DNA of 64,000 nucleotides from Actinomycetes bacterium (GTDB lineage: Bacteria > Actinomycetota > Actinomycetes > Streptosporangiales > Streptosporangiaceae): assembly GCA_021793235.1 (NCBI GenBank), contig JAJYTD010000005.1, positions 62,001 through 126,000 of the forward strand, read 5' to 3'. Every line of letters begins with the position of its first letter. The first letter of the stretch is position 1. Under the pieces are notes generated by a model. It saw only the letters and a list, made by a program, of their open reading frames with translations, searched no databases and had not been told where the DNA came from. Made by a program: the position numbers and the translations under genes. This document shows, piece by piece, positions 1 through 64,000 of this stretch.

Positions 1-144
1 TCCTGGGAACCGGAATCGGCCATCATCACCTGCCTAATGGGTCACCCGGTCTAGGCTCAGAGGCAACGGATCGACATCGCTGCGTGACCGGTTCACTACG
101 CAGTGCCGGGCCGGTCCGGTCGACTTCAAAGGAAAGGGCCATCG

Positions 145-1185
145 GTGTCTGCTGAACAGCCAACTGATCGACCGACCGTCGTGGTCACGACCGCGGGCTC
201 GGCTCAGACCTCCGGAACGATCCTGCACCTGCAACGGCAGGGATACCGTGTCGTCGCGACCGACATCGACACCACCGCTCCCGGCCTCTACCTGGCCGAC
301 CGCAGCTATCTGGTCCCTCCCGGCGACAGCGCCGGCTACCTTCCCCGGATCCGCGGAATCTGCCGGCGGGAGAACGCCATCGCGCTCATCCCGCTGGTCG
401 ACGAGGAGCTGGTCCCCGTGAGCACGCTCACCGGAGACGGAGTGGTGGTGCTGCTGCCACGCCCCGAATTCGTCGCCGCCTGCCTGGACAAGCATCTCCT
501 GATGCGGCGGCTCGCCGAGGTCGGCGTCCCCGTCCCCGCCACCGGTCTCGTCTCCGAGTGGAACGGCTCCTCCGCGGCGCCGCTGGTGGTCAAACCGCGG
601 TCGGGCCGCGGCAGCCGCGGCGTGGCCCTCTCCGTGGCCCCCGAGGACCTGGGCGAGCTGATCGCCACCAGCCCTTATTCCGCCGACGAGTTGATCGTCC
701 AAGAACAGATGGCGGGCACCGAGTTCACCGTGTCCGTTGTGGTCTGGCGCGACGGCGAGGTCCAGGCGGTCGTGCCCAAGGAGGTCATCCTCAAGCGCGG
801 CGTCACCAAGTTCGCGGTCACCCGGCGCCAGGTGCGGGTGGCCGAGGTGTGCCGTACCATCCAGCGGGAGCTGCGGGCCGACGGCCCCTTCAACGTCCAG
901 CTCGCCCTCGACTCCAAGGGCGAGCCCCGCGTCTTCGAGATCAATCCGCGTTTCTCCTCGACCGCGCCCCTGACGGCCGCCGCGGGCGTGGACGAGGTCA
1001 CCGGTCTGCTGCGGCAGGCGACGAGCGGCGGCCCCCGGATGTCCGACGAGTGGCGTGAGGGTGTGGTCATGGTCCGGCGCTGGGCCGACGAGTTCATGGA
1101 CGAGGCGCGCTTCACCGCGGTCGGCGTCACTCCCGACGCTCCCCTCAGCGACGAGGTTTCGCATACCGCCCAGGTGCTCCGATGA
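145..1185 (+). CDS. ATP-grasp domain ligase of unknown substrate
   Basis: The 346-residue product has the ATP-grasp layout of carbamoyl-phosphate synthase and biotin carboxylase relatives. An N-terminal Rossmann-like part begins with VVVTTAGSAQTSG. The central ATP-binding part contains PLVVKPRSGRGSRGV, the EFTVSVVV strand and the metal-binding FEINPRFSS motif near the C-terminus. Such enzymes join a carboxylate to an amine or thiol through an acyl-phosphate; the substrate cannot be told from sequence. I chose GTG 145 because AAAGGAAAGG lies about 8 bases upstream; an in-frame ATG at 103 has no such site. The stop overlaps the start of the inositol-monophosphatase-like gene by 4 bases (ATGA), so the two are translationally coupled and probably act on one pathway. 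Confidence 0.85.
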   Translation: MSAEQPTDRPTVVVTTAGSAQTSGTILHLQRQGYRVVATDIDTTAPGLYLADRSYLVPPGDSAGYLPRIRGICRRENAIALIPLVDEELVPVSTLTGDGVVVLLPRPEFVAACLDKHLLMRRLAEVGVPVPATGLVSEWNGSSAAPLVVKPRSGRGSRGVALSVAPEDLGELIATSPYSADELIVQEQMAGTEFTVSVVVWRDGEVQAVVPKEVILKRGVTKFAVTRRQVRVAEVCRTIQRELRADGPFNVQLALDSKGEPRVFEINPRFSSTAPLTAAAGVDEVTGLLRQATSGGPRMSDEWREGVVMVRRWADEFMDEARFTAVGVTPDAPLSDEVSHTAQVLR

Positions 1186-2024
1186 GCGGGCGCTCGCTCG
1201 ACCCACGGCCGGAGTCCCTCGTCGATGCGGCGGCGAAGGCGGTGCTGGAGGTGGGCGGGCTGCTGCGCGAGTGGCGCTGTGACACGTCCGCGACCAGCGG
1301 TGTGTGGGAGGGCGACCAGTTCAAGGCCCGCGCCGACGCGATGGCCCATGACGTGCTGAGCACCCGGCTGCGGGCGATCGACCCGGGACTCCCGGTGCTC
1401 AGTGAGGAGGATCCCGATTCCCTGGTCGATGAGCGGCCCGACCGGTACTGGCTGATCGATCCGATCGACGGCACCGCGAGCTATGCGCACGGCTTCGCGG
1501 GATACGTCACCCAGGCCGCGCTGATGGTCGGTGCGCGACCCGCGGCCGCAGCGGTCTACGCCCCCGAACCCGACGTGCTGTACACGGCCGTCCGCGGAAC
1601 CGGCGCGGCGAGCAACGGCCGCCGCCTCCCGACCACGGCGCCCGCCCCGCCGGGGAAGGGAGCCCTCATCGACAACACGCCCCGGCCGCACGGCATCGCC
1701 CGTGCCGCCTACGAACATTTCGGCTACACCGAGTACGTGGAGAGCGGGAGCCTCGCGCTGAAACTGTGCAGGATCGCCGACGGGTCGGCGCACCTTTTCA
1801 TCAAGGACGTACCGGTGCGGGACTGGGATGTCGCAGCCCCGGATCTGGTGCTGGAGGAGACCGGGGCCGCCCTGGCCCAGCCGGACGGGACCGCGTTCGG
1901 CTACTCAGGCGGGTTCGAGCACCCTGGTCTGGTCGCGGCCGCCGACCCGGCCACCCTGGCCTCGGTCGTCGCCTGGCACCGGTCGCGGCCGCACGGTGGG
2001 GGCGCTGGAGACGAGGCGGGCTGA
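1182..2024 (+). CDS. Inositol monophosphatase / CysQ-family phosphatase
   Basis: This 280-residue protein carries the metal-site signatures of the FIG/IMPase superfamily: LSEED (Glu75/Glu76), WLIDPIDGT (Asp93, Asp96) and RDWDVAAP (Asp216). The family removes phosphate from inositol phosphates, fructose bisphosphate, histidinol phosphate or 3'-phosphoadenosine phosphates in a magnesium-dependent reaction. The particular substrate is not evident. It overlaps the ATP-grasp gene upstream by 4 bases and is followed by 126 non-coding bases, so the two form a short operon. A ligase coupled to a phosphatase suggests a two-step small-molecule conversion, but this is inference. Confidence 0.88.
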   Translation: MSGRSLDPRPESLVDAAAKAVLEVGGLLREWRCDTSATSGVWEGDQFKARADAMAHDVLSTRLRAIDPGLPVLSEEDPDSLVDERPDRYWLIDPIDGTASYAHGFAGYVTQAALMVGARPAAAAVYAPEPDVLYTAVRGTGAASNGRRLPTTAPAPPGKGALIDNTPRPHGIARAAYEHFGYTEYVESGSLALKLCRIADGSAHLFIKDVPVRDWDVAAPDLVLEETGAALAQPDGTAFGYSGGFEHPGLVAAADPATLASVVAWHRSRPHGGGAGDEAG

Positions 2025-2150
2025 ACACGCTCCACGGGCCCGGCATACTTCGAAAGCAGTACGTGAATCTGTCCCCGAGAGGGATCTGCCGCTCCTTTCC
2101 CCGCGTCTAACATTGACACTCAACAAGGTTGCGATGAGGGGACGTATCAG

Positions 2151-2588
2151 GTGAGTACCGATCTCCCGCGGCAGATTCGGGCATCGGACGCCGACCGGGA
2201 CACGACGGCCCAGCGCCTGTCGACCGCGCTCTCCGAGGGCCGCCTCACCCTCGACGAATACAACCTGCGGCTTGATTCGGCCATGCGCGCCGCCACCATC
2301 GGGGAGTTGGTTCCCCTTACCTCGGACCTGCCCGAACCCGATCGGCCGCAGGACGGCCCGGTCGACTTGGCCGAGGTCGCCGATACGGACAGCAGCCCGT
2401 CGCCGTGGAAGAAGTGGTTCGACGAGTGGCGGTGGTGGCTGGGCGGAGCCGTCATCATGATCGGGATCTGGGGCACCACCAGCATCGCCGACGGAGAACT
2501 CCGACCGTTCTGGCCGCTGATTCCTCTCGGGATCTGGGCCGCGGTCTTGATCGCCGACCTGTTCTTCCCCGACAAGGACGACGACTAG
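2151..2588 (+). CDS. DUF1707 membrane protein, first of three tandem copies
   Basis: The 145-residue product starts with a DUF1707 domain (IRASDADRDTTAQRLSTAL, then LDEYNLRLDSAM). It ends with a two-helix membrane domain beginning EWRWWLGGAVIM and passing through FWPLIPLGIWAAVLI. DUF1707 is an actinobacterial domain of unknown role, often joined to membrane helices or to SHOCT-like segments. GTG 2151 is preceded by GATGAGGGG. It is the first of three related genes lying head to tail; the second copy has nearly the same membrane segment. The function is unknown. Confidence 0.85.
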   Translation: MSTDLPRQIRASDADRDTTAQRLSTALSEGRLTLDEYNLRLDSAMRAATIGELVPLTSDLPEPDRPQDGPVDLAEVADTDSSPSPWKKWFDEWRWWLGGAVIMIGIWGTTSIADGELRPFWPLIPLGIWAAVLIADLFFPDKDDD

Positions 2589-2714
2589 CTGGTCAGCAGG
2601 CGACTTCGCAGCGCACCGGCCCCTTCTTCGAGGCCGGGAGCCGGACCGCTTTCCTGCCGCCGCCACGACGCGTATCGTGGATTAACCCATCATCGGGCCG
2701 GCAGGGGGTGGGCG

Positions 2715-3167
2715 TTGGACGACGAACGCGTCCCGGAAAGCCGAATGCGCGCCTCGGACGCGGACCGTGACGCTTGTGCCCAACGCCTCGCGGACGCGCT
2801 CACCGAGGGCCGGCTCAACCTCGCCGAGTACGAGCGCCGTCTCGACGCCGCCATGCACGCCGTGGTGGTGGGAGACCTTTGGCCGCTGACAGCCGATCTT
2901 CCCGCACCCCCCGCGAAGCGGGACGGCACCGAGCCCACTGCGCCGGCCACGAACAGATCGGCCCTTGTGTCACCGTGGAAGGACTGGGTAGACGAGTGGC
3001 GGTGGTGGCTGGGCGGAGCCGTCATCATGACCGGAATCTGGGGCGTCACCAGCATCATGGGCGGGGTGCTGCTGCCGTTCTGGCCGCTGGTCCCTCTGGG
3101 GATCTGGGCCGCGATTCTGCTCGCCGCCGCTATCTGGCCGGATGAGAACACCGGGACCCGCAGGTGA
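2715..3167 (+). CDS. DUF1707 membrane protein, second tandem copy
   Basis: This 150-residue protein is a close paralogue of its upstream neighbour. DUF1707 is at the N-terminus (MRASDADRDACAQRLADAL; LAEYERRLDAAM). A variable linker follows, then the same EWRWWLGGAVIM...FWPLVPLGIWAAILL two-helix domain. The best start is TTG 2715, preceded by AGGGGGTGGG; the resulting LDDERVPES lines up with MDDEQLPPE of the third copy. The linker between the domains differs strongly between copies while both ends are conserved, which suggests duplication followed by divergence of the linker. Confidence 0.82.
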   Translation: MDDERVPESRMRASDADRDACAQRLADALTEGRLNLAEYERRLDAAMHAVVVGDLWPLTADLPAPPAKRDGTEPTAPATNRSALVSPWKDWVDEWRWWLGGAVIMTGIWGVTSIMGGVLLPFWPLVPLGIWAAILLAAAIWPDENTGTRR

Positions 3168-3198
3168 GCGTCACCCGCTGCCGGAGGGAATGACGGGC

Positions 3199-3678
3199 AT
3201 GGATGATGAACAGTTGCCGCCGGAGCAGATGCGGGCCGCGGACTTCGACCGGGACGCCTGCGCTGAGCGCTTGGCCCGCGCCCTTCAGGAAGGCCGCCTC
3301 GACCTGGAGGAGTACCAGGACCGTCTCAACTCGGCGATGCGTGCTAAGACCATGGGGGAGCTCGTGCCGCTGACCCGCGACCTGCCCCTGCCGCAACCGG
3401 CGGCGGAAAACCAGGCGGTAGAGCGCATACCGGCGGAGGAGAAGGCGGCCGCCCGGAAAGAGCGCCTGGAACCGTGGCGGGGCCTGGCCGCGTTCTCGGC
3501 CGTCCTGGTCGGGATCTGGGGTATCACCAGTGTCATCGCTGGTGTTCCGCTACCGTTCTGGCCGCTGATCCCGGTCGGCTTCATGTTCATGTTCACGCTG
3601 GCGAGCGCTATCAGCGGAGGCGGCGACCCGTCGCGGCACTGCCGTCCCCCGGACCGCAGGGACGGCGACGAAGGGTAA
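3199..3678 (+). CDS. DUF1707 membrane protein, third tandem copy
   Basis: This is the third copy, 159 residues, and the most diverged. DUF1707 runs over residues 1 to about 60 (MRAADFDRDACAERLARAL; LEEYQDRLNSAM). A charged Glu/Lys/Arg linker and two membrane helices follow (LAAFSAVLVGIWGITSVIAG; FWPLIPVGFMFMFTLAS). The EWRWW segment of copies one and two is missing. ATG 3199 is chosen over ATG 3190 because GGAGGG at 3183-3188 is correctly spaced for the former and because it aligns with the start of copy two. The C-terminus is short and hydrophilic. Confidence 0.82.
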   Translation: MDDEQLPPEQMRAADFDRDACAERLARALQEGRLDLEEYQDRLNSAMRAKTMGELVPLTRDLPLPQPAAENQAVERIPAEEKAAARKERLEPWRGLAAFSAVLVGIWGITSVIAGVPLPFWPLIPVGFMFMFTLASAISGGGDPSRHCRPPDRRDGDEG

Positions 3679-3727
3679 GGCCGCGCACGACCTTGTCCCT
3701 TGCGGAAATGTCCGGTACCGGGCACGA

Positions 3728-4222
3728 CTAGCCGGCGGCGTGGAGCCAGCGCACCGGGGCGCCGTCGCCGGCGTAGCGGAAGGGTTCCAGTTCCTCGTCC
3801 CAGACGCGGCCGGTGAGCCGGTCCAGCTCCTCGGCGAGGTCGGCCTCCTGTGCCGCGGCGCGGTCCATCGCGCTGCGCAGGCGGCCCTCAGGCACCAGCA
3901 CCTCTCCCGAGGCGCTTGTCACAGCGGTGAAGATGCCCAGTGTGGGCGTATAGCTGTAGCGCACACCATCGCAGCCCGGAGTGGCCTCCTCGGTGATTTC
4001 GAAGCGCAACCGCTGCCAGCCGTTCAGCGCTGAAGCGATGGCGGCCGACGTGCCCGGCACACCCTGCCAGTTCAGCTCGGCACGCTGGGTACCGGGAGCC
4101 GCCGCCTGGGCGCTCCACTCAAGTTTCACGGGTACGCCGACCACACCCGCGACCGCCCACTCGACGTGTGGGCACAGCGCCGCGGGTGCGGAGTGAACGT
4201 ACAAGACGCCACGTGCGGACAC
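3728..4222 (-). CDS. DUF3145 family protein
   Basis: The 164-residue product matches the actinobacterial DUF3145 family, recognisable from RGVLYVHSAPAALCPHVEW and VKLEWSAQ near the N-terminus. The C-terminal half is helical and acidic (ADLAEELDRLTG, WDEELEPFRYAG). Its function has not been established to my knowledge; the family is widespread and single-copy in actinomycetes. The start is the GTG at 4222, preceded on the minus strand by GGGAGG at 4227-4232. The frame stays open further upstream to 4333, but that extension does not resemble the family. It converges with the DUF1707 cluster and diverges from the sigma-factor gene. Confidence 0.9.
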   Translation of the reverse strand: MSARGVLYVHSAPAALCPHVEWAVAGVVGVPVKLEWSAQAAAPGTQRAELNWQGVPGTSAAIASALNGWQRLRFEITEEATPGCDGVRYSYTPTLGIFTAVTSASGEVLVPEGRLRSAMDRAAAQEADLAEELDRLTGRVWDEELEPFRYAGDGAPVRWLHAAG

Positions 4223-4435
4223 CGAACCTCCCGATACGAACGAGTGCGCTTCCCCGACGCCCTCGTACCCGCAGAGGAGCTGTCCGTCCCTATTTTCCCT
4301 TGCCTCATTGTGCCCCATGGGCATCATCGGCACCAGGGCTCTCTGGCCGGATCTGGTGTTCTCCCCGTTTTCCCCGGGCTCAGCGGTTAACGTGTAGCGC
4401 GCGAGGCGGGAGCTGAGAGTCTACTGGGGGTATGG

Positions 4436-5017
4436 GTGACTGACCAGCCCTGCGACGAGGTCGCAACAGCCGAGCTGGTGAAACGGGCCCTGGACGAGGA
4501 CGCCTCCGCGTGGGAGGCGCTGATCGACCGCTTCAGCCTCCGAGTGCAGAAGGTGGTGCGTTCCTACGGGCTGTCCGTGCACGACGCGCAGGACGCGGAG
4601 CAGGCGGTCTGGTCCATCTTCGCCGAGCACCTCTCCCGGGTGCGTGCCCCCGAACATATCGGCGCCTGGCTCGCCACCACCACGCACAACGAATGCCGCA
4701 GGCAGTTGCGGCTGTCCCGGCACGCGACCCCGGAGGACCCCGCGCGGCTCGACGTCGTGAACCACCGCAGTCCCGAGGCGCTGCATCTCGCGGCCGAACG
4801 CGACCGCCGGGTGCAGCGTGCCATCGCCGGACTGGGCGAACCCGACCGGACCGTGGCCTCCCTGGAGCTCTACCGTCCACGGTCGCCTGCGGCCGAGATC
4901 GCCGAGTTCACCGGCCTGCACGAGCGCGAAGTGCCCGGCGTCCGGCGCCGGGTGCGCCGGCGGCTGCGCCGCCTGCTCGCCGATGAGGATCAGAAGGGCC
5001 CGCGAGATGAACCATGA
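4436..5017 (+). CDS. Sigma-70 family (ECF-like) RNA polymerase sigma factor
   Basis: The 193-residue protein has a sigma region 2 (AWEALIDRFSLRVQKVV, DAEQAVWSIFAEHL) and a sigma-4-like helix-turn-helix (PRSPAAEIAEFTGLHEREV followed by an Arg-rich recognition helix). Region 3 is absent, as in ECF sigma factors. It should redirect RNA polymerase to a small promoter set. No zinc-binding anti-sigma gene follows. Instead the 3' end overlaps a 184-residue gene by 11 bases, and a TPR-CHAT protease gene comes next. That arrangement suggests control by proteolysis rather than by a classical membrane anti-sigma factor, which is inference. GTG 4436 fits the family length. I found no convincing ECF promoter upstream. 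Confidence 0.85.
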   Translation: MTDQPCDEVATAELVKRALDEDASAWEALIDRFSLRVQKVVRSYGLSVHDAQDAEQAVWSIFAEHLSRVRAPEHIGAWLATTTHNECRRQLRLSRHATPEDPARLDVVNHRSPEALHLAAERDRRVQRAIAGLGEPDRTVASLELYRPRSPAAEIAEFTGLHEREVPGVRRRVRRRLRRLLADEDQKGPRDEP

Positions 5018-5561
5018 CAGCAGCCAACCGGCCGACGGCGGCGGGAACACGGGGGATCCGCTGTTCGAGGGGGTCGAGGGCAGGGCGGCCGAAGACGGGG
5101 ACTTTGCGGACGAGCGTTTCATGGAGGCGCTGCGCGAGGGCCGCGCCCCCGTAGGGCCGATGGCCGCGAAAGTGCGCGCGGCGGCACGCGCCGCCTACGC
5201 GATGCGACGTAGAGACGCGGTCTTCGCCGACATCGGCGACGACTCCGCGGATACCCCGCCAAAAGGCCTGCGAAGTGCTGCCGACCTTGCCGGTACCCCG
5301 CGCTACCTGCGCTTCCACGCCCCCGGCGTTACGGTGAGCCTGGAGGTCACCGTCCTCGACGATCGGCGTGACATCGTCGGCCGCCTCACTCCGCCCGGGG
5401 CCTCTTCTGTCGAGATCCGTTGCCCGCGCGGCATCACCCGCCACACCGACGTCGACGCTGCTGGGGCCTTCATCGCCCGCAGCCTCCCCCGGGGGCCGGT
5501 GAGCATGGTCTTCCACCACCGCACCGACTCCCCCATCACCACCCGCTGGGTGTGCGTCTGA
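5007..5561 (+). CDS. Uncharacterised 184-residue partner of the sigma factor
   Basis: I do not recognise a named domain. ATG 5007 lies inside the last codons of the sigma gene (11-base overlap), so the two are translationally coupled. Residues 1-30 are Gly/Asp-rich. Residues 32-70 form a charged helix (FMEALREGRAPVGPMAAKV, AARAAYAMRRRDAVFADI). The last 90 residues look like a beta-sandwich (YLRFHAPGVTVSLEVTVL, IVGRLTPPGASSVEIRC, GPVSMVFHH), similar in pattern to carboxypeptidase-regulatory-like folds. There is no signal peptide, membrane helix or HxxxCxxC anti-sigma motif. Its position makes it a candidate sigma regulator or protease substrate, which is inference only. Confidence 0.8.
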   Translation: MNHDSSQPADGGGNTGDPLFEGVEGRAAEDGDFADERFMEALREGRAPVGPMAAKVRAAARAAYAMRRRDAVFADIGDDSADTPPKGLRSAADLAGTPRYLRFHAPGVTVSLEVTVLDDRRDIVGRLTPPGASSVEIRCPRGITRHTDVDAAGAFIARSLPRGPVSMVFHHRTDSPITTRWVCV

Positions 5562-5906
5562 ACAGCGTCGGCCGCAAAGGACCGCTCACTCCCACCCGCG
5601 CAGGCCGCACCCATCGCCACACCCTCACGAGGCAACGCCCCGGTGCCCGGCCGGTGCCGGCGCGGCCCCGTCCCGCCGAACAGATCAGTGCGGAAGAACC
5701 GGATCCGCCGCAATGGCGGTTGCGGATGGGTACACACGCGAGAGCAGCGTCCCTTTTACCGGGATTTCCGGGGAACCGATACGCGATCCTTGGGCACGGA
5801 CGTCGAAGTCTCTGTCGGTGAAGTCAGCAAAGTGCTAATCCTGTCGGTGATTCCGCGGTGCGGCCCGCACGGCCGCCCATGAGCATCGACAGTGAGGCGC
5901 TGATAC
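5562..5906 (+). promoter_or_regulatory. Leader region of the TPR-CHAT gene with a 10-bp direct repeat
   Basis: This 345-base gap separates the sigma/partner pair from the CHAT gene. I see no convincing gene in it. It holds an exact direct repeat, CTGTCGGTGA, at 5812-5821 and 5841-5850. The repeats are 29 bases apart, close to three helical turns. Between them is the relatively AT-rich CAGCAAAGTGCTAATC. A GGAAC at 5772-5776 and a CGTC at 5801-5804 resemble ECF promoter elements, but the 24-base spacer is too long. The repeat pair may be an operator. Confidence 0.35.
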
Positions 5907-8399
5907 ATGACGATTTCGCGGTCCCGCGACGTCCATCATCCGCTCGCGCTCATCGCGCAGGACCCGGCGGCAGCTCAGAACCACGCGGAAGACGTGCTCA
6001 GCGGCCGCCCCGACCCCGAGACCAGATCCACCGCTCTGCGGCTCCTCGGCATGGCCCGGCGCGAACTGGGCGACACCGCGGCTGCGCACCGTCTGCTGCG
6101 CCAGGCCGCGGCCGTGGCCGCGCGTGCCGGGCTCGGCGAACCCGCGGCCCACGCCAGGGCTTCCCGCCTCGGCCTGCTCGCGTTGCGCGGCGGTGGCGGG
6201 ATGGCCGGAACATCGTTGGCTCGGCTGGTCGCGGGTACGCCGTCCGCACAGCCGCTCGTCCTCTTCCACCGCGGGATCGCAGCGGCCCAGCAGGGCAGGT
6301 TCGGCGCGGCGACCGCTCAGTTCGACGCGGCCATCGCCCGGCTGGTCCCGGGCGTGGATGACCACCTGCTCCCCGGGCTGCTCTGCAACCTCGGGCTCGC
6401 GCTGATGTACTCCGGGCGGCTGTCCGAATCGGCCGAGGCCCTGCAGCGGGCGCTCGGGCTCGCCGAGGAGCACGCGTTCGGCTCTCTGCGCGGCGTCACC
6501 TTGCAGAACCTCGGCTGCCTGGCGGTGCGCCGCGGCGACCTTCCCAGGGCCGTCTCCCATTTCACCGATGCCGATGGGCTGGTCGCCGAAAGCCGCCGCG
6601 CCTCGCTGCGCCTCGACCACGCCGACGCCCTGCTGGCCGCCGGCATGGTCCGCGAAGCCGCGAGGCTGCTGTCGCCCCTGTCCGATGCGGGCCGTGAGGA
6701 ACCCGCCGAAAGAGCCACCGCCCTGCTGCTCCAGGCCAAGATCGACCTGGCGCGGGGTGAGCGGGACTCCGCCTGGACCCGGGCAGAGCAGGTACGGTGC
6801 GGCTTCGCGGCCGATTCGCTGTGGGCGCAGTTGGCCGATCTGGTGCAGTGGTCGGCACGGCATGTCGCCGACCACGGCCCCGAACAGGGGCAGGACCGTG
6901 CCCGGTGGCGCGGCCCCCGTGGTCTTCTCGGCGACCACGGCAGCGGTGGAGCAGGCGCCGAGGAGACGGCCCGGGTACTTGCTCGCTGCGTTCCGAGTGC
7001 GCCCCTGGGCCCGTTGCCGCTGGTGTTTCCCGCCCCCCACATGGCCGCCCTGCGCGCCCTTGCCGCCGGTGACCACCGAGTCGCCTACCGCGAACTGGTG
7101 CGCCCCTCCCCCGGTACCGGACACCCCTCGCCCGCTCGCCACATCGAACTTCTGGCGCACGCACGCACGCCGCACCGGGAGGTGGCCGCCGCCGGCGCAA
7201 AGATCGCGCTGGGCAACGGGGACGCCGCGATGGCGTTGGAGTGGCTCGAACGCCGGCAGGCGCTCGCCCCGGTTCCCGGCCCCTGCCGGGACAGTTCGTG
7301 GACGGGGCTGCTGGACCGGTACCGGTCGGCGCATACCCGGATCAGCGCCGGAGACCAGAGTGCGCGCGAGGAACTGGGGCGTGTCGCGGCGCGGCTCGCG
7401 GCGGCACAGTGGCATACCGGGTGCACAGCGCCCGCCCTCCCCGCCGGACCGGGCTCCTCTGTCGCCACCAAGCTGGCCGAGCGTTTGGGTGAACGCGCTT
7501 TCCTCTGCTACATCCGGCTTCCCGACACGCACGCGGCGATCACCGTCGTGGACGGCCGGACCGAGGTCCACGCGCTTCCTCCTGCGGCCGAGGTGGAGGA
7601 CGCCGTGGCCAAACTGGCCTATTCCGCCCGGATGAACGTACTCTCCAACGCTCCGTTTCCCGAGCACGGTCCCGCAGGCCCCGCCGCGCTGGTCGACCGG
7701 CTGCTCATCGAGCCCGTCAGTGCCGCGGTGGGCGACCGTCCACTGGTGATCGCGCCCGCCCCCTATGCGCAGGCGCTTCCGTGGGGGCTGCTGCCCGGGA
7801 TGCGCGGTCGGGCGATCAGCGTCGTCCCTTCAGCGCGGGCCTGGCTCACCCGTGCGGGCCGCGTCGGGTACGGGCTCCACCACCGGGCCATGTTCGCCGC
7901 GGGCCGGGATCTGGAAGGCGCTTCGGCTGAGATTCGGTCGCTGCTTCGCCTCCATCCCGGGGCGGTGGCGCTCACCGGGCCTGCCGCCCGCGTCCCCACG
8001 GTTCTGCGGGAGCTGGGCCGAGCAGATCTCGCACATCTCGCGGCGCACGGCTTCACCTCCGCCGAGAACCCCATGCTGTCCGGGCTCCTCCTGGCGGACG
8101 GCCCCCTCCTTGCCTACGACCTGGAGCAGCTGCCCCGGATGCCGCGGCTGGCGGTCCTCTCCTCGTGCTGGGTCGGCGGTTCCACGCCCGCACCGTCGGG
8201 CGTCCCCCTGGGGCTGGCCGCGGCCCTGCTGGCACTCGGATCGGCAGCGGTCGTCGCCGGGGTGCTCCCGATCCGCGACCACGACATCACCGCGGCGATG
8301 GTCGGCTTCCACACCGCCCTGGCCTCAGGTACCGCCCCCGCGCAGGCCGTCGCCGACCACCTGTCCGCCGCGGGTTTCCTCTGCCTCGGCGCCGGGTGA
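5907..8399 (+). CDS. TPR-CHAT caspase-like protease
   Basis: The 830-residue protein has about 350 residues of tetratricopeptide-like helical hairpins (for example FHRGIAAAQQGRFGAATAQF, LALMYSGRLSESAEALQRAL, LGCLAVRRGDLPRAVSHF). The C-terminal part is a CHAT domain of the caspase/separase clan. The expected His-Cys dyad is present: HLAAHG gives His714 and LSSCWVG gives Cys754. These occupy the places of HxxxHG and SxCETG in known CHAT proteases, so the enzyme is probably active. ATG 5907 has GTGAGG nine bases upstream. It follows the sigma/partner pair on the same strand. In type III-E CRISPR systems a TPR-CHAT protease cleaves a protein that holds a sigma factor; the same three roles could be filled here, without CRISPR. 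Confidence 0.9.
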   Translation: MTISRSRDVHHPLALIAQDPAAAQNHAEDVLSGRPDPETRSTALRLLGMARRELGDTAAAHRLLRQAAAVAARAGLGEPAAHARASRLGLLALRGGGGMAGTSLARLVAGTPSAQPLVLFHRGIAAAQQGRFGAATAQFDAAIARLVPGVDDHLLPGLLCNLGLALMYSGRLSESAEALQRALGLAEEHAFGSLRGVTLQNLGCLAVRRGDLPRAVSHFTDADGLVAESRRASLRLDHADALLAAGMVREAARLLSPLSDAGREEPAERATALLLQAKIDLARGERDSAWTRAEQVRCGFAADSLWAQLADLVQWSARHVADHGPEQGQDRARWRGPRGLLGDHGSGGAGAEETARVLARCVPSAPLGPLPLVFPAPHMAALRALAAGDHRVAYRELVRPSPGTGHPSPARHIELLAHARTPHREVAAAGAKIALGNGDAAMALEWLERRQALAPVPGPCRDSSWTGLLDRYRSAHTRISAGDQSAREELGRVAARLAAAQWHTGCTAPALPAGPGSSVATKLAERLGERAFLCYIRLPDTHAAITVVDGRTEVHALPPAAEVEDAVAKLAYSARMNVLSNAPFPEHGPAGPAALVDRLLIEPVSAAVGDRPLVIAPAPYAQALPWGLLPGMRGRAISVVPSARAWLTRAGRVGYGLHHRAMFAAGRDLEGASAEIRSLLRLHPGAVALTGPAARVPTVLRELGRADLAHLAAHGFTSAENPMLSGLLLADGPLLAYDLEQLPRMPRLAVLSSCWVGGSTPAPSGVPLGLAAALLALGSAAVVAGVLPIRDHDITAAMVGFHTALASGTAPAQAVADHLSAAGFLCLGAG

Positions 8400-8503
8400 G
8401 CGGGCCCGTCGCGGTGCCCCTGGCGCGCGCCATTCGCGGTCATCGATGGTGCGGGGCGTGGTCAGGGGCGCATAGAGCACCGCGGTTCGGTTAGCGGCCG
8501 GTC

Positions 8504-8872
8504 ATGAGCGAGAGCCATTCCGAGCACCCGGGGCATCCCGGCGACCCCATCAACGCCGACGCCTCCGACTGGGAGGAGGCCGGGCGACCGTCGCAGGAGG
8601 ACAGCACTGAGGATCAGATCGTGCCGGCCGACCGGGAGTGGCCCCTGGCCATGGACGAGTTCGGAACCACGGGAACGGAAAAGGAGGCCGGGGAGCCGCT
8701 GGACGTCGCCCTGTCCCGGGACCGCCTGGACACCAGCCACGCCGGCGGCAGCACGGCCCGCTCAGAGGACGAGGTCCCGCCTCCGGGCCCTGAAGACCGG
8801 CTTGAGCGCCGCGAGGCCCACAGCGCCGAGGAGCAGGCCGTCCGTGAGGTGGACGACTCCGAACTGGAGTGA
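8504..8872 (+). CDS. Small acidic DUF5709-like protein
   Basis: The 122-residue product is very acidic and contains no hydrophobic segment. It resembles the actinobacterial DUF5709 family: a tryptophan/phenylalanine-containing core (WPLAMDEFGTTGTEKEAGEP), then LDVALSRDRLD and an acidic EEQAVREVDDSELE C-terminus. DUF5709 proteins are small, disordered-looking and of unknown function. ATG 8504 is preceded by a weak site. It stands alone, 104 bases after the CHAT gene, and converges with the metallo-hydrolase gene. Confidence 0.7.
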   Translation: MSESHSEHPGHPGDPINADASDWEEAGRPSQEDSTEDQIVPADREWPLAMDEFGTTGTEKEAGEPLDVALSRDRLDTSHAGGSTARSEDEVPPPGPEDRLERREAHSAEEQAVREVDDSELE

Positions 8873-8903
8873 CTCCCCGGGCCTTTGCGGTCCGGGGAGT
8901 CGA

Positions 8904-9557
8904 TCACCACCCGCGTTCGCGCCACTCGGGCAGGTGCGGGCGCTCCGCGCCGAGTGTCGTGTCTTTTCCGTGGCCGGGATAGACCCAGGTGTCGTCGCCC
9001 ATCTCAGCGAAGACGCGCTCTTCGACATCGGCCAGCAGGGACTGGAAGTCCTGCGGGGTCAAGGTCTTGCCGACCCCGCCGGGAAAGAGGCTGTCGCCGG
9101 TGAACACGTGGGTGTGCCCCGTCGGGTCGTCGTAGCGCAGCGCGATCGATCCCGGCGTGTGCCCGCGCAGGTGGATGACCGTGATCTCGCACTCTCCCAC
9201 CGGGATCCGCGCGCCGTGCTCGACCGGCTCGTCGACCGAGACCGGCAGCTCGCCGCCGTCGGCGGGGTGGGCGACGGTCCGCGCCCCCGTCATACCCACC
9301 ACCTCGGCCAGCGCCTGCCAGTGGTCCTGGTGTCGGTGGGTGGTGATCACGCGGGCCAGGCCCGTCTCGCCGATGAGTTCCGCGAGGCGGTCGGCCTCGT
9401 TCGCGGCATCGATCAGCACCGCCTCACCGCTGCGGCGGCACCGCAGCAGGTAGGCGTTGTTGTCCATCGGTCCCACCGCGAGCTTGCTGACGGTGAGCTC
9501 GGACAGTTCACGTACGTCGGCGGGTCCACCGACCCGCGTATCTCCGGAGTAACTCAC
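8904..9557 (-). CDS. MBL-fold metallo-hydrolase
   Basis: The 217-residue protein has all the metal ligands of the metallo-beta-lactamase fold. THRHQDHW gives His74, His76, Asp78 and His79; the later ligands are in HLRGHTPGS, FTGDSLF and VYPGHG. The compact glyoxalase-II-like layout suggests a thioesterase or persulfide-type hydrolase, but the substrate is not evident. The start is GTG 9557, only seven bases after the stop of the enoyl-CoA hydratase gene, with a G-rich ribosome binding site overlapping that gene's end. The two form an operon, so a thioester substrate is plausible. Confidence 0.88.
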   Translation of the reverse strand: MSYSGDTRVGGPADVRELSELTVSKLAVGPMDNNAYLLRCRRSGEAVLIDAANEADRLAELIGETGLARVITTHRHQDHWQALAEVVGMTGARTVAHPADGGELPVSVDEPVEHGARIPVGECEITVIHLRGHTPGSIALRYDDPTGHTHVFTGDSLFPGGVGKTLTPQDFQSLLADVEERVFAEMGDDTWVYPGHGKDTTLGAERPHLPEWRERGW

Positions 9558-9564
9558 ATCCCCA

Positions 9565-10359
9565 TTACAGCACCCATCGGGGCGGACGCTTCTCGAAGAA
9601 CGCGGCGCGGCCCTCAGCGGCATCGTCGCCGGCGAAGAACTCCCGGGAGAGCTCGCCCATGCGGCCGAGCGCGGCCGTGCGGTCTCCCGCGGGAACGGAA
9701 CCGGCGCTGGTCACCACCTCCTTGGTCGTGGCCAGCGCCCGCGGTGCGGCTGCCCGCAGTCCGTCCAGGACCGCTTCAGTCGCGGCGTCGACCTGGTCCG
9801 CGGGGACAGCGCTGGTGAGCAGCCCCGCATCCGCCGCGGCCGCACCGTCGAAGGTCTCGCCGGTGAGAAAGTAGCGGCTGAGCGCACGGGCGTGCATCCG
9901 GGCTGCGACGGGAACCGAGATGACCGCCGGGACCACGCCGATGCGCACCTCCGTGAACGCGAACGTGGTGCCCTCCGCGGCGATCGCGATGTCGGCGGCG
10001 GCGATCAGGCCGATGCCCCCGGCCCGCGCGGGCCCGTTCACTTTCGCGATGACGGGTTTGGGCGCCTCCATGATCGCCGAGAAGAGCTCCGGCAGATCAG
10101 GGGCGTCCGGGTCGGGTGCCTGGCCGGCGCGTTCCGCGGCGACCTCCGCGAGGTCGGCACCGGCGCAGAACGCCGGTCCGGTCCCGGTGAGCAGCACTGC
10201 GCGCACGTCGCCGTCGGCCGCGGCGGCGGCCAGGCCCTCGGCCAGTTCGGTACGCAACCGCGCGGACAGGGCATTGCGGTTGCGCGGGGAGTCCAGAGTG
10301 AGGATCGCTATCCCCCGGTCGGTGCTCCGGTGTACCAGCGGCCCCGTGGCCTGTGCCAT
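9565..10359 (-). CDS. Enoyl-CoA hydratase/isomerase family protein
   Basis: This 264-residue crotonase-fold protein has the AFCAGADLAEVA oxyanion-hole segment and GPARAGGIGLIAAADIAIA, where family members have the second oxyanion glycine. The ...AFFEKRPPRW C-terminus is typical of crotonases. It should hydrate or isomerise an enoyl-CoA thioester in fatty-acid or side-chain degradation. The start is ATG 10359, with AGAGGTGG about eight bases upstream. The frame continues open to 10707, but that part is Arg/Pro-rich shadow coding. It is followed after seven bases by the MBL-fold hydrolase gene. Confidence 0.9.
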   Translation of the reverse strand: MAQATGPLVHRSTDRGIAILTLDSPRNRNALSARLRTELAEGLAAAAADGDVRAVLLTGTGPAFCAGADLAEVAAERAGQAPDPDAPDLPELFSAIMEAPKPVIAKVNGPARAGGIGLIAAADIAIAAEGTTFAFTEVRIGVVPAVISVPVAARMHARALSRYFLTGETFDGAAAADAGLLTSAVPADQVDAATEAVLDGLRAAAPRALATTKEVVTSAGSVPAGDRTAALGRMGELSREFFAGDDAAEGRAAFFEKRPPRWVL

Positions 10360-10457
10360 CTCCGGCCACCTCTTTTCCGTTCTCGTGTCGGTCGGCGGTC
10401 CCGCCCGGCCGGGCCGAAGCGGCGCGGTCCGGGGCGGTGTGCCGGGCGGTGGACGCC

Positions 10458-11591
10458 TCAGTCGGTATGCGGCAGGCGCAGCAGGGGGACGCGGAGTTCG
10501 TCCGCGGTCAGGGAGCCGTGGTGGCCGATGAACGTGCTCTCCACACGTTCGGTGCGCGGGGTGATCAGCACGGTATCGGCACGGGCCAGAGCGAGCACGT
10601 CGCCGATGCGGTCCCGGAGTCCGTCGTCGACATCGCCGAACAGCCCGTCCGCGATCGCCTGGTCCCGCTCCATGACCACGGCTCGATCCGCCAGCCGCTC
10701 CCGCCATGCCGCGAGCACATCAGCGGTGGCGCCGTCGCGGGTGTAGACCTGGCGGACCCGGGGTTCTCCCGCGAGGACCCGCACACCTGTGCTGAGCACG
10801 GGATCGGACTGGACGTCGACCCGGCTCGCGGGTGAGGTATCGACCATGCCGTGATCGGCGGTGATGTACATCGCCGTGTCGGCCGGAAGGGTGTCGGCGA
10901 TCTGTTCGGCGAGCCGGTCCACATGCCCCAGGTGCAGCCGCCAGTAATCGGAGTCCACACCGAACATGTGACCGTAGGTGTCGAGGTCGGAGTGGTAGAC
11001 GAAGACCAGGGCCCGCTCGTGGGCGGTGAGTGCGGCTGCGGCCTTGACCGCGAGTTCGGTGATGTCGTTGGCCGGCGTGTAGCGGCTGCCGCGCGCTGAT
11101 GCCCGACTCAGCCCCGACCCTTCGTAGGCGCCCGCCGCCACATAGGCGGTGGCCACTCCCGCCTGCTCGGCCCGCTGGTAGACCGTGGCCCGCGGCTGCC
11201 AGGTCTCAGGGTCGATATCCGGGTCCCAGCGGAGCTGGTTGAGGATGCGGTCGCTGCCCGGGACCGCGACCTGGTAGCCGAAGACGCCGTGGTGGCCGGG
11301 GGCCAGACCGGTGCCGAATGTCGTGAGGCTGGTCGCGGTCGTGGTCGGAAAGCCCGCGGTGATGGTCGTGGACGCGCCGATCAGCGAGGACAGGAATGGG
11401 GCGCGGGCGCGGTTGCGGACGAGCAGTTCCCACCCCATACCGTCGATCAGCAGTACGCAGGCGCGCCGGGCCGGCGCCAGACCCAAAAGGTCGGGTTCGC
11501 CCGCCACACCGAGCGAGGCCAGCACCGAGGGAGCGAGGTCGGCCAGGGAGGCCCGCCCGTAGCCGGGGAGGTCGAAGGAGGTGTCGTTCAC
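10458..11591 (-). CDS. Alkaline-phosphatase-superfamily phosphodiesterase (nucleotide pyrophosphatase type)
   Basis: The 377-residue protein belongs to the nucleotide pyrophosphatase/phosphodiesterase branch of the alkaline phosphatase superfamily. CVLLIDGMGW carries the first metal Asp, GFPTTTATSL the Thr nucleophile region, HSDLDTYGHMFG the Asp/His ligands, ITADHGMVD the next Asp-His pair, and FIGHHGSL the last His. It lacks a signal peptide, so a cytosolic phosphodiester or nucleotide substrate is likely. GTG 11591 has GAGGAGG correctly placed upstream. It is followed after 98 bases by the enoyl-CoA hydratase gene and preceded, 17 bases away, by the DUF5998 gene; all lie on the minus strand. 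Confidence 0.88.
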   Translation of the reverse strand: MNDTSFDLPGYGRASLADLAPSVLASLGVAGEPDLLGLAPARRACVLLIDGMGWELLVRNRARAPFLSSLIGASTTITAGFPTTTATSLTTFGTGLAPGHHGVFGYQVAVPGSDRILNQLRWDPDIDPETWQPRATVYQRAEQAGVATAYVAAGAYEGSGLSRASARGSRYTPANDITELAVKAAAALTAHERALVFVYHSDLDTYGHMFGVDSDYWRLHLGHVDRLAEQIADTLPADTAMYITADHGMVDTSPASRVDVQSDPVLSTGVRVLAGEPRVRQVYTRDGATADVLAAWRERLADRAVVMERDQAIADGLFGDVDDGLRDRIGDVLALARADTVLITPRTERVESTFIGHHGSLTADELRVPLLRLPHTD

Positions 11592-11608
11592 GAGGTGCCT
11601 CCTCACTG

Positions 11609-12202
11609 TCAGCGGATGGTGGCTTCGGAGAGTACGTTAGCGAAGTTCACCATGTGGGAGACGAGGTCGGGGCCGTCGGCCGCCTGGCTGACCCGGAGGG
11701 TGAGCGGTTCCGCGGTGATCGCGCCCGTGTATCCGTGGTCGAGCTCGCAGGATTCGTCGGCGCAGGAGGCCGGTTCGAGATCGATGTGGGCGATGGCGCC
11801 CCAGTTGACGTTCAGGCTGATACTCAGAACGACCTCGCTGGGCAGCGTGCCGGGGACGTAGTTCGCCGGGTCGGAGACCACCCGTGTCAGCGCGACGGAC
11901 TGGATGTTGCCGATCTGGATGGCGTCGGTCGTGGTCGAGGCGTGTGGACGGCCTCCGTCCTCGGCCGGCGGGTGCTCATCGGTGTGGCAGACGATCAGTC
12001 GCGTAGGGGTGAGCAGCAGAACGGTGATGTGCCGCCGCATCTCCATCGCGGGATCGAATGTGGCCTCGTGGTGGACGACGAAGGCTTCGGCGGTCTCGGT
12101 ACCGAGCGCGGTTGCGACGGCGTCGATCACCAGGCCCGGGTAGTAGCCGCTGCGCTCGATCTCCGAACGCCAGTCGGCGGACACGGCACGCGTTTTCCTC
12201 AT
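11609..12202 (-). CDS. DUF5998 family protein
   Basis: The 197-residue protein matches the actinobacterial DUF5998 family. It opens with WRSEIERSGYYPGLVIDAV, then has FVVHHEATFDPAMEMRRHI and a beta-rich segment (VLLLTPTRLIVCHTDEH). The C-terminus ends LVSHMVNFANVLSEATIR. It contains a paired cysteine segment (ASCADESCELDHGYTG). Its role is unknown. ATG 12202 is preceded by AGGATGGAA. The frame stays open far upstream to 14395, but only as the shadow of the acetyltransferase gene. It sits 17 bases before the phosphodiesterase gene and may be co-transcribed with it. Confidence 0.88.
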   Translation of the reverse strand: MRKTRAVSADWRSEIERSGYYPGLVIDAVATALGTETAEAFVVHHEATFDPAMEMRRHITVLLLTPTRLIVCHTDEHPPAEDGGRPHASTTTDAIQIGNIQSVALTRVVSDPANYVPGTLPSEVVLSISLNVNWGAIAHIDLEPASCADESCELDHGYTGAITAEPLTLRVSQAADGPDLVSHMVNFANVLSEATIR

Positions 12203-12296
12203 GGTTCCATCCTGCCCCCTTCCGCTGACCGGTCGCACACGCGGCGGCCGATCGCGCGGCATGGGTAACGAGCTGTTGTGCGGGTAGTGCGCCTTT

Positions 12297-12458
12297 ATGG
12301 ACGCAACTGTGCCGCCCGTACCGCACCCGCCGCCACCGGGGCGGCCCCTGCCCGACCCGGACCCGATCCCCGTTCCTCCGGAGCCGGAACCGCCGGGGCG
12401 GCGGCCCGAGCCGGGGCCGCTGCCGCCTAACCCAGAACCCCAGCCCGAACCCGCCTGA
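12297..12458 (+). CDS. Proline-rich 53-residue micro-ORF
   Basis: An ATG at 12297 opens a 53-codon frame in which roughly half the residues are proline, with Pro-Glu and Pro-Asp repeats (PEPEPPGRRPEPGPLPPN). It lies in the gap between two minus-strand genes and overlaps neither. A five-base-pair hairpin followed by six T residues begins at its end, on the same strand, which fits a short transcript stopping there. There is no clear ribosome binding site. The frame could instead be a by-product of the C-rich composition: the opposite strand carries a run of G-tracts. I treat it as possible, not established. Confidence 0.4.
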   Translation: MDATVPPVPHPPPPGRPLPDPDPIPVPPEPEPPGRRPEPGPLPPNPEPQPEPA

Positions 12459-12470
12459 CCGGGCTTTTTT
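12443..12470 (+). terminator. Terminator-like hairpin after the proline-rich micro-ORF
   Basis: GCCCG (12443-12447) pairs with CGGGC (12460-12464), followed directly by TTTTTT (12465-12470) on the + strand. The stem is only five base pairs with a 12-base loop. The T-tract is unusual for this GC-rich window and is oriented to end + strand transcription. Confidence 0.5.
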
Positions 12471-12486
12471 CCAAGGGTGGCCGTTC

Positions 12487-15213
12487 TCAGAAGGTCACCC
12501 CCCGAAGTCTGCGCGGTCCGGCGTCGATACGGCGGTCGGGTGCTTCGCGCAGCCAGACACGGGCCCCGAGCACGTGCGCCCCCTCCGCGTTGACGGTGAC
12601 CGGGTCCAGGTCCACGTGTGCCACCTCGGGGAACGCGTCCACCAGGCGGGACACGCGGACCAGCAGGTCCTGGAGCGCTTCGACATTGGGCTGTTCGGCC
12701 AGCGATGTCGCGCCGGCGGGCAATCCGAACAGCAGCGGGGACGCGCGCACGGCGTGCACCAGGTCCGCCGCGTCGGCGTCGGTGAGCGGGGCCAGCCGGA
12801 AGGCGCGGTCGTCGAGGAGCTCGGCGGTGACGTCGGCCAGGCCGAACGCGACCACCGAACCGAACGACGGGTTCTCCCCGGCCCGGATCACGGTGGGGAC
12901 GCCCGGCACGACCATGTGCTGGACGACCAGCATGGCCTCGTCGCCGAGCCGGTCGTACAGGGCGGTGAAGGCGCCGCGGACATCGCTGGGTGAGCGCAGG
13001 TCGGCGCGGATGCCGCTCCCCCCGGAGCGGAGCCGCAGATCGGGGGCGTTGGCTTTGACGACGACCGGGTAGCCGAGCTCTTCGGCGGCGGCGACCGCCT
13101 CGTCGGCCGATGCCACGGGGATGCTCCGCCAGACCTTGATCCCATAGCACCCGAGCAGCCGGCGCGCGGTCTCTTGCTCGATCGCCGTCTCTTCGTTGTG
13201 CACCGGTTCGCTGCTGAACCAGACCGGCTGCGCGTCGGCTTCGGCGCCCTCGGCCCCGGCCAGGGTCTGGTCGATGATCTCCCGCGCCCGGTCGCCCTCG
13301 ACGTCGGTGAGTTCGGGGTGGCGGCCGACGTCGCGCCCGCGCCACATGGCGTAGCGCGTGGCGTGGGCGAGCGCGCGGACGGCGTCCTCGGGCGCCGGGT
13401 AGGAGGGGATCGAACCGCGGAGGGTCTCCCCGTTGTCGCCGGTCCGGCGCAGCTCCTCGGGCAGCCCTTGGTAGCCGAGGTAGCTGGTGACGATGGGTTT
13501 GTCCGAGGTCGCCGCCGTGGCCCGCATGACCTCGGCGACATCGTCGGAGATCGGGGTCAGCGCAGGGATGAACACCACGACGACGGCGTGCACCGTCTCG
13601 TCGGCGATGGCCTCGGTGAGCGCCGCGTCGAAGTCCGCTGCGGTGGCCGTGGGGCCGAGGTCGACGGGATCGTGCGGTTTGAGGCCGGATCGCACGCAGG
13701 CGTCTTTGACCAGCAGGCCCAGGGAGTCGGAGTTGCCCACGATGCCCACGCGCGGCCCCGCGGGAAGCGGCTGGTAGGCGAAGAGCTGCGCGACGTCGAA
13801 CATCTGCGTGATGTCGTCCACGCGCACCACCCCCGCCTGTTGGAACAGCGATGTCACCGCATAGTCGGGGAGGGAGAGCGCGCCGGCGGCGTGGCCGGTG
13901 GGCACCCCCTGCGAGGATCCGCCGCTGCGCACGGCCACGACGGGTTTGTGCTGGGCCAGGCGCCGGGCCAGGCGGGTGAACTTGCGCGGGTTGCCCAGCG
14001 ACTCCAGGTACTGCAGGACGACCTCGGTGGCCGGGTCCTCCTGCCAGTACTGCACCAGGTCGTTGCCTGAGACATCGGCGCGGTTGCCAGCCGAGACGAA
14101 CGTGGACAGCCCCATGCCGCGTTCGGCGACCCGTTGCAGGATGGCCCGGCCCAGAGCGCCGGACTGGGAGAAGAACCCGATCGGACCGCGCGGCGGGATG
14201 TGCGGTGACAGGGTCGCGTTGAGGGAGATCCCCGGGTCGGTGTTGGCGATACCGAGGCAGTTGGGGCCGACCACCCGCATGCCGGCCGCTCGCGCGGTGC
14301 GGACCAGCTCGTCCTGGCGGCGCCGGCCTTCGGCGCCGGCCTCGCCGAACCCGGAACTGACCACAACGAGCCCGTGCACGCCCTTCTCCGCGCACTCGTC
14401 GACCACCCCGGCGACCATGTCGGCGCGCACCGCGACGATCGCCAAGTCGACGGGGTCGGGTATGTCCAGCACACTCGTGTAGGCGCGGACCCCCGCCACC
14501 GCCTTGGCTTCGGGGTGGACGGGGTAGACGGGGCCCTGGAAGTCTCCGGCGAGCAGGTTGCGCAGCGCGGTCTGGCCGATCGTGTGGGCGGTGCGGCTGG
14601 CACCGATGACCGCGACCGACTCCGGGAAGAGCAGCCGGGCGATGGAGCGCGACTCCGCCCGCTGCTCGCGGGCCCGCATGACCTCTTGGGACGAAGCGGT
14701 GGGCTCCAGGTCGAGGGTGAGCCGGATGACCCCTTCGTCGAAGGTCTGCTGCGCGGTGTATCCGGCCTCGCGGAAGACGTTGATCATCCGCCGGTTCTCC
14801 GGCAGCACATCGGCGATGAACCGCCGCACTCCGCGCTCACGCGCGGCCGCTCCGATGTGTTCCAGCAGCACCGACGCCAGTCCGCGCCCCTGGTGGGCGT
14901 CAGCGACGACGAAGGCGACCTCGGCCTCGTCCTCGCTCACCTTGTCGTAGCGGACCACCGAGACCATGACCTCCGAGATGGTCGCGATGAGCGCCACCCG
15001 GTCTTCGTAGTCCACCGTGGTGAACCGCTTGAGGTCGCGTTCGGAGAGCTTCGGATACGGTGCGAAGAACCGGTAGTAGATCGTTTCGGGCGACAGGCGG
15101 GCGTGGAAGTCCTGGAGGAGATCGGCGTCATCAGGCGTGATGGGACGGATATGCGCGGTGCCGCCGTCGGTGAGAACGACGTCGGCTTCCCAATGGTTCG
15201 GGTATGACTGCAC
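12487..15213 (-). CDS. Pat-type protein acetyltransferase: GNAT domain fused to ADP-forming acyl-CoA synthetase-like domain
   Basis: The 908-residue protein begins with a GNAT domain of about 170 residues (acetyl-CoA loop HQGRGLASVLLEHIG). An NDP-forming acyl-CoA synthetase-like part follows: CoA-binding fold starting SVAVIGASRTAHTIGQ, succinyl-CoA-ligase-like VVSSGFGEAGAEG, and a C-terminal ATP-grasp with YPVVVKANAPDLRLRSGG. This N-terminal GNAT order is usual for actinobacterial Pat enzymes, which acetylate lysines of acyl-CoA synthetases; in the proteobacterial enzymes the GNAT domain is at the C-terminus. The synthetase-like part is normally regulatory and not catalytic in Pat proteins. 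GTG 15213 is the first good start; its ribosome binding site (AGGCT) is weak. It is divergent from the PfkB kinase gene. Confidence 0.88.
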   Translation of the reverse strand: MQSYPNHWEADVVLTDGGTAHIRPITPDDADLLQDFHARLSPETIYYRFFAPYPKLSERDLKRFTTVDYEDRVALIATISEVMVSVVRYDKVSEDEAEVAFVVADAHQGRGLASVLLEHIGAAARERGVRRFIADVLPENRRMINVFREAGYTAQQTFDEGVIRLTLDLEPTASSQEVMRAREQRAESRSIARLLFPESVAVIGASRTAHTIGQTALRNLLAGDFQGPVYPVHPEAKAVAGVRAYTSVLDIPDPVDLAIVAVRADMVAGVVDECAEKGVHGLVVVSSGFGEAGAEGRRRQDELVRTARAAGMRVVGPNCLGIANTDPGISLNATLSPHIPPRGPIGFFSQSGALGRAILQRVAERGMGLSTFVSAGNRADVSGNDLVQYWQEDPATEVVLQYLESLGNPRKFTRLARRLAQHKPVVAVRSGGSSQGVPTGHAAGALSLPDYAVTSLFQQAGVVRVDDITQMFDVAQLFAYQPLPAGPRVGIVGNSDSLGLLVKDACVRSGLKPHDPVDLGPTATAADFDAALTEAIADETVHAVVVVFIPALTPISDDVAEVMRATAATSDKPIVTSYLGYQGLPEELRRTGDNGETLRGSIPSYPAPEDAVRALAHATRYAMWRGRDVGRHPELTDVEGDRAREIIDQTLAGAEGAEADAQPVWFSSEPVHNEETAIEQETARRLLGCYGIKVWRSIPVASADEAVAAAEELGYPVVVKANAPDLRLRSGGSGIRADLRSPSDVRGAFTALYDRLGDEAMLVVQHMVVPGVPTVIRAGENPSFGSVVAFGLADVTAELLDDRAFRLAPLTDADAADLVHAVRASPLLFGLPAGATSLAEQPNVEALQDLLVRVSRLVDAFPEVAHVDLDPVTVNAEGAHVLGARVWLREAPDRRIDAGPRRLRGVTF

Positions 15214-15413
15214 GGTTTTGAGCCTAGACGAGATCCGGGGAACAGGGGCGGTCCCACGGCGGTCCGCGGCGGTCTCGGTGGATAACCGGGATCCGCCACT
15301 TCGTTACCCGCTGTCCCCCCGGAACCTGTTAACGTTTTTCGGACGAGCAGAGCTTCAGCACGGTCGCGCGCAGAACCCCCGTTACGGGGGGCAGCAAGGT
15401 GGTGGGTGACGTA

Positions 15414-16316
15414 ATGGCACGAGTGGTCGTGATCGGCGATCTCATGACCGACGCCGTCGCACGGGCGTTCTACCCTCTGGCCCGCGGCAGCGACACTCCC
15501 GCGTCCGTCATCACCTACGGCGGTGGTTCGGGCGCCAATGTGGCCGCGTGGCTGGCCATCGAAGGCACCGAAACCACGTTCGTCGGCCGCCGCGGCTCCG
15601 ACATCACCGGGCGCACCCGCGAGATGGAGCTCATGGGGTACGGCATCGACTCCCGCCTGGTCATGGACCCGGAGCGCCCCACCGGCACCTGCGTAGTGAT
15701 GATCACTCACCGGGGCGACCGCACCATGCTCAGCGACCCTGGGGCCAACGCCCGGCTGCAGCCGGAAGACCTGCCCCGGGACGTCTTCGGCCCCGACGGC
15801 CACCTCCATGTCTCCGGCTTCACACTGATCAACGAGAGTTCCCGCCGCGCCGCGCGGATGGCGCTGCGCATGGCCCGGGAGAGCGGGATGTCGATCTCGG
15901 TCGACGGCGGATCCCACGCCCCCCTGGAGCGGGCCGGCGCGGAGAACTTCCTGGACTGGACCAGCGGAACCCGGCTGCTGCTCGTCAACCTCGACGAGGC
16001 GGCGGTACTGACCGGCCGCGACGACCCCGAGGCCGCGGCCAAGGTACTCACCGCCTGGTACCCCAACGTCGTGATCAAGCTCGGCGACGCCGGTGCGCTG
16101 TGGGCCTCCAAGACCCGCGACGACCTCGTGTCCGTGCCCGCCGAGCCGGTGGAGCCCGCGCCCGAGTCGATCGGCGCGGGCGACGCCTTCATCGCCGGGT
16201 TCCTGCCACCGTGGCTGGCCGGCAAACACCCCAAAGACTCCCTGGCGTATGCCCAGCGCCTTGCCGCGCGCGCCCTGCAGCAGCCGGGGGCCCGCCCCGA
16301 CCTCGGGGATTCCTGA
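15414..16316 (+). CDS. PfkB-family carbohydrate kinase
   Basis: The 300-residue protein opens with ARVVVIGDLMTDAVAR and has YGGGSGANVAAWLA (the first PfkB signature area). Near the C-terminus is ESIGAGDAFIAGFL, where SIGAGD replaces the usual DTGAGD anion-hole/catalytic motif and keeps the catalytic Asp. It should phosphorylate a sugar or nucleoside; which one is not evident. ATG 15414 is chosen because GGGTGAC is spaced close upstream; GTG 15399 in the same frame is the alternative. It is followed by a strong hairpin at 16407. Confidence 0.88.
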   Translation: MARVVVIGDLMTDAVARAFYPLARGSDTPASVITYGGGSGANVAAWLAIEGTETTFVGRRGSDITGRTREMELMGYGIDSRLVMDPERPTGTCVVMITHRGDRTMLSDPGANARLQPEDLPRDVFGPDGHLHVSGFTLINESSRRAARMALRMARESGMSISVDGGSHAPLERAGAENFLDWTSGTRLLLVNLDEAAVLTGRDDPEAAAKVLTAWYPNVVIKLGDAGALWASKTRDDLVSVPAEPVEPAPESIGAGDAFIAGFLPPWLAGKHPKDSLAYAQRLAARALQQPGARPDLGDS

Positions 16317-16406
16317 GGACCTAGTGGCCGTTCGGTCCGGGATCTCCGGGGAACCGGTGTGAGCGGCACCCGCGATCGTGGCCAGGCCGCGCGGGCGGCA
16401 GCGGCA

Positions 16407-16431
16407 CGGCCCGTGGCAGGACCACGGGCCG
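16407..16431. terminator. Hairpin downstream of the PfkB gene
   Basis: A perfect ten-base-pair stem (CGGCCCGTGG with CCACGGGCCG) closes a five-base loop about 90 bases after the PfkB stop. There is no T-tract. It lies between two convergent genes and could serve both directions. Confidence 0.45.
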
Positions 16432-16477
16432 GTCAAGTCGCAATGGGGACCGCTACCGCGGCACCCGCGAAGGAAGG

Positions 16478-16798
16478 TCAGGCAGGAGAGAGGCCTGGAC
16501 CGGCTTTCCGTCCCAGGGGGTTTCTAGAGCGGAGGTGGCTTCTTCCCTGAGAAATACCCTCCCTCGCTTTTGCGACGGCACCTCCGAAGTTTTCGAACAG
16601 GCCAGCCTCAGCCTCTGGCTGCTTCGCGCTCGCCACACTGGGATCGATCCTTTTCAGTGACCCCGGTTTGACACCCGTCAACTTTTCAGCCTTTTTAGCG
16701 GCCGCCTCTTTTTCCCTCTGACCCGCACCACCGCGGTCCGACGCCTCCTTCGCTTTTTGATACTTCTTATCTGTTCTTTCACGCGGATTCTTAGCCAT
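16478..16798 (-). CDS. Small Lys-rich hypothetical protein
   Basis: The 106-residue frame starts at ATG 16798 behind a strong ribosome binding site (GGAGGAGG read on the minus strand). The N-terminal 60 residues are Lys/Glu/Ala-rich and helical (KNPRERTDKKYQKAKEASD, AAAKKAEKLTGVKPGSLKRI). The middle contains AGLFENFGGAVAKARE. The C-terminus is basic and low in complexity. Base composition is visibly less GC-rich than its neighbours and several codons end in A or T, which may mean recent acquisition. I recognise no family. The good start signal makes it a likely real gene, unrelated to its flanks. Confidence 0.65.
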   Translation of the reverse strand: MAKNPRERTDKKYQKAKEASDRGGAGQREKEAAAKKAEKLTGVKPGSLKRIDPSVASAKQPEAEAGLFENFGGAVAKAREGISQGRSHLRSRNPLGRKAGPGLSPA

Positions 16799-17000
16799 TT
16801 ATCCTCCTCCTGTACAGACAATCCCACCCGGGAACCTCTGAAGACTTACACAGCCGGGGCGCCTACCGCAAGGCATGGGAATGCGGCCTGCCGACCTGGC
16901 CAATCCGCCCCATGCGAATTGCCACCTAAAGTGATCAACGGTCCCACCCCCGCCACCCCACGTAGCCGCCCAGGCGCTTCCGCCGGATAAGTTTCCCGCT

Positions 17001-17056
17001 GATCTTGACGTTGTGCACCCCTCAACCGCGGTCAAGGGGTGCACAACGTCAAGATC
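17001..17056. repeat. Perfect 21-bp inverted repeat
   Basis: The left arm at 17001-17021 (GATCTTGACGTTGTGCACCC plus one C) is exactly complementary to the right arm at 17036-17056. The 14-base loop contains ACCGCGGT, itself a palindrome. It lies 35 bases beyond the recQ stop and has no T-tract. Eleven bases of the arm (ATCTTGACGTT) recur at 25898-25908, upstream of parC. A dispersed palindromic element or a strong transcription stop are both possible. Confidence 0.75.
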
Positions 17057-17091
17057 GACGGGGGGAAATCGGAAAACGCCGACCGGGATAT

Positions 17092-19230
17092 TCAACCGCG
17101 TGTGGCCAATGCGAACGGCAGGACCTCCGGCGCTCCTACCTCGCGCAGCAGGCGCGCCGCGACGGTGAGGCTCCACCCGGTGTCGGTGTAGTCGTCGACC
17201 AGCAGCACCGGGCCGCTGATTCCGGCCAGTTCGGCCGCGACCTGCTCACCGACCACCAGTGCCCGCCAGACCGACGCCAAGCGCTGTGCGCTGTTGTGCC
17301 GCCGCGGTCCCACCCCGTCGGGGCGCGTGTAGTCGAGGGTGCCCACCGAAGCGAGCCGACCGACACGGGCTATCCGGGCCGCCAGGTCGCTGACCATCCG
17401 CGGCCGGGTGAGCGACGGCATGGCGACCACGCCCACCGGGCGCTGCCGCCACGGCCACGCCGCGAGCACGTCGATCACCCCCTGGAACACCTGGTCGTTC
17501 ACTGGTTCGTCCGGTGCGTCCTCGGCGAGCAGGCGGCGCAGCACGGTGCCCCAGCCGATGTCGGTGAGGCGGGCCAGTGCCCGGCCCTCTTCGGCCCGCA
17601 GGTCGGCGCGGATGGCGCCCGAGATTTCGATACCCAGCGCGGCCATGCCCGTGGGCCACTGCTTGCGCGGCGCGATCGTGGTACCCGGCCGCCCCAGGTG
17701 CTCGGCGGCGGCTTCGCGCTGCTCGGGGTCGATATCGGCGGGCCACACACGTCCGGTGCAGGTGTCGCAGCGGCCGCACGGCGCGGCCTCCGGGTCGTCC
17801 AGTTGGCGGCGGAGAAACTCCATGCGGCAGCCGTCGGTGGCGATGTAGTCGAGCATCGCCTGCTGTTCCCGCTTGCGGGCCGCGGCCACCGCGGCGTAGC
17901 GGTCGGCGTCGTAGGTCCACGGCCGCCCGGTGGCAATCCAGCCGCCCCGTACCCGCTGTACCGCACCGTCGACGTCGAGCACCTTCAGCATCTGCTCCAG
18001 TCTGCCGCGTCCCAGGTCGACCCGGGTCTCCAGACGCGGCAGCGACATCGGGCCCTCGGCCGCGGCCAGCACGTCGAGTGTCTCGCGCACGGTCTCTTCC
18101 GGAGGAAACGCCAGCCCGGCGAAATAGGCCCAGATCTCGCGGTCCTCGCGCCCGGGCAGCAGGACCACCTCGGCCCGGGCGACACCGCGTCCGGCGCGCC
18201 CCACTTGCTGGTAGTAGGAGATGGGCGACTGCGGCGCGCCGAGGTGCAGCACGAAACCGAGGTCGGGCTTGTCGAAGCCCATGCCCAGCGCACTGGTGGC
18301 GACCAGTGCTTTGACGCGGTTGTGCAGCAGGTCCTCCTCTGCCTGCCGCCGCTCCTCGGGATCGGTCTGCCCGGTGTAGGCGGCGACGCTGTGCCCGCGT
18401 GCGGCGAGGAACTCCGCCGTCTCGGTGGCGGCGGCGACGGTGAGCGTGTAGATGATGCCGGAGCCGGGGAGGTCGTCCAGGTGCTGGGCCAGCCAGCTCC
18501 ACCTGGCGGTGCTGTCGGGCAGGTCGACCACTGCCAGATGCAGGCTCTCCCGGTCCAGCGGCCCGCGCAGCACCAGCGTCTCGTTGTCGTCGCCGGTCTC
18601 CAGCTGCTCGGCGACGTCACGGGTCACCCGCTCGTTGGCGGTGGCGGTGGTGGCCAGGACCGGGACCTGTCTTGGAAGCTCCTGCAGCAGCGTGCGGATG
18701 CGCCGGTAGTCGGGCCGGAAGTCGTGGCCCCAGTCGGAGACGCAGTGCGCTTCGTCGATCACCACCAAGCCGGCACCCGCGGCGAGCTCGGGCAGCACGC
18801 GGTCGCGGAAATCGGGGTTGTTCAGCCGCTCCGGGCTGACCAGCAGTACGTCGACGGCGCCGGCGGCGATGTCGGCGTAGGTCTGCTCCCAGGCGTCGAG
18901 GTTCGCGCTGTTGATGGTGTGCGCCCGGATGCCCGCGCGCTCAGCGGCGGCGATCTGGTTGCGCATGAGCGCCAGCAGCGGCGAGATGATGACCGTCGGC
19001 CCCGCCCCTTCCGCTCTGCGCAGGGCGGTCGCCACGAAGTACACGGCAGACTTGCCCCACCCGGTGCGCTGCACGACCAGGGTCCGCCGCCGCTCGGCCA
19101 CAAGGGCGCGCACGGCCTTCCACTGGTCCTCGCGCAGCCGTGCGGACTCCCCGGCGAGCGCCCGCAGGTGGCGCTCGGCCGCCTCCCGCATGCCGGTACC
19201 AGTGGCGGACGAGGGGATGGAGGTAACCAT
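17092..19230 (-). CDS. recQ: RecQ-family DNA helicase with phosphoribosyltransferase-like C-terminus
   Basis: The 712-residue protein has the RecQ superfamily-2 helicase motifs: LVVQRTGWGKSAVYF (Walker A), VVIDEAHCVSDWGHDFRPDY (motif II plus RecQ aromatic loop), LATTATA (III) and YYQQVGRAGRG (VI). A zinc-binding segment with CGRCDTC follows. It should unwind DNA with 3'-5' polarity in recombination repair. The last 200 residues do not look like RQC or HRDC domains. They end in GPVLLVDDYTDTGWSLTVA, a PRPP-loop-like motif of phosphoribosyltransferases. ATG 19230 has AAGGAG just upstream. It lies 45 bases after mrpG on the same strand, so read-through from the antiporter operon is possible. Confidence 0.88.
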   Translation of the reverse strand: MVTSIPSSATGTGMREAAERHLRALAGESARLREDQWKAVRALVAERRRTLVVQRTGWGKSAVYFVATALRRAEGAGPTVIISPLLALMRNQIAAAERAGIRAHTINSANLDAWEQTYADIAAGAVDVLLVSPERLNNPDFRDRVLPELAAGAGLVVIDEAHCVSDWGHDFRPDYRRIRTLLQELPRQVPVLATTATANERVTRDVAEQLETGDDNETLVLRGPLDRESLHLAVVDLPDSTARWSWLAQHLDDLPGSGIIYTLTVAAATETAEFLAARGHSVAAYTGQTDPEERRQAEEDLLHNRVKALVATSALGMGFDKPDLGFVLHLGAPQSPISYYQQVGRAGRGVARAEVVLLPGREDREIWAYFAGLAFPPEETVRETLDVLAAAEGPMSLPRLETRVDLGRGRLEQMLKVLDVDGAVQRVRGGWIATGRPWTYDADRYAAVAAARKREQQAMLDYIATDGCRMEFLRRQLDDPEAAPCGRCDTCTGRVWPADIDPEQREAAAEHLGRPGTTIAPRKQWPTGMAALGIEISGAIRADLRAEEGRALARLTDIGWGTVLRRLLAEDAPDEPVNDQVFQGVIDVLAAWPWRQRPVGVVAMPSLTRPRMVSDLAARIARVGRLASVGTLDYTRPDGVGPRRHNSAQRLASVWRALVVGEQVAAELAGISGPVLLVDDYTDTGWSLTVAARLLREVGAPEVLPFALATRG

Positions 19231-19275
19231 GTGCTCCTTGGTACCAGAGCCGGGCGGCACGCACATCCTGTGTCC

Positions 19276-19647
19276 TCAGCCTGTTTCCGGCTGCTCCGGC
19301 TCTGCTCCTTCGGCGTCCTTGAGCGCGTCGGCGAGTTCATCGACGACCAAATGCTCGGGTGCGGCCATTCCGCGGCTGTAGGCGACCCGGCCCAGGGTCT
19401 GGCCCAGGGTGGGAACAGAGACGAACTGGAAGAGCGCAACAAGTGCCAGCGGTGCCGCCGACCGGATGTCGGGCAGCTGGAAGGCCGCACCGGCCAAGAT
19501 CAGGATCACCCCCACCGTGTCGGGTTTGGTGGCGGCGTGCAGCCTGCTGAGCAGGGTCGGAAAGCGGACCAGGCCGATGATGCCGATCAGGGAGAACAGC
19601 GCGCCCACCGGCATCAGGACGGCGGTGACCCAGTCAGCCGCGGTCAT
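19276..19647 (-). CDS. mrpG: Mrp sodium/proton antiporter subunit G
   Basis: The 123-residue protein has three predicted membrane helices (VTAVLMPVGALFSLIGIIGL, VGVILILAGAAFQLP, ALVALFQFVSVPTLGQTLGR). It has the MrpG/MnhG signature RFPTLLSRLHAATKPDTVG between helices one and two. MrpG is a small accessory subunit needed for assembly of the multisubunit antiporter. Its ATG overlaps the 3' end of mrpF by 14 bases, so it is the last gene of the seven-gene operon. An acidic tail of about 35 residues follows the last helix. Confidence 0.93.
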   Translation of the reverse strand: MTAADWVTAVLMPVGALFSLIGIIGLVRFPTLLSRLHAATKPDTVGVILILAGAAFQLPDIRSAAPLALVALFQFVSVPTLGQTLGRVAYSRGMAAPEHLVVDELADALKDAEGAEPEQPETG

Positions 19648-19912
19648 GTGCCCTCCTCTCCGCGAACCGGCTCGCGATCAGTGGACCGACAAACCCCAGC
19701 AGCGCGATCGTGACCATGAGCCCGAGGTAGGTGACGTCTCCGCGCAGCGCCACCTCGATGGCCACAAAGCTGACGAGCAGCACCGAGATGACGTTCAGGC
19801 AGATGATCCGGTCCAGCACCGACGGTCCCCGCACCAACCGGAACAGGGTGAAGGCGACGCCCAGCGTGAGCATGACGAAGGTGGCCGTGTAGGCGTAGTC
19901 GAGAATGGTCAC
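19634..19912 (-). CDS. mrpF: Mrp sodium/proton antiporter subunit F
   Basis: This 92-residue, three-helix protein has the MrpF motif FRLVRGPSVLDRIICLNVIS, with the conserved Arg/Asp pair. It then has SFVAIEVALRGDVTYLGL and ALLGFVGPLIASRF. GTG 19912 shares four bases (GTGA) with the mrpE stop, indicating translational coupling. The frame continues open upstream, but only across mrpE. MrpF is an essential small membrane subunit of the Mrp complex. Confidence 0.92.
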   Translation of the reverse strand: MTILDYAYTATFVMLTLGVAFTLFRLVRGPSVLDRIICLNVISVLLVSFVAIEVALRGDVTYLGLMVTIALLGFVGPLIASRFAERRAHDRG

Positions 19913-20481
19913 CGTTCCTCCTTCCTGTCGGTACCTTCGGCCTCGTGCTCGAACTTCGCGATGTCCTCGGATGTGCCGAAAGCATGGGCGAAGAGCTCTT
20001 CTGTGGTCCGGGCCTGGCGGCGCAGCCGGGCGACCGCCCGCTCGGATTCGATCGGCAGCCCGTGCACGTAGACCACCCCCTCGCTCCGGTTGAGTTCGAT
20101 GACCACGCTTCCGGTGACCAGCGACAGCGCGCTGCTGGTCATGGCGAGCAGGAAGTCGGAGTCGGTGCGCATGGGCACCTCGACGATCGCCCCGCGTACC
20201 TGCCGGGGCCGCCACAGCACGTGGAACGCCACCCGGACACTGGAGGTGAGGAGATCGAGGCCGATGGCGGAGGCCAGCCGCAGCACGCGCAGAGGGCGGA
20301 ACCGCAACCGGACCGGGATGACCGGGAGCCGGGCGGCGGCATAACACAGCGACGCCACTACGGCACCCGCGATGATGGTGCCGATGGCGAGGTCGCCCCA
20401 TAGCAGCACCCACATCGTGGTCAACCACAGCACCGTGGGCAGCTGGGCGGCCAGCCAATGAAGGGGAGCTCGCACGATCAT
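19909..20481 (-). CDS. mrpE: Mrp sodium/proton antiporter subunit E
   Basis: The 190-residue product has N-terminal membrane helices (LPTVLWLTTMWVLLWGDLA, IGTIIAGAVVASLCYAAARL). A cytosolic part follows, with DSDFLLAMTSSALSLVTGSV and VVYVHGL, typical of MrpE/MnhE. The start is ATG 20481, five bases after the mrpD stop. Its stop overlaps the mrpF start. The C-terminus is longer and more charged than in Bacillus MrpE. Confidence 0.92.
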   Translation of the reverse strand: MIVRAPLHWLAAQLPTVLWLTTMWVLLWGDLAIGTIIAGAVVASLCYAAARLPVIPVRLRFRPLRVLRLASAIGLDLLTSSVRVAFHVLWRPRQVRGAIVEVPMRTDSDFLLAMTSSALSLVTGSVVIELNRSEGVVYVHGLPIESERAVARLRRQARTTEELFAHAFGTSEDIAKFEHEAEGTDRKEER

Positions 20482-20486
20482 GCTGG

Positions 20487-22013
20487 TCAAGATGGTCCCT
20501 TCTGCAGGACGGCGTCGATGTAGGCGCTGGGGTCCAGCAGCTCGCGCGCGGCGGTGAACGCGATGTCGGTGAGGGGTCCGGCCATGACCGCCACGGTGAT
20601 GCCGACCCCGACCATGACCCCGGTCATCGCCGTCGTGAACCGCAGCCCCGCCCGGCTGGAACCGCTCCTGAGCTGGGCACGGGCCTCGACCATGTCCGGC
20701 ATCGGAGTACCCCAGAACCCGCGGACCCAGATGCGGAAGATGGCCATCAGGGTGAGCAGGCTGGTGAGCACGCCCGCGACGACGCCGAGGTAGACCAGCC
20801 ACCCTCCGGCCTCGATCCCCGCTTTGAACAGCGCTACCTTCGCGACGAAACCCGACATCGGCGGCAGCCCGGCCAGGCTCATCGCCGGCAGGAGGAAGAA
20901 CAGCGCGAGCGCGGGCGACACCGTGGTCAGGCCGCGGACCGCACGCAGCGAGGTGTGTCCTACGTACTGTCGGATCAGTCCGTTGACCAGGAACAGCGAT
21001 GCCTGAACGACGATGTGGTGCACCAGGTAGATCACGACTCCGGCGATGCCGGCCACCGTGTTCAGCCCCAGCCCGAAGATCATGTACCCGATGTGGCTGA
21101 CCAGGGTGAAGGCCACGACGCGGTTGATGTCGTCCTGGACGAGTGCGCCCAGGATCCCGACGATCATGGTCGCGATCGCCATCCACAGCAGCACGGCCGA
21201 TATGTCGTCACGCCCGAACAGCAGGGTCTGGGAGCGGATGATGGCGTAGACGGCGACCTTGGTCAGCAGCGCCGCGAAGATCGCGGAGATGCGGGTGATC
21301 GCGACCGGGTAGCTGTCGGGCAGCCAGAAGTGCATCGGCACAAGCGCCGATTTGATCCCGAACACCACCAGGAACAGCAGCGCGAGGACCATCCGCAGCT
21401 CTTCGGGGGCCGCCCCCAGCTTCTCGGCGATGTCGGCCATGTTGACCGTGCCGGTCAGTCCGTAGACGAGCGCGACCCCGGTGAGAAAGAGGATGGAGGA
21501 GGTGAGGCTGACCACCGTGTAGATCATGCTGGCCCGCACGCGCGCCCGCGTGGGCGCCTGCGTGATGAGGGCGTAGCTGGCGGTCAGCATGACCTCGAAC
21601 CCGACGAACAGGTTGAACAGGTCCCCGGCGAGGAAGCTCAGGCACACGCCTGCGGTGAGCACCAGGTAGATCGGGTGGAACACCTGCGGCATGGCGCGGC
21701 TGAGTCCGCCGATGTCCTGCCCGATCGCGTATAGCAGTACGACGAGCAGTACCACCGACGAGACGAGCACCAGCAGCGCGGAGAGCGCATCGGCCACGAT
21801 GGTGATGCCCAGGGGCGCCTCCCAGGCACCGGCCTGGCTGGTCGCGACCGTACCGCCGGCGGTCTTTGCCAGCAGCAGCGCGGCGTCGACCACCACGGCG
21901 GCCAGCACCAGGACGCTGGCCGCCTGCTGGGCGCGGGGTGTGCGGCGCAGCAGCAGCGTCACCGCCGCACCGACCAGCGGCACCAGGAAGGGGATGACGA
22001 GCAGGAGGTTCAC
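20487..22013 (-). CDS. mrpD: Mrp sodium/proton antiporter subunit D
   Basis: The 508-residue, roughly 14-helix protein is homologous to the proton-pumping subunits of complex I. FNLFVGFEVMLTASYALI carries the conserved membrane Glu. The central SALVPMHFWLPDSYPVAITR segment carries the conserved Lys/His region of the family. GTG 22013 overlaps the mrpC stop by four bases (GTGA). Together with MrpA it forms the ion-translocating core that exchanges sodium for protons. It ends five bases before mrpE. Confidence 0.95.
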   Translation of the reverse strand: MNLLLVIPFLVPLVGAAVTLLLRRTPRAQQAASVLVLAAVVVDAALLLAKTAGGTVATSQAGAWEAPLGITIVADALSALLVLVSSVVLLVVLLYAIGQDIGGLSRAMPQVFHPIYLVLTAGVCLSFLAGDLFNLFVGFEVMLTASYALITQAPTRARVRASMIYTVVSLTSSILFLTGVALVYGLTGTVNMADIAEKLGAAPEELRMVLALLFLVVFGIKSALVPMHFWLPDSYPVAITRISAIFAALLTKVAVYAIIRSQTLLFGRDDISAVLLWMAIATMIVGILGALVQDDINRVVAFTLVSHIGYMIFGLGLNTVAGIAGVVIYLVHHIVVQASLFLVNGLIRQYVGHTSLRAVRGLTTVSPALALFFLLPAMSLAGLPPMSGFVAKVALFKAGIEAGGWLVYLGVVAGVLTSLLTLMAIFRIWVRGFWGTPMPDMVEARAQLRSGSSRAGLRFTTAMTGVMVGVGITVAVMAGPLTDIAFTAARELLDPSAYIDAVLQKGPS

Positions 22014-22387
22014 GCGGAGTCCTCCGGTTCGCTCAACTGTTTGATCCGGCGGTCCTCCACGTCATTGGGGACCTCGTCATTGCCGTCGCCCAGCCACACC
22101 CGGTAGGCGAGCGCGAGTAGGAAGGTCGTCACACCGAAGGTGATGACGATCGCGGTCAGCGTCATGGCCTGCGGGAGCGGGTCGGACAGCTCACCCTCGT
22201 GGCCGGTGAGCAGCGGCGGGAGGGTGATGGCCTCATCGGTCAGCAGCAGTGAGATGTTGGCGGCGTGGCCCAGCGCCGTGATACCGAACACCACCCGCAT
22301 CAGGGAACGCTGCAGCAGCAGGTAGAACCCACTGGAGTAGAGCACCGCGACCGCGATGACGAGAATGAATCCGGGTGCGCTCATCAC
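22010..22387 (-). CDS. mrpC: Mrp sodium/proton antiporter subunit C
   Basis: The 125-residue, three-helix NuoK-like protein has SSGFYLLLQRSLMRVVFGIT, GHAANISLLL and the third-helix segment DPLPQAMTLTAIVITFG, which is characteristic of MrpC/MnhC. Two ATG codons stand in tandem at the start (22387 and 22384); either overlaps the mrpB stop. It is followed by mrpD with a four-base overlap. Confidence 0.94.
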   Translation of the reverse strand: MMSAPGFILVIAVAVLYSSGFYLLLQRSLMRVVFGITALGHAANISLLLTDEAITLPPLLTGHEGELSDPLPQAMTLTAIVITFGVTTFLLALAYRVWLGDGNDEVPNDVEDRRIKQLSEPEDSA

Positions 22388-22989
22388 CGCCCTCCCTCTC
22401 GTCGCGGCCGGCGGACGCGGGCCTCCTCTTCTTCTGCTTCCATCCGGGCGCCGAGCGCGGCGACGACAGAGAGGACCAGACCGACGACGATGAGGAACAC
22501 CCCGATATCGAAGAGGAGGAAGCTGGCGAATTTGACCGTGCCGAAGACGGGGAGCACGGTGGAGAAGGAGAAAGTCTCGAGGATCGGGCGGCCGAACAGC
22601 AGCGGGGCTCCCGCGGTCCCGCAGGCGACGAGCAGGCCCAATGCGAGCAGCCCGTTGGGCCGCATCGGCAGCCCGGCCGCGAGTTCATGTCTGCCCCCGG
22701 CGACATAGCGCAGCACGTAGGCCATGCTCGCCACGAGTCCGCCGACGAATCCGCCCCCCGGCCGGTCGTGGCCGGACAGTAGCAGGAACACCGAGAACGT
22801 CAGGATCGCCGGGATCAGCAGCCTGGCGACGATCTCCAGGAGTACCGAACGCGGGCCGAACGCGGGCCGAACGACGGTGCTCAGCCAGCGCTCACGCGGC
22901 GCCTCCCACCCCTCGGGAGCGGCACCGTCACCCTGGCCGTCTCCGTCGGCCCCGGCCCTCCAGGCGCCATCAGCGGTGGTCACCGTCAC
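22384..22989 (-). CDS. mrpB: Mrp sodium/proton antiporter subunit B
   Basis: The 201-residue protein contains the MnhB domain: LLIPAILTFSVFLLLSGHD, then RPGGGFVGGLVASMAYVLRY, and a last helix near KFASFLLFDIGVFLIVVGL. An extra 40-residue hydrophilic N-terminus and an Arg-rich C-terminus flank it. GTG 22989 shares GTGA with the mrpA stop. MrpA also carries MbhD/MbhE-like helices at its C-terminus, so this is the usual split of the MrpA/MrpB functions in group 1 Mrp operons. Confidence 0.93.
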   Translation of the reverse strand: MTVTTADGAWRAGADGDGQGDGAAPEGWEAPRERWLSTVVRPAFGPRSVLLEIVARLLIPAILTFSVFLLLSGHDRPGGGFVGGLVASMAYVLRYVAGGRHELAAGLPMRPNGLLALGLLVACGTAGAPLLFGRPILETFSFSTVLPVFGTVKFASFLLFDIGVFLIVVGLVLSVVAALGARMEAEEEEARVRRPRREGGR

Positions 22990-25478
22990 TCTCCCCCTTC
23001 GTTCGGCTGATGCGCGCCGTCCGGGCGCAGGTCATTGCCGAGGATTTCCTTGGTGCCGATGCCTGCGCGCGGCCCGGCCGTACCCTCCTTCGCGTCTTCT
23101 GTCTCCGCTCCGTTCTCCTCGGGCGTTTCCGCACCGTTCTGCTCCATGACGCGGGAGCGCCTGTTCAGCAGGACCAGAGAGGCCACCGCGACAGCGGCCG
23201 TCGCCAATACGACGATCTCGCCGAAGGTGTCCAGTGCCCGGAAGTCGACGAGGATGACGTTGACCAGGTTGCGCCCGCCGACCTCCTCGGCGCGCTCGGC
23301 GAACCCCCCCGAGATGGGCGTCGCGGTGCGCGCGTCGGTCATGAGCCACAGCGTGACGGCGATGAAGGTGCCCGCGGCCGAGCACAGCAGCACCGTAAAG
23401 CGCTTGGTCCAGCCGTTGGGCCGGACATTGAACGTCGAGGGCAGCCGCCGTAGCACGAACACCAGGATGATCATGGTGAGCGTCTCGACCAGGATCAGTG
23501 TCAGCGCGAGGTCGGGGGCACCGTGCAGGACGAACAGACCGGCGACGCCGAATCCCAAGGCGCCCAGCATGATCAGCGCGGGGAACCTCCGGTGCTCGCG
23601 GGCGACCGCGATCGTCGCCACGATCAGGACCACCGCGACCACGCCTTCCAGCGGGCTGTCCCAGATCCGGAACTCCTCACTCCCGAAGGGCAGCCGCAGG
23701 TCTCCGTTGACCAGTGCCGCTACTAAGCGCACACCGGGCAGCGCCAGCATCGTGGCCAAAATGACGCCCAGGTAAACAGACAGCGACCCGCTCTGCAGGC
23801 GTCGGGTGACGCTCAGCGCCGCGGCATAGATCGCATGGACGAACAGGTGGTACCCGAGTTCGGCTTCGGGCCAGCGCGCCAGCGCCTTCTGTGCCTGTTC
23901 CACGGTCCTGCGCGCGGCGAACAGCAGCGCGCCCGCCGCGATGACCAGAGCGGTCAGCCCGAGTGTCGGGCCGAACCCGTGCCACAGCGCCAGGTGGTAG
24001 GGCTTGTCCCCCACGGGCAGCGGTGCGGCGTAGCTCTGCGCGACGGCGTCGGCCGCCTGCGGGGCGACGCCCAGCAGCAGTCCTGCCGCTGACAGCAGTA
24101 CGGGAGCGGTGACAAAGGCCCATGAGGGGCTTTGGAAGCGGCGCTCGGAGACGGTCTCTTTGTCGGCGAAGGCGCCCCAGACGAAACGCGCGCTGTAGGC
24201 GAACGTGAGGATCGAACCGACCACCAGGCCGGCGAGCATGACCCCCGCGGCGGCGGGAGAGGGCGCCGGCACGTGGCCGGGCAGGAACGCCTCCAGAGCG
24301 GCTTCCTTGCCGACGAAGCCGATCAGCGGCGGCAGTCCCGCCATCGACGCCGCGGCGAGGGCGCCCGCACCGGCCAGCACGGGCATCCGGCGCCCGATCC
24401 CGGTGAGCGCGGCGATGCTGCGGGTTCCGGTCTGGTGGTCGATGACGCCGACCGTAAGGAACAGTGTCGACTTGAAGAACCCGTGGGCGAGCAGCGTCCC
24501 GATCATGGCGGCGGCCGCCACCTGGGTTCCGGTGCCCCCCAGCACGATGAGGAAGCCGAGCTGGCTGACGGTGCCGTAGGCCAGCAGCAGCTTGAGGTCG
24601 TCCTGGCGCAGCGCCCGCCATCCGCCGACGAGCATCGTCGCCAGGCCGACGGTCAGCACCAGAGCGCGCCACGGGTCGACGTCGGCGAACCCGGGGGCCA
24701 GCCGGGCCACCAGGTACACACCGCCCTTGACCATGGTGGCCGCGTGCAGGTAAGCGCTGATCGGTGTCGGGGCCACCATCGCCGCCGGCAGCCAGAAGTG
24801 CAGGGGCGCCTGGGCGGATTTCGCGAAGGCCCCGACCAGGATGAGCACGAGCGCCACGGGCAGCCACGGACTGTCCGTGGGCGGGTCGGCGACCAGTTCG
24901 GAGATCCGGAAGGTGCCGCCGATACCGCCGAGCAGGATGAACCCGACGAGCATGAACAGGCCGGTCCCGACTGTGGTGACCAGTGCCTGCAGAGCCGCGC
25001 GCCGCGCCTGCTCCTTGCGGTCGTCGTGGCCGATGAGCAGGAAGGAGGTGACCGAGGTCAACTCCCAGAAGACGTACAGGGCGAAGAGGTTGTCGGTGGT
25101 GACGACGCCGAGCATGGCACCGGAGAACAGCACCATCACGGAGGCGAGCCGACCGATCCCGCGTTCGTCGGCGTGGAAGTAGCCGACGCTGTAGCAGAAG
25201 ATGGCGGCGCCGATACCGCTCACCAGCACCACCATGGCCAGCGCGAGGGCGTCCACGCGGAAGTCGAGGGAGATGTCGAGAGCGGGAACCCAGGCGACCG
25301 ACGCGGAGATCGGGCGCCCCGAAACGATCCGGGGGGCCTGGGACAGCGCCCACAGCACGGCCAGGGCCGGCGGCAGACTCGCCACGAAGAACACGCGCGC
25401 GCCCAGCACACGCACCAGTGGTGGCAGGAGCACGGCGAAGGCGGCGTGCAGCACGAGAGCGAAGATCAGCATAGACAC
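22986..25478 (-). CDS. mrpA: Mrp sodium/proton antiporter subunit A
   Basis: The 830-residue polytopic protein leads the operon. It has the NuoL-like core with FALYVFWELTSVTSFLLIGH (conserved Glu) and AQAPLHFWLPAAMVAPTPIS (Lys-region homologue). The C-terminal extension has DUF4040 and MbhE-like helices (LFVLHGAPDLALTLILVETL; RALDTFGEIVVLATAAVAVA). The final tail contains an imperfect repeat, NGAETPEENGAETEDA. GTG 25478 is the first good start. The operon mrpABCDEFG is complete and tightly overlapping. It should export sodium and support pH homeostasis, fitting a salt- or alkali-tolerant organism, though many neutral species also have it. Confidence 0.95.
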   Translation of the reverse strand: MSMLIFALVLHAAFAVLLPPLVRVLGARVFFVASLPPALAVLWALSQAPRIVSGRPISASVAWVPALDISLDFRVDALALAMVVLVSGIGAAIFCYSVGYFHADERGIGRLASVMVLFSGAMLGVVTTDNLFALYVFWELTSVTSFLLIGHDDRKEQARRAALQALVTTVGTGLFMLVGFILLGGIGGTFRISELVADPPTDSPWLPVALVLILVGAFAKSAQAPLHFWLPAAMVAPTPISAYLHAATMVKGGVYLVARLAPGFADVDPWRALVLTVGLATMLVGGWRALRQDDLKLLLAYGTVSQLGFLIVLGGTGTQVAAAAMIGTLLAHGFFKSTLFLTVGVIDHQTGTRSIAALTGIGRRMPVLAGAGALAAASMAGLPPLIGFVGKEAALEAFLPGHVPAPSPAAAGVMLAGLVVGSILTFAYSARFVWGAFADKETVSERRFQSPSWAFVTAPVLLSAAGLLLGVAPQAADAVAQSYAAPLPVGDKPYHLALWHGFGPTLGLTALVIAAGALLFAARRTVEQAQKALARWPEAELGYHLFVHAIYAAALSVTRRLQSGSLSVYLGVILATMLALPGVRLVAALVNGDLRLPFGSEEFRIWDSPLEGVVAVVLIVATIAVAREHRRFPALIMLGALGFGVAGLFVLHGAPDLALTLILVETLTMIILVFVLRRLPSTFNVRPNGWTKRFTVLLCSAAGTFIAVTLWLMTDARTATPISGGFAERAEEVGGRNLVNVILVDFRALDTFGEIVVLATAAVAVASLVLLNRRSRVMEQNGAETPEENGAETEDAKEGTAGPRAGIGTKEILGNDLRPDGAHQPNEGGE

Positions 25479-26007
25479 GTCGTTATCGGCGGTCGGACCG
25501 GAGGTGCGCTTGTCTCACCACCGGGCAGCGGACGGGCAGGGCCGAGCGTGGAACGGTCAGGTGGAACATCTCAAAGAGTACCGGGGGCCGAATCCGTTTC
25601 CTTGACTCCCACGCGCCCCGGTGTATCATTCGCACCTCTCATCTCGGCCACCGCGGACTGTTACTTTGCGTAACATTAGCCCGTCACCAGTACAGACACC
25701 GGCGGGAGACGTGCGGCGGCCCGGCGCATTCCCGGAATTCCCGTGTTTGATCTCACCAAGCATCAGGTGTGACAGACCACCGGGACTCCGGAGACAGAAC
25801 CCGCCCCGCAAACCCGGCTCACCCATCGGTCACACACCGTAGGCGCCAAAGCCGTGAGGCAACCGCCTTCTTCCTGCCCGAAAGGCTGTTTCCGCGCATC
25901 TTGACGTTATCTTAACGCCCGGGGGCACACCTTCCGTACGGCCCACCCGGTCCTGTGTTGGGCACTCCCGGTTCGCGGTGGTCGCCACGTCGGCCAGAAT
26001 TACCGGC
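25479..26007. promoter_or_regulatory. Divergent intergenic region between mrpA and parC
   Basis: This 529-base stretch contains no convincing gene; short open frames on both strands lack start signals. It must hold the mrp and parC promoters. A small inverted repeat, GTTAC-N5-GTAAC, lies at 25660-25674 in an AT-richer patch. ATCTTGACGTT at 25898-25908 repeats part of the palindrome arm found after recQ, followed by TATCTTAACG. I could not assign a secure -35/-10 pair. Confidence 0.5.
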
Positions 26008-28491
26008 ATGGCCCGTACTACTTCTCAACCTCCCGAGGAACTCGCTGAGAAGATCATCGACATCGACGTCTCCGAGGAAATGCGCGGCAGCTTCCTGGAG
26101 TACGCCTACTCGGTGATCTACCAGCGCGCGCTGCCGGACGCCCGCGACGGCATGAAACCCGTGCAGCGGCGCATCCTCTACCAGATGAACGAGATGGGTC
26201 TGCGCCCTGACCGCGCCCACGTCAAGTGCGCCCGCGTGGTCGGCGAGGTCATGGGCAGGCTGCACCCGCACGGCGACGCCGCGATCTACGACGCCATGGT
26301 GCGGCTGAGCCAGCCCTTCACCATGCGCGTCCCGCTCGTCGACGGGCACGGCAACTTCGGCTCCCTCGGCGGCGACGACGCCCCCGCGGCCATGCGCTAC
26401 ACCGAGGCGCGCATGGGCCGCGCCGCCCAACTGCTGGTCACCTCCATCGACGAGAACGTCGTCGATTTCCGCCCCAACTACGACGGCCAGGAGACCGAAC
26501 CCGAAGTCCTCCCAGCGGCCTTCCCGAACCTGCTGGTCAACGGCGCCTCCGGGATCGCCGTGGGCATGGCCACCAACATGGCCCCCCACAACCTGGGCGA
26601 GGTCATCGCCGCCGCGCGCCACCTCATCGCCCACCCGAAGGCGACGCTGGACAAGATCATGGAGTTCGTCCCGGGCCCGGATCTGCCCACCGGCGGCACC
26701 ATCACCGGCCTCGACGGCATCCGCGACGCCTACGCCAAGGGCCGCGGCACCTTCCGGACCCGCGCCACCGTCTCCATCGAGAAGGTTTCGCCGCGCCGGA
26801 CCGGTCTGGTCGTGACCGAACTCCCCTACAACGTCGGCCCGGAGAAGGTCGTCAGCCGCATCAAGGAGCTGGTCCAGGCCAAGAAGCTCCAGGGGATCTC
26901 CGACCTGAAGGACCTCACCGACCGCAACCAGGGCCTGCGGCTGGTCATCGAGCTGAAGAACGGCTTCAACCCCGAGGCCGTGCTCGAAGAGCTCTACCGG
27001 CTCACGCCGATGGAGGAGACCTTCGGTATCAACAACGTCGCGCTGGTCGACGGCCAGCCGCAGACGCTCGGCCTGGTCGAACTGCTCCAGGTCTTCATCG
27101 ACCACCGCATCGACGTCGTACGGCGGCGTTGCGAATTCCGCCGCGGCAAGCGGGAGGAGCGGCTCCATCTGGTCGCCGGCCTGCTCATCGCGCTGCTCAA
27201 CATCGACGAAGTCATCGCGCTGATCCGAGACTCCGAGGACTCCGCCCAGGCGCGCCAGCGCCTGATGACCACCTTCGAGCTGTCCGACACCCAGGCGCGC
27301 TACATTCTCGACACCCCGCTGCGCAGGCTCACCAAGTACGACCGGCTGGAGCTGGAAGCCGAACGCGACCAGCTCAGCACCGAGATCGCCGAACTCACCG
27401 CGATCCTGGAATCCGACGCCAAGCTGCGCAAGCTCGTCTCCAAAGAACTGGCCGAGGTCGCCAAGGAGTACGCGACCCCCCGCCGCACGGCCCTGCGCGA
27501 AAGCTCCGGGGCGGCACGCAGCGCGGTCATCCCGCTGGAGATGAGCGATGAACCCTGCCACGTGCTGCTCAGCTCCAGCGGCATGCTGGGGCGCAGCAAG
27601 GGCGCGGCCCTGCCGCGCATGTACGAGGGGCTGCGCACCCGGCACGACGCGACCGCCGTATCCGTTCCCGCGAGCTCGCGCTCCGACATCGGCCTCATCA
27701 CCGACCTCGGCCGGGTGATCCGGGTGCCTGTCCTCGAGCTCCCCGAACTCCCCGACGAAGGCGACGATGCCCCGCCTCTGGCCTCCGGTTTGCCGGTCGA
27801 GGAATTCGCCGAGCTCGGCGAGGGCGAACAGGTGCTCTCGCTGGCCGTACTCGATGGCAGCGGCCCTGGGATCGCCCTCGGCACCGCCCAGGGCGTGGTC
27901 AAACGCGTCACCGCCGAATCACCGCCCAACAAGGACGAATTCGAGATCATCAACTTGAAGGACGGAGACCGACTCGTCGGCGCCGCCCAACTGTCCACCG
28001 GCGAGGAAGACCTCGTCTTCATCACCTCCGAGGCCCGGTTGCTGCGCTTTTCAGCGGAGACCGTCCGCCCTCAAGGCCGCCCCGCCGGCGGGGTGACCGG
28101 CATACGCCTGCCCGACGGGGCCCGAGCACTGTGGTTCGGCGCGGTGGCCCTGCCCAAGGACTCCGTGGTGATCACGGTCTCCGGAAGCTCCGCGGCGCTG
28201 CCCGATACGGGCGGGGGCGCCGCAAAGGTCACACCATTCGAGGTCTACCCCGCGAAAGGGCGTGCCACGGGCGGAGTACGCTGTCACCGCTTCCTCAAAG
28301 GCGAGGACGCCTTGGTTTTCGCCTGGATCGGCCGGGCTCCCGCACGTGCCAACCGCGCGGACGGCGGCCCGCTCCGGCTTCCCGACCCCGACCACCGGCG
28401 CGACGGATCCGGCGAGCCGCTCCCGCGCGCCATCGCTACCGTGGGCAGCGGCCGGACCGATACCGGACTGGCGGCACCCGCCGCGACCTGA
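26008..28491 (+). CDS. parC: DNA topoisomerase IV subunit A (GyrA/ParC family)
   Basis: The 827-residue protein has the type IIA topoisomerase A-subunit breakage-reunion domain. [12 protein letters not shown] and [20 protein letters not shown] are present, and AMRYTEARM puts the catalytic tyrosine at residue 131. The C-terminal beta-propeller is short and diverged, and lacks a clear GyrA box (QRRGGKG), which favours ParC over GyrA. It decatenates chromosomes together with ParE, encoded 2.3 kb downstream on the other strand. ATG 26008 gives the usual family N-terminus; the frame extends ten codons further. A hairpin follows the stop. The last 45 residues are low in complexity. Confidence 0.92.
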
Positions 28492-28498
28492 CCCCGAC

Positions 28499-28527
28499 AA
28501 GCCGTGCGGCTCGCGGCCGCACGGCTT
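28499..28527 (+). terminator. Hairpin terminator candidate after parC
   Basis: AAGCCGTGCGG (28499-28509) pairs perfectly with CCGCACGGCTT (28517-28527) around a seven-base loop, eight bases after the parC stop. It lacks a long T-tract. It could also serve as a stop or attenuator before the carbonic anhydrase gene. Confidence 0.6.
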
Positions 28528-28568
28528 CCGCACGGGCCTACCCGATCCACCCGCAGAGGAGCCATAAC

Positions 28569-29072
28569 GTGGACAGTGCCTTCCGCGATGTTCTCAGCGC
28601 CAACGCCGCCTACGTCCAGGATTTCCACCTGGCTGGGCTCGAACCCGTCGCCGCTCGCGGAATCGCATTGGTGACCTGTATGGACTCCCGAATCGAACCT
28701 TTGGACATGCTGGGCCTGAAACCCGGTGACGCCAAGATCCTGCGCAACGCCGGCGCCCGGGTCACCGATGACACCCTGCGCACCCTCGTCCTCGCCGTCT
28801 ACATGCTGGGCGTGGAACGGGTGCTGGTGCTGCCGCACACCCGCTGCAAGATGGCTTCGGTCGCCAGTGACGACGAAGTGCACGACACGATCCACCGGGT
28901 TTACGGGGTGGACACCCGCAGCCTGGAGTTCCACACCGACAACGACCAGCTGGGCGCGCTGCACCACGACCTGGAGCGGATCCGGCACCATCCGCTGCTG
29001 CCGCAGGGACTGCCTGTCGAAGGCGCGATCTATGACGTCGATACCGGGGAGGTGCGCCCGGCCGGCCTCTGA
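28569..29072 (+). CDS. Beta-class carbonic anhydrase
   Basis: The 167-residue protein has the zinc site of beta carbonic anhydrases: TCMDSR (Cys37, Asp39, Arg41) and LPHTRC (His90, Cys93). It should interconvert carbon dioxide and bicarbonate in the cytosol. It is of the short form seen in actinobacteria, like the Rv1284 type. GTG 28569 follows AGAGGAG at a good distance. It lies between the parC terminator hairpin and a small TPR gene on the same strand. Confidence 0.92.
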   Translation: MDSAFRDVLSANAAYVQDFHLAGLEPVAARGIALVTCMDSRIEPLDMLGLKPGDAKILRNAGARVTDDTLRTLVLAVYMLGVERVLVLPHTRCKMASVASDDEVHDTIHRVYGVDTRSLEFHTDNDQLGALHHDLERIRHHPLLPQGLPVEGAIYDVDTGEVRPAGL

Positions 29073-29145
29073 CAGGCCCGGATACCGGCGCCCGGGAATA
29101 CCCGGCCTCCCCGCTCGGTTGTGATGCCGGACGAAGGGAGTGCCT

Positions 29146-29472
29146 GTGCAGGAGACGACCTACGAGAAGTTCGCTCGCGGTCAGATGTACTTTGACCTGG
29201 GCGATCCTATCGGTGCGGCCAAGATCCTGGCCCCACTGGCCGAGGAGGAGCCGGGAAGCCGCTCGATCCTGGAACTCCTAGGCCGCGCCTATTTCCACTC
29301 CGCTCAACTTGCCAAAGCCGAAGACACCTTCCGCAAGATCATCGAACTCGACCCTTGCGACAGTTGGGCGCACATCGCATTGGCGCGCTCGCTGGAGCGC
29401 CAGAGCCGCGACGATGAGGCCGCGCCCCACCGGCGGATGCACGCCGCCATGTCCGGCGGCTCCCTCGACTGA
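29146..29472 (+). CDS. Small TPR-repeat protein
   Basis: This 108-residue protein consists of about two and a half tetratricopeptide hairpins: [39 protein letters not shown] and [23 protein letters not shown] units mediate protein contacts; no partner is apparent. GTG 29146 is preceded by AAGGGAG five bases upstream; GTG 29140 in the same frame is too close to that site. It is 73 bases after the carbonic anhydrase gene and is followed by a strong hairpin. Confidence 0.85.
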
Positions 29473-29475
29473 CAC

Positions 29476-29510
29476 CCGGTGGGGCGCCCCGGTCGGTGCC
29501 GCCCCACCGG
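29476..29510 (+). terminator. Hairpin after the TPR gene
   Basis: CCGGTGGGGCG (29476-29486) is exactly complementary to CGCCCCACCGG (29500-29510) with a 13-base loop, starting just after the TPR stop codon. There is no T-tract. Its placement between two genes on the same strand fits a transcription stop. Confidence 0.55.
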
Positions 29511-29557
29511 CCGGGCATCCGTACCCGCCAGGCCCGCTGGCGGATAACCTGCTGACC

Positions 29558-30685
29558 ATGACCGTTCCACCTGAAGAGCCGGGAAACGCCTGGGTCGACC
29601 GCTCCTGTCCCACCACCCAGGCGTGGGCGGACGAGGCCACGCACCGCGTCATCGCCGACGCGAACCGCTCCGCAGACACCCACCTGCACGTCTTCCCGCT
29701 CCCCCCGGAGTGGGGCATCGACCTGTACCTCAAGGACGAGTCGGTGCACCCCACCGGCAGCCTCAAGCACCGGCTGGCGCGGTCGCTGTTCCTCTACGGC
29801 CTGGCCAACGGGTGGATCCGCGAGGGCACCACCATCGTCGAAGCCAGCTCCGGCTCCACCGCCGTCTCCGAGGCCTACTTCGCCCGCCTCATCGGCCTGG
29901 ACTTCATCACCGTGGTCCCGCGCAAGACCAGCCCGGAAAAAATCGAGCTGATCGAACGCCACGGCGGCACATGCCACTTCGTGGACATCCCCGCCGAGAT
30001 GTACACCGAGGCCGAACGGCTCGCCGCCGAGACCGGCGGCCACTACATGGACCAGTTCACCTACGCCGAGCGGGCAACCGACTGGCGGGGCAACAACAAC
30101 ATCGCCGAGTCGATCTTCGGGCAGCTGGCCATGGAGCGCCACCCGGTCCCCGACTGGATCGTGGTGGGAGCGGGTACCGGCGGAACCTCCGCCACCATCG
30201 GCCGCTACATCCGCTACCGCAGGCACCACACGCGGCTGGCCGTGGTCGACCCGGAGAACTCCGCGTTCTTCCCCGGCTGGGTCACCGGCGCCGCCGACTA
30301 CAACACCGGCATGCCCTCGCGTATCGAAGGTATCGGCCGCCCCCGCATCGAGCCGAGCTTCGTGCCCTCCGTCATCGACCTGATGGTCCCGGTCCCCGAC
30401 GCCGCGAGCATCGCGGCCATGCGCCACCTCAACGACGTCACCGGGTTCTGCGCGGGCGGCTCCACCGGCACCAACCTGTGGGGCGTGTGGCACCTGGTCG
30501 CCCGGATGCTGCGGGAAGGCCGCCGCGGCAGCGTCGTCACCCTCATCTGCGACGGCGGAGACCGCTACCGGCACAGCTACTACGACGACGACTGGGTGGC
30601 GGCCCGAGGCATGGACCTCACGCCCTACACGGCCGCGCTGGAGCGCTTCCTGGCCACCGGCGAATGGGTGCCGCCCAAAGTGTGA
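29558..30685 (+). CDS. cds1: PLP-dependent cysteine synthase-family protein, Cds1-like cysteine desulfhydrase
   Basis: The 375-residue protein is a fold-type II PLP enzyme. [17 protein letters not shown] contains the Schiff-base Lys70, [16 protein letters not shown] binds the substrate carboxylate, and [19 protein letters not shown] binds the cofactor phosphate. The whole length, including [15 protein letters not shown] and [15 protein letters not shown], closely resembles mycobacterial Cds1. That enzyme breaks cysteine into hydrogen sulfide, ammonia and pyruvate and is linked to redox control. ATG 29558 is the natural start; the frame is open 83 codons further upstream, through the TPR gene in another frame. 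It converges on parE. Confidence 0.86.
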
Positions 30686-30742
30686 GACGGCACCCCGGCC
30701 CCTTACAAGCTGCGGCAACGGGGAAAACCAGGACCAGGTCCC

Positions 30743-32848
<2,106 letters not shown>

Positions 32849-33376
32849 GTAAAGATCTCCTGCGTTCGAAGGGCCGGGCGCGGCACCGCGCGGGGATTAC
32901 GGCGTGTGCGGTGCGCGGACGGACTGGGGGTGGGGGTGACGGTGGCCAGCTTGACGCACGGGTATGACAGGAACGGCATCCCTCCCGGGCGGAACCGGTC
33001 CACGGGGCCGTGGCCTTGCGCACCCGGCCCGTCTGGAACAGACTGTCGCCACGATCACGCGATGTGCCCCGTACTGCACGTCCGGTCGCAACGAGGCTTC
33101 CGCGTGGTCCCCGCCCCTGTACGGGACGGATCATTCCACGCACCCACGCGACATTACCACCTCTGATGTGGATGGCCCGGTCGTCGCCCCGCGTCCGATA
33201 GTCCGGTGCGTCGCCGGGTAGAACACCAGAAAGGAGGGAGTTTCCATTTGGACCGGATGAGTCGCCGCACACACCCGACGATTCCGCTGTCGGCGTACAC
33301 AAGAGCTGGTTGGGAAGCTCTACGTCCGGTTAGATGTTGTCCAGAGTGACTAACGCCGAGTATTGAGGAAGGCGAA
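32849..33376. promoter_or_regulatory. Divergent intergenic region between parE and the DUF7455 gene
   Basis: This 528-base stretch has no gene I can support; several short frames on both strands look compositional. It must contain the parE promoter and that of the small zinc protein. Near the latter, GTTAG...CTAAC flank GATGTTGTCCAGAGTGA at about 33330-33355, a possible inverted operator. I could not assign -35 and -10 elements with confidence. Confidence 0.4.
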
Positions 33377-33607
33377 GTGACTGGAACCCTTGCCCCCACC
33401 CAGCCGCTGACGGCTGCCGACCGTTGCGACCGTTGTGGTGCGCAGGCCTACGTCCGAGTGGTTCTCAACTCCGGCGGCGACCTGCTGTTCTGCGCACACC
33501 ACATGCGCAAGCACGACGATTCGATCCGCAAGATCGCCTCGGAGATCCAGGACGAGACAAGCCGACTGCAGGAGTCACCGGCCACGTCCGCCGACGAGGA
33601 GCGTTAG
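33377..33607 (+). CDS. DUF7455 small zinc-ribbon-like protein
   Basis: The 76-residue protein has a likely zinc site, CDRCGAQAYVRVVL followed by LLFCAHHMRKHDD, that is a CxxC...CxHH pattern. A helical, charged C-terminus follows (IRKIASEIQDETSRLQ). This matches the actinobacterial DUF7455 family, small single-copy proteins of unknown role often near the principal sigma factor gene. GTG 33377 has GAGGAAGG upstream. A perfect 14-bp hairpin begins 20 bases after its stop. Confidence 0.85.
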   Translation: MTGTLAPTQPLTAADRCDRCGAQAYVRVVLNSGGDLLFCAHHMRKHDDSIRKIASEIQDETSRLQESPATSADEER

Positions 33608-33627
33608 GTCATATAAGGAAAGGCGTC

Positions 33628-33659
33628 CAGCGGTGGCCTCCACACGGAGGCCACCGCTG
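33628..33659 (+). terminator. Strong hairpin after the DUF7455 gene
   Basis: CAGCGGTGGCCTCC (33628-33641) pairs perfectly with GGAGGCCACCGCTG (33646-33659) around an ACAC tetraloop. It ends 45 bases before yaaA. There is little T downstream (ATGTCGTTCTC), so it is an actinobacterial-style terminator without a U-tract. Confidence 0.65.
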
Positions 33660-33704
33660 ATGTCGTTCTCGGCCCGCCCACGCCGGCTTTCGGAAAGAAC
33701 GCCC

Positions 33705-34517
33705 ATGCTCATCCTGCTCCCGCCCTCCGAGGGCAAGGCGACCGCCGGAGGAGGTCCGCCGGTGGACCTCGAGGCGCTGACGTTCCCCGAGCTCTCAACG
33801 GCGCGTGAAGCCGTTCTGGACACGCTGGAAGAACTGTGCTCAGGAGCCGCGGAAACAGCGCGAGAGGTTCTCGGGCTGTCGGCGGCGCAGGCCGACGCCA
33901 TCGAGCGCAACCGTGCGGTGCGCACCGCGTCGACCCTGCGAGCCGCCGACCTCTACACCGGAGTGCTCTACGACCGCCTGCGCCTGCCCGAACTCCTCAA
34001 CAGCGACTCCGCCGCCCTCGTCCGGGAATCCGTACTGGTCTTCTCCGGGCTGTGGGGCGTGGTGGGCGCCACAGACCCCCTGCCGCCCTACCGCCTGTCC
34101 ATGGGGTTGAAGCTGCCGCCGCTGGGCGCGCTCGGCGCCTTCTGGCGGTCACACCTCACCGACATGCTCACCAAACACGCCGATGACGAGCTCGTGGTCG
34201 ACTGCCGGTCCGCGGCCTATGCCGCCGCGTTCAAGCCCACCGGCACCATCGCCGAGCGCACCGTATCGGTACGCGTATTCCGTGAGACCATGCGCGGCGG
34301 CACACCGACGCGCTCGGTGGTCAGCCACATGGCAAAGGCCGCGCGGGGCGCTGTCGCACACACCCTGCTCGCCGAGCACGCCACCGCACAGACGCCGCGG
34401 GACCTGGCCGAGGCACTGAACGACCTGGGGCACACCACCGAGCTCAACGATCCAGCGCGCAAGGGCCGACCGTACACGCTGGACGTTATTGTGCGGAATC
34501 AACGCGGAGCCGACTGA
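33705..34517 (+). CDS. yaaA: YaaA-family peroxide-stress protein
   Basis: The 270-residue protein matches the YaaA/DUF328 family: MLILLPPSEGKATAGG at the N-terminus, YTGVLYDRL, VFSGLWGVV, DPLPPYRLSMG and the C-terminal GRPYTLDVIVRNQ. YaaA proteins bind DNA and lower free intracellular iron during peroxide stress in Escherichia coli; the actinobacterial homologues are little studied. ATG 33705 follows GGAAAG. It lies just beyond the hairpin of the preceding gene and converges with the principal sigma factor gene. Confidence 0.9.
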   Translation: MLILLPPSEGKATAGGGPPVDLEALTFPELSTAREAVLDTLEELCSGAAETAREVLGLSAAQADAIERNRAVRTASTLRAADLYTGVLYDRLRLPELLNSDSAALVRESVLVFSGLWGVVGATDPLPPYRLSMGLKLPPLGALGAFWRSHLTDMLTKHADDELVVDCRSAAYAAAFKPTGTIAERTVSVRVFRETMRGGTPTRSVVSHMAKAARGAVAHTLLAEHATAQTPRDLAEALNDLGHTTELNDPARKGRPYTLDVIVRNQRGAD

Positions 34518-34735
34518 ACCCGGCCGTCGTCTCGCACCGGCCGCCCGGCTCACCGCTGATAACGAAGCGGTCTCGCCACTTTATCCCGCTCATACACCGC
34601 GTAGGGCATTATCGTGCGCAACGGATGAAGAACCACGGAGGAAGACACATCGAGCAGTCCCCTCATCGCTGCCCCTCCCGCGAGCCTCGCCACACTCGCG
34701 GGTACGGGCGAGGCCGGGGTCACTGCGGATACCGC

Positions 34736-34779
34736 CGGTCGGATCGGCCCCCGTGGTCGCACGAGGGCCGATCCGACCG
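34736..34779. terminator. 15-bp hairpin between yaaA and the principal sigma gene
   Basis: CGGTCGGATCGGCCC (34736-34750) and GGGCCGATCCGACCG (34765-34779) form a perfect stem with a 14-base loop. It lies between two convergent genes, 40 bases from the sigma-factor stop, and probably acts in both directions. The rest of the 302-base gap (34518-34819) shows nothing coding. Confidence 0.65.
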
Positions 34780-34819
34780 CGCAGCGCACGCGGAAAGCGA
34801 TCGTTTCGGCTTCGCCGTC

Positions 34820-36571
34820 TCAGTCCAGGTAGTCGCGGAGTACCTGCGAACGCGACGGGTGTCGGAGCTTCGACATCGTCTTGCTCTCTATCTGGCGGAT
34901 CCGTTCTCGGGTCACGCCATAGACCTTGCCGATCTCGTCGAGCGTCTTCGGCTGCCCGTCAGTGAGGCCGAACCGCATGGAGACCACACCGGCCTCGCGC
35001 TCGGACAGGGTGTCGAGCACCGAGTGGAGCTGCTCCTGCAGCAGGGTGAAGCTGACGGCCTCGCCCGGCTGGATCGCCTCGGAGTCCTCGATGAGGTCGC
35101 CGAACTCGCTGTCGCCGTCCTCGCCCAGCGGAGTGTGCAAAGAGATCGGCTCGCGGCCGTACTTCTGCACCTCGACGACCTTCTCGGGGGTCATGTCGAG
35201 TTCCTTGGCGAGTTCCTCCGGGGTGGGCTCCCTGCCGAGGTCCTGCAGCATCTGCCGCTGGACACGGGCGAGCTTGTTGATGACCTCGACCATGTGCACC
35301 GGAATGCGGATGGTCCGGGCCTGGTCGGCCATCGCACGAGTGATGGCCTGCCGGATCCACCAGGTGGCATAGGTGGAGAACTTGAAGCCCTTGGTGTAGT
35401 CGAACTTCTCCACCGCCCGGATCAGCCCCAGGTTGCCCTCCTGGATCAGGTCCAAAAAGAGCATGCCCCGACCGGTGTAGCGCTTGGCCAGCGACACCAC
35501 GAGCCGCAGGTTCGCCTCCAGCAGGTGCTTCTTGGCGCGCCCGCCGTCCTCCGCGATCCATTCGAGTTCGTCGCGGAACTCGCGGGTGAGGGAGTCGCCT
35601 TCGTCTGCGAGCTTCTCCTCGGCGAACAGGCCGGCTTCGATCCGCTTGGCGAGCTCGACCTCCTGTTCGGCATTGAGCAGTGCGACGTTGCCGATCTGCT
35701 TGAGGTAGTCCTTCACCGGGTCCGCGGTGGCACCGGCGGCGACAACCTGCGCTGCGGGAGCGTCGTCATCATCGTCGTAGAGGACGAACGCCTCGTCCTC
35801 GGAGGTGTTGGCAGCGGCCTTCTCCGGAATACCGACGACTTCGGGCTTGACGCCGGAACCGGCGATCGGCCCATCGGCCGCGGCAGGCCGGTCGTCGGTG
35901 TCCTCGACAAGCTCCAGTTCAACGCCGGTCGATTCGAGGTCGTCGGCGCTCTCAAGGTCGAGGTCCTGCTCGTCGGCCACCTCGAGAACAACCTCGTCCT
36001 TGGCGGATTTCTCCGCGGCCGCGGTCTTCTTGGCCGGAGCCGCCGCCACGGCAGCCGCCCCCGGCTCGGGCGCGATCGCCACCTTGGGCGCGGCCTTCTT
36101 GGTCGCCTTCTTCGCTGCCTTCTTCGTCGCCTTCTTGGCGGGCTCGGCACTCACAGGCACGTCCTCCCCGCGCTTCTGCACGGCCGCACCGCTCTTCTTC
36201 GGAGCAGTCGTGGTCGCCGTAGCACCAGAGTCGACGACCGCTGTCACGGTGTCGGGCTGCTCCTGCGCCGCCGCTGTGCGCTTGACCTTGGTGGTAGCGG
36301 TCTTTTTCGGGGTGGCCGACTTCCGGCGCGTGGACTTCCGTCGCGCGGGCGCGGATTCCTCGGCGCCCACAACGAGAGTCACGCCCTCCTTGGTCAGGCT
36401 GCGGAGCACAGCCTGGGCCCGCGACATCGGAATGTCGGCCTCTTCGAAGGCACGGCGCACGTCCTCGGGCTCAAGGTACCCCTGGGACCGCCCACGCTCG
36501 ATCAGCTGCTGGATGACGGGCTCGTGCAGCGACTCCGACTGCTTCGAGCGGGTCGAACTGGCAGGTGACAC
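34820..36571 (-). CDS. hrdB: Principal (group 1) sigma-70 factor
   Basis: The 583-residue protein has a full region 1.2-4.2 core: [20 protein letters not shown] (1.2), [20 protein letters not shown] and [20 protein letters not shown] (2), [18 protein letters not shown] (3), and [20 protein letters not shown] (4.2). The N-terminus is an unusually long region 1.1 with an Ala/Lys tract ([19 protein letters not shown]) and an acidic run ([11 protein letters not shown]), as in Streptomyces HrdB and mycobacterial SigA. It directs housekeeping transcription. GTG 36571 is chosen, with GAGAGG five bases upstream; GTG 36577 is an alternative. Confidence 0.93.
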
Positions 36572-36881
36572 AAACACCTCTCGAACGGACGTGTAGCGAG
36601 CTTGCTGGACCCGGCGGCCCGAGGAGCCCCGAGGAAGGGTGTCGCCCCGTCCCCGCTGATTCCCGGGAGCATCCCCGCCTGGGCGGGGAAGCCGATTTTT
36701 CTTCAGCGTATGTGCCCTCTCTGGCGTCTGGGCACATCCGCCCGATAGGATTTTCTCCGCGGCCGCGCGGATCCAACCCCACCGTCGGGTCCTCGAACCC
36801 ACCCCCCGCCTAAGCGGGGTTGATGGTTCCCCCACCTTAGGCAAAGTGGCGGACTTCTTCGTACGGTCTGCTTTTGTTGTC
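36572..36881. promoter_or_regulatory. Leader region of the principal sigma gene
   Basis: This 310-base stretch lies between the phosphatase stop and the sigma-factor start. No gene is apparent. A small perfect hairpin, CCCCGC-CTAA-GCGGGG, lies at 36804-36819 with no T-tract on the minus strand. A longer AT-rich patch around 36690-36710 may be part of the sigma promoter, but I could not fix its elements. Confidence 0.4.
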
Positions 36882-38978
36882 TTACTTGTCCGGTGCGGCC
36901 TCGATCACCGGTAGGTGGACGGCGAGCAGCGTGACGTCATCGTCCTGCTCATACCCGGTGAGCATGCTCTCAACAAGGTACTCGAGCATGTGCTGTGGAT
37001 CGCCCACCACCTCCGATGGCGCCTGTGACGCCACAGTGACGAGTTTCTCGAGACCGGAGGCGACGGCGCGCTTCCGGTTCTCAACCAGTCCATCGGAATA
37101 GAGCACCACGGTGTTACCGGGATGCACGAAAAATTTGTGGTACCCGCGCTCCGAGCGCACACCGAGGGGTGTGTCGGGGTCGGTCTCCAGCAGCCACGGA
37201 GCAGAGATCTCCGATACGACCAGGGGCGGAAGGTGTCCCGCGTTGCTCAGATCGATCTGTCCGGTCTCAGGGTCCAGCACGAAGTAGACCAGAGTGGTCA
37301 CCTGGTCCATGCTCTCTGTGGCATCGAACATCCGGTCGAGCCCGGTCAGCACGTCGGCCGGTTCGGGCATGCTGAAGGCGAGTGCGCGCAGGGCGTTGCG
37401 CACGCGGCTCATCCCGGTGGCGGCCTTGATGCCCTTGCCCATGACATCGCCGAGCACACCGGCGATTCGGCCGTCCGGTAACGGAAAGGCGTCGTACCAG
37501 TCGCCGCCCACCTGCACGTGCTGGGTCCCCGAGCGGTAGAAGGCCTGCATGGCGATGCCTTTGACTTCCGGCAGCGCCTCGGGCAGCAGGCTCTTCTGCA
37601 GGGCTTCGGCCGTGCCGTGCTCGCGTTCATAGAGTTTGGCGCGTTCCAGCGCGAGCGCGCACTGCCCGGCCAGAGCCTCCAAGAAGACCTTCTCCTCATC
37701 GGAGATATCCCGGGGACCGGCGAAAGCGAACAGGAGCGCACCGATGGGCAGGCCGGCGCTGAGCATCGGAAGCGCCACCCAGGCCCGTTCGTCGGTGTGC
37801 TCCAGAAAGGTCGCGACCGCGGGATCCTCCTCCAGCAGCGCACGCAGTTCGGCCGGGCTCCCCGCGATGAACGGCTTGCGTTCGCGGATGGCCATCGCCA
37901 TCGTGCCGGGGAAGTCCAGGCCGGAGTCGGCGGGCTGGGCCCCGGGGAGACCGTGGCGGGCATCGTCATCGAGCAGGTGCAGGCGCAGCCGCTCGCTGTC
38001 CAGCTCGCCCACGGTGGTGCGGTCGGCACCCACCGCCGATTCGCCGATCTCCGCCATGGCGCGGACGACCTCGGACACGGTGAGGGCCTCGGCAAGGTCG
38101 GATGTGGCCTTCTGCAACCGCACCGTACGCAGCGCCGCCTCACCCAACTGCTGTGTGAGGCGCTGGCGCATGTCGTCGGCCTCGTGCTGGGTGGTGACGT
38201 CGGTGTTGGCGCCTACCCACTCCAGCAGTTCGTCGCCGCGCATGATCGGAACCGCCCGCGAGCGGTAGTAGCGGAAGTCGCCGGACTGGGTGCGCACCCG
38301 GAAGATCTCGTCGAAGGTGTCCCGGTCGGCGATTGCGTCGTTCCAGGCCCGCGCCACCATCTCGTGGTCGTCGGGGTGCACGGCGTCGAGCCAGCCTCGG
38401 CCGAGGTACTGCTCCACCGTCTGGCCCGTGATGGCCCGCCATTCGGGGCAATCCTCGGAGATGTCGCCGTCGGGCCCCGCGGCCCAGACAACCTGGCTGG
38501 TCGCCGCGAGCAGGGACCGGTAGCGCTCTTCACTGCGGCGCAACGCCACCTCCGTCTTATGCCTGTCGCCCAGGTTCACCGCGATGAGGGCCACACCGTC
38601 GGTGCCGTCGCTTCCTTGGGTGGAGAACCAGGACATCACCCAATGCGGTCGGTCCCCGGAGGAGTCGGGAGGCCCTATGAGCGCGTGGTCGCCGACCACG
38701 GTCTGCCCCGCGAGCACGGCCGCGATGGCGGCTTCGTGGGCGCTGGCGTCCGCACGTTCCAGCACCTCACGCGGGGTGCGTCCGCGAAGCTCGTCCTCAC
38801 TGTGCCCGTAGACGCCCGCCAAGGTCTGGTTGACGCGCTGGAACCGGAGCGAGGCGTCGAAGAGCGCGAACCCGATGGGGACTTCTTTGAGCAGCGTTTC
38901 CAGCAGCGCCGAATCCAGAGGGGCCAGTCCGGACATGCGAGGGAGTGGAACGGGCGTCTCGGTGCTCAATGATGACAC
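36882..38978 (-). CDS. PAS-PAS-GAF-PP2C (SpoIIE/RsbU-type) serine phosphatase
   Basis: The 698-residue protein has two PAS/PAC modules (starting [20 protein letters not shown] and [20 protein letters not shown]). A GAF domain follows at about residues 290-440. The C-terminal PP2C/SpoIIE phosphatase has [44 protein letters not shown] and [10 protein letters not shown] with its metal-binding aspartates. Such proteins sense signals and dephosphorylate anti-anti-sigma factors. No kinase or anti-sigma antagonist is adjacent. GTG 38978 has AAGGAA upstream, but TTG at codon 4 is better spaced to a GGAGG. It lies upstream of the principal sigma gene on the same strand, though 310 bases apart. Confidence 0.9.
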
Positions 38979-39606
38979 CTCCGGGTTCCTTCCCCCATTG
39001 GAGGGGGCTCGCCTGTGCGAGCGCCGGCAGCTTAACCAATATGGACAGTACGGGAATGGGAGCGGGACTCGCCCTCACCGCACAGGCCGCCGTCCGCGAT
39101 CGCGCTGCTCACTCCCTCTTGTCCAAGACGCACCTTGCACGCAATCAGATCCGGCGGAGAAGCCACGCGGGGACCGGGCCGGCCACCGCCACCGCCTCAG
39201 CATAAGCCACTACCGTCCGGTCACGCCGACCCGATCGCAGCAGAAAGTCAACGGGCGGAACGGAAGGAAAATAATACGCCGTCACACGGCGGACTGGGGA
39301 CCACTTCCGGTTTCGGTTAGCCTTTTTCTGTACTTTGCCGCTATATCCAGGGAAAATGCTATAAGACACTAGGCGCCTCCGGCAGGCGCGTCTGTCCGAA
39401 ACAGCCTCCGAACGGGCCTCCCCTGCGTCGCGGCTTTGCATCAGCAGCCGGCCCGCCCGAGAGGAGCAGCCGAATCTGTGCCGCCCCACTATGAGGCAAA
39501 ACCTCTGTAAGGGCGGCCCGAAGAGGGGTTGACACCCTGTCACGACGAAGTGAAATGGATGGTGGCCGCCGTCTACGACCACCGCCAATGAGGGGCGTGA
39601 ACCAGG
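38979..39606. other. AT-richer intergenic region with two hairpins
   Basis: This 628-base gap holds no gene I can defend; a minus-strand open frame across it (39145-39783) lacks a family or start signal. The stretch 39260-39370 is clearly less GC-rich than the window. It carries CGCCGT-CAC-ACGGCG at 39277-39291; read on the minus strand this is followed by TATTATTTTCC, so it looks like an intrinsic terminator or attenuator ahead of the phosphatase gene. A second hairpin, GCGCCT-N5-AGGCGC, is at 39373-39389. Confidence 0.5.
39529..39558 (+). promoter_or_regulatory. Putative promoter of the small three-helix protein
   Basis: TTGACA at 39529-39534 is a perfect -35 hexamer. The best partner 18 bases later is AAATGG, a poor -10. 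It lies about 70 bases before the ATG at 39607. The -35 match is striking in this GC-rich context but the assignment is tentative. Confidence 0.35.
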
Positions 39607-39864
39607 ATGCTGCACATCCATCCCGTAGGTGACCTCCAACAGATCGCAGTTCGACTGCGTGATGAATTCAATGCCCTGCCCCATCGGTGTGTCGAACGCT
39701 GTGTCAGCGACACGTGGAAATGCGCCGAGCACCTCGGTCTTCAGGTCACACCGGGCCTTGTGGAAGGCATCGCCAGAGAACATCTACGGGCCATGATCAA
39801 GTCCCGCCCTCCTTCTGCCCTGGCCGTGCGCCCACGCGCCTACGATCACGAACGAATTCCTTAG
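39607..39864 (+). CDS. Three-helix-bundle dimerisation domain protein
   Basis: The 85-residue product resembles a small family of actinobacterial proteins annotated as three-helix-bundle dimerisation domains. The first helix is DLQQIAVRLRDEFNALP. The second is CVERCVSDTWKCAEHLGLQV, with three cysteines, and the third is PGLVEGIAREHLRAMIKS. No catalytic motif is visible. ATG 39607 is preceded by CCAGG and, 70 bases further up, a good -35 element. It stands alone before the 549-residue orphan. The function is unknown. Confidence 0.65.
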   Translation: MLHIHPVGDLQQIAVRLRDEFNALPHRCVERCVSDTWKCAEHLGLQVTPGLVEGIAREHLRAMIKSRPPSALAVRPRAYDHERIP

Positions 39865-39925
39865 GCGCCGCCTCGGCCTTTAGGGCTGGGACAGGCCCGG
39901 AGGCATGTGCCATAGGCTCTGTTGG

Positions 39926-41575
39926 GTGTCCGAACCACCCCACACACGACGCCCCGGCCCGGGGCCGATGCCAGCCGCCGTCTTCACCGAGATGCTCCGT
40001 GCCGCGCGCGCCCTCTTGGCCATGCGGCACCCCCTCGACGCCGAACTCGGAGTCAGCGAGATGCTCGGGTCCTGGTGGGGGCGGCGGGTGCCCGGGGTCG
40101 ACGTCGACCGCTTCCTCGGCGACGGGCTGGTTACCCATGCCGCGGAGTCGGGGTCACCGGCCGGCCTCGCGCTCTTGGCGGGTATCACCGTTCTGGGCAC
40201 ATCACAGCACCAACGTGTGCTGGCCGAAAAGGCGATGCAGGATCTCGACGCACGCGGGGTCACCCGGCCAGGGTGGGCCGCCTCCCTTGGCCGCGTCCAC
40301 CCGGTCGCCTGCTACGTCTCCGCCAACAGATTCGGCGACACCGAGGACGTGATCTGCACCTTCCGCTACGACGACGAGCCCCCGGCCGAGGCCGGAGAAG
40401 CCGGGCACGCCCTCATCGCGGTCATCGACCACAACAGCGGCGGTATCCTGCGCGACGCCTGGGTGACGACCAAAGTGGAGCGGATGCTCGCGCACTGCCG
40501 CAGGGAGGCCGACGGAGGCGACCCGATGGCCACCTTCAGCACGCTCCGCCTCGAACGGGCCCGCACACTGCTGGAGAACGCGATCAAGCGGACCGACCAG
40601 GTACTGGCCGGCACCGCCGGCGAGCGCCCGCGGGAATTCACCGGCGGCTCCCTGGCGGCGCACCACGCCCTGGTCCGGGCCCGCGTGCGGATACTGCCCA
40701 AAGCTTCCGGCGCCGCTGCGGCGCACTCCAGCCCGACCTGGCGGCGCGACCGTCGAGCGACACTGGCCGCACGCTTCCTGGCCTCCGACACCGCCGCCGA
40801 ACTCTCCGACTCTTTCGCGGCGAGCCGCTGCGTCGACCACATCATCGCCTACGGCTGCGACGTCGACGCCGGACGCCCACTGCGGGTCAGCCCTCGCAAG
40901 GTCGAGGCGTTCCTGCTCACCTGGCTGCCGCGCCGGGTGATCCTGTTGCCGGAAGAGCAGGAGGCCATGCCCCACGTACTGGCCGCATGGATCCGCTGGG
41001 CAGGACCGCGACACGGCCTTCCCGATGTCGCAGTGGGGGCGACTCTCGACGCGCTGTGGGAGGCGACCTCTGCTTTCAGTACCTCCTACCTGGACCTCGC
41101 CGCGTCCTTCGGGCTGGACCAGGAAGTGATCCGCCGGCTGCTTCCCGACGGCGACCTGTCCGCTCTCCCCCGCCGCATGTTCGCGTTCCCGTTGCTCACC
41201 AGCGATCTGCTGACCGAATCCGCGGGCACCTTCGATCCGGGGACCCGAGAAGGACGCCGGGCCCTCCTGCTCCTGGACCACTTCGGCGAGTACGACGCGC
41301 CGGTGGCCCGCCGGGGCAAGCACTCCAGCGGCAGCGAACAGGGCGACGAGCGCGGCGAAAGCGAGGACTGCCCCGACATCGAGGCGGAGCTGACCGCGCA
41401 CGAACGCCTGGCCGAACGTTTGTGGAACGGCGAACCGCCCGCCCTCTGGACGGCCGCGGAGCGCCTCCTCGACCGCGGCCACAGCCGCCCGGTGGTCCTG
41501 CGGATGCTGATGGAGGTCCTCCAGAACACCGACGCGGGGGACGACGAGCTGAGCGCACGGCTCGAAGACCTCTGA
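39926..41575 (+). CDS. Large actinobacterial orphan protein
   Basis: The product (549 residues from GTG 39926) shows no motif I can name. It is largely helical. Notable segments are VFTEMLRAARALLAM and VSEMLGSWWGRRVPGVDVD near the N-terminus; ALIAVIDHNSGGILRDAWV in the middle; and an acidic, low-complexity linker (GSEQGDERGESEDCPDIEA) before a C-terminal helix pair ending RPVVLRMLMEVLQNTD. There is no signal peptide or membrane segment. The start is uncertain: ATG 39905 and ATG 39968 are also possible, and none has a good ribosome binding site. Orthologues appear to be common in actinomycetes, in my recollection without known function. Confidence 0.75.
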   Translation: MSEPPHTRRPGPGPMPAAVFTEMLRAARALLAMRHPLDAELGVSEMLGSWWGRRVPGVDVDRFLGDGLVTHAAESGSPAGLALLAGITVLGTSQHQRVLAEKAMQDLDARGVTRPGWAASLGRVHPVACYVSANRFGDTEDVICTFRYDDEPPAEAGEAGHALIAVIDHNSGGILRDAWVTTKVERMLAHCRREADGGDPMATFSTLRLERARTLLENAIKRTDQVLAGTAGERPREFTGGSLAAHHALVRARVRILPKASGAAAAHSSPTWRRDRRATLAARFLASDTAAELSDSFAASRCVDHIIAYGCDVDAGRPLRVSPRKVEAFLLTWLPRRVILLPEEQEAMPHVLAAWIRWAGPRHGLPDVAVGATLDALWEATSAFSTSYLDLAASFGLDQEVIRRLLPDGDLSALPRRMFAFPLLTSDLLTESAGTFDPGTREGRRALLLLDHFGEYDAPVARRGKHSSGSEQGDERGESEDCPDIEAELTAHERLAERLWNGEPPALWTAAERLLDRGHSRPVVLRMLMEVLQNTDAGDDELSARLEDL

Positions 41576-41604
41576 ACCGGCACGGCTCGGTCCCTGCTCC
41601 AGCC

Positions 41605-42441
41605 CTACTCCAGCATGCGTGCGCGGAGCAGTTCGATGGTCTCTGCGGTGAGGTTCAGTCCTTCGGCGGCATAGGTCTCGAACGATCCGTAGACCCGGTC
41701 GATCTCGGCGAACGCGGTCTGCAGGTACTCCATCCGCACCTCCAGCATCGGGGCGAAGAGGTCGGGGGCGATACCGTTGCCCTCGGCCTTCGCCGCAAGC
41801 CACTCCCGCACGCCCGCAAGCCGATCGTTGCTGGCCATGTAGTCGGCGACGACCGCCTCCCGAGGCACGCCCAGAAGCGTCAGGATGAGGGCCGCTCCCC
41901 ACCCGGTGCGGTCCTTGCCCGCGCTGCAGTGGAAGACCACGGCCGTCGGTCCGGTCGCGGCCCGCTGGACGAGTTCACCGTAGGCAGCACAGGCGTCGCC
42001 GCTGGTGACAAGCGCCCGGCTCACCGCGTGCATGAACCGCACCGCCCCGCCGTCCTCGAGCAGCGGAAGAGCACGCCGGGGATCGGTGAGGATGGTCGCA
42101 AGGTCACCCCCGGTCGAGTGGCGGCCCTGCACGTCGAGGACCACGTGCTCGACACCTTCGGGCACCCGGTCGGCGCCCCTTTCGCGCTCCACATCAGTAC
42201 GCAGGTCGATCATCTGGCGCAGACCGATCTCTTGCAGAACCGCGATGTCGGCGTCGTGGAGGCCGGCCATGGCGTCGGCACGGTACACCAGACCGCGCCG
42301 TACGCGTGCTCCATCGCCTGCCACATGGCCGCCGAGATCGCGGAAGTTGGGGGCACCGATCAGCTTCGGCTCGTCATTCATCACGAAAGCGACCATATCC
42401 AGCCAAATACGCGCCCGGGCAGGTGTCTCCTTCTGTTCCAC
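41605..42441 (-). CDS. Tyrosine/serine protein phosphatase (PtpB-like)
   Basis: The product has the P-loop of protein tyrosine phosphatases, VVFHCSAGKDRTGWGAALI (Cys-x5-Arg). GAPNFRDLGGH near the N-terminus and YRADAMAGLHDADIAVL are typical of the Y_phosphatase3 (MptpB-like) family. These enzymes remove phosphate from protein tyrosine or serine, or from phosphoinositides. GTG 42441 is the first start but has no ribosome binding site; ATG 42396 or ATG 42381 could be used instead, giving a more typical N-terminus. It lies 29 bases after the nucleotidyltransferase gene on the same strand. Confidence 0.88.
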   Translation of the reverse strand: MEQKETPARARIWLDMVAFVMNDEPKLIGAPNFRDLGGHVAGDGARVRRGLVYRADAMAGLHDADIAVLQEIGLRQMIDLRTDVERERGADRVPEGVEHVVLDVQGRHSTGGDLATILTDPRRALPLLEDGGAVRFMHAVSRALVTSGDACAAYGELVQRAATGPTAVVFHCSAGKDRTGWGAALILTLLGVPREAVVADYMASNDRLAGVREWLAAKAEGNGIAPDLFAPMLEVRMEYLQTAFAEIDRVYGSFETYAAEGLNLTAETIELLRARMLE

Positions 42442-42470
42442 GCCGGTTCGCGCGGTAGTGACTCCCGGCG

Positions 42471-43199
42471 TCAGGACGCGGCCGCGCGCCCGCCCAGAGC
42501 CGGGATCTGCTCACTCGCCTCCTTGACGTCCTTTACGGTGTCCACACCGCGCCAGAAACCGGTGATCCGATAACCGAACAGCCGCCCCTGTGCCGCCAGG
42601 TCCGGAAACGTCGTGGATTCGTGGTCGCCCTTCTCGGGCAGCAACGGGATGGCGGCCCTCTCGAAGACGTACACACCGGCGTTGATCCAGAACGGCAGCA
42701 TCGGGCTCTGGGTGAAACCTTCGATGGTTCCGTCCTCGGTCACGTCCACGATGCCCCAACTGGTCTGGTACTGCGCCAGCGCCAGAGTCGCCAGGCCGCC
42801 CTTCGCCCGGTGGTAAGCGGCGAACTCGTCCAGCGGGAACCAGGTGAGGACGTCGCCGTTGAGCGCGTAGTAGGGGGCGTCGGACTCCCAGAGCCCCGAG
42901 GCCGCATAGCGCAGCGCGCCTCCCCGCCCCAAAGGCTCGTCCTCGACCAGCAGGGTGATCTCCGGTCCGCCGACGCGGGCAGCCAAGTGCTCGCGCAGCA
43001 CCTCCGCCTTGTAACCGCAGGAGACCACCACGTGCTCAACGCCGTGCCCGGTGAGCCATTCGATCTGATAGTCGATGATCGGACGGTCCGCGACCTCGAC
43101 CATCGCCTTGGGGCGGGTATCGGTGTAGGGCCGCAGGCGGGTCGCCTGGCCGCCGGCCAGTATGACGGCCTGGCTGATGGGGGCATTGGATCGAGTCAT
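42471..43199 (-). CDS. Sugar-phosphate nucleotidyltransferase
   Basis: The 242-residue protein has the signature of the NTP_transferase family: QAVILAGGQATRLRPYTDTRPKAM (split here for length as AVILAGGQATRLRPYTD and RPKAMV) and LNGDVLTWFP, with the metal-binding Asp. The product lacks the C-terminal left-handed helix of GlmU-type enzymes. It should couple a sugar-1-phosphate to a nucleoside triphosphate; length and motifs fit RfbF/HddC-like enzymes, but the sugar is not evident. ATG 43199 is clear. A tyrosine phosphatase gene follows. Confidence 0.88.
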   Translation of the reverse strand: MTRSNAPISQAVILAGGQATRLRPYTDTRPKAMVEVADRPIIDYQIEWLTGHGVEHVVVSCGYKAEVLREHLAARVGGPEITLLVEDEPLGRGGALRYAASGLWESDAPYYALNGDVLTWFPLDEFAAYHRAKGGLATLALAQYQTSWGIVDVTEDGTIEGFTQSPMLPFWINAGVYVFERAAIPLLPEKGDHESTTFPDLAAQGRLFGYRITGFWRGVDTVKDVKEASEQIPALGGRAAAS

Positions 43200-43261
43200 G
43201 AGCGGACATTAGCAGGGCGCGCGGGCACACCGCGGGCGGCGGGCACACCGCGGGCCCGCCG

Positions 43262-45691
43262 TCAACGCTGGGTCACCTCGGCATAAGCCTGGCGCAGATC
43301 GGCACTGGTGACCAGGGTCAGCTCGGCCGCCGTCGCGGCATCGCCCAGGTCCTCCGCCACACGTAGATCCCGGTAGGAGCACGCCTTCTCAAAGAGCGAC
43401 CGCGCGAACCTTCCGTTGCCGAACTCATCGATCCAGCCCTCCTCGCACACGTAGCCGAAGATGCGCCGGAGGTCCTCCCGTGCCGGTCCATCGAAGGCGT
43501 CGCCGGTCCGCGCCGCAACGGCCTCCGCGATCTCGGTCAGTTCCCCAGGGGCGTAACTGGGGAAGGCCACCCGCACGTTGAACCGCGACGACAACCCGGC
43601 GTTGCTGGCCAGAAACCGCTCCATTTCCGCGGGATAGCCCGCGAGCACGATCACCAGCCGGGAACGGTCGTCCTCCGCCCGCTTGAGCAGCGTCTGAATG
43701 GCCTCGGCCCCGAAAGCGTCCCCACCGCTGTAGCCCGGATTGGCCAAGGCGTAGGCCTCGTCGATGAACAGCACACCGCCCAGCGCCCGGTCGATGAGCT
43801 TACCGGTCTTGATCGCGGTGGCCCCCAAGTGCTCCCCGACCAGGTCGGCTCGCTGGGCCTCGACGACCTCCGCCCGGTTGAGCAGCCCCAAAGCGGCGAA
43901 TACCCGCCCGAGGATCCGCGCCACTGACGTCTTACCTGTCCCCGGAGGGCCGGAGAACACGAAGTGCCGCATCGGGGGCTGGTTCCGCAGCCCTTGCTCC
44001 TCCCGCAACCGGGCGACCCGCAATTGCGCCACGATCGACCGGACCTGCCGCTTGACCGGATCCAACCCGATCATCTCGTCCAGCTCGGCCAGTGCCTCGT
44101 CGACGTCGGGCGCCTCGCCGAACCCGGGCAGCCGCCCGGTCAGCTCCTCGTAGGCGTCGGCGATGTCTTGGGGACGCACGGTGACCAGTTCCTCGGGGGC
44201 CGGCTGCCGCTCGCCCTTTCCCGCAGTCACCACGCGCACATCACGTGCCTGTGCCGCCTTCTCCACCAGGGAGCGCACGAAGCGGCCGTTACCGAGGTCG
44301 TCGATCACCCCCCGCTGAACGACCTGTTCGCACCGGTGCCGCAGCGTCGCCCGCACCTCGTCGCCGAGCAGATCGCCGCGCTGATGGAACAGGAACTCGG
44401 CGATGCGTTGCAGTTCCTCCGCCGTGTAGCTGGGAAAGGTGACACGGGTGGCGAACCGCGATGCCAGGCCCGGGTTGGAGCCCAGGAAGCGGTCCATCTC
44501 CGCCTCGTAGCCCGCCAGGATGACGACCAATCGGTCGCGGTCGTCCTCCGCCCGCTTCAACAGGGTCTGCACCGCCTCGTTGCCGAATCGGTCGGGCTGC
44601 CCATCCCCCTCGTTGACCAGCGAGTACGCCTCATCGATGAAGAGGACGCCACCGAGCGCGCTGTCGACCAACTCGTTGGTCTTGATCGCTGTCGCGCCGA
44701 GGTACTCGCCCACCAGGTCCGCGCGCTGTGCCTCGACCACCCGCGGTGTCGGCAGCAGTCCGAAAGAGTGGAAGATCGTGGCCAGCGTGCGCGCGACACT
44801 CGTCTTTCCGGTGCCTGGAGGCCCGGAGAACACAAGGTGGCGCAGGGGCTTGTCGACGGAGTAGCCGGCGTCGGCGCGCAGCCGGGTGGCCTCGATGGAC
44901 GCGGCGATGGCCCGCACTTGCTGTTTGACCGGGTCCAGCCCGATCATGTCCTCCAGCTTGGCCAGAGCCTCGTCGACGGGGACGGGCGGTTCTGCCGCGT
45001 CGTTGTCCTTCGCAGCCGATGGGGGGCGCGCGGTCTGCGTGGCGCGCTGCCGGGGAACCGTGGGCGCATCGGGCTCCGGCGGCCGTATGCCGCGGGACGG
45101 CTGTGCTGCGCCGAGTTCCTGCATGCCGCGGCGTAGCCGATAGGCGGCGATCCCCCGCCACACCAGGGCCGCGCCCGCTGCCGCGGCGGCACAGACGATC
45201 CCCAGGGCCGGGGGGGCGGATGCGACCAGCATCCCGGCCAGCGCGACCGCGAGTCCCACGATCAGTGCGATGAGCAGTGCCAGCAGGGTCGTGTGCCAGA
45301 CGGGGAATTCCCGGATCCGCGTAGCCGCCAGCGACACCAGCAGCGGCAGCAGCGGAAGGAGCAGTAGAACCGAGGAGTCTGCGACCGGGATCGGGATATG
45401 GAACAGCAGGTATGCGAGTACCAGCCAGGCGAGGCACACCAGCGTCGTGGCCACGGCATCGGAGGAACGCATGAGGGCTGCGACGACGGAGAGAGCGGCG
45501 ACCGACACGACGACCGTCCACAGGACCGGAACGCCGAGGATGAGCGCAAGCCCGGCCAGAACGGTGACGGTGGCGAGCCCGGCCACCAGCCGGGTACGCA
45601 GCGGATAGCGGTAGTAGGCGGCACGCGCGCGGTCCAGGGGCGCGGGAGCCTGCGCTTTCTCCGTGGTCCGGGACCGGTCGTCGCGCGGCAT
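43262..45691 (-). CDS. Membrane-anchored double AAA+ ATPase (CbbX/SpoVK type)
   Basis: The 809-residue protein has about six membrane helices in its first 190 residues, rich in Leu/Val/Ala. A Pro-rich linker and two CbbX-like AAA+ modules follow. Walker A SGPPGTGKT lies near residues 290 and 582; Walker B GGVLFIDEAY lies near 347 and 640. Each module is followed by VEAQRADLVGE-type pore-loop and sensor segments. The repeats are clearly internal duplicates. Soluble relatives include the ESX ATPase EccA and Rubisco activase CbbX; a membrane version suggests remodelling of a membrane or secreted partner. ATG 45691 has GGGAGGGGCAGGG upstream. Confidence 0.85.
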   Translation of the reverse strand: MPRDDRSRTTEKAQAPAPLDRARAAYYRYPLRTRLVAGLATVTVLAGLALILGVPVLWTVVVSVAALSVVAALMRSSDAVATTLVCLAWLVLAYLLFHIPIPVADSSVLLLLPLLPLLVSLAATRIREFPVWHTTLLALLIALIVGLAVALAGMLVASAPPALGIVCAAAAAGAALVWRGIAAYRLRRGMQELGAAQPSRGIRPPEPDAPTVPRQRATQTARPPSAAKDNDAAEPPVPVDEALAKLEDMIGLDPVKQQVRAIAASIEATRLRADAGYSVDKPLRHLVFSGPPGTGKTSVARTLATIFHSFGLLPTPRVVEAQRADLVGEYLGATAIKTNELVDSALGGVLFIDEAYSLVNEGDGQPDRFGNEAVQTLLKRAEDDRDRLVVILAGYEAEMDRFLGSNPGLASRFATRVTFPSYTAEELQRIAEFLFHQRGDLLGDEVRATLRHRCEQVVQRGVIDDLGNGRFVRSLVEKAAQARDVRVVTAGKGERQPAPEELVTVRPQDIADAYEELTGRLPGFGEAPDVDEALAELDEMIGLDPVKRQVRSIVAQLRVARLREEQGLRNQPPMRHFVFSGPPGTGKTSVARILGRVFAALGLLNRAEVVEAQRADLVGEHLGATAIKTGKLIDRALGGVLFIDEAYALANPGYSGGDAFGAEAIQTLLKRAEDDRSRLVIVLAGYPAEMERFLASNAGLSSRFNVRVAFPSYAPGELTEIAEAVAARTGDAFDGPAREDLRRIFGYVCEEGWIDEFGNGRFARSLFEKACSYRDLRVAEDLGDAATAAELTLVTSADLRQAYAEVTQR

Positions 45692-45874
45692 CCCTGCCCC
45701 TCCCTGTATCCCGTCCGGCATGCGAATCCCATGGCGGTGCGGACGCGTCCGCCTTTGCCACCGTCCGCGACCGCGGCCCACGCTTTGGCGCGGCCTGTCC
45801 TATACTGCCGCCAATCGGCGCCCGATATAAGCAACCGCCCAGCAGGAGTCCGGCGTGTCGCACACCCGCCCGGT

Positions 45875-46561
45875 TCACCAGAGTGGTGTCCGCACGTCGG
45901 TTCCCGGGCGCGGTTTGCGTAGATGTCGCCATTTCGGCAGGTTGTCAAGGTAGGCCCAACTCATCCGGTGATGGGGGGTCGGGCCTTGCTCGGCCAGAGC
46001 CGCCCGGTGAACCGGCGAGGGGTATCCGGCGGCCCTGGCGAATCCGTAACCGGGAAACTCCGGGTCGAGCGCGGCCATGAGGGCGTCCCGGTGCAGCTTG
46101 GCCAGTACCGAGGCCGCGGCGACCGTCACACAGGACAGATCGGCCTTTACTTGGGTCCGCACCTTCCAGGGGTGCCCCAGATAGTCGTGCCTGCCGTCGA
46201 GGATGACCGCATCAGGGCGCTCACGCAGGCCTTCCAGTGCCCGGCAGGCGGCCCGGCGCAGCGCCTCGGTCATCCCGACATCGTCGATCTCAGCGGGTTC
46301 GGCCCGGCCGAACGCATGGTCGCGGACCCAGGGGCGCAGCAGCTCTCCCATGGCCCCGCGGCGTTTGGGGCTGAGCATCTTGGAGTCGGTCAGCCCCTCC
46401 GGCGGTACGGACCCGTCGGTAACGGCGGCACAGACCACCACTGGCCCGGCCCAGGCGCCTCGTCCCACTTCGTCGACACCGGCGACCAGGGCTGCTCCGT
46501 GCCCGTAAAGTTCGTGTTCGAGGTCGTATGTGGGCGGGGTGCGCGAAGAGGTGACTGCCAC
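45875..46561 (-). CDS. rnhB: Ribonuclease HII
   Basis: The 228-residue protein has the RNase HII catalytic motif [15 protein letters not shown] (Asp30, Glu31), [23 protein letters not shown] and [16 protein letters not shown]. It removes RNA from RNA-DNA hybrids and single embedded ribonucleotides. GTG 46561 is the first start; its ribosome binding site is weak. It is divergent from a small membrane protein gene and lies upstream of the AAA+ ATPase gene on the same strand with 183 bases between. Confidence 0.93.
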
Positions 46562-46773
46562 CCGGCCAGCTTAAGGGAATCGGCGGTGGGGCCGACGCGG
46601 CGGCGCGGGTGAGCAGTGCGGCGTCCACGGCAAGCTCCCACATCAAAAACCCGGGGGACGTATCCGACAACGGCCTGAGGGACCCCACCGATTCCCGTAT
46701 CCTTGGGGGCGGGCCGTACCCACCCGGACCCGCCATCCCGTCACCATTTCCGCACGCAGTGGGGGAGCCTTCC

Positions 46774-47415
46774 ATGTCCGCCGCCGAGGACAGTCCGGTC
46801 GCCAAGCTGATCGAGATCGCACACCGGCCGACACCCGGTCAGCGACTCATCTCCTGGGCATCGCGGCCTCCGGGACGGCTCTACCTGCCGGCATGCGTGT
46901 TCGTCGGCCTGGTGCTGCTGTACGAGGACAGTATCCCCGGCGGCCACCTGCCGAGCTTTCTGGCCGGCATGGGCGGCGGGGCTCTCCTGGCCGCCATGGG
47001 CGCGCTGCGGCTGGGCATCGCGCTGACGGTCGCCCGCCCCATGATCCGGCACTACTGGCTGCGCTGGGTCTCGGCCCCGCTGGTCGCCGCCATCGCCATC
47101 GCGCTGTCGGTGACCGACATCCCGCTGCAGACACGGGTCGAGGCCTCCGCCCCCCAACTGCTGGAGGCGCGCGACACCGCCAACCGCTCGACCACGATCC
47201 CGATGAACGGCGCATGGACGGGGCTGTATCCACTCGAGGCCATCTCGGTGTCGGAGGGGATCACCCGCTACACCGTGCAGGGCGCGGGTGTGCTGAACAG
47301 CTCGGGACTGGCCTACAGCGCCGAACCGCTGCCCACCGATGTGTTCCTGGAAGGGCACGGTGGAGTGGTCTATGAGCACATCTCTGGCCGCTGGTACTCC
47401 TGGACCGAGTACTGA
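46774..47415 (+). CDS. Hypothetical three-helix membrane protein
   Basis: The 213-residue product has three membrane helices (YLPACVFVGLVLLYE, FLAGMGGGALLAAMGALRLG, WVSAPLVAAIAIALSV). A hydrophilic domain of about 100 residues follows, probably outside the cell (ITRYTVQGAGVLNSSGLAYS; HISGRWYSWTEY). No family is recognised. ATG 46774 is preceded by GGGGGAG; the frame is open further up to 46609 but without start signals. It stands alone between rnhB and a small ORF. Confidence 0.78.
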   Translation: MSAAEDSPVAKLIEIAHRPTPGQRLISWASRPPGRLYLPACVFVGLVLLYEDSIPGGHLPSFLAGMGGGALLAAMGALRLGIALTVARPMIRHYWLRWVSAPLVAAIAIALSVTDIPLQTRVEASAPQLLEARDTANRSTTIPMNGAWTGLYPLEAISVSEGITRYTVQGAGVLNSSGLAYSAEPLPTDVFLEGHGGVVYEHISGRWYSWTEY

Positions 47416-47554
47416 CTCCCGCGCAGCCCCGCCACCGGTGGCCCTTCCGGTGTGCTCCCTGAACTCAGGGCCGCTTCTCACTCGATTCTTATTCGGGCGC
47501 GATAGACATGTGCCGTGACTGTAATCGAGGACGTTTCCACGAGCGGGGCGAGAC

Positions 47555-47746
47555 ATGAGCGAGTTCCTGGTAACGCTGCATCTGCGGATCTACGACGCGG
47601 TGCGGGCACTGCGGCAGGCGCGCGCCAGGGGTGATGAGGACCAGTGCCTGGTCCAGGCCGGTGAAATCGGAGACCTGGTAGAGATCGCGGCCCGGCACGG
47701 AATCGACATCGACAGCGGATACCAAGAGCTCGTCCAGGCCGGGTAG
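47555..47746 (+). CDS. Small hypothetical protein (63 residues)
   Basis: This short helical protein (SEFLVTLHLRIYDAVRALRQ; CLVQAGEIGDLVEIAARHG) contains one cysteine and no membrane helix. It has an ATG at 47555 with GGGGCGAG upstream, and is followed within 20 bases by a strong terminator hairpin. Those signals make it a likely true gene. I do not recognise a family. Confidence 0.65.
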   Translation: MSEFLVTLHLRIYDAVRALRQARARGDEDQCLVQAGEIGDLVEIAARHGIDIDSGYQELVQAG

Positions 47747-47763
47747 GACCGGCGCAGCAGAAA

Positions 47764-47792
47764 ACGGGGGAGGCCGCTGCGGTCTCCCCCGT
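47764..47792. terminator. Bidirectional terminator hairpin
   Basis: ACGGGGGAG (47764-47772) pairs with CTCCCCCGT (47784-47792) around an 11-base loop. It lies between convergent genes, with GTGTTTC downstream on the + strand and AAAAC-complementary T residues on the minus side, so it can act for both. Confidence 0.7.
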
Positions 47793-47837
47793 TCGGTGTT
47801 TCAGCCGGTTTCGGCCCACGCCTCAGCGTCGCCGACC

Positions 47838-49274
47838 CTAACCCTCACCCTGCCGGCGCATGGCCTCCTGCTGCTCCTGCGCGTATTGCTGGGCCACCCG
47901 CTGCTGGCGTTGCGCAGCTGCGGCCACGGCTCCCTGCGTCTGATCGAACACATCAGAGACCGCCTCGCCCGCCTGCTCACGGCCGTTGCCCGACCTGAGC
48001 ATCGGGCGGCGGCCACCGGACTTGTTGCCCAGCTCCGGCAACAGCTGGGCGAGAAGGAGCGTGGACAGCGCCGAGGAGTCCCCGCTGCCGCCTTCGGTGC
48101 GCACCACCACCGGCTGCGGAGCGTGCTCGGCGAGCGTGGCGCCGACGTCGAGTCGGCGGCGCGCCAACTCGTACTGGAGCACGGCCCGGTTGTCCCGGTA
48201 GGAGGTGGCCAGGCGGCGCTGCGCCTTGGCCTCGTTCTGCGCAGCGACCAGGTCGGCGCGGCCCCGCGTCTCGATCTCGTAGCGCACCCGCTGCGCTTCG
48301 GTCTCCTGCTCCTCCAGCATCTGCGCGACGTCCTTGCGGGCCTTGTTCAGTGCCGCGTTGACCTCGACGATCTTGGCGTCACGGGTCTTCTTGGACCGCT
48401 CGATGTCCATGAGCAGGGTGTCGATGCGGCGCTTGCGGGTCAGCTCCCACTCCTGCTCATAGGCTGTCAGCTCCTTGGCGACCCGCTCGCGGGTGGCCAA
48501 GTGCTGCTGGTACTGGCTGGGCAGCTGGACATCGGGGATGTTGCAGCCCATGATGCGCACTCCGTAACGGCTCAGTTGCCGGTTCAGCAGGTCCTGCATG
48601 TCGGCGACATTGGACCCCCGCAGGTCGTAGGCGCTTTCGGTCTGCACCTTGCGGCTGCGCTGCCGGATGGCGTCCTGTACGGCGTTGGACAGCACAAGGT
48701 CGAAGTTGCTGGCGCCGATCGTACGCACGAACGCGACCGCGTCGGTGATCCGGAACTTGAGAAAGAACTCGATGGACTTCAGCGGCACGTTCTCCTGCGT
48801 GGGGCAGGCCAGCACGGGAGCGGTATAGGGGATCTCGGTGGAGATGTCCACTACGAAGTCCACCCGGGCCCACGGGTGCCACAGGTAGTGCCGTCCCGGG
48901 TCCAGGTGCCCGACAACGGCCCCGTACTTGGTCAGGACGCCAACGGTGCCCTGCTCGATCTCCACAATGGCCGAGCGCCACCACCACAGCACCCCCAGAG
49001 CGAGCGCGATGAGTGCGACCAGGAGGGCCGGAATCGCCGCCCAGCTCAAGAAGAATCCGCCGACCAGTGTCAGCAGCAGCGCCGAGAACAGCAGGTACAC
49101 CGCGAGCCAGACCAGGATGGTCCATTTGAGGCCGCGGGTGTCACGCGGGATCACAACGGGCACCAGGGCGCCCTGGTCGCCGCCGCGCAGCAGGCGGGCG
49201 ATGTCGCCCCATGAGGCGAGCGCCTCCTTGATGCTCGAGCCGCCCTTGCCCGGCTCCGGTGTCGGCTGGTTCAT
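47838..49274 (-). CDS. SPFH/band-7 membrane protein B
   Basis: The 478-residue product has two adjacent hydrophobic segments at about residues 50-105 (LVWLAVYLLFSALLLTLVGG; IPALLVALIALALGVLWWW). An SPFH/PHB domain follows (IVEIEQGTVGVLTKYGAVVG...VDISTEIPYTAPVL), then a long charged coiled coil and a Gln-rich tail (AAAAQRQQRVAQQYAQEQQE). SPFH proteins make large membrane-bound oligomers, such as HflKC, flotillin and stomatin. ATG 49274 has GGGAGG upstream and overlaps the stop of the neighbouring SPFH gene (ATGA). The pair probably forms a mixed complex. Confidence 0.87.
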   Translation of the reverse strand: MNQPTPEPGKGGSSIKEALASWGDIARLLRGGDQGALVPVVIPRDTRGLKWTILVWLAVYLLFSALLLTLVGGFFLSWAAIPALLVALIALALGVLWWWRSAIVEIEQGTVGVLTKYGAVVGHLDPGRHYLWHPWARVDFVVDISTEIPYTAPVLACPTQENVPLKSIEFFLKFRITDAVAFVRTIGASNFDLVLSNAVQDAIRQRSRKVQTESAYDLRGSNVADMQDLLNRQLSRYGVRIMGCNIPDVQLPSQYQQHLATRERVAKELTAYEQEWELTRKRRIDTLLMDIERSKKTRDAKIVEVNAALNKARKDVAQMLEEQETEAQRVRYEIETRGRADLVAAQNEAKAQRRLATSYRDNRAVLQYELARRRLDVGATLAEHAPQPVVVRTEGGSGDSSALSTLLLAQLLPELGNKSGGRRPMLRSGNGREQAGEAVSDVFDQTQGAVAAAAQRQQRVAQQYAQEQQEAMRRQGEG

Positions 49275-51010
49275 CAGTGACCTCCCTCGTACGGACCGGG
49301 CTGACCGGACTGCGGCCACGGCGCGGGCGGGCCGCTGGGCGGCGGGAACCCGCCGGGTTCGGGATCGGACGCCGACGTGGACACGTCTTCGGCGACCGCG
49401 CTCAGCCGCTCGTCAATGGCCTCATCGGCCACCGACTGGCGGATCTCCTCGACCCGGTCTGCTCCGGGCACCTCCATACCCTCGGGCTCGGGGGGTTCGA
49501 CGGTGCCGTCCTCATCCTCCAGCAGTCGGGAGATCTCGGCCTCGCGCTCGGCGATGCGCTCGGAGATCTCGGCCAACCGGTCCCGGATGGCCGCCATGTC
49601 ATCGTCGGAGAACAGCACGGCGTCGGCTTCCCCGATGATCCCCTGCGCGACCCGCAGGAAGTTGACGCTGGAAGCATCGCCGTCTCCGATGTGCAGCACC
49701 TGCGGCAGACTGTCGGCGACACCCTCCAGCTTGTCCAGCAGGTCCTGCTGGTAACGGTAGTTGAGGATCTCCGGCGCCTCGGCCGCGCTGACCGCGCGGA
49801 TGTCCAGTGCCTGCGCCTCCAGCAGGGCGGCGTTGGCGTTTGCGGTGCTCTCTGCTTCCACGAAGCGCTGGCGGGCCAGCGCCCGTGCACGGTTGGTCTC
49901 GCGTTCCAGCGCGGTGTCCATCTGCGCCTGATACTGGGCGATGTCGGCCTGGATCGCCGACAGCGTCTCGTTCAGCGAGGCGAGCTCCTTGTTCAGGTCG
50001 CCCTCGTTCTGCTCCTTGCGGAGCTGGAGCTCATACTCGTAGGTGTAGGCCTCCTTGGCGACGCGCACCATCTCAGGCGCCGCCAGGTCCATCCGGTACT
50101 CCTGGCTGGAGGGCTCGGCGTGGGTGATGTTGGCGCTGGTCAGCCGTACCGCCGGCAGGAACTGCTGGTTGAGCTGCTCCAGCAGGCGCGCGGTGTTCTC
50201 ACCGACCATGTCGTAGATCTCGGCGGCCTGCTGGTCGTAGATGAGGCTGCGGGTGGTCTCGCTGATGGCGTTGTTCAGCTTCTCCTGGAAACCCTGCACC
50301 GCGCCGAGGACGAAGATGAACTGCTCCGGGTCCTCGATCTTGAACTGGACGAACAGGTCGATCGAGGCTTTGACGCCGCTCTTGGTCGGGGCCTCGCGGA
50401 TCGGCGCGTTGAACGGGTACTCGCGCTGGGTGTTGACGATGTAGGAGACCCGCTTCCACGGGTTGAACAGGGTGACCCGGCCCGGGCCGACGATCTGCTC
50501 CAGCTTGCCGAACTTGGTGATCAGCGCCGCACAGCCGTCGGGCACCATGACCATGCCCTGGCGCCACCACATGAAGCCGGCGAAGGCGATCAGCACGATC
50601 CAGAAGTGGATGCCGAAGAAGGGGTTGAGGAGGGCGCCGGTCTGCAACGAGACCGGGATGGTCATCAGTTGGCCGAGGACGCCGACGATGAGCAGCAGGA
50701 TCACCGGAAGCATCGCGGTGAAGGTGCGTCCCTTGGGAATGACCATGGGGCAGATGACGTGCACCGGGCCGCCCCGGCCGCGCTCGAAGGAACTGCTGTT
50801 GAGCGCCTCTCCGGCATTGTCCAGCGAGGTGTTCTGCTGTTCGATGCGGGTTCCCACTGAGGCGCCCTGGTCGCGTGCCGCCAGGAAATCGCCCGGATCG
50901 AGCCCGACCCCTTCGGCTGCCTCGCCGAACGCGTTGGAGACCGCTTCCCGCGGATCGCCCCCTTGGGCGATGGCGGTGGCGGCCCCACGCACTGTCTGTG
51001 CGAAGGACAT
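49274..51010 (-). CDS. SPFH/band-7 membrane protein A
   Basis: This 578-residue protein has a 75-residue cytosolic N-terminus. Two membrane segments follow (MLPVILLLIVGVLGQLMTIP; FWIVLIAFAGFMWW), then an SPFH domain (VPDGCAALITKFGKLEQIVG...YPFNAPIREAPTKSG), a coiled coil with many Glu/Gln, and an acidic/Pro-rich tail. ATG 51010 is preceded by AAGGAG. It is translationally coupled to the second SPFH gene. Differences between the two in the N- and C-termini suggest distinct subunits rather than a recent duplication. Confidence 0.87.
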   Translation of the reverse strand: MSFAQTVRGAATAIAQGGDPREAVSNAFGEAAEGVGLDPGDFLAARDQGASVGTRIEQQNTSLDNAGEALNSSSFERGRGGPVHVICPMVIPKGRTFTAMLPVILLLIVGVLGQLMTIPVSLQTGALLNPFFGIHFWIVLIAFAGFMWWRQGMVMVPDGCAALITKFGKLEQIVGPGRVTLFNPWKRVSYIVNTQREYPFNAPIREAPTKSGVKASIDLFVQFKIEDPEQFIFVLGAVQGFQEKLNNAISETTRSLIYDQQAAEIYDMVGENTARLLEQLNQQFLPAVRLTSANITHAEPSSQEYRMDLAAPEMVRVAKEAYTYEYELQLRKEQNEGDLNKELASLNETLSAIQADIAQYQAQMDTALERETNRARALARQRFVEAESTANANAALLEAQALDIRAVSAAEAPEILNYRYQQDLLDKLEGVADSLPQVLHIGDGDASSVNFLRVAQGIIGEADAVLFSDDDMAAIRDRLAEISERIAEREAEISRLLEDEDGTVEPPEPEGMEVPGADRVEEIRQSVADEAIDERLSAVAEDVSTSASDPEPGGFPPPSGPPAPWPQSGQPGPYEGGH

Positions 51011-51305
51011 AGGTGTGACTCCTTGATAGTTGCGGAACTGCGGATATGACGGGGGTGCCTTTCCGGCGGTTCCGCTGATCCTGGTCAGAGTGGTCGAATC
51101 CTCCCACATCAAAGAGAGGGGACGGCGGTTCGCCCATGGCCGCCGGCTGTCCGACTCCGGTCATCGGCGACCGCCGTCCGCGCCCGTTCCGCCCACTCGT
51201 TCCCGTACCGGGCCGCCCTTCCTCTCCGAGGTCAGCGGTCGGCGAAGCACAGCCGGCGGATACCGGTGCGAGGAGGGCAGAAGTCTAGTGCGCGGTACCT
51301 CCGGA

Positions 51306-51731
51306 TCAACCGCCTTCGATCCAGTACCGCTGCAGCCTGGCAACGGCTTCTTCCTTGCTCATCGCTGCGACTTCGGCCTCCGCAAGACCGACCTTGGAGA
51401 TGAGCAGGTGAACGAGGTCAGCAGGCAAAGCCGCGGCGGGCGGTGCGGGCGTGCCCCGATCGGGAACGACGCCGTCCCGGACACACGCCCAGAACGCCGC
51501 CTCGTCCACGTGGAGCTGATCGCGGAGAACATGCGCCCAGATACTCCTGCCGTAGTCGGTGCCACCCACGGGGTGGGAGATCCGGGTCCGCAGGATCCGG
51601 CCATCCAAGAGACCCAGCTCATAGGTGACGTGATGGGTCCCGGTGCTGCCACGGGCGCTCCGGACCAGGTGCCATCCTTCTATTTCGCAGAAGCGCTCAT
51701 GATCCTCGCGCGTGGGCCGCGGCCAGGTCAC
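51306..51731 (-). CDS. Putative toxin of a type II toxin-antitoxin pair
   Basis: The 141-residue protein resembles actinobacterial proteins annotated as cytotoxic translational repressors of toxin-antitoxin systems: REDHERFCEIEGWHLVRSAR, GSTGTHHVTYELGLLDG, RILRTRISHPVGGTDYGRSI. The THHVTYE segment is similar in pattern to the His-containing strand of HicA mRNA interferases. It starts at ATG 51731, overlapping the antitoxin stop by four bases. The order antitoxin-toxin and the overlap are typical. Activity on RNA is inference. Confidence 0.75.
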   Translation of the reverse strand: MTWPRPTREDHERFCEIEGWHLVRSARGSTGTHHVTYELGLLDGRILRTRISHPVGGTDYGRSIWAHVLRDQLHVDEAAFWACVRDGVVPDRGTPAPPAAALPADLVHLLISKVGLAEAEVAAMSKEEAVARLQRYWIEGG

Positions 51732-52144
51732 CGCGCCTTCCCCACGAGCCAGTCATGCAGTTGCTCATCGTCGCTGAGGCTGATCAACTGGACCAGCCCC
51801 CAGTTCTCCCGGTGGTTGGGTGCATCGAGCAGGTGATCCTGCCAGTCCTCGGCATATTCCCGAAGTGCGCCGACCATCTCCGTGACAGCCTCGTCGAAGG
51901 TCGCACCGTCCGCGGCCACGGGCAACCCTGGAATGAGAATGGACCAGCCATCGGCTTCGGGAACCACCTGCGCACGAGAGGGAGTGACGGAAGCGAGGTA
52001 GTGGCGCAGTCTCTCGACGTCCACGATGGCGGTTCGAGCCGAATCGCGGCGTACCGTGGCCACCCGGCCACGCTCGGCCGCGTCGAGGAGTGCTTTGAGG
52101 TGCGATCGGGCATCGGTAAAGCTGTCATAGTGAACGGCTGGCAT
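51728..52144 (-). CDS. Antitoxin with Phd/YefM-like N-terminus and HicB-like C-terminus
   Basis: The 138-residue protein begins with a Phd/YefM-like segment (YDSFTDARSHLKALLDAAER, then VATVRRDSARTAIVDVERLR). The second half resembles HicB (GWSILIPGLPVAADGATFDE, then AVTEMVGALREYAEDW). Phd-type domains bind DNA and repress their own operon. ATG 52144 has GGAGGTG upstream; the frame is open to 52267 without further support. It is followed by the toxin gene with an ATGA overlap. A tandem 9-bp repeat 47 bases upstream is a likely operator. Confidence 0.78.
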   Translation of the reverse strand: MPAVHYDSFTDARSHLKALLDAAERGRVATVRRDSARTAIVDVERLRHYLASVTPSRAQVVPEADGWSILIPGLPVAADGATFDEAVTEMVGALREYAEDWQDHLLDAPNHRENWGLVQLISLSDDEQLHDWLVGKAR

Positions 52145-52190
52145 AGCGGCACCTCCATAGGGATGTACCTCCAGCCTGCCGCCCCCACTT

Positions 52191-52217
52191 AAGTACGTCA
52201 AGTACGTCACGTACGCC
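52191..52217. repeat. Tandem 9-bp repeats, probable operator of the toxin-antitoxin genes
   Basis: AAGTACGTC occurs twice in tandem (52191-52199, 52200-52208), followed by ACGTACG, a partial third copy. Each unit contains the palindrome GTAC. The array lies just upstream of the antitoxin gene, where Phd/YefM proteins usually bind to repress transcription. Confidence 0.6.
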
Positions 52218-52281
52218 CCATGTGGTCGATCGGACCGTCCACAGAGCCATGATGCCGCCTTCAACACAACCGGCGGTTCCT

Positions 52282-52321
52282 ATAAGAAAAGCGGTGGCCC
52301 GGCCGAATGCCGGACCACCGC
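52282..52321 (-). terminator. Intrinsic terminator of the nrdR-nrdJ operon
   Basis: Read on the minus strand, GCGGTGGTCCGGC pairs with GCCGGGCCACCGC (one mismatch), closing a five-base loop and followed directly by TTTTCTTATAG. It lies 38 bases beyond the nrdJ stop. The stem plus T-tract makes it the most classical terminator in the window. Confidence 0.85.
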
Positions 52322-52358
52322 CCTGTGCGACTACCTCACCGTGTGCGGAGCACGCTCA

Positions 52359-55300
52359 CTAGCTGCAGCCGCTGGTGGAGCCGCACCCCTCGCAGACGTA
52401 GCAGGTACCCGAGGGGCGCATCTTGGTGCCGCAGGTGACGCACAGCGGAGCATCCGTAGTGAAGCCCTGCTTCTGTTCGAGAAGCTCCGTGGTGGTGTGC
52501 GCCTCGGCGCTCTCCTGCTCCTCGCGGACCGGCTTCTCCTCCTTCGGTTCCCGCCCCGCCACCGGGGCCGACTGGGCATAGGACTCGACCTGGGCGGCGA
52601 CCTGGGCCGGATCCTCGCCGGCGGCCTGGGCACGGCGCTCCTCCGCCGACAGCACGCCGAGGGCGGCACGCTCGTCATAGGGGAGGTAGTCCAGCGCCAG
52701 GCGGCGGAAGATGTAATCGACCACCGACTGCGCCATGCGGATGTCCGGGTCGTCGGTCATCCCGGCCGGGTCGAACCGCATATTGGTGAACTTTTCGACG
52801 TAGGTCTCCAGCGGGACCCCGTACTGCAGCGCGATGGAGATCGCGATGGAGAAGGCGTCCATGACCCCGGCCAGCGTCGAGCCCTGCTTGCCGAGCTTCA
52901 TGAAGACCTCGCCGAGGCCGTCGTCGGGATAGGACCCTGCGGTGATGTAGCCCTCGGCCCCGCCCACCGAGAAGGACACCGTCTGACTGGGGCGCTTCTT
53001 GGGCAGGCGCCGCCGGACCGGCCGGTTGACCTCGACGACCTCGGGCTCCGGCCGCTCCTGCGTCTTCTCCTCGCTCTTGGCCGTCGACAGCGGCTGGCCG
53101 ACCTTGCAGTTGTCGCGGTAGACCGCCAGCGCCTTCAGACCGAGCTTCCACCCCTGGAAGTAGATGTGCTCGAAGTCCTCGACAGTGGCCTCCTCGGGCA
53201 CGTTCACCGTCTTGGAGATCGCCCCCGACAGGAACGGCTGCACCGCTGCCATCATCTCGACGTGGCCCATGGGCTTGATGTAGCGCCTGCCCATGGCGCA
53301 GTCGAACACCTCATAGTGCTCAGGCCGCAGCCCTGGAGCATCGACCACGTGGCCGTGCTCGGAGATGTACTCGACGATCGCCTCGATCTGCTCCTGCTGG
53401 TAGCCGAGGTTCTGCAGCGCCCGCGGGATCGCCTGGTTGACGATCTGCATGGACCCTCCGCCGACCAGCTTCTTGAACTTGACCAGCGAGAAGTCCGGCT
53501 CGATCCCGGTGGTGTCGCAGTCCATCATGAAGCCGATGGTGTTGTGGCTGACCAGCCCGTTCGCCACATACGTCACGTTGTCGGGAACGGAGATGTCGTA
53601 GGTGGGCTGGACCCCGCCGTCCTCATTCACCTCGACCTGCTCGAACAGGTACCCCAACGCGTTCTTGAGCCGGGGGTCGAGCGTCTCGGTGTAGAGGACC
53701 GCGGCCAGCCGGCGGGCGACCCCCCCGGACGTCCGCAGCGACCGCAGCACAGCGTCGCGGGACGGGTGCCCCTGCGGGACCACCCTTTCCCAGGCCTCCC
53801 GGGGCAGCACGATCAGATCCCGCTCCGCGGAACGCTCCGGCTCCACGGACACGAGCAGATTGTTCTTGCGGCCGCTCAGGAAACCGACGAGCTCGTCGAA
53901 ACGCAGCGCGTGGTCGATGTCGCGGAGCCGGACAACATGGGAGTCGCCGCCCCGGCCGTTTTCGGTCCGGCGCGTCGTCGACGCCATACCCAAGGCCAGC
54001 AGCAGGGTGCGGATCTCTCCGGCGAACGACTCGCTCGCGGTCGCCAGGCTCGGCACCCCCTCAAGGACGGTTCCGTCCGCTTCGAACAGGCCGCGCAGGA
54101 AAGCCGCGTAGACCGTGGCGTCGTTGGTCTCGAGCACCGCCGAGGGAACGCGCGGTGTCCACCCCTTGCCCGCATGGTCGCGGCCCGGCAGGTCCGCGGC
54201 GAAACCCGCCGCCTTCCACCAGCGCGCCAGCCGGACGGAGGAGAGCAGGATCTCGTGGTACCCCTGCTTCTGCGTTACCTCCGGCTGCAGGTTGAACAGG
54301 CCCTTGGCGAGCACGCGGATCCGCTCGACGACATCGAGGTCGGAGTCGGCCACGCACAGGCGGACTCCCTCGGCGTGCAGGCTGCCGTCTCCCATGAAGT
54401 AGCCCACGAGTTCGGCGAGCTCGGCGTCGACGCTGTCGGGAACGTCGACTGCCCGGTCACCCGCGGAGTACGCCTGGTCGAGGACAGGCAGGCAGACCTT
54501 TCGCGGCTCCCCGACCAGCGTCCCCAACTGCAGCGGAACGATATCTCCGGCGCTGATGTCGGCGAATCGCTTCCATTCCCAGGAGCCCGACTCCTGGTCG
54601 ACGACCTTGACCCGGTGGGCAAGGGTGCCCTGGATCCGATAGCCGCCCCGGGTGGTGAGGCGACGTGTCGGCTCCTCCCCATTGACGAAGAACTTCGTGC
54701 TCCTGCGGGGGCCGTCGTCGGTGGAGACCGTGACGTCCAACTCCTGCCATCGGCTGCCGTAGACGTCCCCGAGCTCCGCCAAGCGGACCAGCCCGCGGTC
54801 GGTGGTGATCAGAGAGTCACCGGTAAGGCAACCGGTCGGAGCCAGCAGGCTGGCCTGGGCGTTGCGCCAGCCGTTCTTCTCGCCGATCTTCAGGCACTCC
54901 TGCCAGGCCTTCGACGCGGCGGCGGTGATGGTCTTGTCCATCGCGCCGACGGTACGCAGGTCGTCGTTGGCGGCGGCGTGCTTGCGCATGACCCGCTTGT
55001 GCGCGGATGCGTTCTTGGCGTACCCCTCGTAGGGGCCCACCACCCCGGCGAGTTCGGCGCTGCGCTTGTAGGCGGTGCCGGTCATCAGCGAGGTGATGGC
55101 CGCGGCCACGGCTCGGCCGCCCTCGGAGTCGTAGGCGTGGCCCGTGGCCATGAGCAGCGCGCCCAGGTTGGCGTAGCCGATCCCGAGCTGGCGGAACGCC
55201 CGCGTGGTCTCCCCGATCTTCTCGGTGGGGAAGTCCGCGAAGGAGATCGAGATGTCCATCGCCGTGATGACCAGCTCGGTCAGCTTGGTGAATCCCGCGA

Positions 55301-57680
55301 CGTCGAATGTGTCGTTCTCGCGCAGGAACTTCAGCAGGTTGATCGAGGCCAGGTTGCAGGAGGAGTTGTCCAGGTGGACGTACTCCGAGCAGTTCGCGAC
55401 GACCGTTCCACCGACGATGTAGGAGTGGTTGCGCGGCTCGGTGAGGTTGTAGGTCGTCTCGAACCCGCAGGACTCGCGAGAGACCAGGCGGACCGTCGAG
55501 TCCGCCGAGTCCGCCTTTCGGAAGTCGAGCGCCGCCCGCAGCTGCTCCTGCTTGCTCTCCAGCAAGAAGCCGATGCGAGCGGAGAACTCCCGCATATGGC
55601 CACTGGAGATCCGCAGGTCATAGAACGGGCCATCGCTACCGTGGGAGGCCTCGGTCCCGTCCTCGCGGAGGTGGGAGAGCGAGTTCTGCTTCGCGGCAGC
55701 CGTCCGGTGGATGCGGCCCATGATGCCGAAGGACGCCAGCAGCTCCTGCACACCGATCAGCAGCTCTTCGGAGCGGCTTCCCAAGCCGATGTAGCGCGTG
55801 CCGTTGTCCACCTGGTCGACGACGCGGCCGTCGGCGTCGAACAGGCCCTGCAGGAAGCCGACGATGGTCTTTTCGGGGGCCTCGAACAGCGCTTGGGGCA
55901 CGGCCGCGGCCGCACCGCTGTCGGGGAATCCCAGTTCCCGGACGAAAGCAACCAGCGACCGCCGCGTGGCGCGGAGCTGACGGGGTCCGTTCTCCTGCGC
56001 GCCGGGCTTGCTCTGCGCCCCGGTCAGGCGTTCGAGCAGGCGCTGGTGGCGCGGGAGGACCTCGTTCTGCGCTTCGGCCGTTCCATAGCCGGTGACGAGC
56101 CCGCTATCGAAGACGCCGCCATCGCCGGCGAGCCAGCCCAGGTAGTGGGCGAGGTCCGCGTCCTCGTCCCACTTGGCCGGCAGGCTGAGCGAACGGCTGC
56201 TGCCGTGTGCGCCCTGCAGCCGGGCCGCCTGCACAGCCTGCTCGGGAATCAGCGGAGACGCGTACGGGCGCGGCGTGTAGTGGAACGACCGGACGACCCT
56301 GTCGTCCTCGGTCAGCTCCTCCGCGTGGACCCAGCCCTTTTCTTCGGTCCACACCCGGTGGTTCGGGGTGCACCGCAGCCGCGACCCGTCGGAGAAGCGC
56401 AGCTCCAGGATCTCATTGGTACCGGTGACCATGTACTGCGTCGGGGTGGTCGCGACCACCCCGCTGCGGGGGCCGGTGTCGGCGGTGACGTCGTCGGTGT
56501 AGACACCGAAGGCCTCTCCCCGGGCCGCGCGTTCGACCAGTTTCCCGATGGGAACGAGCCCCTTGTCGGTGGCGACCCGCTGATCGGCAGGGAAGCACGG
56601 GTTGCTGGCGGTGATCCGGCCGCTCTCGGGGGTGGTGTGCCAGTCGTTGATGGTGTCGTCGTACTGCAGGCCCGGGTCGGCGCACTCCCAGGCGGCCGTG
56701 GCCATCTTGCGGAACAGCTCTCTGGCGTCGACGGTGGCGAGGACCTCGCCGGTGGTGCGCGAGGTCAGCCCGAAATCCGAGCCGCTGTCCACCGCCCGCA
56801 TGAACGCGTCGGAGACCCGCACCGAGTTGTTGGCGTTCTGGTATTGGACGCTGACGATGTCAGCGCCGCCCAGGTCCACGTCGAATCCGGCGTCGCGCAG
56901 GGCGCGGATCTTGTGCTCTTCGCGCGCCTTGGTCTCGATGAACTCCTCGATGTCGGGGTGGTCGACGTCCAAGACGACCATCTTGGCCGCGCGCCGGGTG
57001 GCGCCGCCGGACTTGATGGTGCCCGCGGAGGCGTCGGCTCCGCGCATGAACGACACCGGGCCCGAAGCGGTGCCACCAGAGGACAGCAGCTCCTTGCTGG
57101 AGCGGATCCGCGAGAGGTTCACCCCCGCGCCCGATCCGCCCTTGAAGATGATCCCCTCTTCCTTGTACCAGTCGAGGATCGACTCCATGGTGTCGTCCAC
57201 CGAGAGGATGAAACACGCTGAGACCTGGGCCTTCGAGTCCGTTCCGACGTTGAACCAGACCGGGGAGTTGAAGCTGAAGAGCTGGTGCACCAGCGCGTAC
57301 TTGAGTTCGTGATCGAAGATCTCGGCGTCGTCGTCGGAAGCGAAGTAGCCCTTGGCCCGGCCTGTCTCGGTATAGGTTCCGGCGACGCGGTCGACAAGCT
57401 GTTTCAGGCTCCACTCGCGCGCGGGGGTTCCCAGTGCTCCGCGGAAGTACTTGCTGGCGACGATCTGGGTGGCGTTCATCGACCAGGAGGCCGGGAACTC
57501 CACACCGGGCTGCTCGAAGTTGATCGAACCGTCACGCCAGTTCGTCATCACCACGTCGCGGCGTTCCCACTCGACCGTTTCATACGGGTGGACACCAGGC
57601 GAGGTGAAGATCCGCTCCATCTTCACCCCCTTGCGCTGCCCCTTGCCTTTGCGCGCTGACGCGCCAGCGGTCTCCGTCAT
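52359..57680 (-). CDS. nrdJ: Class II (B12-dependent) ribonucleotide reductase with two inteins
   Basis: The 1773-residue precursor should yield a 941-residue NrdJ after removal of two inteins. NrdJ reduces ribonucleotides with adenosylcobalamin and works with or without oxygen. Extein features include IIFKGGSGAGVNLSRIRSS, the radical-site NP/CSEYVHLDNSSCN (interrupted by intein 1), APTG/TIGFMMDCDTTGIEPD (interrupted by intein 2), and a C-terminal Cys-rich tail (CVTCGTKMRPSGTCYVCEGC) typical of zinc/redox tails. ATG 57680 has AGGGGGAA upstream. It lies 107 bases after nrdR, in one operon under NrdR boxes, and ends at a strong terminator. Confidence 0.95.
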   Translation of the reverse strand: MTETAGASARKGKGQRKGVKMERIFTSPGVHPYETVEWERRDVVMTNWRDGSINFEQPGVEFPASWSMNATQIVASKYFRGALGTPAREWSLKQLVDRVAGTYTETGRAKGYFASDDDAEIFDHELKYALVHQLFSFNSPVWFNVGTDSKAQVSACFILSVDDTMESILDWYKEEGIIFKGGSGAGVNLSRIRSSKELLSSGGTASGPVSFMRGADASAGTIKSGGATRRAAKMVVLDVDHPDIEEFIETKAREEHKIRALRDAGFDVDLGGADIVSVQYQNANNSVRVSDAFMRAVDSGSDFGLTSRTTGEVLATVDARELFRKMATAAWECADPGLQYDDTINDWHTTPESGRITASNPCFPADQRVATDKGLVPIGKLVERAARGEAFGVYTDDVTADTGPRSGVVATTPTQYMVTGTNEILELRFSDGSRLRCTPNHRVWTEEKGWVHAEELTEDDRVVRSFHYTPRPYASPLIPEQAVQAARLQGAHGSSRSLSLPAKWDEDADLAHYLGWLAGDGGVFDSGLVTGYGTAEAQNEVLPRHQRLLERLTGAQSKPGAQENGPRQLRATRRSLVAFVRELGFPDSGAAAAVPQALFEAPEKTIVGFLQGLFDADGRVVDQVDNGTRYIGLGSRSEELLIGVQELLASFGIMGRIHRTAAAKQNSLSHLREDGTEASHGSDGPFYDLRISSGHMREFSARIGFLLESKQEQLRAALDFRKADSADSTVRLVSRESCGFETTYNLTEPRNHSYIVGGTVVANCSEYVHLDNSSCNLASINLLKFLRENDTFDVAGFTKLTELVITAMDISISFADFPTEKIGETTRAFRQLGIGYANLGALLMATGHAYDSEGGRAVAAAITSLMTGTAYKRSAELAGVVGPYEGYAKNASAHKRVMRKHAAANDDLRTVGAMDKTITAAASKAWQECLKIGEKNGWRNAQASLLAPTGCLTGDSLITTDRGLVRLAELGDVYGSRWQELDVTVSTDDGPRRSTKFFVNGEEPTRRLTTRGGYRIQGTLAHRVKVVDQESGSWEWKRFADISAGDIVPLQLGTLVGEPRKVCLPVLDQAYSAGDRAVDVPDSVDAELAELVGYFMGDGSLHAEGVRLCVADSDLDVVERIRVLAKGLFNLQPEVTQKQGYHEILLSSVRLARWWKAAGFAADLPGRDHAGKGWTPRVPSAVLETNDATVYAAFLRGLFEADGTVLEGVPSLATASESFAGEIRTLLLALGMASTTRRTENGRGGDSHVVRLRDIDHALRFDELVGFLSGRKNNLLVSVEPERSAERDLIVLPREAWERVVPQGHPSRDAVLRSLRTSGGVARRLAAVLYTETLDPRLKNALGYLFEQVEVNEDGGVQPTYDISVPDNVTYVANGLVSHNTIGFMMDCDTTGIEPDFSLVKFKKLVGGGSMQIVNQAIPRALQNLGYQQEQIEAIVEYISEHGHVVDAPGLRPEHYEVFDCAMGRRYIKPMGHVEMMAAVQPFLSGAISKTVNVPEEATVEDFEHIYFQGWKLGLKALAVYRDNCKVGQPLSTAKSEEKTQERPEPEVVEVNRPVRRRLPKKRPSQTVSFSVGGAEGYITAGSYPDDGLGEVFMKLGKQGSTLAGVMDAFSIAISIALQYGVPLETYVEKFTNMRFDPAGMTDDPDIRMAQSVVDYIFRRLALDYLPYDERAALGVLSAEERRAQAAGEDPAQVAAQVESYAQSAPVAGREPKEEKPVREEQESAEAHTTTELLEQKQGFTTDAPLCVTCGTKMRPSGTCYVCEGCGSTSGCS
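53541..54830 (-). other. Intein 2 in NrdJ (430 residues, LAGLIDADG homing endonuclease)
   Basis: Residues 951-1380 interrupt the conserved APTG/TIGF loop. Motifs: Cys1 in CLTGDSLITTDRGLVRL, block B GTLAHRVKVV, block C ELVGYFMGDGSLH, block E AFLRGLFEADGTV, and blocks F/G PTYDISVPDNVTYVANG...VSHN. The terminal HN is intact and the +1 residue is Thr. Apart from the shared intein folds the sequence is unlike intein 1, so the two were acquired separately. Confidence 0.93.
55392..56597 (-). other. Intein 1 in NrdJ (402 residues, LAGLIDADG homing endonuclease)
   Basis: Residues 362-763 of the precursor interrupt the radical loop between NP and CSEYVH. Splicing motifs are visible: Cys1 in CFPADQRVATDKGLVPI, block B CTPNHRVW, block C HYLGWLAGDGGVF, block E FLQGLFDADGRV, and blocks F/G TTYNLTEPRNHSYIVGG...VVAN. 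The usual penultimate His before the terminal Asn is replaced by Ala. The +1 residue is Cys, which is also the expected catalytic thiyl Cys of the enzyme (NxCxE motif). Both LAGLIDADG motifs keep their aspartates, so the endonuclease may be active. Confidence 0.93.
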
Positions 57681-57787
57681 GTCCGGTTCCCCCTGCTCTT
57701 TTTCTGCTACCCAGATCACACCGGCACCATCAGCCCGATGGGCGGCGGATCATCACGTCATCACGCGTCCGGCCGACAGGCCGCGCG

Positions 57788-58255
57788 CTACTCCTGTGGC
57801 CCCGATCGGGCGCGGTCGGCCCGCAGCATCGCGATCTCGTTCTCGAAGTCGGCCAGCGATTCGAACCCGCGGTACACCGAGGCGAAATGCAGGTAGGCGA
57901 CCTCGTCGAGTTCGCGGAGCGGTCCGAGGATGGCCAGTCCGATCTCGTGTGCCGGCACCTCGGCGGTCCCGTGTCCCCTGATCTCCTCCTCGACGCGCTG
58001 GCCGAGTTTGGCCAGCGCGTCCTCGGTGACGGGACGCCCCTGGCAGGCCCGCCGCACACCAGCGATGATCTTGGTGCGTGAGAACGGCTCGGTCACGCCC
58101 GAGCGCTTGGCCACCATCAGCAGGACGGTCTCCTGCGTGGTGAAGCGGCGCCCGCACTCCGGACACGTGCGGCGCCGGCGGACCGCCGCGCCGTCATCGG
58201 TGGACCGGCTATCGATCACCCGGGTGTCAGGGTGGCGGCAGAACGGACAGTGCAT
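57788..58255 (-). CDS. nrdR: Transcriptional repressor NrdR
   Basis: The 155-residue protein has the NrdR zinc ribbon ([17 protein letters not shown] and [12 protein letters not shown]) followed by an ATP-cone ([20 protein letters not shown]). It senses ATP/dATP and represses ribonucleotide reductase genes. ATG 58255 has GGGAGG nine bases upstream. It is the first gene of the nrdR-nrdJ operon, and two NrdR-box-like sites lie 150-190 bases upstream. Confidence 0.95.
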
Positions 58256-58401
58256 ACCGGTGCGCCTCCCCAAGAACGGCATTGGTCGAACTCCCGCAGG
58301 ACCGCTGCGGGCATACCCACGCTCATGCCGGACGTTCCGCTACGGAACTGATTCGCACCACTCCGGATAGGAAGGTCCGAAGAGATCCGGCATCTGCTAA
58401 A

Positions 58402-58448
58402 GCACAAGTTCTAGGTCGCTTGTTCATAGCGAGCACTAGATATTGTGG
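58402..58448. promoter_or_regulatory. Paired NrdR boxes upstream of nrdR
   Basis: GCACTAGATATTGTGG (58433-58448; its complement CCACAATATCTAGTGC) matches the NrdR box consensus acaCwAtATaTwGtgt at all core positions. A weaker copy, GCACAAGTTCTAGGTC, lies at 58402-58417. Their centres are 31 bases apart, three helical turns, as known for paired NrdR boxes. They lie within the 396-base gap between nrdR and the LysM gene; I see nothing else in that gap. Confidence 0.75.
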
Positions 58449-58651
58449 TCAACCTACGACCGTCGTCCGCCCTATGCAAGTCGTGTCGCCGATGGCAGGC
58501 TCCGCCCCAGGTCAGGACTGCTTTACGGCTCGGCACCGGGCGTGTCGGCTCGAATTCGCCTCCCGGCCCCACCACCACGGTGGGCACGCCAGCACGAAAC
58601 GCCGGGCCGCGAAAGAGCGTCCCGGCGTGTCAGGGGCAGCGGAAGCCGATT

Positions 58652-59224
58652 TCAGGATTCGGGGAGCGTGAGTTCCTGTCCCGGGGTGAGCTCGGGATCG
58701 GTGAGTTCGTTGATCCGCACGATCTCGTGCACCGTCCGGCGCGGATCGGCATCGGGCCGGACCCGCTCGGCGATCTCCCAGAGGGTGTCGCCGTCGCGCA
58801 CGGTCACCGTTGTGGATTCGGGCCGCAGCAGCAGCGATTCGGTGGGGGCCCCGGAGGCGGAGGCTCCCGCGGCCGCAGCGGTCAGGAACAACAACGACAG
58901 CACGGCGGTGACAGCGGCCGACGCCACGGAGATGAGCACCACACGGCCTCGGCGGGTGAGCCGTGCCCATTGTGCCGCGAGCGCACCGCCCCCGTAGTGG
59001 GCCGCGGCTCCGTCCAGCGCGGGCAGCTCCGGCAGCTCCGGCAGGGCATTCCGGCCGATCGGAGGATGCAGACGGCTCGGATGCGCCCGCTTCCCCGCTC
59101 GCCATTCGGGGATCTCCACCTCCCAGTCGAACAGCGCGGGCCCGTGCGGCCGTCGGGGGATACGGGCAGCGCGGCGGTCGGAGTCCGCGGGTTCCGACGG
59201 CCGCGGAACACATGGTTCAGACAT
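58652..59224 (-). CDS. LysM-domain membrane protein, SOS-linked (ChiZ/DivS/YneA-like)
   Basis: The 190-residue protein has an N-terminal cytosolic part of about 95 residues. One membrane helix follows (VVLISVASAAVTAVLSLLFL), then a C-terminal LysM peptidoglycan-binding domain (VTVRDGDTLWEIAERVRPDA, then INELTDPELTPGQELTLP). In mycobacteria the equivalent gene next to lexA is SOS-induced and delays cell division (Rv2719c/ChiZ); YneA and DivS do similar work elsewhere. ATG 59224 has AAGGTGAGG upstream. A LexA box begins 12 bases before the start codon. Divergent from lexA, upstream of nrdR. Confidence 0.85.
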   Translation of the reverse strand: MSEPCVPRPSEPADSDRRAARIPRRPHGPALFDWEVEIPEWRAGKRAHPSRLHPPIGRNALPELPELPALDGAAAHYGGGALAAQWARLTRRGRVVLISVASAAVTAVLSLLFLTAAAAGASASGAPTESLLLRPESTTVTVRDGDTLWEIAERVRPDADPRRTVHEIVRINELTDPELTPGQELTLPES

Positions 59225-59235
59225 GGTCCTCACCT

Positions 59236-59251
59236 TCGAACGCCCGTTCAT
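59236..59251. promoter_or_regulatory. LexA (SOS) box 1
   Basis: TCGAACGCCCGTTCAT contains GAAC-N4-GTTC, the actinobacterial/Bacillus SOS operator core. It sits 12 bases upstream of the LysM gene start. Confidence 0.8.
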
Positions 59252-59267
59252 TAGAACTGACGTTCGA
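59252..59267. promoter_or_regulatory. LexA (SOS) box 2
   Basis: TAGAACTGACGTTCGA has a perfect GAAC-N4-GTTC core and directly abuts box 1, so two LexA dimers could bind side by side. Confidence 0.8.
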
Positions 59268-59303
59268 CTACTACCGCATCCAGGGGATTTTTTCATCACC
59301 ATC

Positions 59304-59319
59304 TCGAACGTTTGTTTGA
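59304..59319. promoter_or_regulatory. LexA (SOS) box 3, variant
   Basis: TCGAACGTTTGTTTGA matches the SOS box with GTTT in place of GTTC, a variant seen at mycobacterial SOS genes. It lies 161 bases before lexA and is the best candidate for its autoregulation. Confidence 0.7.
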
Positions 59320-59479
59320 TATTGCCCTGTGTAAGCACTAACGTTGGACATGTTTCACTGCGGTATCGGCAGTACCACCATTCGGCGGCGACACGCTCGA
59401 TACCGCACCAGGCGGTCGACCGGACAACGATCGCACCGACAGCCCACGCCCAGAACACCGACCGCCGAGGAGGCCGGCC

Positions 59480-60247
59480 GTGCCGGAGGAGAACCACGGA
59501 ACGAAGGAACCTCACGCGGACGGGGCATCCGTCACCGCACTCCGGTCCGCCGCCACGAAGACCGTGGATGCGCAGGATCCCACATCCGAGGCGAGCGGTG
59601 CACCAAAGCTTACGGCCCGCCAGCAGAGTGTCCTAAGTTGCATCCACCGCTACGTACGGCAGCACGGGTACCCACCGTCCATCCGAGAGATCGGTGACGC
59701 GGTAGGGCTGTCAAGCCCGTCCAGTGTCGCGCACCAGTTGAAGGTGTTGCAACGTAAGGGATACCTCCGCCGCGATCCAAATCGCCCACGAGCGGTCGAA
59801 ATTCGCATTCCCGGCGAGCCTCCGGTGCGCTCCTGGGATCACCTGGAGACAGACCCTGGGGCCGACGCCTCGCGGACCACGGACGTCCCCGTCATCGGCC
59901 GTATCGCCGCGGGTGGCCCCCTCCTGGCAGAAGAGTCGGTCGAGGACGTACTGACCCTGCCCAAGCAGATCGTTGGCGAGGGTCGGCTGTTCATGCTCAA
60001 CGTCGTCGGCGATTCGATGATCGGCGCCGCCATCACCGATGGTGACCTGGTCGTCGTCCGCCAACAGCCCGAAGCCAACAACGGCGACATCGTGGCCGCA
60101 CTGCTCGGCGACGAGGCCACCGTCAAGGCATTCAAGCGCGATGGCGACCATGTCTGGCTGCTGCCCCGCAACGACGCATACGAGCCCATCAACGGCGACG
60201 AAGCCACGATCCTCGGCAAGGTGGTCGCGGTCCTGCGCCGCGTCTGA
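59480..60247 (+). CDS. lexA: SOS repressor LexA
   Basis: The 255-residue protein has the LexA winged helix-turn-helix ([40 protein letters not shown]). The S24 peptidase domain follows: cleavage site Ala144-Gly145 in RIAAGGP, nucleophile Ser179 in VGDSMIG, and Lys216 in ATVKAFKR. It represses DNA-damage genes until RecA triggers self-cleavage. GTG 59480 has GAGGAGG upstream. The N-terminal extension before the winged helix is about 42 residues, longer than in E. coli LexA. Divergent from the LysM gene with three LexA boxes between. Confidence 0.96.
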
Positions 60248-60517
60248 GCTGCGGCCCGCCATCGATAACGACTCAGCCTCGCTTTGGTACGGCTCTGTGA
60301 TCTTCGGTGGAGATTACGGAACCGTGCTCATCCCGGCGGGCGGCCCGGATCCCATCGACCGTGAACGTTCTACCGGAATCCGCACTCAAAGCGGAAATAC
60401 GAGCACGACGTACGCACGGAACCCGGCATACCGAGCGCTGCACCACCCGCTGACCGGAACCTGACCGGCGGCCCCGTCGGCGCATCTCTGGTAGCCGGGA
60501 GCAATACGGTAAGGGAC

Positions 60518-61585
60518 ATGCTCCTCCCGTCCGCTGCCGTGCGTGCCGCCGCCCTCGCCGCTCTCGCCCTGCTGGCCGCCTCCGGCTGTGCCCCCGGCTC
60601 CGGCACCGCTTCCGGCCCGCAACAGCCGGGTATCACCCCCGAGGAACGGGAGGTGACCTTCACCAGCGGCCCCGACACGGTCCATGGCACATTGGCGCTT
60701 CCGCCGGAGACCGACGGCCCGGTCCCCGGCGCGCTCATCATCTCCGGGAGCGGCCCGACCGACCGCGACGGCGACAACCCCACGCGCCCCGACGCCGGAA
60801 CCAACAGGAACTTCGCACGTCTGCTCGCCGATGCCGGTGTCGCCTCGCTGCGCTACGACAAACTGGGCAGCGGTGAGACCGGAATGGCCTCCCGCGACGC
60901 GGACGAGGAGGCCGATTACGACGTCTTCGAACAGGAGATGATCGATGCCTACTCCGAGCTCGCAGCCCGGCCCGAGGTGGATCCCGAGCGTCTGCTGGTG
61001 CTCGGCCACAGTGAGGGCTCACTGTTCGCCCTCCGCGCTCCCGAGGTCGTCCAGGAGCACCCGCCTGCGGCCCTCGTCCTCGCCGCTCCGGTCGGCACGC
61101 GCTACCTGGACACCGTCGACCGCCAGGTCACCGAGAACGTCCGTCGGCAGGAGAGCGCGGGGACCATCGACACCGCGGAAGCCACCGAGCTCCTCTCCGA
61201 TACGCGCTATGCGATCGCGCGGATCCGCTCCGAGGAGCGCTTTGACGCCGATCCCGTGCCCGATCTCGGCGGACTCTTCGATCCCGCTTTCGTGCCCTTC
61301 CTGCACCACATCGATACCTTGGATCCGGTGGAGCTGGGCCGCGGACTGCCTTCCGGTGTCAGCACGCTGGTCCTGTGGGGCACCGCTGATTCCCAGGTCG
61401 CAAAGAGCGACGTGGACCGCCTCATGACCGGGCTGGACAGCGCCGAGCGCGTGGATCTGGAAGGCGCCGACCATGTCTTCCGGATGTATGACGACACGCC
61501 CGGCGCTGATGTCCTCGACTCCGAACGCGAGTTCTCCCCCGATATCGAGCCCGCGCTCGACTCCTTCCTCGACACGGCGGTGTAG
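60518..61585 (+). CDS. Lipoprotein alpha/beta hydrolase
   Basis: The 355-residue product has a lipoprotein signal (ALAALALLAASGC, lipidated Cys24, with a slightly non-standard Ala at -3). A secreted alpha/beta hydrolase domain follows: LIISGSGPTDRDGDN, the nucleophile elbow LGHSEGS, and a likely catalytic His in GADHVFRM. Such enzymes are esterases or peptidases outside the membrane; the substrate is unknown. ATG 60518 has GTAAGGGAC upstream. The 270 bases after lexA show nothing coding. Confidence 0.86.
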   Translation: MLLPSAAVRAAALAALALLAASGCAPGSGTASGPQQPGITPEEREVTFTSGPDTVHGTLALPPETDGPVPGALIISGSGPTDRDGDNPTRPDAGTNRNFARLLADAGVASLRYDKLGSGETGMASRDADEEADYDVFEQEMIDAYSELAARPEVDPERLLVLGHSEGSLFALRAPEVVQEHPPAALVLAAPVGTRYLDTVDRQVTENVRRQESAGTIDTAEATELLSDTRYAIARIRSEERFDADPVPDLGGLFDPAFVPFLHHIDTLDPVELGRGLPSGVSTLVLWGTADSQVAKSDVDRLMTGLDSAERVDLEGADHVFRMYDDTPGADVLDSEREFSPDIEPALDSFLDTAV

Positions 61586-61704
61586 GGGCCCGGCTCCCAG
61601 ACCTTTCGGTCCCTACAACTCAGCAGCTTTGAGCCGCCACCAGGAAGACATTCCGGTCTGAGGCGCTTCAAGCCTTCCGGACAGTTGGCGCGCCTCTACT
61701 CGTT

Positions 61705-62409
61705 TCACCGGCGCCGCCTAGGAACAGGCTGCTTCGGGACGCCGGTCCTTCGTCCAGCACGCGATCCGCCTGTACGGATCCTGCCGACAGCCCTGCCGAG
61801 GCCCTGCTTGAGGTCAGGAAGCCGGTCGGCCCGCGCCCGCGCGATCTCAACCGGCGAAGGCTTCCACAACTCCAGCCCCGTCTCCTGAAGGAACTCCTGC
61901 GGCTGAAACGGTTCTGCTATTCGTGCAACCTGGGCACTGTTCAGCCTTCCGTTTCGTATCAGTTCTTCGGCGAGTTGGCGCTTTCCCTCGTGCATGCGCG
62001 GGTGCTCCAGGATGCGTGCGGCGTCCTCGGCCGCCCGGTCCGCATCGACCATGCCGGGATATTTGCGCACCAGCTTCGCGATACGTTGCAGGTCGTGCGC
62101 GCCCCCCTGTTCTCGGACCCTCTTCAGCAGTTCGGGGTGGCTCTTCTCCGTGTACCCCAGCTTGTGCAGAAGCGGTATCTCAGCTGCGAGACCGCCTTGG
62201 AGCACGATGGCGAACCGTTGAGGATCGCGTTTGACCCGGCCCAGTTTGGCGTCGGTCACCCCGGTGAAAGCACGGCCTGGAGCAGGGGGGTCGATCCGCA
62301 TCATCTTGACCTCGCCCCCGAAGACCATGGTCAACCATGCGTGGCCGGCTTCGTGCATGGCCGCGCCGGCCGCGCTGTGGGATCTCTTCATGGTCAGATC
62401 GGGCAGCAT
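61705..62409 (-). CDS. Small HEAGH zinc metallopeptidase (M41-like)
   Basis: The 234-residue protein has the zinc-binding motif AAMHEAGHAWLTMVFGG (His19, Glu20, His23), as in the M41 peptidase domain of FtsH. There is no AAA+ module, no membrane helix and no signal peptide. The middle part is helical (VREQGGAHDLQRIAKLVRKY) and the C-terminus is basic (GRIRTGGSRAGRRTGVPKQP). ATG 62409 has GAGGAGGA eight bases upstream. It is divergent from a 59-residue acidic protein only 49 bases away. A free M41-like peptidase is uncommon; an immunity-like or substrate partner is possible. Confidence 0.8.
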   Translation of the reverse strand: MLPDLTMKRSHSAAGAAMHEAGHAWLTMVFGGEVKMMRIDPPAPGRAFTGVTDAKLGRVKRDPQRFAIVLQGGLAAEIPLLHKLGYTEKSHPELLKRVREQGGAHDLQRIAKLVRKYPGMVDADRAAEDAARILEHPRMHEGKRQLAEELIRNGRLNSAQVARIAEPFQPQEFLQETGLELWKPSPVEIARARADRLPDLKQGLGRAVGRIRTGGSRAGRRTGVPKQPVPRRRR

Positions 62410-62458
62410 GAGCAAAGTCCTCCTCGGCCATGGCGGGATGAACTTAGTATTGTGGACT

Positions 62459-62638
62459 ATGCACGAAAACGCCTCCGACCGCGCCACCGACGTCTATGAC
62501 AAGGCCGACGCCGAGCGTGAATTTGTCCGCTTTGATCAGCCCGCGGACAGCGAGGAGCCAGTTTCCGACCGCCTGCCCGGTGTAACAATCATCGACGATG
62601 GCCCAGAGGCTTTCGAGGAAACCCTGCGCCTCCTCTGA
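62459..62638 (+). CDS. Small acidic protein (59 residues), divergent from the metallopeptidase
   Basis: The short acidic product (ATDVYDKADAEREFVRFDQP, ending GVTIIDDGPEAFEETLRLL) starts at ATG 62459 and has no ribosome binding site. TAGTAT at 62445-62450 is well placed as a -10 element for a transcript beginning at or near the ATG, so leaderless expression is plausible. The frame continues open upstream to 62231, through the peptidase gene. I do not recognise the family. The gap 62639-62837 after it shows no gene I can support. Confidence 0.55.
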   Translation: MHENASDRATDVYDKADAEREFVRFDQPADSEEPVSDRLPGVTIIDDGPEAFEETLRLL

Positions 62639-62837
62639 CAGAACAGGCAAGCCGCTGCGGCACCTCACGCACCCGCTTCTACGGTATGCGGTAGTTCACG
62701 GAGGCCTTCGATACCGAGTTCCGCTACTCCCGCCCAACCTTGAGTGGCCCCTCCAAAGTCTTTACGGTCAGGGACGTTGGTCGTGAGACGCACTGTTTTG
62801 CTACTACGTGCTTGACTGCATCTTTCCTACCGCGGCG

Positions 62838-63833
62838 TCAAAATCCGCTCTCTTCGATCCGGGCGATGGTCGTGCGGGCGAGTTCCTCTGCGCCGGCGAT
62901 GGCCTCCTCTTCGGGGATCGCGTCACTGGCCTGGAAGTCGATGGAGGCGGTGTAGCAGCTCAGCGTGTAGAGGTTGGACATGCGTACGCCCACGCATCCC
63001 CAGGTGAAGTTCCGACTGGTCTCGCTCCAGGACAGCGCCTCATCGCCGAGGTCCTCGACCGCCTTCGGGCCGTGCTCTTGTGCCGCCGCCTCCAGTGCGT
63101 CGGCGGCCTCCTGCTCTCCCTCGCCGCCGGTGTGGTCGTCGCTGCGCACGAGCACCAGCCGGGCCGCGGCCGGAACCGCCGCCGCGTCCGCGGCAGTGCC
63201 CCACCGGCACTCGTGGCCATCCCTCCAGGTCTCCTTGAGGCCGAGCGGCTGGTCCAGCTCGGTCTCGTGCTCGGGCACCAGGCCGTCCAGGGTCGCCGTG
63301 TCGGCAACGGAGCAGTCAGGGGCTGCTCCGTAGTCGCCGCCGCCGACGCCGGTGAGCGCGACGATGGCCCACACTCCGGCGACCAGCAGGACGAGGGCCA
63401 CAGCAGCCAGGGCGAGGATGGCCGCCGTCGCGCATCCGCGGCTCTGCCTCGGGGCGGACTCCACGGGGGTGGTGCTGCCCGGAGCGGGAGGGTTCGCGCC
63501 CGGCGCGGCAAAGGCATACCCCGGGGGCACCGGTGGGCGTGGCTGCGGGGCCGGGTACGGCGGGCGTTCGAACGATCCGGTGGACTGCTGCGGTCGTCCT
63601 TGTCCGTACCACCGCCCCTGGGAGGGGCTTTGCGGTGCTCCCGCCGGTGCCGTGGGCGGAGGTGTTCGGGGCTGGGGCGGCTGCTCCCCGTCCGGCGAAC
63701 GCGGCGGTTCAGCGCTGGACGGTGTGCCGGAGGCGGACTCCGTTCCCCGGGCGGACGGCGGCTCCTGACCAAAGGACCCGCCCTGCGGTCCGGCGGGCCC
63801 TGTCCCCGGGCCGCCGGAAGGTGGCTGGGTCAT
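62838..63833 (-). CDS. Hypothetical membrane protein with proline-rich N-terminus
   Basis: The 331-residue product has about 130 residues of Pro/Gly/Ser-rich cytosolic sequence. A single membrane helix follows (ATAAILALAAVALVLLVAGV), then an outside domain with several cysteines (CSVADTATLDGLVPEHETEL, GHECRWGTAA, WGCVGVRMSNLYTLSCYTAS). This architecture is common among actinobacterial hypothetical proteins; no enzyme motif is visible. ATG 63833 is the natural start. A partial gene on the same strand precedes it. Confidence 0.82.
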   Translation of the reverse strand: MTQPPSGGPGTGPAGPQGGSFGQEPPSARGTESASGTPSSAEPPRSPDGEQPPQPRTPPPTAPAGAPQSPSQGRWYGQGRPQQSTGSFERPPYPAPQPRPPVPPGYAFAAPGANPPAPGSTTPVESAPRQSRGCATAAILALAAVALVLLVAGVWAIVALTGVGGGDYGAAPDCSVADTATLDGLVPEHETELDQPLGLKETWRDGHECRWGTAADAAAVPAAARLVLVRSDDHTGGEGEQEAADALEAAAQEHGPKAVEDLGDEALSWSETSRNFTWGCVGVRMSNLYTLSCYTASIDFQASDAIPEEEAIAGAEELARTTIARIEESGF

Positions 63834-63908
63834 GTACGCCTCCCCGTCCTCACGTATCGCCGCCCGCGCGGGCTACGGTACCGCCCTGTCCCAGCCGCCC
63901 CCGAGCCC

Positions 63909-64000
63909 CTACAGCTCTTCGGCCACCTGCTCGGCCACAGACACCGCACCGTCCCGCGCGGCCTCGTAGGAGAGTCCGTCGCCTCCGGTGTCCTCGTTTC
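63909..64000 (-). CDS. C-terminal end of a gene truncated by the window edge
   Basis: A minus-strand frame enters at 64000 and ends with TAG at 63909, encoding an acidic helical C-terminus (GLSYEAARDGAVSVAEQVAEEL). It is on the same strand as the next gene, 75 bases away. Too little is present to name it. Confidence 0.5.
   Translation of the reverse strand, partial: NEDTGGDGLSYEAARDGAVSVAEQVAEEL

Follow-up and report, generated by a model that had tools for sequence, protein, structure and literature searches.

In the type III-E CRISPR systems known as CASP or Craspase, a TPR-CHAT protease with a His/Cys dyad (Csx29), a middle protein (Csx30, numbered to 565) and an ECF-like sigma factor are encoded together. 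Csx30 binds the sigma factor, inhibiting it, and the cut falls in a small loop described as flexible (PMC10028731, PMC9729208); the two accounts differ on the site, which is placed either at residues 427-429, where no essential residue was found, or after L407. Eukaryotic separase cuts after an arginine in an ExxR context, its P1 arginine being bound by D2151, for which K670 is given in Craspase (excerpt of PMC9729208). In the CalpL-CalpT-CalpS system, an ECF sigma factor is held by an anti-sigma factor that a protease cuts; this protease is of the Lon type, carries a SAVED domain and is activated by cA4 (PMC11417357). DdvA (PDB 8rot, 8rw5) carries, judging by title, a CHAT domain within the transmembrane anti-sigma factor itself. 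The ECF54 group, whose model member comes from Geodermatophilus, is filed in the relevant section of a review under proposed control by proteolysis, with carboxypeptidase, subtilase and CHAT neighbours, and is stated there to have no anti-sigma factor (PMC8999054).

The locus considered here lies in a 64-kb window (the whole stretch of DNA analysed) and consists of three genes in the same orientation, coding in order for an ECF-type sigma factor, a 184-residue protein (hereafter MID) and a TPR-CHAT cysteine protease (Table 1). We lean towards reading it, as a whole, as a sigma switch that is gated by a protease, works without CRISPR and is probably located in the cytoplasm. A first-pass annotation had suggested a switch of the Csx29 kind; the co-conservation of the families, the Csx29- and separase-like fold of the protease and a protease-site-like arginine in MID speak for that suggestion, while its picture was incomplete as regards a frequent subtilase partner and the proteolytic control already proposed for ECF54 in the section of PMC8999054 cited above. 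The gene coordinates, lengths and overlap that it gave were reproduced by the ORF check, and its further statements (an ECF-like sigma factor, an intact His714/Cys754 dyad, no zinc or membrane anti-sigma gene, recurrence of the triad in actinomycetes) agree with the results below.

Table 1. Features of the sigma-MID-CHAT locus, in window coordinates
Feature	Position	Strand	Description and basis
ECF-type sigma gene	4436..5017	+	193 aa, GTG start; Pfam, TIGR02937 and profile A2 matches
MID gene	5007..5561	+	184 aa; ORF, sigma adjacency in relatives, AlphaFold2 model
Sigma end / MID start overlap	5007..5017	+	11 bp, from ORF coordinates
MID Arg89 codon	5271..5273	+	proposed P1 cleavage residue; top conserved column of the family
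TPR-CHAT cysteine protease gene	5907..8399	+	830 aa; Pfam CHAT and TPR, AlphaFold2 model
CHAT domain, residues 595-817	7689..8357	+	Pfam match
Catalytic His714 codon	8046..8048	+	conserved in aligned relatives
Catalytic Cys754 codon	8166..8168	+	conserved in aligned relatives

Sigma and MID may be translationally coupled through their overlap; the commonest junction in relatives is a 4-bp overlap (52/118), a count biased towards overlaps by the choice of the MID start nearest the sigma stop. Family searches recognised no zinc or membrane anti-sigma gene in the neighbourhood, where they covered three DUF1707 proteins, a family-less protein downstream at 8504-8869, a DUF3145 protein and seven ordinary metabolic genes. 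Unlike CASP/Craspase, the locus has neither CRISPR-like repeats nor Cas-like neighbours in the regions scanned: no CRISPR-like spaced 20-mers were detected within the window, direct repeats lying close together were not seen in its first 20 kb, and no Cas families turned up among the 7 + 6 neighbours. An ECF-type autoregulatory promoter was not evident, upstream alignments giving at most housekeeping-like elements.

The first gene product was assigned by its sequence to the ECF sigma factors, with regions 2 and 4, a short linker and a match to an ECF profile. It matches Pfam Sigma70_r2 (E 2.2e-7) and TIGR02937 (47.1 bits for a cut-off of 42.9), and a profile built from it and nine relatives (A2) matches and aligns along solved ECF sigma structures, with RpoE 1or7 as best hit (3.9e-16, profile positions 3-166 of 171). 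The third product is a TPR-CHAT protease, having TPR repeats, a CHAT domain (Pfam, 2.6e-24) and the His/Cys dyad. His714 is histidine in 150/151 relatives covering the position and Cys754 cysteine in 151/151 (63 partial rows being gapped), and these figures become 187/188 and 190/190 in a larger set. The AlphaFold2 model (mean pLDDT 86.3, pTM 0.84) resembles Csx29 (8eey, Z 30.8, rmsd 12.2 over 513), the separase protease domain, with which it shares its fold (5fc2, Z 26.4, rmsd 2.9 over 297 residues), and, as a TPR-CHAT-like fold, DdvA (Z 21.3); by sequence it matches the Craspase TPR-CHAT protein (8.2e-5) and the DdvA CHAT domain (2e-12), the latter a related CHAT part which here belongs to a protein separate from the proposed anti-sigma factor. 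No strongly hydrophobic stretch was found in sigma or MID, and the protease has one hydrophobic 19-mer (2.22, from residue 768), which falls within the CHAT core of the model; the switch is probably located in the cytoplasm.

MID, at 184 residues, is far from the size of Csx30. Pfam gave no match of its own for it, and no anti-sigma domain was matched in Pfam, NCBIfam or PDB sequences; the MID profile found no Csx30 chain in the PDB by sequence, and a distant relation to Csx30 may exist. Its AlphaFold2 model (mean pLDDT 81.4) comprises helices 30-44 and 54-65, a strand 72-79, a loop 80-98 and an Ig-like sandwich 99-184; the sandwich is mostly above 90, while helices and loop reach a moderate 65-77. 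Fold searches returned nothing specific, with the helices barely probed: the top Foldseek hit had E 0.024, and the highest Z, 8.2, lies within the range that common sandwiches give. Weak matches to PF13620 (carboxypeptidase-regulatory) were obtained for 41/61 family MIDs and none for the window's MID; on these matches, MID is probably the neighbour annotated as "carboxypeptidase" in ECF54 loci.

Synteny was examined around MID genes. Sigma lies directly upstream of MID for 99/101 MIDs of the window's family, 66/68 from named genomes and 18/22 phylum-wide, and CHAT is nearby in 94, 59 and 13 of these loci, respectively; repeating the counts with HMMER filters off gave the same values, and the counts are not deduplicated, some records occurring twice (e.g. 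L135/L210, L066/L153). Within the window's family, the locus recurs in 61/68 sampled genera, a tally that includes the window's own genome. Longer regions were taken for 100/115 matches in other genomes; some further survey tallies include centres known to have MID (in one, 1/3 genomes), and survey absences are upper bounds on true absence, as not all candidates from the first look are scored in a profile search. Among 147 well-flanked sigma-MID loci, 138 have CHAT and 104 of them also a subtilase; 34 have CHAT without subtilase and 0 the reverse. L305 and L306 each hold one sigma, two CHATs, two subtilases and two or three MIDs, which shows that MID can also accompany the proteases without a sigma of its own. 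No natural sigma-MID or MID-CHAT fusion was seen among the loci examined; a single ORF in L307 with MID and subtilase matches runs antisense through CHAT and was taken as an open-frame accident. The subtilase as frequent fourth member, like the near-invariance of Arg89, goes beyond the first-pass annotation.

Arg89 is arginine in 225/229 unique MIDs (deduplicated by sequence) and is the most informative column of the family, at 4.2 of 4.32 bits, the other loop columns (81-98) having 0.3-2.2 bits. The loop that bears it varies from 6 to 34 residues across the family. The preceding residue is V, T, L, A or I in 215/225 MIDs and the following one G, S or A in 185/225. Alignment A1 used 23/30 MIDs and alignment A4 the window's MID plus 60/64 named ones, omitting the divergent L128, L141, L156 and L192, two of which do not have Arg89 and all of which are included in the count of 225/229; cut or split MIDs (e.g. 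L184) are outside the 64. From these sequence features, Arg89 looks like a protease site in a hypervariable loop and is a candidate P1 residue. It differs from the Csx30 site, as described in the excerpts cited, in being an arginine, and from the separase site in having no conserved ExxR around it.

The motif [VTLAIM]R[GSA] was found in 12/12 genomes with CHAT anywhere and in 1/8 without it (20 genomes searched), the motif having been defined after the exceptions were seen and the eight CHAT-less genomes belonging to one family, with assemblies of unstated completeness, so that the CHAT losses are not independent. When any loop arginine is accepted instead, the contrast falls to 12/12 versus 5/8, and the strict motif occurs in just 150/188 CHAT-accompanied MIDs. 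Sigma adjoins MID in 7/8 CHAT-less genomes, the eighth MID lying at a contig start, as expected if sigma is MID's basic partner. Coevolution between sigma and MID was computed on 220 unique pairs (effective number 146) with a reduced alphabet: the top-100 mean coupling was reached in 0/250 clade-restricted permutations and the top-20 mean in 1.2%, while the maximum, clustering and location did not exceed these permutations; because the coupling neither clusters nor localises, it proves no contact.

In the switch that we favour, MID would keep the ECF sigma factor inactive in the resting state and the TPR part of the protease would sense some trigger. The separase-like CHAT domain would then cut MID after Arg89, between the helical N-terminal part and the beta-sandwich, a site proposed because Arg89 is conserved and the motif is lost in CHAT-less relatives. 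The cut would free sigma, either at once or when the fragments have been degraded further, leading to transcription of target genes; in many relatives, the subtilase could be a second protease or an output of the switch. As protease for Arg89 itself, the subtilase was graded less likely, given the 34 well-flanked loci with CHAT and no subtilase and the lack of the reverse. Separase D2151 corresponds, by reading of the sequence alignment, to a non-acidic residue at position 795 of the window's protease; Asp791 (D in 172/190) was considered as an S1 residue binding P1 and rejected, being off the separase P1-binding position, so arginine specificity of the CHAT domain is no more than a prediction. 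We read MID as a candidate both for the CHAT substrate and for the inhibitor that has been missing for such sigma factors. The proposed logic is that of CalpL-CalpT-CalpS, with proteins of other families (PMC11417357). The sigma factor may belong to ECF54, to which the locus is likened by its neighbourhood: CHAT and MID are present, and the subtilase, seen in 104/147 loci of relatives, is missing from the window's locus. Unlike ECF54 as presented in the section reviewed (PMC8999054), an anti-sigma factor is proposed here.

The locus could also be an executioner module in which CHAT and subtilase act as effectors and have MID in common as a substrate or an inhibitor (pro-piece), sigma doing no more than driving expression. 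In L305 and L306, a second MID/CHAT/subtilase set stands next to a single sigma, and in Micromonospora-type loci CHAT diverges from the subtilase-sigma-MID genes over one intergenic region. We regard this arrangement as quite unlikely, as sigma-MID pairs outlast CHAT in one family and the position of sigma directly upstream of MID nearly everywhere fits direct regulation at least equally well. The same persistence in CHAT-less genomes weighs against a protease that attacks sigma itself, with MID as an adaptor presenting sigma to proteases and no anti-sigma factor. That model would follow the review's placing of ECF54 under proteolysis with carboxypeptidase, subtilase and CHAT neighbours (section of PMC8999054 cited above), and we consider it improbable, ranking just behind the executioner module; the near-invariant, protease-site-like loop residue is MID's, the search for such a site having covered MID.

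Arg89 might instead be kept for folding or for sigma binding, the CHAT substrate being something else. L326 (genome G546) retains Arg89 and the motif although CHAT was not found there, and at position 99, the loop's far end, 84% of MIDs likewise carry arginine, which indicates that loop arginines can serve other roles. Against this, Arg89 sits in a loop of variable length, mostly with small residues after it, and the motif is gone from 7/8 CHAT-less genomes while sigma stays similar; we judge it the least probable of the alternatives. The cleavage-gated switch is retained as the preferred reading. An anti-phage defence reading was set aside: PADLOC gave no match for sigma or MID, and its support is limited to a weak match of the protease's CHAT region to BovA (1.1e-4).

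It is rather unlikely, if somewhat less so than these alternatives, that the locus represents a broad CRISPR-independent actinobacterial family of separase-like protease, Arg-cut inhibitor and ECF sigma factor, with MID as a new Ig-like-sandwich type of anti-sigma factor and CASP as an offshoot of older chromosomal switches. To our knowledge, CHAT proteases are common in bacteria and few have a known substrate; the locus offers a concrete candidate substrate, a single residue at which a cut is predicted, and transcription as the output, across many actinobacterial genera. If the switch is real, the published view of these sigma factors as lacking an anti-sigma factor would be corrected, a separase-like protease would be tied to gene control outside CRISPR, and a simple assay for what TPR-CHAT proteins sense would become available.

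A subtilase was not found in the first 20 kb of the window. The genome's only S8 peptidase match sits on another contig and was obtained with the locus-subtilase profile at 2.8e-17 with HMMER filters off, having been missed with the filters on. This protein, which we take to be mycosin-like, is probably not the missing subtilase partner, given that it looks signal-peptide-bearing and membrane-anchored and is devoid of the usual HGT and GTS motifs.

The sigma gene, the 184-residue protein overlapping it (hereafter MID) and the TPR-CHAT protein lie in the order proposed in the first-pass annotation, whose coordinates were borne out, the sigma factor and protease being assigned to their families by Pfam and NCBIfam.

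Genes of the triad in the window
Feature	Coordinates	Strand	Basis
ECF-type sigma gene	4436-5017	+	Pfam sigma region 2, ECF profile (NCBIfam)
MID, 184 residues	5007-5561	+	ORF; overlap with the sigma gene of 11 bases
TPR-CHAT protein, 830 residues	5907-8399	+	CHAT domain and TPR repeats (Pfam/NCBIfam)

No Pfam or NCBIfam family corresponds to MID. The 4.8-Mb assembly holds a single Pfam CHAT match, the window being part of contig C52, and the nearest named loci belong to Streptomonospora, Allosalinactinospora and Nocardiopsis. None of the scanned neighbours stands out (DUF1707, DUF3145, ATP-grasp, inositol monophosphatase, metallo-beta-lactamase fold, enoyl-CoA hydratase, phosphodiesterase, CoA ligase and PfkB families).

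A synteny search of actinobacterial genomes established gene order and co-conservation of the three families, as had been supposed for other actinomycetes. In the window's family, 87 of the 100 genomes sampled and 61 of 68 genera encode MID; a profile search of 296 genomes from the whole phylum detected it in at least 24 (both counts include the window's own genome). Additional family samples, each centred on a genome with an already known MID, yielded it in 35/61, 7/35, 5/51 and 1/3 genomes. Within the fetched regions, the sigma gene was directly upstream of MID in 99/101 cases for the family, 66/68 for named genomes and 18/22 phylum-wide; a CHAT protein was present with MID in 94/101, 59/68 and 13/22, and a subtilase in 68/101, 45/68 and 13/22, respectively. 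Named genomes were scanned with the sigma alignment, and the 80 loci kept comprised 57 with sigma, MID and CHAT genes, 9 with sigma and MID, and 14 with sigma only. Where at least 4.5 kb had been fetched on both sides, 138 of 147 sigma-MID loci carried CHAT (104 together with a subtilase, 34 CHAT only), 9 had neither and none had a subtilase only; locus counts recomputed with filters off were identical. The commonest sigma/MID junction was a 4-base overlap (52 of 118), the choice of start codon having leaned towards overlaps.

Residue 89, the proposed P1 residue, is the most conserved column of MID (4.2 of 4.32 bits), being Arg in 225 of 229 unique sequences, and it lies in a loop of 6 to 34 residues, the other columns of 81-98 reaching 0.3-2.2 bits. 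Arg89 was present in 187/188 MIDs with CHAT in hand versus 38/41 without (Fisher, 0.019); the exceptions are loci L192, L156 and L099, with no CHAT in hand, and L177, with a shortened loop and a short CHAT ORF. Twelve genomes were searched whole for CHAT away from MID: 9 encode a related CHAT, which in 7 does not adjoin MID, and all 9 kept the motif [VTLAIM]R[GSA], the remaining 3 being Frankiales assemblies of one family. Among 24 genomes searched in that family, MID occurred in 11, of which 3 had CHAT; in this family the loop Arg was lost along with CHAT. Over 20 different genomes the motif was found in 12/12 with CHAT versus 1/8 without, a contrast whose Fisher value (1e-4) overstates its strength because the 8 CHAT-less genomes are of one family, their completeness is unstated and the motif was defined after the exceptions were known; for any Arg in the loop, the counts are 12/12 versus 5/8. 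Of the 8 CHAT-less genomes, 7 still have a highly similar sigma gene adjoining MID, and in the eighth MID is at a contig start. By eye, the MIDs of the 7 motif-less genomes also appear to start near the second helix.

The catalytic dyad claimed for the CHAT protein is intact and almost invariant, His714 being kept in 150/151 and Cys754 in 151/151 aligned relatives (187/188 and 190/190 in a larger set). The AlphaFold2 model of this protein (mean pLDDT 86.3, pTM 0.84) resembles Csx29 (8eey; Z 30.8, rmsd 12.2 over 513 residues), and its protease domain matches separase more tightly (5fc2; Z 26.4, rmsd 2.9 over 297); a sequence-profile search links it to the TPR-CHAT protein of Craspase (8.2e-5) and, at 2e-12, to the CHAT domain carried by DdvA, a transmembrane anti-sigma factor. 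The aspartate of separase that binds the P1 Arg is reported to be a lysine in Craspase (PMC9729208). On our reading of the alignment the same position is residue 795 here, which is not acidic, so that Arg specificity is proposed from the substrate side only; Asp791, four residues before, is conserved in 172/190. Saccharothrix loci L158, L177 and L194 have CHAT ORFs that match the later part of the profile only, and their TPR part therefore appears shortened or broken.

For MID, AlphaFold2 (61 sequences) predicted helices at 30-44 and 54-65 and the loop with moderate confidence (blocks of 65-77), a strand at 72-79, and an Ig-like sandwich at 99-184 with high confidence. A fold search with this model returned no specific structural relative, and no known anti-sigma domain was recognised in MID. 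Weak matches to PF13620 (carboxypeptidase regulatory-like domain; best 3.8e-4) were obtained for 41/61 family members and not for the window's own MID. A review gives carboxypeptidase, subtilase and CHAT proteins as the context of ECF54 sigma factors, for which it puts forward control by proteolysis with no anti-sigma factor (PMC8999054). We infer that this "carboxypeptidase" neighbour is MID, a non-enzymatic domain, the ECF54 membership of the window's sigma factor being itself putative. The matches listed in literature searches, with most subscription papers outside their scope, contained no account of MID as an anti-sigma factor or CHAT substrate.

In the proposed switch, the sigma factor would be held by MID, CHAT would cut MID after Arg89 and the cut would release the sigma factor, the TPR part presumably sensing a trigger. 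Csx29-Csx30-CASP-sigma (PMC10028731) and CalpL-CalpT-CalpS (PMC11417357) are of parallel design, and there cutting of the inhibitor was shown; in these systems a fragment can stay bound to the sigma factor once the inhibitor is cut, and its further degradation is suggested. Since such a fragment can persist, the proposed cut may not be enough to free the sigma factor here either; a candidate for the additional step is the subtilase found in many relatives, which the window's locus lacks. Several results count against the switch: sigma-MID coevolution (220 pairs) exceeded shuffles overall with a signal that was not localised, no fusion protein supporting direct sigma-MID contact was found, no ECF-type promoter is evident upstream of the sigma gene, and the failure to recognise an anti-sigma domain in MID weighs likewise. 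The triad is a real, widespread and testable system that probably belongs with protease-gated anti-sigma switches, already known as a kind, binding and cleavage of MID being proposed; the prediction is now sharper than in the first-pass annotation.

Between the DUF3145 and sigma genes, a CGGTTAACGT element (4384-4393), in a block partly conserved among 15 related loci aligned, is perhaps a housekeeping -10 element. Three tandem DUF1707 proteins (2151-3678) lie upstream of the divergent DUF3145 gene, and a similar gene was found near the triad in the loci of 6 close relatives. The window's locus lacks a subtilase; the sole S8 match of its genome (contig C99) appears to be a signal-peptide-bearing, membrane-anchored protein without the usual HGT and GTS motifs, which we take to be mycosin-like. 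In Micromonospora loci of the L139 type the subtilase is upstream of the sigma gene, and some of these subtilases have twin-arginine-like N-termini, which would mean export; none of 170 subtilase ORFs passed the hydrophobicity threshold. A locus labelled Acidobacteriota (L129) is probably a misbinned contig, because it shares about 93% identity over long stretches with the Actinomycetes locus L127. Two loci (L305, G196 contig C7; L306, G474 contig C77) combine one sigma gene with several MID-CHAT-subtilase sets (2 or 3 MIDs, 2 TPR-CHATs, 2 subtilases), which suggests that duplicated modules feed one sigma factor.
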